DNA of 31,450 bases from a virus: IMG/VR virus record IMGVR_UViG_3300008050_000179, positions 1-31,450 of that record; one strand, given 5' to 3'. Positions within the stretch are counted from its first letter, which is position 1, and each line of letters begins with the position of its first letter. The translations under genes and the position numbers were made by a program. Below are positions 1 through 31,450 of the stretch, piece after piece. The notes under the pieces are model-generated. The model was not told the origin of the DNA. It was given only the letters and a program-made list of their open reading frames with translations, and made no database searches.

Positions 1-1530
1 CTCCAAGGGGCTTGGATCCCAAAAGAGCATTGGGGCGTAAGCCGTAATACCGAGGCCTCGTTGAAGAAGCTCGTTGTCCGCAAGTTCCTCATTCCCCAGG
101 AGACTGCCGACCTTGGCCGCGCCCCACTTCCCTATCCGCATGGGTAGATCCACTTCAGCGTTGTACCAAAGCTGCCGATCCATCGCCGCATCCGAGCCCC
201 AGCTCTGGTCTACATCGGGATTATCAGGCATCGTCATCCAAGACCCCAACGCTTGGCCGAACATCCCTTCAAGGATACCCATCCACCCCCGACCACGATT
301 GACCTCGACCGGGCCCATCCCTTCGACCAGATGTTGTTCTGGAACAACGAGCGTCCCTACCCAAGGGCGCATCCACTGGGGCCACTTGGAAAGACGCTCC
401 TTCGCGCCACCAGGACTCGTATCCACGAGCAGCGTGCCGTATCCAGTCTGGAGTATCTTCTGGATATCGTGATTGGCTCGCTGGGTAGCCTCTGTATTGA
501 TCTCGTCCCACTCCTCCTGGGAGAGAGAGAAGTATCCTTTACCTTTTTCCTTCCTTAGTATATCGAAGTGGTAGGTACGGAAGATGTCCTTATACCGAGC
601 ACGGTCTATACCAATTCGTCCATCTGCCACCCGATCGAGGAAGACATACACGTCCTTACGCTTAGACGGGCCCCCTCGCCCGAAGGCTTCCACCGTCCGA
701 GATTGAGTACGCGCAGTTTTCATGGCTTCTTCAGGCATAGCAGCTACGGCTTGGACAATCTTGTCGGCCCCCGTCTGTCGTAGAGCGTGGGCTGCACTAA
801 GCGTTGTCGCCTGCCCGGTGCCCATGTAGGCCTCACTGAACTGCTTAACAGCGCCCTCAGTCCCTGGAGACTCGATATCAAGAAGGGGCACATCGAAAGT
901 CTCGTCCCTAGATTGTCCTCGGACTTCACCGATAACCTTCCCCCGGGCTGCCGCCTTCAGTTCCTCGGGTGCTGCTGCTTTGCTCTTCTGTAGATCTTCC
1001 AGATCTTTGAGGTAGTTCTTCTGGAAAGCTTCTATAGATTTATACTCTTTCCCTGTACGAAGCCCTGCTTCGATGCCAATCAAGGACCGCACTGCATCGT
1101 GGCGCTCCATCAGGTTGGCAATCGCCTTGTCCTCGGGAGTTGCAAAGGCTGTCGTTAGGAGATTCTCTAGGCCTTTCTCCCCGATACCCTTACGGATTTG
1201 TCCCCGGTACCGCTCTAGCTCCTCGGCACGCTCCTTCACCAGGGTCGCCTGAACACGCGCACGAGACTGCGCAGCAGCCATATCCGTACTGGGCACAGGA
1301 GCAGCCACGGGCGCAGCCACAGGGGCCGCTAGGGCCGCTGTAGGGGCAACCTTAGTTGGAGCCTTAGCTACAGGCTGGGGCGGAGTCGCAGGGGCCGTCT
1401 TTTTAGGAAGAGCCTCCTCTTTAAGAGCCTCCTCTATAAGGGAGAGTCGCTTCTTGGAGCCCTCAAGAAACAGGGCTTGGGGCTTCTGATCCTTGGTCCA
1501 AGTGGCAGATGCAACCGGATAGGAAGCCAT
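1..1530 (-). CDS. Large virion-associated protein, N-terminal part (gene runs off the left edge)
   Basis: The frame is open for 510 codons from an ATG at 1530 to the window edge with no stop, so the C-terminus is missing. The start overlaps the stop of the preceding gene by one base (TGATG), which fixes the start and implies translational coupling. Residues 1-40 are a charged, helix-like segment. Residues 41-82 are an Ala/Pro/Val linker with AAPV repeats. Residues 83-200 are Lys/Glu/Ala-rich and probably helical. The last 130 residues seen are rich in Trp, Gly and Met. I recognise no catalytic motif. It is the most distal late gene visible, where podoviruses encode internal (ejection) proteins, so a virion role is inferred from position and composition only. 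The full gene could carry an enzyme domain outside this window. Confidence 0.8.
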   Translation of the reverse strand, partial: MASYPVASATWTKDQKPQALFLEGSKKRLSLIEEALKEEALPKKTAPATPPQPVAKAPTKVAPTAALAAPVAAPVAAPVPSTDMAAAQSRARVQATLVKERAEELERYRGQIRKGIGEKGLENLLTTAFATPEDKAIANLMERHDAVRSLIGIEAGLRTGKEYKSIEAFQKNYLKDLEDLQKSKAAAPEELKAAARGKVIGEVRGQSRDETFDVPLLDIESPGTEGAVKQFSEAYMGTGQATTLSAAHALRQTGADKIVQAVAAMPEEAMKTARTQSRTVEAFGRGGPSKRKDVYVFLDRVADGRIGIDRARYKDIFRTYHFDILRKEKGKGYFSLSQEEWDEINTEATQRANHDIQKILQTGYGTLLVDTSPGGAKERLSKWPQWMRPWVGTLVVPEQHLVEGMGPVEVNRGRGWMGILEGMFGQALGSWMTMPDNPDVDQSWGSDAAMDRQLWYNAEVDLPMRIGKWGAAKVGSLLGNEELADNELLQRGLGITAYAPMLFWDPSPLE

Positions 1531-3350
1531 CAGGGTTGATCCTTCTTCTTAGTATTGAACAAATCCTTGAATAGCTTTCTTGGTCTTTTCTCTAAACGCT
1601 CATCAGGTGCGGCCCCAAGACCTACCATGCGCCGATCATTTGTCCCTTCTTGCACAAGTGACTCTGCCCGATTGGTTACAGCATCAACCAGCTCGGGAGC
1701 AGCAGTACCAATCCCCGCACTGTCTTCCGGACCAATACTCAACTCTTCGCCACCCTCGGCGGTAGCCTCGGGCTCAAGGAGAGTAGGCGTAGGCGTAGGC
1801 GTAGGCGCAGCCGTAGGTTCTTGAGCAGGCGCTGGCTCCTCGACTGCCTCTGGGGCGGTCGTAGGGGTTTCGGTAACAGTCTCAACACCCCAAGGCTTGG
1901 TTAGGTCTGGTGCGGACTCTAGGGGAGTGGCTACCTTTGGTAATACCACTAGTGCGTCAAGCTGCTCGGCAGAGATCTCCCCCCGTACAGGCACGGGGAT
2001 CTCCCCTTCTTTGAGGAGGAAGACTTCCTCCCCCAACTGCCCAAATTGGTACTCCCCGGCAACGGCAGCTTCGATAGAGACGGGCTCTGGGGCATTAGGG
2101 TCTGTGTCTGCGGTTACCGCAGGTGTCGTCATCTTTGCCGCAGCCGTGTCCTCTTCAGGTACAGGTTCCCGAAAGCCCTGTAAGCCTTTGGCTTTGTCAT
2201 GCAGAATCTGACGGTCGTGCTTTCGTCGAGTCTTACGTTCCGCCCGATAGACCTTATTCAGCAGACGAAGGCCCATACGGTCATCCCCGATGCCGTGCAT
2301 CTCCTTGAACTTCTGGAACTCTTTCGTGGCATACAGGTCTTCTCGACCGGAGATTACGGCAGCATGGTGCTGCTGGGCATCATCATCAAGGTCATTGAGG
2401 ACCTTAGCGAACTGACCTTCACCATCTTCGTCCCCACTGCCTCCGACCTCTTGGGCGATCTGATCTGCAAGCCCCGCAGCCTGCTCGGGATCAAGGTTGG
2501 CACCATCGAGATACCCTATGAGTTTGTCTAGGCTAGGGATTCCGATCTGATGAATATCACTCTTGGTGCGCTGGTAGAATGCCTCTGCGCCCTCCTGTAG
2601 CACGACGTTGGCCTTGGAAATTGCGTGTTCAGTCTGCTGGAGCAGATGTGTTAGATCTTGTCCCTCGGCGTGAGCGACATTTTCTATCATAGGAGTCAAC
2701 CGCCCATTTGATATCGCATCGAGCTGACGAAAGAGAGCCATCCGGTCAAGGGGCTTATGGAGCAACAATTCCAACCTAAGTGCCTCGGCAAATGCCCGAT
2801 CATCACCAATAGCATTAGGTACCTCCAAGCCCCCGAAGGTTCCCTTACCCTCCCCTAGCAGCATGGCCGCATGAGCCAATCCCTCGGGTGGAGTGGGCCC
2901 TTCCGTGCCCGTTTTGCCTACTGACCGTTCATACTGGGACAGAAGTTGGTCGCGTTCCCCCTCTGTAACACCAGGCATTTGGGCGACCTTCTTCCCCTGA
3001 AGACTAGCAATGGCCGTGGTGTAGGTCTTTACAAGCCCCATGATGGATTCGAGCTTCTTATAAGCCGCCTCCCCCTCCTTCCCCTTGGCTGTGAGGACGG
3101 CCTTCTTGTGGTCGTTCACCAGCTTGGCCACCTTGAGGCGCAGCTCTGCCGCTTGATTCGGCGTGAACTTCGCTCCTGTGCGAGCCTGACGACGTAGTTC
3201 GTTTGTTATACGATAGTTCTGGGGGTCGTCCTCCCCTAGAAGAGCCTGTATGGCCGTGACTCCTCTGGCCGCACGAGATCTAGCCAGACGTTTCCGGCTC
3301 TCATAGAGTGCATTCTGATCTTGCTGGGTAAGCCCCGTTGCCTCTGCCAT
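1530..3350 (-). CDS. Putative internal virion protein, 606 residues
   Basis: The start is ATG at 3350, behind AGGAGG with a six-base spacer. The first two thirds are Lys/Glu/Gln/Ala-rich and probably largely helical. The last third, from about residue 410, is a disordered-looking acidic Pro/Thr/Glu/Ala tail. This tail includes a PTPTPTPT run encoded by four exact GTAGGC hexamers (plus-strand reading). It ends in a short basic KKK-containing terminus. No signal peptide, membrane segment or enzyme motif is visible. It lies between two other unrecognised late genes, downstream of the tail fibre-like genes. Long helical proteins with low-complexity tails at this place are usually injected with the DNA or line the portal, but this is inference. 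The CDS itself is certain; its function is unknown. Confidence 0.85.
   Translation of the reverse strand: MAEATGLTQQDQNALYESRKRLARSRAARGVTAIQALLGEDDPQNYRITNELRRQARTGAKFTPNQAAELRLKVAKLVNDHKKAVLTAKGKEGEAAYKKLESIMGLVKTYTTAIASLQGKKVAQMPGVTEGERDQLLSQYERSVGKTGTEGPTPPEGLAHAAMLLGEGKGTFGGLEVPNAIGDDRAFAEALRLELLLHKPLDRMALFRQLDAISNGRLTPMIENVAHAEGQDLTHLLQQTEHAISKANVVLQEGAEAFYQRTKSDIHQIGIPSLDKLIGYLDGANLDPEQAAGLADQIAQEVGGSGDEDGEGQFAKVLNDLDDDAQQHHAAVISGREDLYATKEFQKFKEMHGIGDDRMGLRLLNKVYRAERKTRRKHDRQILHDKAKGLQGFREPVPEEDTAAAKMTTPAVTADTDPNAPEPVSIEAAVAGEYQFGQLGEEVFLLKEGEIPVPVRGEISAEQLDALVVLPKVATPLESAPDLTKPWGVETVTETPTTAPEAVEEPAPAQEPTAAPTPTPTPTLLEPEATAEGGEELSIGPEDSAGIGTAAPELVDAVTNRAESLVQEGTNDRRMVGLGAAPDERLEKRPRKLFKDLFNTKKKDQP
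1783..1806. repeat. Four perfect GTAGGC hexamers
   Basis: Four head-to-tail copies of GTAGGC lie in frame inside the 606-residue virion protein and encode Pro-Thr dipeptides on the minus strand. Six-base units keep the frame if copy number changes by slippage, so tail length can vary between relatives. Confidence 0.85.
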
Positions 3351-3363
3351 TTCCTACCTCCTA

Positions 3364-3855
3364 CTAGACCAGCCCAAGGGGCTTCGCTGCGTACTCGGCC
3401 ATCCCCATACCAATATCGATGGCTTTGCTCCCCCAATACTGGTCCTGTTGGGTCTTCCGGGCTACGGCTGTGTCCATCTGACCAAGAGTCCGAGCTACTC
3501 CAGCCCGAACCAAGGCCTGGTTCGTAGCAAGAGCTTGGGCCGAACCTTGAGACACAACCTCGGGGATAACCTCGGCCATCTCCCGGGTAGCCTGATTGAC
3601 ATCACCTACCTGAAACCCCTGGGCCCCCAGTACCATACGGTTCATGGGAGCCTGGGCACCCTGAAGCTTGGAGTTGGCAACCTGGGTGGTCCTGTCAATA
3701 TCGCTCTGAATCTCGGCCTCGGACTTCCCGAACCCCGCAGGGTTCTCCTCCATCATCTTTGTGTCGAGGATGTTCTGTGCTTTCATCCTCCGCTTCGGGT
3801 TGCTATAGTCCGAAGGACTCTTCTTACCGCTTTCTACCTTTTTCATCATACCCAT
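3364..3855 (-). CDS. Putative small internal virion protein, 163 residues
   Basis: The ATG at 3855 sits seven bases after GGAGG. Two more Met codons follow within four residues, but the spacing favours the first. The N-terminal 45 residues are basic. Residues 50-140 are Ala/Gln/Val-rich with long helix-like stretches, and a Gly/Met/Ala-rich C-terminus contains a weakly hydrophobic segment (around residues 140-163). The size, helical character and place just before two longer virion genes resemble the small ejection protein (gp14-like) of T7-type phages. No sequence motif proves that, so the name is an inference from synteny. The gene lies 13 bases before the next late gene and 2 bases after the preceding one, so it is part of the same transcript. 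Confidence 0.75.
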   Translation of the reverse strand: MGMMKKVESGKKSPSDYSNPKRRMKAQNILDTKMMEENPAGFGKSEAEIQSDIDRTTQVANSKLQGAQAPMNRMVLGAQGFQVGDVNQATREMAEVIPEVVSQGSAQALATNQALVRAGVARTLGQMDTAVARKTQQDQYWGSKAIDIGMGMAEYAAKPLGLV

Positions 3856-3857
3856 GA

Positions 3858-4355
3858 CTACTCCTCCTTGAACTGTTGGAGCTCGGGATCTGTCTCAAGC
3901 TTCCGTTGTTTTGCCTCTTCAAATTCACGATACAGGACTAGAGGTATATTTGGAACATTCGCGAGAGCCCCCAGGGGTAGTGTGCCTTGAGGGGTCAGTG
4001 CCTTAGAGGCCAGCCGGATGCCGCTCTGTAGGAGGCTTTCCTTTTCGGGAACGATGGACTCTTCGTCGGGCTCGGGCTCGGGATCGGGTTTGGGATCGGG
4101 CGTGGGGACTGATGCTAGAGCTGGCGTTGATCCTACTGGGCTCTCTTCGACAGCAGCTTCAGCCCCTGTCCCCTCGGGGGGAGAGCCTAATTGCTCCTGT
4201 AGCTCGGTCGACTTGGAGGACATGATCTTCTGCTTCTGGTTATCTCGACGATTCCGCGCTTCTATCAGTTCAGCCACGGTGTAAGTCTTCTTCTTCGATG
4301 TGCCGGTTTGTTGCTGCTGCCTGGCAGCCAGGAGATCGGCTATGGTCGGTGCCAT
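3858..4355 (-). CDS. Unrecognised late protein with acidic Asp/Pro/Glu linker, 165 residues
   Basis: The longest frame begins at 4451, but its first 32 codons lie inside the upstream gene. I place the start at ATG 4355, because GGAG lies eight bases ahead and the upstream gene stops only four bases before. The protein has a Gln-rich, basic N-terminus (two ADLLAAR/AELIEAR-like helices at residues 5-30). A middle linker of alternating Pro and Asp/Glu at about 85-105 is made from hexamer-like codon repeats. A C-terminal segment of about 60 residues looks folded. It is unrecognised. Disordered acidic linkers flanked by helices are common in phage virion accessory proteins, but the role here is open. 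Confidence 0.75.
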   Translation of the reverse strand: MAPTIADLLAARQQQQTGTSKKKTYTVAELIEARNRRDNQKQKIMSSKSTELQEQLGSPPEGTGAEAAVEESPVGSTPALASVPTPDPKPDPEPEPDEESIVPEKESLLQSGIRLASKALTPQGTLPLGALANVPNIPLVLYREFEEAKQRKLETDPELQQFKEE

Positions 4356-4359
4356 TGTA

Positions 4360-5076
4360 TTACTCCGGGGGTTGCATGAAGTAGAAGTAGCGCATCGAGC
4401 GTGCCCACACCCGAGACTGCTTGGGACCACCTTGTGTACCAGCAGCACCAAAAATGCGGATACTCACACTATGATGCCCCGGAGTGAGGCCCGTTACGGC
4501 GTGGTGTCCCGACCAATATCGCCCCCGCTGTAGCATGAAGGCCGCGTGGGTTGTCATGGGTGCTTCTGTAAAGTGAGTTGTTGCAACGGTACGAACCTGT
4601 TCATTCACGGGCACACCATCCACAAACAAGCGAAGAAGTGTACCAGAAAAACCAGTCGGGCTATTTGCATCATTCCCCCACATTACGGTCCAAGTGAAGA
4701 TCGCATCTGCCACGTAGGGTAAGTAGAACGATTTGGATGCCCCGGGGATTGCTAAGTACCTATCCTTATTGTCATCAACAGCGTCTTGGTCGGGACCTAT
4801 AGTCTCCTCCCCAACAGCGGTCGTGGGGGGACTCTCAAAGAGAGAACGAAAATAGTCTAGGTTTGCTGTACCACTTGTACCACCCGCTCCTGTGAGTGCC
4901 CCAGGTTGGATCATCTCCCGAGTAAGGTCTCCGGTGGGTAGGTTGGTTAAATCTAGGTTACCGTTGATTACCTCAAAGGACCCGGTTGCGTTCGCAGCAT
5001 CATAGAAATCCGACGACACAGTATCCGCATCAGTCGTCTGGCCAGCAACAAAGTTAGGGATAGTGATAATTGCCAT
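4360..5076 (-). CDS. Tail/collar fibre-like protein 3 of a tandem trio, 238 residues
   Basis: The start at 5076 overlaps the preceding stop in TAATG. The N-terminal 60 residues follow a plan common at the head-attached end of phage fibre proteins: an initial beta strand, then a vN..F-type segment, then an isoleucine/asparagine/leucine stretch (NGNLDLTNLPTG) and a motif near IQPGAL. The rest is beta-rich, with Thr/Gly/Phe content. It ends in a GHHSV-type strand and an aromatic C-terminus (YFYFMQ). The two genes just upstream have the same plan (N-terminal adaptor, jelly-roll-like beta body, GNHTV- or AIDGV-like strand near the end). I infer a trimeric virion surface appendage. The specific receptor role and any fold assignment are unproven. 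Confidence 0.75.
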   Translation of the reverse strand: MAIITIPNFVAGQTTDADTVSSDFYDAANATGSFEVINGNLDLTNLPTGDLTREMIQPGALTGAGGTSGTANLDYFRSLFESPPTTAVGEETIGPDQDAVDDNKDRYLAIPGASKSFYLPYVADAIFTWTVMWGNDANSPTGFSGTLLRLFVDGVPVNEQVRTVATTHFTEAPMTTHAAFMLQRGRYWSGHHAVTGLTPGHHSVSIRIFGAAGTQGGPKQSRVWARSMRYFYFMQPPE

Positions 5077-5825
5077 TAGGTAGTCAGCCCCCCCGACCGT
5101 ATGCGCAAAACCGTAAGTCGTCCCTCGCGAAGCCTGACACGGGGGTTTGGCAGGGCATTGATAATATCGTTCCCCGCTACAACAACACGTACCCCATCGA
5201 TCGCGTGAGTACCGCCGCCCCCAAATTGGACCAAATCATCCTTAGTAATTAGCGCCCGGATGGGAATATCCTGGTATGTACCCTCATTTAGAGGGTCAGG
5301 TAAGGTAGGCCGATGTGCCCGTTGTGAGCAAAGGCGTGTGGCCCGATTGAGTGTCCACCAAGTGGCTCCTGCCCCCGGTTGCCTAAACTGCACACTGATG
5401 ACTGCATCCGATATACCCTGTGCGAGAGAATCGGTTGTTGACGATCGACGGTAGTGTACATTTACCAAAACCAAGATAGCAGCATATTTATCGATCCCAT
5501 CCATGCCCAACTTAAAGGGCGTCCACGTAAGAGAGAGCTGTGCCCCCGTGCTATCAACAACAATATCCCAGTTCACGAGATCGTTATTCGGTGCTAACGA
5601 ATCCCACTGTTTCAAGTACAAGTTATCTAAAAAATCTTCTCCCACTACGGTCGTACCCAGGATGTTTGCCACAGAAGGAAGGTGGTCTGCCCGCAATGCA
5701 CCGGGACGAAGGGCATAGGTCTCTAGTGCATTGACCCCGGCTACACCCGCCTGAAAGGGCGTGTTCAATGAGGCCGCTGTTGTCGCGTCTCCCGGGGCGA
5801 TGGGGGTATAATTGATCTCGGCCAC
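5076..5825 (-). CDS. Tail/collar fibre-like protein 2 of a tandem trio, 249 residues
   Basis: Translation begins at a GTG (5825) preceded by GAGG five bases away. The stop of the upstream gene lies inside this ribosome site. N-terminal residues 1-55 contain the segment DATTAASLNTPF, the classic beginning of fibre proteins that dock on the virion. The motif YALRPGALRADHLPS follows, parallel to IQPGAL in the downstream sister. The body is beta-rich, with alternating hydrophobics and a long WDIVVDSTGAQLSLTW stretch. The C-terminus has repeated Arg/Val/Leu strands. No catalytic motif is visible. Context between the nozzle-like gene and the internal virion genes supports a tail-tip or collar appendage. 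It could also be an assembly adaptor for a longer fibre encoded elsewhere. Confidence 0.75.
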   Translation of the reverse strand: MAEINYTPIAPGDATTAASLNTPFQAGVAGVNALETYALRPGALRADHLPSVANILGTTVVGEDFLDNLYLKQWDSLAPNNDLVNWDIVVDSTGAQLSLTWTPFKLGMDGIDKYAAILVLVNVHYRRSSTTDSLAQGISDAVISVQFRQPGAGATWWTLNRATRLCSQRAHRPTLPDPLNEGTYQDIPIRALITKDDLVQFGGGGTHAIDGVRVVVAGNDIINALPNPRVRLREGRLTVLRIRSGGLTT

Positions 5826-5827
5826 AA

Positions 5828-6493
5828 CTACCTCAACAACTGAATTACAGTGAGTTCCCGGTGGCTTAACCCAACCTGGGGTTGACCCGTTAGCTGCCGT
5901 AACGTCCGAGCAACTACCTTTACCGTGTGGTTGCCCGGGGGGACGACAACCTGTGCTTCTAACACAACGGGGATGTACTTCCCCTCTACTGCCGGTCCAT
6001 TCGAGGTGTAAGGTGTTGCTGACAGAAGCAGGTCGTTACCCAGGTCTCCCCCCCCAAACAACGACTCATACAGGACGGACCCGTCTAGCTCCAGGGCAAA
6101 GTTGTACCCCATGCCCCCATCCATGGTGAGTAGGGCCTGGAAGCTGGCCAAAATCCAGAGAGTTCCCCCCACTGACGTGAAGGACACCTCTAAGGGCAGG
6201 GCTAGGCCTGGGCCCGACAAGACTGGGGCCCACTGGTCCGTAAAATCCAAAGGGACATTGGACCCTACTGCTGCCGGCAGGGTGGGGTTCCCCAGAGTCC
6301 ACGTAGTAGTCGTTGTAAGGCCCGCGTCTGTATGCAGGCGTGTCCCTTGGGCCGAGGCGAACCCGTCTAGGAAATTATGTTCGTTCAGTTCTCCACTCAA
6401 CTCATCGAAGGGAGCGAGGAAGTTCTCGTTCATGTCCTCTGAGGAGAGTACCTCGGACGAGCGAGGTCGATGTTTCGGAAACTTCCAACTCAT
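5828..6493 (-). CDS. Tail/collar fibre-like protein 1 of a tandem trio, 221 residues
   Basis: ATG at 6493 overlaps the stop of the nozzle-like gene by four bases (ATGA), a standard coupling arrangement. The N-terminus (SSEVLSSEDMNENFLAPFDE) has the docking pattern of phage fibres: a short D-[ML]-N-x-x-F motif followed by an Asn-containing helix. The body is beta-rich, and near the C-terminus carries PPGNHTVKVVARTL followed by a hydrophobic strand. That is the same closing arrangement as in its downstream neighbours. It is probably one of three diverged paralogues or analogues forming different appendages or heteromers. Beta-sandwich fold and surface location are inferred; a structure prediction would settle it. 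Confidence 0.75.
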   Translation of the reverse strand: MSWKFPKHRPRSSEVLSSEDMNENFLAPFDELSGELNEHNFLDGFASAQGTRLHTDAGLTTTTTWTLGNPTLPAAVGSNVPLDFTDQWAPVLSGPGLALPLEVSFTSVGGTLWILASFQALLTMDGGMGYNFALELDGSVLYESLFGGGDLGNDLLLSATPYTSNGPAVEGKYIPVVLEAQVVVPPGNHTVKVVARTLRQLTGQPQVGLSHRELTVIQLLR

Positions 6494-8811
6494 GGCGGCA
6501 TCCTCGACCCACCGGTCTGGTGCTGTACCTCTTCGGCCTCAAAGCCAATGAACTCCCAGCGGCCCGTGCCTCGAATGATCATCCGGAAGACCTCGGCAGA
6601 AGGGACGTAGATCTGCACCCGACGCCAATAGGGTCTACGTCGAAGCCACGTCGTGTCCGTCGCATCAAGTACAGCTGTATTCCAGAAAGGGGGAGGATCA
6701 TCTGTAGGATTCTGGGGAACAGTGTGTGTCTCTGTAATGGTCTCACGCCAGTCCCGCTGGATCTCCACCGTAATGTCAGAAGAACTATGTTCCACCAACC
6801 ACAGACGAAGTTGGTACATAGTACGGCGTTTTTGACTTGCTACCGCCGACATCCAAGCCGTCTTGATGATTGCTTCCCGGTTTTGAGTCACAGCCGGGTC
6901 GTAGCTCTTGACCTCATGGTCGAGCAACCACACGCCGTATGTGGTGCCGTGCTTACCCGCCGCGAGTGTATAGCCTCGGTGATCCTGGGTGGTACACGCG
7001 GCAGCAACAGACATGTCTGTGCGAATACGCCAGCCCATACCATCGTACTCATAGCAACGAGAGTTCTCCCGTTCGCCATTCACCGAGACCCAACACCGAT
7101 AGATCTGGGCCCGACCATCAACCGCAGAGGTAGCTTGGCACGCCCGAGCTTGGTTATGGCTCTTCCAGAACTCTTCTAGCTCCTCACTTATGTACTTGAT
7201 AGTGGTCCCGTCATACGTGTAGAACCCGTCCCGTGCCTTCCAAATCGACCGCCCATCGGGCAGATTCTGAGCCGAACTAGGCGCATCACAACCAACCGTC
7301 TGTGAGAGCGACATCGATCGAAAGCCCTCACCATCGTAATAGGGCTCAATGCGGTACGTTGAAACCTCGGTGTAAGCTAGAAGCCCATTGGGCACAGTAA
7401 GGAACCCCGTTATGGCCCCACCCGAGGGGTCTGGGTAGATACCCTCATCCTCCAAGAACGTGCCCCAGCGCCCAATCATGGAAGGATAGATTAGGCCGGG
7501 GGCCCCCTCAAAGTTGCCCGTCCAAAGCCGACCGAAGGCCAAGGCCCCCACCTTGAAGTTCCGCACAGGTATGGGGCGCAGGGGGTTCTGGGACAACCAG
7601 AAGTCAGGGATGTTGTCGGGGTAGAAGGTCGTGACATTGTCTGGAAGCGTAGCAAACACATCAGCAGATGTGGTCGAGTTCAGTGGAAGCTCAAAAAACT
7701 TGGCAGTACCACTGTTAATGGTGTCCTTCGTCCGGTACAAGATCCGCCCCAACGTCCCTGTTGGCCCTAGAGGTACGCCCGTCCACCCAAGCTGCTTCCG
7801 CACGCGCTCCAACAAAGTAGGTCCTACTGAATAGGTAGGTGGGGCCCCCCCATCGCTCTCAATCCAAAGGGAGGCTTGTCTTTCAAGACGGACATCGTTG
7901 CTTGGTCCCGAGAGCGGGGACAGGTTGCCCCAACGATCTACGAACTGCACACAGCATCGCCAAGAGCCTGGTTCCAACCAGCCCGCCCCACTGTCTTTGA
8001 AAATATCGAGGTCGCTGCCCGTAGCATTAGGGTCAAGTACCTTCGACCACTCGGTGTTCGTCCCCGACTGGATAGTGGTACCAATACGCCCATACTTGAA
8101 CGTCGGGCTCATCTGGGTATCGAAACCAATCAGTCCATCATGGGCGTAGGCTGTGTTGTTGACCCAGCCCTCGGGGGCATCGGTATAACGCCACCCATAG
8201 CTCCAAGCTGTAGAGAGCTGCTGGCTGTCTGGTCCGATACCTACCGGAGGGCCAGGAGTCATGCCGTACCCTAGAGGCAGAGCAATCTCCCCATCATAAA
8301 AATGGGCCCGGGAGTCCTGCGGGATAATCACAACCCCCGTGGGTGTCGTTACGAACTGGGTTGGATACCGAGGTCGTTGATCATTGGGCATTGCTGCCGT
8401 GGTCCCCGGGACGGGTGAGGTACCTGGGGGAGCCATCAGCGGATACCAAGCCGTTGTTCCTACACCCTTGTGTTGCCAGCCCCGAAAAGTCCAGATCTGG
8501 TCCAGCGTGTGAAGGAGCAAGATTTCCATCTGCCCCCCATTGATAAGGGCATGGGTAATGCCCTTCATCACATTGCCATAGGTCAGACCAAATTGGGTAC
8601 TGGGAGTGCCCCCAGACGGAGGTGCCCCGCCCCCGGCTGCGGGTGTATCTGGCACATAAGGGGCTGGCCCTACAACCGACCGTAGTGTTCCTTCGGTAGT
8701 AAGGTACATATTCTCGATATGGCTCGCCACATCATCTGGGATAAACATCTTCCCAGACGCGATACGCAAATGATGTGGTCCTACACGGACCCGTCGTCGC
8801 GGGTCAGCCAT
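6490..8811 (-). CDS. Putative tail nozzle protein (tail tubular protein B-like), 773 residues
   Basis: ATG at 8811 follows GGAAG by six bases. After a basic N-terminus (DPRRRVRVG), residues 20-60 contain ASHIENMYLTTEGTLRSVVG. This is the 'named positions then parameters' opening seen in phage tail nozzle and stabilisation proteins. The rest is a long Trp/Tyr/Gly/Thr-rich, beta-dominated chain with repeated blades (W-x(n)-G-x(n)-Y patterns), consistent with a beta-propeller-like nozzle. It includes segments such as DGRSIWKARDGFYTYDG typical of such blades. It follows the adaptor gene and precedes the fibre genes, matching the T7-type order of gp11 then gp12. Membership in that protein class is inferred from length, composition and position, not from an alignment. 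Confidence 0.65.
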   Translation of the reverse strand: MADPRRRVRVGPHHLRIASGKMFIPDDVASHIENMYLTTEGTLRSVVGPAPYVPDTPAAGGGAPPSGGTPSTQFGLTYGNVMKGITHALINGGQMEILLLHTLDQIWTFRGWQHKGVGTTAWYPLMAPPGTSPVPGTTAAMPNDQRPRYPTQFVTTPTGVVIIPQDSRAHFYDGEIALPLGYGMTPGPPVGIGPDSQQLSTAWSYGWRYTDAPEGWVNNTAYAHDGLIGFDTQMSPTFKYGRIGTTIQSGTNTEWSKVLDPNATGSDLDIFKDSGAGWLEPGSWRCCVQFVDRWGNLSPLSGPSNDVRLERQASLWIESDGGAPPTYSVGPTLLERVRKQLGWTGVPLGPTGTLGRILYRTKDTINSGTAKFFELPLNSTTSADVFATLPDNVTTFYPDNIPDFWLSQNPLRPIPVRNFKVGALAFGRLWTGNFEGAPGLIYPSMIGRWGTFLEDEGIYPDPSGGAITGFLTVPNGLLAYTEVSTYRIEPYYDGEGFRSMSLSQTVGCDAPSSAQNLPDGRSIWKARDGFYTYDGTTIKYISEELEEFWKSHNQARACQATSAVDGRAQIYRCWVSVNGERENSRCYEYDGMGWRIRTDMSVAAACTTQDHRGYTLAAGKHGTTYGVWLLDHEVKSYDPAVTQNREAIIKTAWMSAVASQKRRTMYQLRLWLVEHSSSDITVEIQRDWRETITETHTVPQNPTDDPPPFWNTAVLDATDTTWLRRRPYWRRVQIYVPSAEVFRMIIRGTGRWEFIGFEAEEVQHQTGGSRMPP

Positions 8812-8814
8812 GGC

Positions 8815-9069
8815 CTACTTCCCGGGCTTGCGGGGCCGACCGATCTTAGGCGAAGCGGGACGCCCTATAAGCTTGAGGGCGTTCGTCTGATCGGTACCCT
8901 CCTCGTAGGTCGCCGGCTTGTACCCCAGGAACATAATGACGCCCTTGCGCTTACCGTTTACCTCTTTCACGGAAAGACAGGTGCCTTCCACGTATGAGCC
9001 ATCCTGACTAACCGATGAATAAACCCCGCCGCCGATCAGCTTGACTGGGAACTTCGTGTCCTTCTCCAT
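8815..9069 (-). CDS. Small protein with AT-hook-like basic tail, 84 residues
   Basis: ATG at 9069 follows AGGAG by seven bases. Residues 1-55 look like a small beta-rich fold (VKLIGGGVYSSVSQDGSY, then KRKGVIMFLGYKPATYEEG). The C-terminus holds two Gly-Arg-Pro cores, IGRPASP and IGRPRKPGK, and the second matches the AT-hook core that inserts in A/T minor grooves. It lies between adaptor and nozzle genes with only 3 and 9 bases of spacing, so it is made with the virion set. It could be a small connector or decoration protein, or a DNA-binding packaging aid. I do not recognise the family. Confidence 0.7.
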   Translation of the reverse strand: MEKDTKFPVKLIGGGVYSSVSQDGSYVEGTCLSVKEVNGKRKGVIMFLGYKPATYEEGTDQTNALKLIGRPASPKIGRPRKPGK

Positions 9070-9078
9070 TACACTCTC

Positions 9079-10785
9079 CTATGGAAGCTTGTACCACCGA
9101 CGCCAGCCGTGCTGCTGGTATCGACCAGGGCGAATTGCAGCTAGTCGCCGCACCCAAGTTCGGGATGCAGGTAGCAAGCTACCATACCGTTTGGTCAGAT
9201 TCGCCATAGCTCGTTCATACTGCGACCAGGCAGCCGCCGCAAGATCGGATGCTCCCTCTGCTTCTCGGAGAAAAATAATTGCACGGGTGATCAAGACCTC
9301 GATGGCTTCCGCGTGAATTAACGGAGCATCCTGATCATCTTTGAGTTCTTGGGGACGACGGATACAACGTAGATCAAGCTCGTACCGATTATCAGGGCTC
9401 GGATACAGCCCAATGCCCTGGTAACCATGGATGTCCCTCATACGCCGGGAGTAATCTGGTATGACCTCTCCCCGATCAGCCCAAACCCCGTCATTCAACT
9501 CATCGATGTTCAGCTCGGTAAGGAGGTAATAGGCATCGGGGGACTCGATGTTCTGTAGGGGCACTGCTCCATGCACCCGTTGAGTGTTCACTACCGTCCC
9601 TAGCACCGAGTAATTAGTGAAATCCGCCGTCAGCCTGCGTCGATAGATACGGATATACCAGCCTGATTGAGGCACATTGCGTCTATCGAAGGCCCCCGTT
9701 GTGTGGCGTGTCCCCGTCGTAAAGAACCCCTGCATGTAGTCGATATTGGGAAAAGTCAGCTTCACGCCAGGGGAGGTATATGTGGCATCCCCCACCGTGA
9801 TTACAACCGTCTTGATTTCCGAAAGAGGCGACGGGGCTGACTCCCACAAGGGCTCCCGCATCCGGTGCGAAGCGTCCGTTGTCGCGCTGTACCCAGGGGT
9901 ATCAGTATTCTGAACATTCGCCGCATAGCCAGCCCAATAGGCTCCATTGGGATTCCGTAGTTGCATGTCCCGCTTGCCCCAGCAGTACGTGAAGGCATAT
10001 TGGAACTGTCCCGGAGGCTCTGGTCCATACCACTTCATCACGGTCGCTTCTAGGTCGAACGTCGCAATCGGAGCTACCGTGGGCGCAGGCATCTGCCGAT
10101 GGGGCCTACGGAACATCGCACGAGGGATTCCGTGGACCACTACAGAGCGTTTATCCGTGAGGGAATAGTCCTCGGCCTCATCCTGACTGATCGTATTCAG
10201 AGGCCAGTTCTGGCCTCCCTGGAAGACCCGTGTAGACTTGACTGTGATCACATCGTCGGGGAGGTAGTAAGTGTCCGTGTAGACCCGCCAGTCCGCGAAC
10301 TCCCCATACCCATACGTAGCGTAGTCCCAGGGCGTCTCCACCGTGATGAAGAAATGGTCTGCCGCACCAAGATCCCCTTGCCAAACCGAACGAATACGAT
10401 TTCGTACCGTTATGCTCACACCGGCAGCATCCGTAACGGTGATCTCCAGCATCCGACCATCCCAACTACGGTCAGTCTGCCACTGAATGGCGCTCGCAGT
10501 TCCCACAGGGAGAGTTGCATAGAGCACCCAAGGGTTGCGGACCGCTGTCGGAAGCGTGTCATTGGCCGGACAAATCTGTAAGGTGTCCGTCACCAACGTC
10601 GGAACCACATCCGGTTGGGTCGCGAACTTCAGTATCGACTCGAAGAACAAAAATGGTGCTTCGAGCGATATCTGGTTGTACGCCCGGTTAATGTACCGGT
10701 TGACGCGCACAATCGCTTCAGGCGACTGGGTCGGTGCCCAGTCCGCCTGTGCGAAGATTGCGTCCCTGATGCCCTTCAGGTTCAC
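9079..10785 (-). CDS. Putative head-to-tail adaptor (tail tubular protein A-like), 568 residues
   Basis: Translation begins at GTG 10785, seven bases after AAGGGAG. The N-terminus is a helical pair (KGIRDAIFAQADW, then VRVNRYINRAYNQISLEAPF), typical of gp11-like adaptors that sit under the portal. The last 90 residues return to helix (AEAIEVLITRAIIFLREAEG, then AWSQYERAMANLTKRYG), also as in adaptors. Between lies a long beta-rich region of about 380 residues, far larger than the roughly 200-residue T7 protein. It includes an SAPSPLSE-V-V-fibronectin-like stretch, suggesting an inserted domain facing outwards. Place between the coat/decoration genes and the nozzle gene supports the role. The assignment is inference from pattern and order. 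Confidence 0.65.
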   Translation of the reverse strand: MNLKGIRDAIFAQADWAPTQSPEAIVRVNRYINRAYNQISLEAPFLFFESILKFATQPDVVPTLVTDTLQICPANDTLPTAVRNPWVLYATLPVGTASAIQWQTDRSWDGRMLEITVTDAAGVSITVRNRIRSVWQGDLGAADHFFITVETPWDYATYGYGEFADWRVYTDTYYLPDDVITVKSTRVFQGGQNWPLNTISQDEAEDYSLTDKRSVVVHGIPRAMFRRPHRQMPAPTVAPIATFDLEATVMKWYGPEPPGQFQYAFTYCWGKRDMQLRNPNGAYWAGYAANVQNTDTPGYSATTDASHRMREPLWESAPSPLSEIKTVVITVGDATYTSPGVKLTFPNIDYMQGFFTTGTRHTTGAFDRRNVPQSGWYIRIYRRRLTADFTNYSVLGTVVNTQRVHGAVPLQNIESPDAYYLLTELNIDELNDGVWADRGEVIPDYSRRMRDIHGYQGIGLYPSPDNRYELDLRCIRRPQELKDDQDAPLIHAEAIEVLITRAIIFLREAEGASDLAAAAWSQYERAMANLTKRYGSLLPASRTWVRRLAAIRPGRYQQHGWRRWYKLP

Positions 10786-10805
10786 GGGGCTACTCCCTTA
10801 GAGGG

Positions 10806-11300
10806 TTAGCCCTTGCAGTCGAGATAGACCGTGAAGGTGCCTGCGCCTGCCCGACCCGCTAGGGTCTGACCGAATCCTGGGTCGGTTGCACCACCGTGAG
10901 AAACACACCCTGCCGTTGACGCATCTACCACGAGGGGTAACGCTGTGGTCGCCCCTGTGGCGTCAGCTAGTGCTGTGGCAATCCCCTTCCGTGCGATGAA
11001 GGCATAGCTTCCATCGGGAATGATTGCTTGAGCCACACCGATGACATTCGAGACGGGAGCCGACGTGGCGGCCACCGTTATACGATACATCTCATTGGTG
11101 GGGCTTGGGCCTCCTAGGGTACGTGTGCACGCATGGCCCAAAGCGATCGGGGCCCCGCTATTGTTCCCAACATAAATCCAGTGCTTCTCGCCCTGGTTAG
11201 CCCGAGTGCCGCTTTGGGTAGCGGGCTCGACCACGATGGTGCCCAGCGGGTGAAGCTGAACGGTTCCTACGGTAGTAAGGCTGTCGCCAAATCCAGACAT
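10806..11300 (-). CDS. Probable capsid decoration or head-surface protein, 164 residues
   Basis: ATG at 11300 is preceded by GGGAG at five bases. The gene lies nine bases after the coat protein stop. The protein is Gly/Ala/Thr-rich with many short beta strands, lacks helices or charged tails, and ends in a YLDCKG strand. Its composition and size fit a small head-decoration protein that stabilises an HK97-type capsid. The phrase LADATGATTALPLVVDAST resembles repetitive strands in such proteins. No family signature is certain. The alternative is a short tail-completion protein, but composition and immediate coupling to the coat gene favour decoration. The product would be made in amounts near the coat protein because it follows it in the same transcript. 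Confidence 0.65.
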   Translation of the reverse strand: MSGFGDSLTTVGTVQLHPLGTIVVEPATQSGTRANQGEKHWIYVGNNSGAPIALGHACTRTLGGPSPTNEMYRITVAATSAPVSNVIGVAQAIIPDGSYAFIARKGIATALADATGATTALPLVVDASTAGCVSHGGATDPGFGQTLAGRAGAGTFTVYLDCKG

Positions 11301-11309
11301 GAGATCTCC

Positions 11310-12422
11310 CTACGGAATCGCGCCACCGGTAACGATGAAGTTGGTGCGACGTTGGTTACAATACAGCCCCTGATGGAGCACGATTTCGGTACGCATCATG
11401 TCCTGCTCGGGGAGCCGGAATGGTCCACGGACCTCGAAGTTACCCTTGGTCTCCTCGCCGCCATGCCCCACATTGTAGGCGTAGAACGAGCCAGTATTCA
11501 AACCGTAGACAAGGCCATCAGCAGCGGGCGTGCCTGCAAGCGACGTAGCGCCAATGTCGATGCTCGACTCCAGGTACATGGTACCAGACATGAACTTGAT
11601 GCCCTGCCGGATGTTCTTCGGAACATGGTCACCCTCGGTCACCGAGTCCACGCGAACGTAGTCATCAAGGTCATCCAAGAGGTGCATGTAGGTCAGACGA
11701 TCAGCAAACATCACGTCCACCGGACCCATGGTCTTACCCTGCGTCGAGGCATCGAAGTACGCCGCACGTAGCTGGAAGCGACCGTCCGTGGCAAAGCCAC
11801 TGCCGATACGAGCATACTGGTTATGCCAACCAACACAACCACCCGCCCCAGAGGACGAGATCACGTTGTGCACGGTAGAGGTCTGGGCGGCAATGGGTTC
11901 AGCCAAGAACAAACCACTACGAGCCGTACCTTCAGGGTTGAAGGACACAGATGAGGTGCCCACGCCTACGCTGGTCCCACCAAAGAGGGTGGGGTACGCG
12001 CCGACCTGGGCTCCGGTGCCGGTTGCCAACTGAGCACTGATGCGCTCGTGAAAGTCGCCAATGGCATTCTCAGGATAGCTCTGAAGAATGCGAGCGAGGT
12101 CCTGCTTACCGTTGGCATAGGCCAGGTCTTTAAGCGGGACATCGAAGTTGTAGATCATACGGCCAGCGAACGTGTTGCCACGGATTCCCTGCTGGGTACG
12201 ACCTCCCGAGAGAACCTCGGAGCCACCATAGATGGTGTCCACCGAACCAGGACCGCCTTGGACCAAGACGAAGTCTCGGAACGGGCCCTGGAGGGTAGAG
12301 CTGTCAATGTTGCCGCGAGTAACAATCGCCTCAAGGAGGGGATGCCAGAGCATGAAAGTCTCGGAGAGACCCTTCATTTGCTCCTGTAGTGCGGTCGCAA
12401 ATACTTCTGGGCTAATAGCCAT
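11310..12422 (-). CDS. Major capsid protein (HK97-like), 370 residues
   Basis: ATG at 12422 follows a GGAAG site six bases away, three bases after the scaffold stop. The N-terminal segment (PEVFATALQEQMKGLSETFM) is helical and would interact with scaffold. It leads into a Gly-rich loop region (RDFVLVQGGPGSVDTIYGGSEVL), as in the E-loop area of HK97-type coats. A long spine-helix-like stretch follows (ENAIGDFHERISAQLATGTG). The C-terminal third is beta-rich with GNFEVRGPFRLPEQ. Length 370 is usual for a coat of this fold, and the scaffold-coat-decoration order is diagnostic. No N-terminal protease-type delta domain is evident, since scaffold is a separate gene. I cannot assign a named family without a structural search, but the capsid role is very likely. 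Confidence 0.85.
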   Translation of the reverse strand: MAISPEVFATALQEQMKGLSETFMLWHPLLEAIVTRGNIDSSTLQGPFRDFVLVQGGPGSVDTIYGGSEVLSGGRTQQGIRGNTFAGRMIYNFDVPLKDLAYANGKQDLARILQSYPENAIGDFHERISAQLATGTGAQVGAYPTLFGGTSVGVGTSSVSFNPEGTARSGLFLAEPIAAQTSTVHNVISSSGAGGCVGWHNQYARIGSGFATDGRFQLRAAYFDASTQGKTMGPVDVMFADRLTYMHLLDDLDDYVRVDSVTEGDHVPKNIRQGIKFMSGTMYLESSIDIGATSLAGTPAADGLVYGLNTGSFYAYNVGHGGEETKGNFEVRGPFRLPEQDMMRTEIVLHQGLYCNQRRTNFIVTGGAIP

Positions 12423-12425
12423 GAG

Positions 12426-13319
12426 TTACTTCCTTTTCTGGGTAGCAAAAGCCTTATCGATGGCAAACTCCCGCATCTCTGCAAAGGTTCGCGGCTTCCG
12501 GTTCTCAATCCGATTCGTCTGGTGTGGACGAGCCCCGGGGCGAGCGCCCGAGGTAAGCCTCGCCCCTGGTCTGGGTCGGGGCTCAGACAGAGCCTGTTTC
12601 GCCTCGGCCAACTCCAGGGCACGATGTACCGGAGTCCCCTCTTTGACTGCTGCGCGAACGAGCTTGAAGGCTGTGTCCGAAAGGCGGACAGCCCCCACTG
12701 CATCTTCGGGTTCCCAGTCTTCGGCGAGAAGAGTATCGAACTTAGTGTTCAGGTCCGCATTCGTAAAAACATCACTATGTTGTCGGATAAACCGGTCATA
12801 ATGACGTTCGGCTTCCTGCTCCAACACGGAGGCTACGGTATCCTGATAGACCTTGTAACGCTGTTGTTCCGCTAGAAGTGCTGCCTCCCCCGAGGCAATC
12901 TTCTGTTCCAGCGATTGGATGTTCTCCAGGTGTGTCTCGATCTGCGTAGACAGCTCATCGGCACGAGAATCCCCAGCGCCACTTAGGAGATTACTATACA
13001 GCTCCTGCTGGCTCTGGATCTGCTCTCGCTCGTTGTCCAGGGTCGCATGAAGCCTCTCTCCCCATCCCTGGAACTCGTCGGGCCAGGAAGTATACTTTCC
13101 GTCCCACTCATTCCAATTGTAAGAGTCATAGGGCGAGGGTGTGATCTCGCCCTCGACTACGGACGGTGTGGCCTCGGGGGCAGGAGAGGTCGCCCCCGAG
13201 ACCGGACCATCCGAACTAGAGTTGGCCCCAGAAGAGGTAGTAGTAGGGGCAGGAGTGGCTTCAGGAGCAGGGGCAGCTTCAACCGCTACCGGAGCAGTGC
13301 TTACTTCATCAGGAGGCAT
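12426..13319 (-). CDS. Scaffolding protein, 297 residues
   Basis: An in-frame ATG at 13400 also exists, but I use ATG 13319. It has GAGGA eight bases ahead, and the earlier start would extend far into the upstream gene as a basic tail unlike the rest. Residues 1-60 are Ala/Pro/Ser/Glu linker. Residues 85-175 are a Glu/Gln/Leu-rich coiled coil (DNEREQIQSQQELYSN onward). From 245 it is Pro/Arg-rich, and it ends with a basic helix, FAEMREFAIDKAFATQKRK. This helix-with-basic-end is the coat-binding plan of phage scaffolds, and the gene directly precedes the coat gene. The AIDKAF motif reappears in the neighbouring small acidic protein. Its start overlaps that gene's stop by 11 bases. Confidence 0.85.
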   Translation of the reverse strand: MPPDEVSTAPVAVEAAPAPEATPAPTTTSSGANSSSDGPVSGATSPAPEATPSVVEGEITPSPYDSYNWNEWDGKYTSWPDEFQGWGERLHATLDNEREQIQSQQELYSNLLSGAGDSRADELSTQIETHLENIQSLEQKIASGEAALLAEQQRYKVYQDTVASVLEQEAERHYDRFIRQHSDVFTNADLNTKFDTLLAEDWEPEDAVGAVRLSDTAFKLVRAAVKEGTPVHRALELAEAKQALSEPRPRPGARLTSGARPGARPHQTNRIENRKPRTFAEMREFAIDKAFATQKRK

Positions 13320-13701
13320 ATAGGCCGTCCTCGTCCATACCCTTCTTGCTCTTTTTCTTGCCCTTCTTCCCGTGTTTATCGAAGGCCTTATCCACAGCAC
13401 TCATGCGTAGAACTGTGAGGTACGGAGGTTTGGGCCCCACTGGCATCGGAACGTCGGAGCCACCCGCGTCCTCTTCCATCTCTTCTTCCGCGCCTTCAAA
13501 ATCTGAAGCGTCCCCTTCGCCACCCATAACCTCATCAAAGGGGCCTTCGTCTCCAATGCCTTCCTCCGCTGCTTGACCAGAAGGAGCAAGCTCCCAGCCC
13601 AGCTCATCAAGGCGTGTCACGATCGCCTCGGCAGAGTCTAACGCCAAGAGTTCTTGGGCTACGTCCTGGGGGCTATAAGCACTAGGGTCGTCTTTAGGCA
13701 T
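13309..13701 (-). CDS. Small acidic protein with scaffold-like basic tail, 130 residues
   Basis: ATG at 13701 is preceded by a weak ribosome site. Residues 8-38 form a helical domain (SPQDVAQELLALDSAEAIV). Residues 45-82 are strongly acidic and Gly-rich. The last 35 residues invert the charge (KAFDKHGKKGKKKSKKG). The tail carries AVDKAF at residues 102-107, matching AIDKAF at the scaffold C-terminus with the same basic sequel. Overlap with the scaffold gene by 11 bases suggests coupled synthesis. I infer a second scaffold-like or capsid-interacting chain, or a scaffold-length regulator. There is no recognised family. An alternative is a portal-vertex chaperone that binds the same coat surface. 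Confidence 0.65.
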   Translation of the reverse strand: MPKDDPSAYSPQDVAQELLALDSAEAIVTRLDELGWELAPSGQAAEEGIGDEGPFDEVMGGEGDASDFEGAEEEMEEDAGGSDVPMPVGPKPPYLTVLRMSAVDKAFDKHGKKGKKKSKKGMDEDGLYAS

Positions 13702-13708
13702 TGCACTA

Positions 13709-13737
13709 TCCGTACTGGGTGAAAAATTTTACGTCAA
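13709..13737 (-). promoter_or_regulatory. Weak candidate leftward promoter ahead of the scaffold/capsid block
   Basis: On the minus strand TTGACG (13737-13732) is followed after 17 bases by TACGGA (13714-13709). The -35 is good and the -10 poor. The 50-base gap between genes is the only A/T-rich spacer in the late block and lies just before the abundant capsid genes, which makes an extra promoter plausible but unproven. Confidence 0.25.
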
Positions 13738-13751
13738 GAACTAGAGCAAAA

Positions 13752-14153
13752 TCATTTTATGGCCCGGCCATCCGGCGTCTTGTTCCACTTCCGGGCCTGC
13801 ATATCCTCAAGATCACGATAACCAGCTTTCTTCGCCTGCTGTTGAGCATCGGCGCGGACCCTAGCTACCTTGGCTTTCCACTGTTTCGAGTCAGGGGAAA
13901 GGATTTGGGCATCCGGGTTCTCTTTCTGATACTGACGCAACTCTGCGGGGCTCTCGAAGCTCCGATCAATCTGTTTGATGGTTAGCGGTTTGCTCGGCAT
14001 AGGCCCCACAGTACGCACAGGTCGGGGTAGGCGACGGATAGGGCCCTCACACGTCGGACAGATGGCATCGTCGAGGTGGGCTAAGGGGATGATCACATCC
14101 TCGAAATAGCCACAGCTCTGGGCCGAATCACAAGCGACATCATAGACTGGCAT
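13752..14153 (-). CDS. FmdB-like zinc-ribbon protein, 133 residues
   Basis: A frame opens at 14174, but I choose ATG 14153, because TAATG fuses it to the stop of the upstream gene and the protein then begins MPVYDVACDSAQSCGYFED. This is the FmdB/putative regulatory zinc-ribbon opening: MP-x-Y, Cys, then CG-x-FE. Two further cysteines (CPTCEGPI, followed by RRL) complete the ribbon at about residues 34-42. The last 60 residues are helical and basic. FmdB-type domains are frequent between portal and scaffold genes of tailed phages and have no established function there. The long Lys/Arg/Gln helix (PDSKQWKAKVARVRADAQQ) may bind nucleic acid. A role in regulating or assembling the head is inferred. 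Confidence 0.75.
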   Translation of the reverse strand: MPVYDVACDSAQSCGYFEDVIIPLAHLDDAICPTCEGPIRRLPRPVRTVGPMPSKPLTIKQIDRSFESPAELRQYQKENPDAQILSPDSKQWKAKVARVRADAQQQAKKAGYRDLEDMQARKWNKTPDGRAIK

Positions 14154-14536
14154 TACAGTTTCCTCTCCTTCCAATCGCCAGAGCGTCTCACTCCAACGAC
14201 GGGTTTCCAGGAGCCATCTGCGAACTTGTCGGCGTCCTCGGCTGTAGGGAACCGAACGATGTTCCCCCTCTCCACAGCCGAGTGTGGCTCCTTATCAAAG
14301 ACATACTGTCCGTCCTGCGCTTGGAGTACAGGATACACATACGTCCCCACATCATCGGCTGCTGTGGCAAGTAGGTGTGTTGAATCGGGATGCTCGGGGT
14401 GGGTCTCTTTGGGGTTCAGGCCCTTATCCAGCATCCGTTGAATAAACGGGACGGACTTGTTCTCATCGAGCACCTGTCGGGCAAGCCCCACGTCTGTCGA
14501 GTAATCTCGAAGCTCTTTGAGATAGTCCCGAGGCAT
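14153..14536 (-). CDS. Conserved-looking phage protein beside the portal, 127 residues
   Basis: ATG at 14536 abuts the portal stop directly (TAGATG), with GGAG eight bases ahead inside the portal gene. Residues 1-45 are helical (YLKELRDYSTDVGLARQVLD). Residues 55-120 hold the pattern YPVLQAQDGQYVF, then IVRFPTAEDADKFADGSWK. This resembles a small beta/alpha module found in phage virion and peptidase-associated proteins (text such as 'YPT...dG...p..A......FpT.eeAd.fa.gswK'). I recall that pattern rather than having computed it. Function unknown. It is translationally linked to the portal and to the following FmdB-like gene, so it may take part in head assembly or be a minor head component. Confidence 0.7.
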   Translation of the reverse strand: MPRDYLKELRDYSTDVGLARQVLDENKSVPFIQRMLDKGLNPKETHPEHPDSTHLLATAADDVGTYVYPVLQAQDGQYVFDKEPHSAVERGNIVRFPTAEDADKFADGSWKPVVGVRRSGDWKERKL

Positions 14537-16378
14537 CTACTTAGCTCCAGGCAGTTGAGGCCTAGGCCCCTTGGCAGACATGGGTACCCCTGGGCCTCCG
14601 GGGCCACCCATAGCCGTGGGCGAGATGGGAACATCAGTCCCCTCGGGCAAGGCCCCTGTGGCGATATTGTCCATCCCCGGCATCCCGGGGGGAGCGATTC
14701 CACCCCCACCCATCATAGCCGCCATCTCTGGGGGCACGTCCCCTAGCCCCTCTTGGCCAGGTTTGGGCGGCTCCTCGGTCTTGAGAATGTCACCCAACTG
14801 GAGCAGTTCCAGAAGCTTCATCATCAGCTTCTCTTGGTTCACGGCTTGGGACTGCATCAGAATTGGCAGATACTTCTCCAGGTTCTTGAGCTGAACGATC
14901 CGATGATTCTCCGTTGGGGAGTAAGCCACGGCGTCATAATCGTAGTCGAGTGGCTCCTCACCAACGGGTCGATCCTTTGCCAGGGCCATTGTACGACGAG
15001 AAACAACCAAGACCTCCCGACTGTCGGTCAGACGAATGGCCAACTCGGAGTCTTCTGGGAGGAACTCCTCGTAGAGGCCCACGATCTTCTTCCCCGTCTC
15101 GGAGCAAACATCGGTCATCTGCTTGATGCGTTTGCCATTACGGGTACGAGTCGCGGTATCCGCCAAAGCAACCTCGGTGGCCACATCGGCAACACCGACG
15201 ACACCTCGGCTGTACTGTGGGATGCCCAAGATGAACTCAATGATCTGGGTAGACCGATCCCTCATCTTCCCGAAACTAGGATCCAACTGGGGGAGTGGCG
15301 TTTGACCAATGATATCCCGTAATGGGGCGTTGTTCTTCGCCTGCAAATGGGCAATCTGTCCCGGCTGGTTCGCATCCTGAATCATGGACATGAACGACTC
15401 GGGGTCATCTACCAGAGCAGTATTCAAAAGCAGCACAGGGATGGAGGTGTAGGCGTGCCACAGCTCCAGGGTGTCAATCTCGTTAAGCCGTGCCTGGGCC
15501 CCTTCAATGAGGCGAACGTCCGACAGACCTCCGAGGTCGGTCTTGTTGTCGTTGAACGTCAGGATACTGAAGGGATTTCGTACATACTTGAAGGGTAGGT
15601 CCGACTCAAACAGGGGCTCATCCACCTCATCGAGTACGTGGAAGTACCGGTCGCCCACGAAATCGTAGACCTCATAGACTGTAATCCACCGATAGTAGGC
15701 CTTCGTAGCCTTATCCACAGTCCCCTCATCACGGCTTCGATCTTCAAGCCACTGGGGGTACCCCGACGCCTGCGCGAGCTTCGCCACGGATGGGCGGTAG
15801 TGGGCTCCACTGCCGTCACGCTTCCGCTTTGCGCGATTCTTGAACTCATCCTCGGTCAACACCGTGACCTCAATGAGGTAGCGGATGTCCCGCCAACGGG
15901 TAGCAGCCTTATCGAAGAACACATGCCGGGGGTCAATAACGAATGTCTCGGGAGTGTTACGATCAAAATTCCAGACCGTCTTCATAAACCCCCGCCCGCA
16001 GAGGCTACCATCGGTAGCACAGGCCCATAATCTTTTATGTAGCTTGTTCCTACGGAAACAGTCATTGATGACAGCCTCGCGGAACTTACCTGCGGGACGG
16101 AACTTCTCTTGGCGGGCCGTGACGGTGACCTGGGGATTGGTCGGACAGATGTTGGAGATCATCGTATCGATGTAGGCGTAGGGATAGTTCGTCTCCAGAT
16201 TCGTCTCCGCCTCACGGCCTCGGTCCTCCGGGGCTGCCCCATGCGGAATGTCCTCGTTCGCACTCCAATACTCGGACAAGTACCAAGCCCGGTACTTGTC
16301 CCAGTCCTTCAGGTCCTTCTCCCGCTGTCTGCGGTGGGACTTGATGATGCCTGCGATCTGCTCGCCATTCAACGCCAT
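14537..16378 (-). CDS. Portal protein, 613 residues
   Basis: ATG at 16378 follows AGGAGAG by four bases. The N-terminal helix (EQIAGIIKSHRRQREKDLKD) leads into a WYLSEYW segment. Residues 80-330 contain the alternating beta/helix wing and stem expected of portals, including PTNPQVTV and DGSLCGRGFMKTVWNF. The region around residues 330-430 is long-helical (ARLNEIDTLELWHAYTSIP). The C-terminus from about 560 is a Gly/Pro/Met-rich disordered tail. Length 613 is somewhat above the T7-type value and near that of P22-like portals. Position between the terminase group and the scaffold/coat genes is decisive. It forms the dodecameric DNA channel at one capsid vertex and docks with the terminase on one side and the adaptor on the other. 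Confidence 0.85.
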   Translation of the reverse strand: MALNGEQIAGIIKSHRRQREKDLKDWDKYRAWYLSEYWSANEDIPHGAAPEDRGREAETNLETNYPYAYIDTMISNICPTNPQVTVTARQEKFRPAGKFREAVINDCFRRNKLHKRLWACATDGSLCGRGFMKTVWNFDRNTPETFVIDPRHVFFDKAATRWRDIRYLIEVTVLTEDEFKNRAKRKRDGSGAHYRPSVAKLAQASGYPQWLEDRSRDEGTVDKATKAYYRWITVYEVYDFVGDRYFHVLDEVDEPLFESDLPFKYVRNPFSILTFNDNKTDLGGLSDVRLIEGAQARLNEIDTLELWHAYTSIPVLLLNTALVDDPESFMSMIQDANQPGQIAHLQAKNNAPLRDIIGQTPLPQLDPSFGKMRDRSTQIIEFILGIPQYSRGVVGVADVATEVALADTATRTRNGKRIKQMTDVCSETGKKIVGLYEEFLPEDSELAIRLTDSREVLVVSRRTMALAKDRPVGEEPLDYDYDAVAYSPTENHRIVQLKNLEKYLPILMQSQAVNQEKLMMKLLELLQLGDILKTEEPPKPGQEGLGDVPPEMAAMMGGGGIAPPGMPGMDNIATGALPEGTDVPISPTAMGGPGGPGVPMSAKGPRPQLPGAK

Positions 16379-16395
16379 GGGTCTCTCCTAGAGAA

Positions 16396-17676
16396 CTATT
16401 GCTTCGGGTAAGTTTGGGCCCGGTAGCCGCCCGACCCGGGGGCATAGTTCTTGTCAGGTTCGGGCTCCGCATTCCACCAATCGGTCAGAGACGCAATAGC
16501 TTCCTGAAGACTTGCCCCCGCAGCTTTCATACGTTCGCGACTGTCGCCCCCCCGATATTGGTTCGCTCGGGCCATCGTCCCCGACATACGGTTCGCCCTG
16601 GGGCTGGCTTGTCGCTCTCGTGGTGGTACCTGATCTGGCTCCCGAGGCTCAATCACTGTAGGATCGCTCGTAGTTGTAAGAGGCTCCATTTCGACTTGGC
16701 CTTTGGGGTCTAGGTGGGACCAATCCTGATAAGGACCATCGGGGGGCGTGGTCTCCAAAGGGGCACCATAATACTGGTCCCAGGTTCGGTCAGCTACAGC
16801 TCTGGACGAGAAGGAAAGATCTCCCGAGGGGGCTCCCAGCGGTTCAGTGGCCGCAAACTCGGGGAGCACCGGGTCCTGACCTAGGTGTGGTGTTTCCGGT
16901 ATGGAAGTACCCTGTGCCGAAGCGGTACTCATGGGCTCGGGGGGGACTACTGCTGGTAGGCCTCCCCCGGGGCTCTCCATACCAGTTTCTCCCGGCGCGG
17001 CAGGGGGGGCTGCCCCACTAGTTGCTGCGTCGAGCCCAGCACTAGGCTCCCCACCCGATTTGAAGACCTCCATGATGGCGCTATGCGCCTTAGAGGTCGG
17101 GTCATCGAGGATCATCCCCTGGAAGTCCGTGTCCTCCGGGGCCGAGATGATCTTGATGCTCCCATCGGGCATAAGCTCGTACTCATAACGACCGTCATTG
17201 GGGTCCGTCAGCACCTGGGAGTCGCCTGGTGCTGGGGCGTCTGGTGCTGGGGCGTCTTCAGCGATGGTATCAAGACTATAATCTTCAGCGGCTTTAAGCC
17301 TGTCTAAGCTCCCATCTTCCGCCGTCACCGTGCTGGGTAACTTATCCTCCTGCCCACTATAAAGCTTGGAGCCCCGTTTTGCGTCTCGTGCGGTACGATC
17401 TTCCCCCGCCTTAGCTTCTTGTTCCGGGGAGATAAACAGGTCCAGACCTTGTTGTTCCAACGCATCCGAGTACCTAGACTGGGAGTCCCCTTTGCGGCCC
17501 CTCGTGGCCCTGGCCTTCGATGAGACCCTCGTTTCCTGTTGCTTTGGCTTGTCCCCTCTCTTGGCCTTTGTCCCTTTCTCTCCCGCCTTCTTGGCCTTCA
17601 CCTGCTTCCGTTTCGTGGCGGGCAGCGTAGTATGCTTCTTGGCCCCATACTTTTGGTAATCGAGTCCCTCGGGCAT
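16396..17676 (-). CDS. Low-complexity late protein sharing a module with its neighbour, 426 residues
   Basis: Two adjacent ATGs (17679 and 17676) follow AGGAGG; spacing favours the second. Residues 10-65 are Lys/Arg-rich with KAKKAGEKGTKAKRG-type repeats, probably nucleic-acid binding. The middle is Ala/Pro/Asp linker. Residues 158-209 hold a DPN-x-(Y)-PDGSI-I-AP module, and 289-304 hold FSSRAVADRTW. Both are repeated in the upstream neighbour gene. The C-terminal 60 residues include a helix-like stretch (ERMKAAGASLQEAIASLTDW) ending in Tyr/Gly/Pro. No known domain is seen. Its place between large terminase and portal suggests an assembly or packaging accessory, possibly a DNA- or capsid-interacting virion component. 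This is inference. Confidence 0.75.
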   Translation of the reverse strand: MPEGLDYQKYGAKKHTTLPATKRKQVKAKKAGEKGTKAKRGDKPKQQETRVSSKARATRGRKGDSQSRYSDALEQQGLDLFISPEQEAKAGEDRTARDAKRGSKLYSGQEDKLPSTVTAEDGSLDRLKAAEDYSLDTIAEDAPAPDAPAPGDSQVLTDPNDGRYEYELMPDGSIKIISAPEDTDFQGMILDDPTSKAHSAIMEVFKSGGEPSAGLDAATSGAAPPAAPGETGMESPGGGLPAVVPPEPMSTASAQGTSIPETPHLGQDPVLPEFAATEPLGAPSGDLSFSSRAVADRTWDQYYGAPLETTPPDGPYQDWSHLDPKGQVEMEPLTTTSDPTVIEPREPDQVPPRERQASPRANRMSGTMARANQYRGGDSRERMKAAGASLQEAIASLTDWWNAEPEPDKNYAPGSGGYRAQTYPKQ

Positions 17677-17690
17677 CATTTCCTCCTAAA

Positions 17691-18497
17691 TTATCCGGGC
17701 CAGTTACGGTTAGCGACGGCATGTGAAGAGTAAGAAAGGGGTTCTTCGGTATCCGAGTTCTTCCTTTCATCAAGTATCTCCCGAATCTTACCCACGTACT
17801 CCGACCGCTTTCTGCCCCCCGAGGGTCTCTCGGCGTGGAGTTCGCGGCTCAAGGTTTCTTCAAGGTCCTCGGTGCTCATACTTTTCAGGGCAGATACCCC
17901 CTCCCGGGCATCTGGGTCAGACTCATGTTTGTGCTGCTCCATCGCCCATGCAGAGACCTCTTCCGCATCGGGAATACCGTAGGCGTTCTTGGTAAAACCA
18001 AGGCTCTCCGAGGGGTCGCCTGTCACTTGGACAGGGTCCTCCCGATCATAGGTCCTGGGAGCTGTACCTGTGACCTGTATGGGTTCCTCCCGGTCATAGG
18101 ACCTTGGGGCTGTTCCAGTCACTTGGATTGGATCTTCTCGGTCATATGCTCTGGGTGCTGTCCCTGTCACTTGGACAGGGTCCTCCCGATCATAGGTCCT
18201 CGGGGCCATTCCGGTCACTTGGACAGGATCTTCAAAATCAACAGTGTCGATAGGAGTACCCGAGAACAAAGCACTGATCGCATCAAACGCAACCCCACTG
18301 GTCAGCTTCGTACCCTCATGTCCCGACCCCTTGGGGGCGCGGGTAATTTCGATCGACCCATCAGGGTACTTCTTATAGGCGTAGTCCGGGGCATTGGGAT
18401 CTGTGATCTCCTCCCCGGGGCGCTCCGGTTTGGGGCCAGGAGTCTCGTCCTCTTTAGCCAACCACTCCTCTGGGTCTTTCTCTGGGACTTGGGCCAT
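17691..18497 (-). CDS. Repeat-bearing late protein, 268 residues
   Basis: Two consecutive ATGs (18500, 18497) lie at the end of the large terminase gene. The second is five bases from GGAGG and shares TGATG with the terminase stop; the first would overlap by four bases. Residues 33-82 hold a DPN-x-Y-PDGSI-I-AP module shared with the next gene. Residues 90-161 are four and a half near-identical 16-residue repeats (EDPVQVTGTAPRTYDR). A charged helical region follows (STEDLEETLSRELHAERP), and the last 13 residues repeat the motif YSSHAVANRNW of the neighbour. The function is unknown. The strict repeat suggests a repeated binding surface or an elastic spacer. Residue numbers are counted from the outer ATG at 18500. 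Confidence 0.75.
   Translation of the reverse strand: MAQVPEKDPEEWLAKEDETPGPKPERPGEEITDPNAPDYAYKKYPDGSIEITRAPKGSGHEGTKLTSGVAFDAISALFSGTPIDTVDFEDPVQVTGMAPRTYDREDPVQVTGTAPRAYDREDPIQVTGTAPRSYDREEPIQVTGTAPRTYDREDPVQVTGDPSESLGFTKNAYGIPDAEEVSAWAMEQHKHESDPDAREGVSALKSMSTEDLEETLSRELHAERPSGGRKRSEYVGKIREILDERKNSDTEEPLSYSSHAVANRNWPG
18018..18233. repeat. 48-bp in-frame tandem repeat, 4.5 copies
   Basis: Four full 48-base units and one half unit encode the 16-residue motif beginning E[DE]P[VI]QVTG. Variation between copies is confined to a few residues (V/I, T/M, T/A/S), and many differences between copies are at third codon positions. This suggests selection on the protein repeat rather than very recent DNA expansion. 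The unit length is a multiple of three, so copy-number change keeps the frame. Confidence 0.9.
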
Positions 18498-20203
18498 CAT
18501 TTCCTCCGACGGGGGTAAGACGCTCGGCGACGACGCCGATCGTTCTTCTTACTCTTCTCAACTTGATCTAGGTACTTTCGTTGCCTATCGTAAGGCATCT
18601 CATGGAAAAGCGGTATCACATTATCCAGAGTCTCTCGCTTATGTCGTGTGGGGGCCCGCCTGGCGAGGGTTACGGCAATCTGGAGGGCCGAGATTTTGTC
18701 CCAGTGGTGTCGCTCCCTGCGTCCGCGTCCTGCGCCATCTCGGCGCAAGGCCTCGGAGGTGGCCGTCCTCTCCGTGCTCTTATCGTGACGGTAGCTCGTC
18801 AACTGGGCCACCGTGTCTGCGTCGTGGAGAATCAGCTCGTCCTTGAGTGCATCCTGTAGCCAGGAGAGCATCTCGTTTATAGACTTCGACGTAGCCGCAA
18901 TCCCGGGCTTGTAGGCTTTCTCGTGGTACAGATTCTTGAGCCCGGCGTCCTGAAGCAGCGCGATCACCGCAGCTCCGACCCCGTTGGACTCGACCCCTAC
19001 CAGAGCGTGGTTGTACCGTTCGGCCACCTGTAGGAGCTTCCGCGTAAACGGAATAGGATCGGTGATAGCCGCATAAACCGCCACCTGTGTCCATTCCCGA
19101 TCGTAACACTTCAGCACTTGAAAAGCCGCGTGGTCCCGTGCTGCATAGCCAGCCGGGTCTACGCCAATGACGTAGGTGGCCCCTGCTTCCGGGGGCTCGT
19201 ACTCCATGTAGGGTGGTTGCCATGGAATGAGCTTCCGGGCATGGTGACGCTTGAGCAAGCTCGGATGAATGACACCCCCGGCTGACGCCAACCAACAGGT
19301 CACATCATCGAAGGGGTAGTAGACCTTGAACAGGTCTGGGTTCCGACGAATCTTGGGGTCGGTATCCATCATCAGACGGCGGAAAGCAAGGTTCTCTTTC
19401 GTTAGTCCCTTGCCCCCGTATAGCTCCATCAACTGTAGCTCTTCCTTGTGCATCTGGGCCCCCGTGGGCCAGGGGCGTTGGTTGAGCTTGCCGTCCCAGA
19501 AGGGGAAGAAGGCGTAGAGGTCTCGGCCATGCCCTCTCTGTGCATCACGGCACTTGTCCATCCACCACTCGGCGGACGGGGCATCCATGGGACATGGCGT
19601 GCATTCCAGAATCATCAGGGCGTGGTCCCGGTTGATCATGGAAGGGTAGATCAATGAGTATTGCTCTGCCGCACTACGCCAGTATGCAAGCTCGCTGCCA
19701 TGGAAAAAGTCGGGAGACTGCCCGATACCAACGGCATCACCATCACCCGTGAGGACGCGCATCTTCCCGCCAACCTCATTCTCGAAGGTTAGCTGCCGTA
19801 CCTCACGGGTGGAAATGGTACCAGTACGAATAATCTCGGGCCACCGTTTGTGGCAGTAGTGCACCCTTTGGTGCAGATACTCGGCGCGCTCTCGATTATC
19901 AGCAATGCAGACGGCATCATAGCCGGGACTGTAAGCCGTCTTGACGTAGCCGCATAACTCTGCCGTCAGACTCTTGCCACCCTGCCGGTAGCCGAGTAAG
20001 TTGAGCCATTTGACCTGACCGAACTCCGTTCTCGGAGGCTCCGAGACATACCCAACGATGGTCTCTTGGAGCTTATGGGTGATTGCATGGGGGTCATAAA
20101 GGCGTGCATCCCCCGAGGCCTGATCAATGAGTTGTCCATAGGCCCGTAGGGAAATGGCGGGGTCGCGTAGCGCCTCGATCCCTTGTTGGGGGGTGTCGCT
20201 CAC
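18497..20203 (-). CDS. terL: Terminase large subunit, 568 residues
   Basis: The motor-nuclease packages phage DNA through the portal. The ATPase domain shows a Walker A-like loop GYRQGGKS at residues 71-78. A Walker B/catalytic glutamate lies in DFFHGSELAYW (E171), and the coupling motif ECTPCP at 200-205. The RNase H-like nuclease domain shows acidic positions D349 in GVDPAG, E405 in VESNGVG and D502 in HHWDKISAL. The C-terminal 25 residues are very basic (KNDRRRRRASYPRRRK), probably for DNA or portal contact. Length 568 is normal. The start ATG overlaps the preceding small gene by four bases (ATGA), so translation is coupled. The packaging class (cos or headful) cannot be told here. Confidence 0.95.
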   Translation of the reverse strand: MSDTPQQGIEALRDPAISLRAYGQLIDQASGDARLYDPHAITHKLQETIVGYVSEPPRTEFGQVKWLNLLGYRQGGKSLTAELCGYVKTAYSPGYDAVCIADNRERAEYLHQRVHYCHKRWPEIIRTGTISTREVRQLTFENEVGGKMRVLTGDGDAVGIGQSPDFFHGSELAYWRSAAEQYSLIYPSMINRDHALMILECTPCPMDAPSAEWWMDKCRDAQRGHGRDLYAFFPFWDGKLNQRPWPTGAQMHKEELQLMELYGGKGLTKENLAFRRLMMDTDPKIRRNPDLFKVYYPFDDVTCWLASAGGVIHPSLLKRHHARKLIPWQPPYMEYEPPEAGATYVIGVDPAGYAARDHAAFQVLKCYDREWTQVAVYAAITDPIPFTRKLLQVAERYNHALVGVESNGVGAAVIALLQDAGLKNLYHEKAYKPGIAATSKSINEMLSWLQDALKDELILHDADTVAQLTSYRHDKSTERTATSEALRRDGAGRGRRERHHWDKISALQIAVTLARRAPTRHKRETLDNVIPLFHEMPYDRQRKYLDQVEKSKKNDRRRRRASYPRRRK

Positions 20204-20625
20204 TTCTCATTCGCTTTGAGCAAGATTCGTTCAGGTTCGATAGGCACTGCCTCAACCACGGTGTAGGTTGCCTGAAGCTTAGGGGCCGACTTGGCCACGG
20301 TAGCTAGGGCCGACAGAACCTGCTCAATCGCCTTGTCTGGCGAACCGGCGTCCCCTTGCTGGGTGGAGACCATGGTGAAGATCAACTGGGTCCAGCTCTT
20401 GATCTCCCGCGATATCTCGGGGGCAATCGTCCCACGGAGTAGGTTGATCATCATGGCTTGCGAGAATGCAATCAACCCCTCGTAATCGGTGACCTTGTGC
20501 TTCTCTAGCTCCTTAGCCACGCCCTCGCGTTTGTCCTGTGGAACAAGATTCAACCACTGGGTCCACTCCCCGGCTGGGGGGTTCCGTGGACGACCGACCG
20601 ACTTCGAGGAAGATTTCTTTGCCAT
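20200..20625 (-). CDS. Putative terminase small subunit, 141 residues
   Basis: The gene lies immediately upstream of the large terminase and overlaps it by four bases (ATGA), the canonical small-large terminase arrangement. ATG at 20625 has a weak ribosome site. The basic N-terminus (KKSSSKSVGRPRNPPAGEW) is AT-hook-like and matches the Gly-Arg-Pro start seen in many small terminases, which bind the packaging site. The following helices (KREGVAKELEKHKVTDYEGL, then AFSQAMMINLLRG) could form the oligomerising core. No definite helix-turn-helix can be drawn by eye. Small terminases are poorly conserved in sequence, so the name rests on context and size. The nearby 269-residue orphan is a competing candidate. 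Confidence 0.6.
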   Translation of the reverse strand: MAKKSSSKSVGRPRNPPAGEWTQWLNLVPQDKREGVAKELEKHKVTDYEGLIAFSQAMMINLLRGTIAPEISREIKSWTQLIFTMVSTQQGDAGSPDKAIEQVLSALATVAKSAPKLQATYTVVEAVPIEPERILLKANEK

Positions 20626-20643
20626 GGGGACACTCTACTGTAT

Positions 20644-21453
20644 TCAGGGGGGAGCCACAAGAAATGGGGGAGTCCGAAACTCCCGGGCCAGAAGGAGCTT
20701 CTTCGGAACATCACTCCTAGCATAAGCCCCATAGGCCAACGTGGTCACTACCACCTCCGAGGCCCAAGCTGGTGCGGCAAAGGGGTTCTTCCGTAGAGTA
20801 GAGGCCATGATTGTTTGCTCAAAGATATCACTACCCAGACCCTCGGGGATGACCATGTACTTCCAGTCAATAGGGGTACACCAGAGCTTGAACGTGGGGT
20901 ACTCCAACAGTGTCCGAACCCCTTGGGCAAGTTGGGCATGGACCTGTTTGTCGGAAGTCTGGAGCATCTGTTTGAGGGTAGGGATGTCCACCCCAAAGGT
21001 ATAGGCCTGAAGTACCGCTATATTATGGTCTGCAAGTAGCCACCTATGTTTTCCCCAATCTATGTTGGCGAAATCCACAGGCTCGGGGATGGGTACTTGC
21101 CCAAAGGCGGCAAGGACCGAGTCGGGCCAATCCCTCGGGGCTCGGAAAGACTCGTCCGAGAGGACCCACTCCGCGACAGCGGGGGACCGTTCGATCCAAT
21201 CCCAGATCGCCTTCTTCGGTCTGCCTTGGGAAAGCTGCATCCAAGGGTAATACTTCCGTCGATGGCACACCGCAGCGAGGTAGAACCCATCCCAGCGTGA
21301 GGTCCTCCCGAACCGTAGCTCCTCAATTTCCGAGGGCGCATGGAGTAGTACGTGTAGTAAGCCCGAGGGCTGTAAGGGTACTGGGTCACAGCAAGACCCG
21401 GGGCGAAGCACCGGATTACCTTTGGCTGGGATCCGCCTTGATTTCCTACCCAT
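20644..21453 (-). CDS. Orphan protein with sigma-like helix-turn-helix, 269 residues
   Basis: ATG at 21453 follows the primase-helicase gene by 12 bases; its ribosome site is weak and G-rich. The N-terminal 25 residues are Arg/Lys-rich. The centre reads FGVDIPTLKQMLQTSDKQVH, then AQLAQGVRTLLEYP, at roughly 155-190. This two-helix pattern, with a conserved Gly and a recognition-like helix, resembles sigma-70 region 4 or other small HTH regulators. The last 70 residues include WCTPIDWKYMVIPEGLG and hydrophobic strands. I do not recognise a family. Plausible roles are a late-transcription regulator, or a terminase-associated DNA-binding protein, given its place before the small terminase. The HTH call is by eye, so function is a hypothesis. 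Confidence 0.6.
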   Translation of the reverse strand: MGRKSRRIPAKGNPVLRPGSCCDPVPLQPSGLLHVLLHAPSEIEELRFGRTSRWDGFYLAAVCHRRKYYPWMQLSQGRPKKAIWDWIERSPAVAEWVLSDESFRAPRDWPDSVLAAFGQVPIPEPVDFANIDWGKHRWLLADHNIAVLQAYTFGVDIPTLKQMLQTSDKQVHAQLAQGVRTLLEYPTFKLWCTPIDWKYMVIPEGLGSDIFEQTIMASTLRKNPFAAPAWASEVVVTTLAYGAYARSDVPKKLLLAREFRTPPFLVAPP

Positions 21454-21465
21454 GTTGTCCCACCC

Positions 21466-23997
21466 CTAATGCCAATTATTTGGATCTATCCGTACTTTCG
21501 GGCTACGGTCTGCCCCGTCGAAGACGGACACGAGACGCAAGCCACGCCAACACTTGAGGCTACGCCAGGTACTGCCCACCTTCTCTTTGGCGACAATCTT
21601 CTCGTAGCCCCGCTCGCGGACTGCCTTCGAGAAGGACCTTGCCCCGTAGACTTTCTCACCTCGGTCCTCGGCCCACTCCTGGTAGGCTGCGTACAGACTC
21701 ATCACAGGTAGCCGTCCCTGGTCTTGAGGCGCGGTCCTCTCTTCGAGGAACTCCCCCAGCCAATCCGACTCCTTCCGGTACTTCTCCACAGCGGCCCGTA
21801 CTTCCTCGGGGGGACACAGGCCTTGCTCGTACCATTGCTTTGCGCCTTCGATGATCCAGTTCAAGATCCCAGGCCCCTCATCGAGGAGCTTCTGCTCAAG
21901 CCGGAAGTCCATCTTGTCTTCCGAGATCGTCTGCTCGAAAGGCACGAGGTGGATACGTCGCCAGACCCCATGGTCCGTGCCTCGGATGAGAGGCTTGTGG
22001 TTCGTCAAGACACAGAGCTTGTGGGTCGGGTCGAAGTTGAAGAAGTCCTTCCGCATGAACCGGGCCTTGATCTGGTCCGACCCCGTCAACTGCTTGACGA
22101 GTCCCTCGTTCAGGACGCTCGACCGGTCCAACTCCGAGACAACTCCAAGCCGTTTCCCCCGTAGGTCCGCGACATGCGTTGGGTGCTGGTCTACATTAGA
22201 CCGGACCAAGACTGTAGCTGGGACTGGTGAAGCATAGTTTGCACCTAGACACTTCAGCAGCACATTGATGAAGGTGGTCTTGCCATTTGCCCCGTCGCCG
22301 ACGAAGAAGACAAGGACTTGCTCCTGAACCTCACCTGTAGCGAAGTAGCCCACGAGCCGTTGCATGTAGTCTATCAGAGCTTCGTTACCACTCATCATCC
22401 AGTGTACGAACTCTTCCCACTGGGGACACTCTGCCTCCTCTTGGTAAGAGACGTTCGTAAGGCAGGTGATACCATGAGAACGGTCGTGGTCTAGCAGAAC
22501 CCCAGACCGGAGGTCTATGGCTGTCGTTGGGGTCGAGAGTAGGTGATGGTTCCTGTCGAAGAAGACCCCCTCCGCTCGAAGCTTAGGGTCAACCTTGGCA
22601 AGCCCCACCGAGGCCTGCATGGCAGCCTTGGACTCAGCCCTAAGCGCGAACTTCTTGAGGAGGGTGGCCTTGTCGGGGTCATCTGCCTTGGCGGCGTTAG
22701 ACTCCGCGAAGATGAAGGTCGAGAGGTTAGTGGCCAGATGATATGGCAGGTCGTCATCCTGCTTCCACTGAAGGCCCGTCCAGTAGACCCACTTGTTCCA
22801 GTCCCCGACGAATCGGAGGTCTTCCCCGTAGTGGCGGACGAGCCGCTTCGCATTGCCCAAGTCCGTGAGGCCCGGGGACAAGGTTGTGGAAGGGGCTGCG
22901 GCAGTGGTTGCCGCAGTGGGATTGCTCCCAAGCTTGCCAAAGCGCTTCTGTAGCTTCCGCCAACCTAATGCTCGGTTCTTGCTATCACGCTCATTGCCTG
23001 GGCAGTCCTCATGGTGGCACCCGGCTGCGATACCCCCGGCATGGAGCTGAACGATGTAGGCACTGCCATCGGTGTGGCTCTTGTCCCAGGGACACTCGGA
23101 GAAGACCCACTTGCGTCCAAGGTTGGCCCAAGGGATAGGCCCATGGGCAGGAACTTGGTGACGATGGAGCCACATGTCCAACTGCGTAGACTTGGCCTCA
23201 TCCCGCTTGAGCCCCGACGCTCTGGGCGACATCTTGTGGAGCGCGTGTAGGTTCGACCAGGAGATTGGCCGGGTGTCTCCTGCTCGGAGGATACGGGCTC
23301 TCCGGTGAGGCCGACTCTCCGTGTCCTCCCCCTTTCGGGCATGAGTCCCGTACAACCGAATGATCCGTGACGGATTAACCACCGAGGGATCGATAAGAAC
23401 CCCGCGCTGGGCAAAGCGGAAGTCCAGATAATGTAGGAAGGACTGGATGAGTTTCTGTCTGTCCTTCTTGGGATTCTCATGGCCTTCTGTCTCGGCCTCT
23501 TCCTTGAGCCGCCAGAGAAGGTGGAAGCCATTGCCCGAGTCTGCGACCGTAGGGTAGGGCAAACCTTGCTCTTCTGCCCAGAGGACGACATCCTTGAGTA
23601 CGGCTGCGGCAGACCCCTTCTCCTCACGGGTGGCCGAGATACCCGAGGGCCTGTCTGCGTCGATGTCAACGAACAGGAACTTCCGCTCAACGATGTCCTT
23701 GTCTTGCGTCCCTCCTCCCTTCTCGGCCATTCGGACCTTGTTGGAGCAGCGCGCCAGCAAGGCTGGGTTGACAGGGTTCAACGTGACGTAGATGCCCGTA
23801 GCCCCTTGCTGGTCTAAGTGGACAGCGTCCCGGGCTAGGGCTGAGAAGTCATCGAAGAACCCCGAGAAGGTAGTTGTTCTTCTGCCTTGTGGTACCCCGA
23901 GGGCTCGGAGTTCAAGGACGGCGTTACGCTCAGGGTAGAGCGTAGTGAGGTAGGCCAGGACCTCTTCTGGAGATCCTGGGTCAGGGGGAACCTGCAT
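21466..23997 (-). CDS. Fused primase and SF3 helicase (AEP-D5 type), 843 residues
   Basis: This is the replication enzyme. Residues 105-220 form an archaeo-eukaryotic primase-like domain: FVDIDAD (109-115) supplies the metal-binding acids, SGNGFHLLW (154-162) the nucleotide-binding His, and IDPSVVNPSRIIRLYGT the third motif. A zinc-binding-like cluster (ECPWDKSH, then GCHHEDC, 301-332) links to a D5_N-like region. The SF3 helicase shows Walker A GDGANGKTT (567-575), Walker B-like GVVSELD (618-624), sensor VLTNHKP (663-669) and Arg finger GVWRRIHLVPF (677-687). The fusion resembles replicative proteins of P4-like plasmids and satellites and some phages. ATG at 23997 has GAGG six bases ahead. 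It follows a small HTH gene next to the candidate origin, as expected for an initiator-helicase. Confidence 0.9.
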   Translation of the reverse strand: MQVPPDPGSPEEVLAYLTTLYPERNAVLELRALGVPQGRRTTTFSGFFDDFSALARDAVHLDQQGATGIYVTLNPVNPALLARCSNKVRMAEKGGGTQDKDIVERKFLFVDIDADRPSGISATREEKGSAAAVLKDVVLWAEEQGLPYPTVADSGNGFHLLWRLKEEAETEGHENPKKDRQKLIQSFLHYLDFRFAQRGVLIDPSVVNPSRIIRLYGTHARKGEDTESRPHRRARILRAGDTRPISWSNLHALHKMSPRASGLKRDEAKSTQLDMWLHRHQVPAHGPIPWANLGRKWVFSECPWDKSHTDGSAYIVQLHAGGIAAGCHHEDCPGNERDSKNRALGWRKLQKRFGKLGSNPTAATTAAAPSTTLSPGLTDLGNAKRLVRHYGEDLRFVGDWNKWVYWTGLQWKQDDDLPYHLATNLSTFIFAESNAAKADDPDKATLLKKFALRAESKAAMQASVGLAKVDPKLRAEGVFFDRNHHLLSTPTTAIDLRSGVLLDHDRSHGITCLTNVSYQEEAECPQWEEFVHWMMSGNEALIDYMQRLVGYFATGEVQEQVLVFFVGDGANGKTTFINVLLKCLGANYASPVPATVLVRSNVDQHPTHVADLRGKRLGVVSELDRSSVLNEGLVKQLTGSDQIKARFMRKDFFNFDPTHKLCVLTNHKPLIRGTDHGVWRRIHLVPFEQTISEDKMDFRLEQKLLDEGPGILNWIIEGAKQWYEQGLCPPEEVRAAVEKYRKESDWLGEFLEERTAPQDQGRLPVMSLYAAYQEWAEDRGEKVYGARSFSKAVRERGYEKIVAKEKVGSTWRSLKCWRGLRLVSVFDGADRSPKVRIDPNNWH

Positions 23998-24037
23998 TAT
24001 GCGCCTCTGTGGGGGGATGGTGTTCTAGGCTGGGGAC

Positions 24038-24256
24038 CTAGTTGTCAGAGGCGTCTGTTGTATCAGGCTCGGAGGCGCTCAGGAGGTCTACGATGGACGT
24101 GCGTGGGATGCGTTTCGAGGTTGTACGTGACCCAATCCCCAAGACGATGACTCGGAGCTTCTTCCTTTCCACGAGGCGGCGAACGGTGCGAGCACTGAGG
24201 CCCAAGATCTGGCCAGCGGACTCGAAGGTGTAGAGCAGTGGTGTCTCTGGAAGCAT
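24038..24256 (-). CDS. Small excisionase/MerR-type HTH protein, 72 residues
   Basis: ATG at 24256 is preceded by GGAG seven bases away. Residues 6-35 read LLYTFESAGQILGLSARTVR, then RLVERKKLRVIVLG. This is the helix-turn-helix plus wing of the MerR/excisionase superfamily (HTH_17-like). The start with a beta strand, the sequence LGLSARTVRRLVE and a following GSRTTSKRIPRTSIVDLL wing-strand match the family. Length is typical of excisionases and phage regulators. It is the first leftward gene, directly beside the control region, so it could bind the CTACCG array or the promoter and regulate itself. No integrase is visible, so excision is not the obvious role; a control or replication function is more likely. 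Confidence 0.75.
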   Translation of the reverse strand: MLPETPLLYTFESAGQILGLSARTVRRLVERKKLRVIVLGIGSRTTSKRIPRTSIVDLLSASEPDTTDASDN

Positions 24257-24284
24257 GGACTATCTCCAACTAGGGTGTGGGGAC

Positions 24285-24313
24285 ATGGTATCGGAATTGT
24301 CCTACCCCGTCAA
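24285..24313 (-). promoter_or_regulatory. Candidate leftward promoter for the HTH-primase-late unit
   Basis: On the minus strand TTGACG (24313-24308) is separated by exactly 17 bases from TACCAT (24290-24285). Five of six and four of six positions match the sigma-70 consensus. Expected start lies near 24278, about 20 bases ahead of the HTH gene's ATG, leaving room for its GGAG site. Confidence 0.5.
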
Positions 24314-24423
24314 ACAACTTCCTCAACTTTTCTGTTGGGACCCCAACGGACTGGGGGCCGCCGCAGCCTTCACCTGGGGTACAGTTGTGGCTAGGACTGC
24401 CAGAGCTTGTCGGACTTCGTCCT

Positions 24424-24814
24424 CTACCGCTATCGGTAGAAGTCGTCTTCGCTATCGGTAGAAAACGCAAAATGGGCCAACGCTGGACCCTGGGTTATCG
24501 AGAGTTTTCTACCGCTACGAGAGTTTTCTACCGATAGGATTTCTATCGGTAGAACGATTATGCCCCTTGCCCCCTGGGCTATGGCCCAAAAGGCCTTTCT
24601 ACCGCACTTTGTTATGTTTTGTGCTCGTAGAAAAAAAAACACACAGGTGTGTGTGGGGTGTGTGTGAAAGAGTTTGGTTATTATTTATTGATGTCTTATT
24701 TTATCGGTAGAAACGGTAGAAAACAACTATAATAGAGTTAGAAAGTAGAATAATCGTTCTACCGTTTTTCTACCGTTCTACCGCTACTATCAAAAAGAGC
24801 ATTCCTAACGGTAG
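24424..24814. repeat. Array of 13 CTACCG/CGGTAG sites, candidate origin iterons
   Basis: The hexamer CTACCG (or its complement CGGTAG) starts at 24424, 24434, 24456, 24509, 24528, 24547, 24599, 24705, 24714, 24759, 24770, 24778 and 24809. Most are extended to TTCTACCG or CGGTAGAA, often with an added AT. Both orientations occur, and several form back-to-back pairs. The segment from about 24600 to 24760 is markedly richer in A and T than its surroundings. The pattern fits iterons of a replication origin or a multi-site operator, next to an initiator-type helicase and a small HTH protein. Confidence 0.8.
24526..24554. repeat. Perfect 12-bp inverted repeat inside the CTACCG array
   Basis: TTCTACCGATAG at 24526-24537 is followed after five bases by its exact complement CTATCGGTAGAA at 24543-24554. 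It could be a two-sided protein site or a cruciform/hairpin. A shorter CTACCG-CTAT-CGGTAG pair lies at 24424-24439. Confidence 0.85.
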
Positions 24815-24838
24815 AAAAAACTACCCCAAAGCAAAGGG

Positions 24839-24867
24839 TTGACCGTGGGTGACCCATATGCTAAACT
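24839..24867 (+). promoter_or_regulatory. Candidate rightward promoter
   Basis: TTGACC (24839-24844) and TAAACT (24862-24867) are separated by 17 bases. It lies immediately right of the CTACCG array. The first rightward gene begins about 750 bases further on, so the transcript would have a long leader crossing the direct repeats and palindromes; other promoters nearer the gene are possible. Confidence 0.4.
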
Positions 24868-25030
24868 ATGTTTCCTAGCCTGACTATCTGTGACCTGTTC
24901 TGACCAGGGAGGAGTTTTGGAAATTCGATTTTTGGTTAGGGGTCTGGAGGGACTCTACCTCCCTTCGGTCGGCATGTGGGCCCTTGGGGGGGGTGGTTCC
25001 TGCGTGGGCGTGCGCGTGACAGGGGGGGTC

Positions 25031-25253
25031 TTGCCATGTCAATACCGGACCTGAAGTGTCACATGAGGGTTTTAGTGACCTGAACAAGTGTTCACGGGGC
25101 TGGCCATTCCTGGGTACTGTACGGGTGTTCACTATTCACTAATGAATGAACGCTCATTCATTATGTGGTGAGGTTGGCATGTCAATAGTGGACATCATGT
25201 ACCACTTGAGGTCTTGGCATGTCAATACCGGACATCATGCACCGCTTGAACCC
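25031..25253. repeat. Three direct repeats of about 38 bp with an inverted core
   Basis: Copies begin at 25031, 25174 and 25214 (the last two 40 bases apart). Each starts TTG[GC]CATGTCAATA, continues [CG]..GGAC and ends near a CACTTGAGG-like box. In the second and third copies ATGTC-N7-GACAT is a perfect five-base inverted repeat; the first has GACCT. They look like binding sites for a dimeric regulator or an initiator. Confidence 0.8.
25140..25163. promoter_or_regulatory. Palindromic operator-like site 1 (TGAATGA type)
   Basis: Ten-base arms TAATGAATGA and TCATTCATTA surround the four-base centre ACGC. The inner 18 bases differ at one position from the second palindrome at 25341. The spacing and sequence style resemble operators of TetR-type repressors. 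The upstream TGAACA..TGTTCA pair at 25081-25094 is a separate shorter dyad. Confidence 0.75.
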
Positions 25254-25340
25254 CGGCTCGGTACATCTGAACCTTCATTCATTTTTGAAGGAACTTAAAA
25301 CTCGGGCTGTTATGGTTGACACTCCCTTGACAAACGTGGA

Positions 25341-25360
25341 CTGAATGAACGTTCATTCAG
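25341..25360. promoter_or_regulatory. Palindromic operator-like site 2, perfect 20-bp palindrome
   Basis: CTGAATGAACGTTCATTCAG is a perfect palindrome. It lies eight bases after the second of two TTGACA hexamers (25316-25321 and 25327-25332), so a bound protein could block a promoter there, although no good -10 box is visible. Confidence 0.8.
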
Positions 25361-25376
25361 CGAGCGTGTCCACCTT

Positions 25377-25466
25377 TGTCCAGGCTAGTCCCGAACTGTC
25401 CAGGTTATAACTAGTCTTTCACGGACTAGCCGATATAGGGGGGTCGGGATTGTCCAGGTTGTAACT
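25377..25466. repeat. TGTCCAGG repeat cluster with inverted repeat
   Basis: TGTCCAGG begins at 25377, 25397 and 25451. The last two extend to TGTCCAGGTTATAACT and TGTCCAGGTTGTAACT. Between them, CTAGTC at 25411 and GACTAG at 25424 form a dyad, and GGCTAGTCC at 25383 pairs exactly with GGACTAGCC at 25423. It is a likely regulatory site just before the first early gene. Confidence 0.75.
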
Positions 25467-25622
25467 GCATTTGTTGGGCATGATATCGTGTGGGGGAACC
25501 CGGGAGACAGAGACAGAGACGGAGACGGAGCGAGTGTCGCGCACGCAAGTGCGGGGCCCCGGCCCTATCGCAAAATCCTCACGAGGTTCGGCGCAATTCA
25601 GCGCACACTAGGAGAGAAAATC

Positions 25623-26171
25623 ATGACTACAGCCATCGCAGAACACCAGCGTGCACTGCGCACCCAGTTGGAAACAGCGCGTGCACTTCTCAAGTCCACG
25701 CTGCCATGTGAAGACGTGGCTCTGCCCGTCTACCTGGGTTTTGACCGCGACAACGTCATGCAGCAATGTCGACGCCAGCGTCGCCAGCTCGATTCCGACC
25801 TCCGCTCGGAAGTCGTACAGCTGACACCCGAAGATGTGGCGAGCGCCATGCGCGAGGTTCTATTAAACGGGGACTGGGGCACAATCCGTCCTGCGACCCG
25901 GGACCGGGAAGACGGGCTGTTCATTGGCGTTGACGTGCAAGCCTTCATGGAAGTTGCCGAACGTCGACACAATGACCCCGCAACCCTATCGCGAGTCCAA
26001 CGGGCTGCCAAGCGTATGGCCATCCAGCTGGATAAAGCCCTGGGGACCCGGAACTCGCGCATCATGCGCGAGGAACTGGCAGACGTGTTGCACGCTGCAG
26101 GGCTTGGCACAGCGGGGCTTGACGTGGCCAACTCTTTCGAGTCCGATGAATGGGCAGACTATCGTGACTGA
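25623..26171 (+). CDS. First rightward early gene, unrecognised, 182 residues
   Basis: A longer frame opens at 25488, but its extra residues come from the GAGACA-repeat leader and look random. ATG 25623 has AGGAG eight bases ahead and gives a normal-looking protein. It is mostly helical, with many Arg, Glu, Asp and Leu residues. A helical N-terminus (EHQRALRTQLETARALLKST) is followed by a two-cysteine stretch separated by about 20 residues, and a mid-region that reads TPEDVASAMREVLLNGDWG. The C-terminal half contains RVQRAAKRMAIQLDKAL, a long amphipathic helix, and ends acidic. No catalytic or membrane motif is seen. As the first gene after the control region it may be an early host-takeover or regulatory protein. 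I do not recognise the family. Confidence 0.8.
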   Translation: MTTAIAEHQRALRTQLETARALLKSTLPCEDVALPVYLGFDRDNVMQQCRRQRRQLDSDLRSEVVQLTPEDVASAMREVLLNGDWGTIRPATRDREDGLFIGVDVQAFMEVAERRHNDPATLSRVQRAAKRMAIQLDKALGTRNSRIMREELADVLHAAGLGTAGLDVANSFESDEWADYRD

Positions 26172-26172
26172 T

Positions 26173-26262
26173 ATGTTCCTAGTGTTCGCGAACATCACCG
26201 CCGTGTTCGCATTGTGGCTCGTTGGGATGGCAACCGTGCTTATCCCGCTGCTAACCTACTAG
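26173..26262 (+). CDS. Tiny membrane ORF, 29 residues
   Basis: ATG lies one base beyond the stop of the preceding gene. The 29 residues are almost entirely one hydrophobic segment (FANITAVFALWLVGMATVLI) without charges, which fits a single membrane helix. There is no clear ribosome site, so expression would need coupling to the upstream gene. The strong hairpin follows 17 bases later. A similarly placed tiny ORF occurs at 26989. It may be a toxin-like or membrane-modifying micro-protein, or simply chance. Confidence 0.4.
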   Translation: MFLVFANITAVFALWLVGMATVLIPLLTY

Positions 26263-26279
26263 AATCAGCAGCGGATATC

Positions 26280-26337
26280 GCTCCCGGGGCTCTCCCCGGG
26301 AGCACACTTGTGCCTCGAATTTGAGGCGTGCTTTTTT
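26280..26337 (+). terminator. Double hairpin terminator after the first early gene
   Basis: GCTCCCGGGG and CCCCGGGAGC make a 10-bp stem with loop CTCT (26280-26303). A second stem, GCCTC/GAGGC (26312-26327) flanked by AGCAC/GTGCT, ends in six Ts at 26332-26337, a standard intrinsic terminator form for the rightward strand. Confidence 0.75.
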
Positions 26338-26379
26338 GCTTTTTATTTTATCGTGCGCCCTGCTCCCAGGAAAATTCAA

Positions 26380-26393
26380 CCGTGGGAAATGAG
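26380..26393 (+). repeat. CCGTGGGAAATGAG leader repeat, copy 1
   Basis: The exact 14-base sequence recurs at 27183-27196, each time 60-80 bases ahead of a start codon and after a terminator hairpin. It is part of the conserved early-gene leader and may be a promoter element or an RNA processing site. Confidence 0.65.
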
Positions 26394-26420
26394 CAGAGCA
26401 CAGAGAATTTGTTTTATTGC

Positions 26421-26433
26421 GCTCGTTTTGAGC
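26421..26433 (+). promoter_or_regulatory. Leader mini-hairpin GCTC-N5-GAGC, copy 1
   Basis: GCTCGTTTTGAGC lies just before ACAACAACAG and the GAGAGGAAACC ribosome site of the 92-residue gene. The same four-base stem recurs before three other early genes. Confidence 0.65.
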
Positions 26434-26454
26434 AACAACAACAGAGAGGAAACC

Positions 26455-26733
26455 ATGGGATACCGTAACATTGAAGCACAAAAAGTGTGCTTTATGGCCG
26501 AGGTACGTGAGAGCATCCGTACGCGTGGGTACAATCGACGCATGAAAATTGAACGAGCACTGTTAGCGTTCGGTAACTCGGTCGACTGGGACCGGGAGCA
26601 GGTCATCGAGTTCTGTTTGGCTGGTGTCAGTGGCTGGCTCGGTCGTGAGGTATTCGAGACAAGCTTCGATGATGGCAGCATGAAGTACATGGCCGAGTGG
26701 TACGACGAGGCCGGTCGTTTGGAAGGCGTGTAG
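26455..26733 (+). CDS. Small early protein, 92 residues
   Basis: A frame open from 26308 exists, but ATG 26455 is chosen because GAGAGGAAACC lies directly ahead, after the conserved ACAACAACA leader, and the upstream part falls over the terminator. The protein is a helical/charged small protein. Residues 1-35 are basic (AEVRESIRTRGYNRRMKIE). The middle has FGNSVDWDREQVIEFCLAGV. It ends SMKYMAEWYDEAGRLEGV. No known domain, membrane segment or metal site is visible. It is one of a string of short genes separated by hairpins and similar leaders, typical of early-region phage cassettes that interfere with the host. Function unknown. Confidence 0.75.
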   Translation: MGYRNIEAQKVCFMAEVRESIRTRGYNRRMKIERALLAFGNSVDWDREQVIEFCLAGVSGWLGREVFETSFDDGSMKYMAEWYDEAGRLEGV

Positions 26734-26755
26734 CACAACAACAACAGGAGAAACC

Positions 26756-26995
26756 ATGTACTACCCTCGCGCAGAGGACCTCGTACTGAAGTACGGGCTA
26801 GAACTATTGGAACTAATCGACGTATCCATGACGGGGGAGGTACGTATCCCCGCTATCGAGAAACTGGTGCTGGCCAAATGGGCTAGCCAAGTAGGGATGT
26901 CTATGGTCGGCGCACAACTCGCGCACCGCGCGCGGGTCGATGCAAACCAGACCAAGGAAGAGGCCGAGAAATTGGCCGAGAAGTTGGGATGGTAG
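26756..26995 (+). CDS. Small early protein, 79 residues
   Basis: ATG at 26756 follows AGGAGAAACC, again behind ACAACAACA, with 22 bases after the previous stop, so the two genes share a transcript. The protein is helical: AEDLVLKYGLELLELIDVSM, then AIEKLVLAKWASQVGMSMVG, and a charged C-terminus (NQTKEEAEKLAEKLGW). No signal sequence, cysteines or motif is visible. The last seven bases overlap the ATG of a tiny membrane ORF. Function unknown; it may be a host-directed early product. Confidence 0.7.
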   Translation: MYYPRAEDLVLKYGLELLELIDVSMTGEVRIPAIEKLVLAKWASQVGMSMVGAQLAHRARVDANQTKEEAEKLAEKLGW

Positions 26996-27084
26996 TCCTA
27001 CTCGGAGAGATCGCCGATGCTTCGCCCTACATCCTACTGGGCGCAGCTATCCTCGCATCCTGGCTACGCATAGCTGGGATGTAG
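26989..27084 (+). CDS. Tiny membrane ORF overlapping the previous gene, 31 residues
   Basis: ATG at 26989 lies seven bases inside the end of the 79-residue gene, suggesting coupling. The peptide has a short N-terminal part with an acidic residue, then ASPYILLGAAILASWL, one probable membrane helix, and a short Arg-containing C-terminus. It stops seven bases before the 10-bp TACG-loop hairpin. It is the second such micro-ORF in this arm, which makes chance less likely. Not proven to be expressed. Confidence 0.4.
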   Translation: MVVLLGEIADASPYILLGAAILASWLRIAGM

Positions 27085-27090
27085 GAAACC

Positions 27091-27149
27091 AGCGCAGCCC
27101 TACGGGGCTGCGCTCCCTGATGCGGACCTTTTGTCCGTCCGTTTTTTTT
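27091..27149 (+). terminator. Terminator with TACG-loop stem and T run
   Basis: AGCGCAGCCC and GGGCTGCGCT form a 10-bp perfect stem closed by TACG (27091-27114), a very stable UNCG-type loop in RNA. A second stem, CGGAC/GTCCG (27123-27137), is followed by eight Ts at 27142-27149. Confidence 0.8.
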
Positions 27150-27151
27150 GC

Positions 27152-27163
27152 AGCTCGTGAGCT
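27152..27163 (+). promoter_or_regulatory. Leader mini-hairpin AGCTC-N2-GAGCT, copy 2
   Basis: AGCTCGTGAGCT has the same GCTC/GAGC stem as the other leaders, with a two-base loop, followed downstream by CCGTGGGAAATGAG and TTCAACCACAGG before the 77-residue gene. Confidence 0.55.
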
Positions 27164-27182
27164 ACCCACGGATACTTTTCCA

Positions 27183-27196
27183 CCGTGGGAAATGAG
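27183..27196 (+). repeat. CCGTGGGAAATGAG leader repeat, copy 2
   Basis: Identical to the copy at 26380, again between a terminator and the next early gene; it begins a short TTCC/GGAA-like dyad here. Confidence 0.65.
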
Positions 27197-27260
27197 ACAC
27201 GATTTTGTTTGGGAGACCTGCCCTCCCTACTTCAACCACAGGCAGGAAAGGAGAGAAACT

Positions 27261-27494
27261 ATGACCATCAAACTAGGGACCCAGTATGACGAGCAGGACG
27301 TGCTATCCCGTCTCGGCAATTTACTCCTTCGCACCGATAGCGGCGTGAAAACCACACTCCAGAAGGAATTGTGGCGATTGGACCAGGGGAGGAAACACAC
27401 CGTGTGGTTCCGTCGCTACAACGACGGTAGTATCGAGGTGTGGATTGATGTCCTCATCAACGGTCGGTGGTGGATGGATAACTTCACCGGGTAG
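27261..27494 (+). CDS. Small early protein, 77 residues
   Basis: ATG at 27261 follows AAAGGAGAGAAACT; a longer frame from 26940 crosses the terminator and is rejected. The peptide starts with a charged segment, then LLLRTDSGVKTTLQKELWRL, then a beta-looking region with TVWFRRYNDGSIEVWIDVLI and a Trp-rich end (NGRWWMDNFTG). No known motif is visible. It ends 16 bases before the CCCCACCC terminator stem. Function unknown, early-region cassette. Confidence 0.75.
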   Translation: MTIKLGTQYDEQDVLSRLGNLLLRTDSGVKTTLQKELWRLDQGRKHTVWFRRYNDGSIEVWIDVLINGRWWMDNFTG

Positions 27495-27510
27495 GCCCAC
27501 CCCTCGTGTA

Positions 27511-27538
27511 CCCCACCCCTTTTGGGTGGGGGCTTTAT
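27511..27538 (+). terminator. CCCCACCC/GGGTGGGG hairpin
   Basis: An eight-base stem (27511-27518 and 27524-27531) with loop CTTTT is followed by GCTTTATTG, a weak T tract. It separates the 77- and 93-residue genes. Confidence 0.7.
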
Positions 27539-27557
27539 TGCATTCTGTTTTTTGTGC

Positions 27558-27570
27558 GCTCATGTAGAGC
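27558..27570 (+). promoter_or_regulatory. Leader mini-hairpin GCTCATGTAGAGC, copy 3
   Basis: The 13-base element is identical to that at 27934. It is followed in both places by CA[TA][AT]TCAACCACAACAGGA..GAGA and the start codon. The loop contains ATG followed directly by TAG, a minimal start-stop. Confidence 0.7.
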
Positions 27571-27595
27571 ATATCAACCACAACAGGAGAGAAAC

Positions 27596-27877
27596 ATGGT
27601 ACCGAAATTCCACCTAGACCCGGACCTCATGGTCGTCCCAGAAGAGGGGGCCTGTCCCCTGGACAGCCCCCAGAAGGGAGACAACGTGTCTCCCATGACC
27701 ATGACGCGAGCCTGCCGACAAGACCCGAAAGAAGAGGTCTCCATGTGGCTGTTCCCCCGACGGGGGGAGCTGAAACCACTACGCCGTCGCTGGGAGCGAC
27801 GAGCGAGACGCGAGTTGGACCGCCTAGGGGAGCACGATACCCCCCTCCCCAGACGGGGGTTGACAGAGAGAGACTAG
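27596..27877 (+). CDS. Early ORF with unusually many hairpins, 93 residues
   Basis: ATG at 27596 follows AGGAGAGAAAC, and the conserved leader is present. The peptide has an acidic first half (DPDLMVVPEEGACPLD), then a strongly basic region with ELKPLRRRWERRARRELDRL. The nucleotide sequence is odd. It holds a 5+6 bp hairpin at 27646-27671, an 8-bp one at 27676-27694, AGACC/GGTCT at 27721-27740, a TCCCCC/GGGGGA stem at 27753-27768 and ACCCCC/GGGGGT at 27839-27860. It may encode a small basic protein, or its main product may be a folded RNA. I cannot decide between these. Function unknown. Confidence 0.6.
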   Translation: MVPKFHLDPDLMVVPEEGACPLDSPQKGDNVSPMTMTRACRQDPKEEVSMWLFPRRGELKPLRRRWERRARRELDRLGEHDTPLPRRGLTERD

Positions 27878-27899
27878 CTCCTCTCCCTCTAGTGCAATG

Positions 27900-27923
27900 A
27901 ACCCCCCTCCTTTGAGGGGGGTT
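27900..27923 (+). terminator. AACCCCCCTC/GAGGGGGGTT hairpin
   Basis: A 10-bp perfect stem with loop CTTT is followed by GTTCTATCG. It lies 22 bases after the 93-residue ORF and just before the next leader mini-hairpin. Confidence 0.7.
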
Positions 27924-27933
27924 GTTCTATCGC

Positions 27934-27946
27934 GCTCATGTAGAGC
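27934..27946 (+). promoter_or_regulatory. Leader mini-hairpin GCTCATGTAGAGC, copy 4
   Basis: Identical to copy 3, followed by ATTTCAACCACAACAGGAAAGGAGAG and the ATG of the 110-residue gene in shortened form. Confidence 0.7.
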
Positions 27947-27977
27947 ATTTCAACCACAACAGGAAAGGAGAGTAACC

Positions 27978-28310
27978 ATGGGACCACGAGGTATTCCGAA
28001 TCTTAGAAAGAAAATTCACCGTTGGTTATGGCTGGACAATGAGAAGGCCGGAATAGAGTGGTGCAACCCATTCACGACGGACGAGGCGCGCGACATGTTG
28101 GACCGCATGTCGGACGCGCAGTTCCACGCCGAGGTCCGGCGTGTGAAGTCCACGATGTGGACTCCAGCCATGGAGGAGGAACTGCGCCTCCTCACAGAGG
28201 AGCTGGGCCTCCATTCCACCATGGAACCTGTATTCATACAGGACAAACGGTGGGAAGACCCCCACACGGGGGCCGTGGTCTCCACAGGGTTCAAGACGTT
28301 TCCCCTGTAG
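27978..28310 (+). CDS. Small early protein, 110 residues
   Basis: ATG at 27978 follows AAAGGAGAGTAACC. A basic N-terminus (RKKIHRWLWL) is followed by a helical middle (DEARDMLDRMSDAQFHAEVR, RRVKSTMWT and PAMEEELRLLTEELG). A shorter beta-like C-terminus reads FIQDKRWEDPHTGAVV and ends GFKTFPL. The Met/Glu-rich amphipathic helices could mediate a protein contact. No known family is recognised. The gene stands alone between two hairpins and its own leader. Function unknown, likely an early accessory product. Confidence 0.75.
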   Translation: MGPRGIPNLRKKIHRWLWLDNEKAGIEWCNPFTTDEARDMLDRMSDAQFHAEVRRVKSTMWTPAMEEELRLLTEELGLHSTMEPVFIQDKRWEDPHTGAVVSTGFKTFPL

Positions 28311-28326
28311 AGAGAAGTGAGACGCT

Positions 28327-28351
28327 CCCCCCTCCTTTGAGGGGGGCTTTA
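28327..28351 (+). terminator. CCCCCCTC/GAGGGGGG hairpin
   Basis: An eight-base stem with loop CTTT is followed by CTTTATTG. It is nearly the same as the hairpin at 27900, including the loop. Confidence 0.7.
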
Positions 28352-28437
28352 TTGCCTTCTGTTTTCCCTCTCCCCTTGGCCTACCACGAGGGACGAGGGT
28401 GAGAGTTCAACCACCGGTAGGAAAAAGGAGAGAGAGA

Positions 28438-28734
28438 ATGGATGTTGTAGAGGAATACTCGGTGCTATCCTGCACTGATTGTGTGATGCTCGTTGCCAAC
28501 GGCGACGTGCCAGAAGACGACGAGGGTATCGTCGAGAGAATCGAAGCGCACTGGCCCGGTGTGGCCGAGCCGTCAACCTGCAACTCGTTTGGTGCGGTCC
28601 ACGGTTCCCTTCGCTGGGAACTGTACTCGGGGGACATCGGAGAGAGTGGATTCTACAAGCGACCCTGCGAATGCTGCGGCTCCCGACTTGGCGGTGAGCG
28701 GTATCGCCTAACCGCTCTGCTGGTGAGGAGGTGA
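28438..28734 (+). CDS. Conserved phage zinc-binding-like protein, 98 residues
   Basis: ATG at 28438 follows AAGGAGAGAGAGA. The protein carries two cysteine pairs, CTDC (residues 12-15) and PCECCGSRLGGERYRLTALL near the C-terminus, around a middle with the acidic DVPEDDEGIVERIEAHWPG. CxxC, then ANGD, then CxxCgs-L-Ga-R is a widespread pattern in small phage proteins, notably from actinobacteriophages, of unknown function. A zinc-bound fold is likely. The gene ends in a ribosome site (GAGGAGG) that serves the next gene, so the two are coupled. Confidence 0.7.
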   Translation: MDVVEEYSVLSCTDCVMLVANGDVPEDDEGIVERIEAHWPGVAEPSTCNSFGAVHGSLRWELYSGDIGESGFYKRPCECCGSRLGGERYRLTALLVRR

Positions 28735-28738
28735 CCTC

Positions 28739-29029
28739 GTGAGTAGAAACTACCCCGACCAACTCACATGGCAGCTATACCCTACGGCAATCCCACTAGG
28801 CACGTACACCCTGGGCGACCGTACCTACGACCTGGGGTGGGTACCACCCATGCCCATGCCACTACGGAGAGCACCAGGATTGATCTCGCCTGCATTCCCC
28901 TTTGTAGTGTGGGGACCGGGTGTCCTGGACTACGAGGTAGGGTGGAACATGGGACCCTATGGGTCCATCCACTTCGCCGCCCTGTTGGGGGAGATTGCAC
29001 GGAGGCTTGAGGCCCTCCTGGAGGACTAG
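28739..29029 (+). CDS. Small early protein with GTG start, 96 residues
   Basis: GTG at 28739 has AGGAGG seven bases ahead, at the end of the preceding gene, and the spacing to that gene is four bases. The sequence is rich in Pro, Tyr, Gly and Trp (TWQLYPTAIPLGTYTLG, then YDLGWVPPMPMPLRRAP). It has a hydrophobic middle and a short amphipathic helix at the end (LLGEIARRLEALLED). It has no recognised domain. Its product is probably translated in step with the cysteine-rich protein, suggesting a functional pair. Confidence 0.7.
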   Translation: MSRNYPDQLTWQLYPTAIPLGTYTLGDRTYDLGWVPPMPMPLRRAPGLISPAFPFVVWGPGVLDYEVGWNMGPYGSIHFAALLGEIARRLEALLED

Positions 29030-29045
29030 CCTCCCGTAAGAAGTG

Positions 29046-29080
29046 AGCCCCCTCCCCTCTGGGAGGGGGGCTGTTCTATT
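29046..29080 (+). terminator. AGCCCCCTCCC/GGGAGGGGGGCT hairpin
   Basis: An 11-bp stem with one extra G in the right arm and loop CTCT is followed by GTTCTATT, resembling the sequel of the neighbouring terminators. Confidence 0.7.
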
Positions 29081-29159
29081 GCAATTTGTTTCTCCGCTGG
29101 CGATGCCGCCTAGCCAGTGGGGTTCTTTACCTTGGCGGTACACACAACAGGAGAGAGAG

Positions 29160-30503
29160 ATGTCGTTCATCGTGAACATCAACGGGAAGGATCTGGGGGC
29201 ATACCCCACAGCGAACGGGGCCATGAAAGTCCTGTACGACGCGCAGCAGCGCGGGGACACAGCGTCCATGAGGAAGGCGGATGCCCCAGCTCCCGCTCCC
29301 ACTGTCCGCGCAGGGGAAGTAAGTCAGGTCGCTGTGGCGCGCATCGAGCGCCACGAGAAGATGCTCATGGACCGGGGCATTGCCTTACCGCCTCCCATCT
29401 ACGCAGCGGGATCGAAGGTGGTCCAGTGGGGCCACGATAACTTCCGCACGAGTCGGCAGTCCTGGGAGGACATGCCCGAGACTATCGAGGGGCTTCGGTC
29501 AGCCTGGGTACAGGTACGGAGGGAGAAGCGCACGGACCACGAGGTGTCGGTACGCGACCTGCGCATGAACAATGACGGCACCCTCGACTTCGGGCAGGGC
29601 CGCGTCGGAGTTGAGGTGGCGGGGCTGAAGTCCCTGCTCGGCAGGAATGCCGAGTTGTTCCCCCGGGCAGGGACGTTCATGTCCATGCTGGATCCCGACG
29701 TACGGGCCTTGAATTTTAATCGCCAGATTGCGAAGGCAGACAAGAAACGCAGGCTCGTCCTGCGCACACGACGGTCCCCGTCAGGACGGTCAGTGTATGC
29801 TGCCGTCTCTAAAAAATACACGGCCTTTGATGCGGACAAGATCATCCACATCTTGGGTGATGCGTTGAAGGATTCTGAGATGAGAGGGGAGGTGACAGTC
29901 AACCCGGCTACCACCGACCTCCGGGTCAACGGGATCTACCACTCCGACGAAGTGGTGGACCTTGCCGCTGGTGATGTCTTCAAGATGGGGGTTCAGTTCC
30001 GCAGCAACGATGCTGCTGGGGGGTCGATGCAAGCCAAGGCTCTTGCTTGGCGCAACCTGTGCCTGAACTTGATCATCATCGGAACCGGAGAGAAGGAGCT
30101 GCTGCGACAGCAGCACAAGGGCTCCGTTACAAATATCCGGGGACTGCTACGCGCTGCCGCAGCCACAGGGGCTAACCTCTTCGCGGACTTCGCAGCAGAG
30201 TGGGGCATCCTCCGGGCAACCCCAGCCTCCGATGTCTTCGAGGGCGAGAACATCGAGGACATCATGGTAGAGATGGCACAGTTGAGTGCCATGGATGTCG
30301 GCATCCGACGAGACACCCTCGTCGAGATGCTCTTGGCAGGGCACCAACACGAGCCCGGAGACACGTTGGCAGACCTGGCCAACGCTGTCAGTGCAGTCCA
30401 CCTGCACAATGAGGTGAATAACTGGAGACGGGAGCAATTCGAGGAAGCAGCAGGGCTGTTGGTTCCCGTGCTTGCCTCTCGTGTGACCCCAGCGGAAGCC
30501 TAA
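29160..30503 (+). CDS. DUF932-like phage protein, 447 residues
   Basis: ATG at 29160 follows AGGAGAGAGAG, seven or so bases away; a frame from 29043 runs over the terminator and is rejected. The N-terminal region is helical and basic. The core (residues about 200-360) has AAVSKKYTAFDADKIIHILG, then NGIYHSDEVVDLAAGD, then QFRSNDAAGGSMQAKALAWR and NLCLNLIIIGTGEKELL. These are the beta-helix pattern and Asn/Cys segment of DUF932 (phage/plasmid-like) proteins. The family is common in phages and plasmids, and its function is not established. The last 80 residues are helical. The gene has its own leader and hairpin, and precedes a GHKL ATPase gene. Confidence 0.75.
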   Translation: MSFIVNINGKDLGAYPTANGAMKVLYDAQQRGDTASMRKADAPAPAPTVRAGEVSQVAVARIERHEKMLMDRGIALPPPIYAAGSKVVQWGHDNFRTSRQSWEDMPETIEGLRSAWVQVRREKRTDHEVSVRDLRMNNDGTLDFGQGRVGVEVAGLKSLLGRNAELFPRAGTFMSMLDPDVRALNFNRQIAKADKKRRLVLRTRRSPSGRSVYAAVSKKYTAFDADKIIHILGDALKDSEMRGEVTVNPATTDLRVNGIYHSDEVVDLAAGDVFKMGVQFRSNDAAGGSMQAKALAWRNLCLNLIIIGTGEKELLRQQHKGSVTNIRGLLRAAAATGANLFADFAAEWGILRATPASDVFEGENIEDIMVEMAQLSAMDVGIRRDTLVEMLLAGHQHEPGDTLADLANAVSAVHLHNEVNNWRREQFEEAAGLLVPVLASRVTPAEA

Positions 30504-30545
30504 GAACAGAGAGGCACCGTCCTCTCAATGATTAGTCCTAGATGT

Positions 30546-30592
30546 CCACACCCAGAGGAGGTGTGGGCATTTGGTCTGTTCATTGGGAACAG
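30546..30592 (+). terminator. Weak double hairpin after the DUF932-like gene
   Basis: CCACACC/GGTGTGG (30546-30552, 30560-30566) and CTGTTC/GAACAG (30576-30581, 30587-30592) form two short stems before the next leader. There is no T run, so termination is uncertain; they may be processing sites instead. Confidence 0.35.
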
Positions 30593-30617
30593 AGTTGAGA
30601 CAACAGAAGGAGAGACC

Positions 30618-31450
30618 ATGAGAATCGTCCACGGTATCAGCCCCAACTACGTCCCCCACTGGAGACGCGCAGAATGCGTGCGAGAGCACATTCAAAACGG
30701 AGCGGATGAGCAAATCACAGGAGGGTTCGCCCTCACTGTGACCTACAGCGCACGTACAAACACCCTCACCATCCACAACAAGGGGGCGGAGATGGCTCGC
30801 TGTGCCCTTATGATGGGTGGAGGAAAGAAGGCAGGGAACGCCCTAGCCATCGGTGAGAACGGAGAGGGATGGAAGCTGGCCAACCTAGCTGCGCATCGGG
30901 AGGACCTGAAGGTTCACACCGACACAGGTGGGGAGCGGTGGCGCTCCACCGTCGAGTACGACGAAGGGTTCGGAGGGGAGACCCTCGTAACCCGCATCCG
31001 AAAGCTCGGTGGCACCAGTGATGGTGTCAGTGTAGTGATTCAGGGGATCACTCCCGAGGAGTGGGAGGAGATGGTAGGACACTACCGTTTCCTAAAGGAG
31101 GTGTCCTCCTCACGGGGGACCACCACGTACAAGTATCACCCGACAGGGGGGAGCTACCGAGGGTCCATCATTCAAGACGGGAACCCGGGCGAGCTGTTCG
31201 TCAAGGGTATTTTCGTCACCACCCTGAAGGGGAACTGGGCGTTCGCCTATGACCTCAAGCAGGTGGAGCTGAACCGGGACCGAGACATTCCTGACATGTG
31301 GGATGTCGAGTACCAGGTCCGCCTCCTCATCGCAGAGGAGAGCGCAGACCTTGACTGTATGGCACTGGCCAAGGGTGACACCAAGGAGGCGGGGCTCCTG
31401 GCAGAAACCCACTGCTACACCAACAGCTTCCACCGAGAGGTGGTGGCCGC
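30618..31450 (+). CDS. GHKL-type ATPase (Hsp90/MutL/gyrase fold), N-terminal part
   Basis: ATG at 30618 follows AGAAGGAGAGACC; the frame is open to the window edge (277 complete codons). Three GHKL signatures are visible: an N-box-like EHIQNGADEQ (residues 23-32), a modified G1 box IHNKGAEM (52-59), and a well-formed G2 box GENGEGWKLA (79-88) of the GxxGxG lid type. In G1 the usual Asp of DxGxG is replaced by Asn, and the second Gly by Glu. The later FVKGIFV strand and ELNRDRD motif recall phage GHKL proteins. This family binds ATP and changes shape, as in Hsp90, MutL and MORC. The phage role is unknown; hydrolysis may be weak or lost. Confidence 0.75.
   Translation, partial: MRIVHGISPNYVPHWRRAECVREHIQNGADEQITGGFALTVTYSARTNTLTIHNKGAEMARCALMMGGGKKAGNALAIGENGEGWKLANLAAHREDLKVHTDTGGERWRSTVEYDEGFGGETLVTRIRKLGGTSDGVSVVIQGITPEEWEEMVGHYRFLKEVSSSRGTTTYKYHPTGGSYRGSIIQDGNPGELFVKGIFVTTLKGNWAFAYDLKQVELNRDRDIPDMWDVEYQVRLLIAEESADLDCMALAKGDTKEAGLLAETHCYTNSFHREVVA

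Follow-up and report, generated by a model that had tools for sequence, protein, structure and literature searches.

A putative iteron replication origin whose layout is shared across a tailed-phage lineage while its repeated word changes

What does a dense cluster of one six-base word do beside a primase-helicase operon in a virus? For most phages we know of no replication origin, and such a cluster is a candidate for one. The window analysed here is the whole 31,450-base virus record IMG/VR IMGVR_UViG_3300008050_000179. Word counting in the window gave 13 exact copies of CTACCG/CGGTAG at 24424-24814, which bears out an array of thirteen copies claimed in an earlier note. Twelve of these words extend to TTCTACCG, and the thirteenth, at 24422-24429, reads CTCTACCG, one mismatch away from TTCTACCG. 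Under a first-order Markov null for 24257-24850, CTACCG was expected 0.35 times (largest count 4) and TTCTACCG 0.026 times (largest count 2), far below the 13 and 12 copies seen. The whole window holds 33 copies of CTACCG, 20 of them outside the array, versus 14.3 ± 3.9 in whole-window shuffles. Counting both strands over the whole window, no 400-bp stretch outside the array contained any 6-mer in more than seven copies.

The array and its parts are as follows.

24422-24816, no strand: iteron array of 12 TTCTACCG and one CTCTACCG in both orientations, proposed replication origin
24757(+), 24768(+), 24776(+) and 24809(-), within 24757-24816: outer sites of one arm
24705-24721, minus strand: inner converging pair of that arm, two TTCTACCG starting at 24705 and 24714, 9 bp apart
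24605-24704, no strand: AT-rich gap with 33% GC, candidate melting site
24597-24604, plus strand: inner site of the second arm, single in the window and a pair in most relatives
24547(-), 24526(+), 24507(+), 24456(-), 24434(-) and 24422(+, one mismatch), within 24422-24554: outer sites of the second arm
24564-24575, minus strand: GGGGGCAAGGGG block within the array, not an iteron, kept only in L003, L004 and L005

By sequence comparison, the array is two sets of putative iterons around an AT-rich gap, in a layout that is kept across the lineage while the word changes. We consider it to be the phage replication origin with a probability of about 0.86. The best reading is an iteron origin of the PICI/Sfi21 type, located in this phage 5' of an HTH-helicase operon, that would be read by the neighbouring AEP-primase/D5 helicase. 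Of all 100-bp stretches in the window, the one with the lowest GC (28%, the next lowest being 40%) starts at 24661, in the gap between sites; the array had been described as spanning an A/T-richer segment, which is correct in kind but too mild, since the gap holds this extreme.

The array occupies an intergenic region, with a block of minus-strand genes on one side and small plus-strand genes on the other. The neighbouring features are listed below.

24038-24256, minus strand: small HTH_17/excisionase-type DNA-binding protein of 72 aa, first gene of the operon (Pfam HTH_17, 1.8e-07; TIGR01764, 0.00019, below cut-off)
21466-23997, minus strand: AEP-type primase/D5 (P4-family, SF3) helicase of 843 aa, proposed initiator (D5_N, 2.4e-23; Pox_D5, 3.1e-06; TIGR01613, 5.6e-87)
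21532-21807, minus strand: helicase C-terminal domain (residues 731-822), predicted winged helix with AlphaFold2 secondary structure H-H-E-H-H-E-E, proposed iteron reader
24285-24313, minus strand: sigma-70-like promoter of the HTH-helicase operon, outside the array, consensus match only
24839-24867, plus strand: sigma-70-like promoter on the other side of the array, consensus match only

The helicase exceeds the curated P4-family (D5/SF3) score (TIGR01613, 291 bits versus a cut-off of 108.7), and its C-terminal region matches Pox_D5. The N-terminal AEP primase motifs, of the DxD, SxH-like and hD kinds, are D111-x-D113, S154-G-N-G-x-H159 and D203; assigned by eye, they are invariant in 13 sequences. 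Whole-chain Foldseek matches had low TM-scores and confirm only the class of primase plus D5 helicase. The array had been placed beside both the AEP-D5 primase-helicase and the small HTH protein; the HTH gene does adjoin it, but the helicase gene is separated from it by this 72-codon gene. Past the helicase, the minus-strand block continues with terminase, portal and capsid genes. Both predicted promoters fall outside the array, although promoter prediction is weak. A second, unrelated and probably regulatory repeat set lies in the same intergenic region at 25031-25466, comprising a 36-nt repeat (TTGGCATGTCAATACCGGACATCATG...) in three copies, three TGAACGTTCATTCA-type palindromes and two copies of TGTCCAGGTTATAACT. 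Elsewhere in the window, the protein encoded at 30528-31448 (+) matches PHROG 6077, a family of unknown function, at 3e-41 and has a weak match to a phage topoisomerase II large subunit family.

Close helicase relatives were found on three contigs, L003 and L004 with 99% identity and L005 with 93%. All 12 TTCTACCG sites are kept in the three, with order and orientation unchanged. In L005 the HTH protein is only 45% identical to that of the window, DNA outside the array is barely alignable and many of the stretches separating the sites have diverged as well, yet 12 of 12 TTCTACCG remain. The GGGGGCAAGGGG block is also intact in L005 and is absent from the upstream regions of relatives beyond these three. 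Past window position 25068, L003 and L004 differ completely from the window despite 99% helicase identity. In place of the repeats at 25031-25466 they carry unrelated DNA full of repeats of the TTCAC-N-GTGAA type (L003 1-321, L004 1-325), and both contigs break at that point.

More distant members were found through their terminase (57-67% identity), and others were added by profile search. Many of the terminase-found members carry a helicase gene (36-41% identity) in the same position, and the order of HTH_17 gene followed by AEP-primase/D5-helicase gene is common to the relatives. Among relatives with this order and sufficient sequence upstream, nearly all show a dense array in front of the helicase gene, built from about ten other words: TGTCTAC, AACTACAAA, TGTCTACAC or TGTCTACGC, TGACTACAC, GGTTACA, TGTAACC, TGTAACA, TGTAGACG, GCCACAAA, TACTACG and TGCTACC. 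In control windows from the same loci the commonest 7-mer averages about 2.5 copies. What these relatives share is the layout; the word of the window itself is kept in L003, L004 and L005. Two relatives depart from the rule: G003/L016 has the same gene order and no recognisable array, and L037 has only a weak array of TTCAC. The word of L020 was set by hand, automatic refinement having drifted to poly-A.

Six relatives are near-complete at 53-56 kb. In four of them (G006, G007, G008 and G011) the array is the densest word cluster of the genome, with 10-12 copies against 4-6 for the next, and in five of the six one of the three lowest-GC 100-bp stretches falls in the array. The helicase gene of G011 is divided between both ends of the contig, a sign that the genome may be circular or circularly permuted. 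Cumulative GC skew, which had been proposed as a check on the origin, was computed and then dropped as uninformative: it tracks gene strand switches, one of which lies at the intergenic region. The skew minimum of the window is at about 22-23 kb, and in the near-complete relatives the skew does not turn at the array and has its extremes kilobases away.

An array-word search in viral_contigs returned 74 loci, nearly all without a helicase and probably chance or other repeats, and was set aside. Three contigs without a recognisable match to the window proteins hold 11-12 TTCTACCG within 500 bp (L052 near 13040, L059 near 8714 and L065 near 6082).

When the sites of the lineage arrays were mapped, a common layout emerged in which converging pairs 7-9 bp apart flank an AT-rich gap of 92-121 bp and further sites lie 41-58 bp outward. 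Sixteen of 17 maps fit, with converging sites around a 92-121 bp gap (130 bp in L119), and in these the gap has 27-40% GC versus 44-57% for the upstream region. In the fullest maps each arm is a mirror image of the other across the gap. Three maps are given here, with > and < for the two orientations, == for the gap and numbers for the distance from one site start to the next.

L025: > 11 > 11 > 25 < 41 > 9 > 9 > ==111== < 9 < 41 > 15 < 10 <
L024: > 20 < 10 < 12 < 53 > 8 > ==102== < 8 < 41 > 13 < 10 { 10 <
Window: > 34 < 8 < 11 < 42 > 9 > ==109== < 49 > 22 < 19 < 50 > 22 >

The right-hand pair is reduced to one site in the window, the other side being a pair. Site orientation in L024, L124 and L031 is not independent evidence, because the word was oriented by the layout there. 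The commonest word of L021, CTTGACA, did not fit the layout, and a layout-guided search gave TACTACG, which does. L021 also has a second array, at about 390-810 and further upstream of the origin-like one, with 13-15 copies of CTTGACA. For any single array the gap-and-orientation statistic is modest (random chance 0.02-0.13), and the arrays are related by descent; the force of the argument rests on recurrence and on the 3' result described next.

A search independent of the word used a template in which a 6-mer pair and its reverse-complement pair are separated by a gap of 85-131 bp, with at least seven copies. It matched 22 of 297 loci and none of 297 shuffled loci. Of the matches, 17 come from this lineage (several of them from overlapping pieces of a single contig), four are next to distant D5 helicase genes, and the last is L061 (1519-1618), where the word is ATGCGC and the contig has no recognisable helicase match to the window. 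The window itself fits the template only in half form, because one inner site is missing. As all four distant matches were 3' of the helicase gene, the template was relaxed and applied, with a copy cut-off of 6, to 147 distant D5-helicase loci, where it gave 22 matches, versus one shuffled locus. Twenty-one of the 22 lie 17-93 bp after the helicase stop, a zone holding 5.7% of the bases (binomial 2e-25, the effective number being smaller because some loci are near-copies). This zone corresponds to the place of PICI origins (PMC6092414). Among named phages, Mycobacterium phage Patt has ten AGGGAC, the inner site lying 74 bp past its primase gene, and AcaML1 has six TGACGG, 39 bp past its own. 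No layout match was seen near the polymerase gene of Bacteroides phage C3_41T2LP. Distant archaeal and bacterial loci had no upstream array, and in some of them the layout was found 3' of the helicase gene. A full template did not turn up on the 3' side of this gene in either the window or the lineage loci.

The nearest annotated counterpart is the origin of Streptococcus phage Sfi21 (NC_000872, 34487-34784), which has 11 GTTAC, with pairs 8 bp apart flanking a 77-bp AT-rich gap. Like most arrays of the lineage, it consists of short iterons whose pairs converge on an AT-rich gap, with a P4-type primase/helicase gene close by; the Sfi21 helicase protein matches that of the window at 5e-14, and GTTAC or its reverse complement occurs within the words of L017, L119, L120, L024 and L124. 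Unlike the array of the window, the Sfi21 origin lies directly 3' of the helicase gene, its gap is 77 bp and its word is another, and the annotated Sfi21 protein has 382 aa and aligned with the helicase part only. At the 6-mer level it has five copies, below the cut-off of 6 applied to the 147 loci.

PICI origins lie immediately 3' of rep, with iteron sequences listed for each element, and in 2018 their layout was described as present in no other known bacterial replicon (PMC6092414). The window array, by contrast with PICI/SaPI origins, is 5' of the HTH-helicase operon and belongs to tailed phages of about 53-56 kb in near-complete relatives. It does have a P4/D5-family primase-helicase neighbour, though the HTH gene intervenes, and we did not file it as a PICI origin because the defining position, immediately 3' of the helicase gene, is not where it stands. 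The pRN1/BIP-1 replicons share the protein layout of AEP primase, SF3 helicase and winged helix, and pRN1 also has a small DNA-binding repressor gene before its replication gene; their start has been proposed at a 3' stem-loop without iterons (PMC4234260), whereas the window has iterons 5' of the gene. A pRN1-type stem-loop of about 100 nt between the helicase stop and the next gene was not found in the window, where the helicase ends at 21466 and the next gene starts at 21453, leaving no room for one in some 13 bases. The alpha protein of phage P4, whose helicase domain is of the same family (TIGR01613), binds origin repeats through its winged helix according to the summary in PMC4234260, which also gives its primase as Toprim-type, unlike the AEP type of the window.

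Which protein would read the word was approached by comparing word change with protein change. Between the window and L005 the word is identical, the helicase C-terminal region is 96% identical and the HTH protein 45%; L014 and L020 have different words and an almost identical HTH recognition helix; L025 and L127 have words one base apart and nearly unrelated HTH proteins (12% identity). For the winged-helix region, the correlation with word distance across 15 members was r 0.37 (p 0.001; partial r 0.38 given the helicase core); for HTH_17 there was no clear correlation (r 0.19, p 0.07; partial 0.03), and the value for the primase domain (r 0.48) was above that for the winged helix. A CTAC core occurs in 8 of 8 members with a longer wing versus 2 of 8 others (Fisher 0.007, ignoring descent and with counts entered by hand). 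These comparisons favour the helicase as the iteron reader, and recognition by it rather than by another protein is quite probable. The HTH proteins of L014, L017, L020, L021, L024, L025, L118, L120, L122, L124 and L128 have a C-terminal end resembling a sliding-clamp motif (QLDLF in L120 and L124, PLDLF in L021, FDLF in L014 and L020, otherwise LF); such an ending is absent in the window and L005.

The same comparisons bear on the other readings. The array could be an operator cluster for the small HTH_17 protein that controls divergent promoters around it, as the earlier note had allowed. The HTH gene adjoins the array in nearly every relative, and the array sits in a divergent intergenic region with promoter-like sites on both sides. 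Yet the word does not change with the HTH protein, the predicted promoters stand clear of the sites, the same layout occurs 3' of helicase genes in distant replicons, and an operator requires neither an AT-rich gap nor converging pairs; we regard this reading as very unlikely. A little less improbable, though still unlikely, is an origin whose iterons are read by HTH_17, which would recruit the helicase and, by way of the C-terminal DLF-type motif of most relatives, also the host sliding clamp. Conservation of the HTH gene between the array and the helicase gene and the clamp-like QLDLF, DLF or LF endings of many relatives would suit it, but word and HTH sequence are again uncoupled, the window and L005 proteins have no clamp motif, and the template recurs at the helicase genes of distant replicons.

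Centromeres and pac sites, too, can take the form of repeat clusters, so a partition, packaging or other structural DNA site is conceivable. It is highly improbable here: the array adjoins the replication operon and not the terminase genes, a scan of ten window proteins identified none with a partition role, and the AT-rich gap and inverted symmetry recur in the annotated Sfi21 origin. The iteron origin that the earlier note had offered as one alternative is well supported, with sites kept in L005, a layout shared by relatives and the likeness to Sfi21.

For an origin read by the helicase, a mechanism can be proposed. The C-terminal winged-helix domain of the AEP-primase/D5 helicase would bind the iterons, and the converging inner pairs would place one helicase hexamer on each flank of the gap, the two facing each other; melting of the gap would follow, and the primase domain would begin synthesis in both directions. 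A double hexamer and a bidirectional start are somewhat likelier than a different arrangement.

The PICI-like layout, which may already have been described in phages, now appears in an uncultured tailed-phage lineage and in phages Sfi21, AcaML1 and Patt. It also lies next to helicase genes in genome contigs from bacteria and, at least once, from an archaeon. It is about an even chance that replicons of the P4/D5-family helicase (tailed phages, PICIs, prophages and archaeal elements) share one origin geometry, with converging pairs 7-25 bp apart around an AT-rich gap of roughly 60-130 bp. The word would be free to vary along with each helicase's winged-helix domain, and the origin as a whole could shift from the 3' to the 5' side of the gene. 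Geometry rather than sequence would then be conserved, which would let origins be found in unannotated genomes. In roughly 17 lineage members, one layout is combined with a range of words, each beside its likely reader; this natural series is a data set on how a self-loading helicase may shift its DNA specificity yet keep the geometry that it needs.
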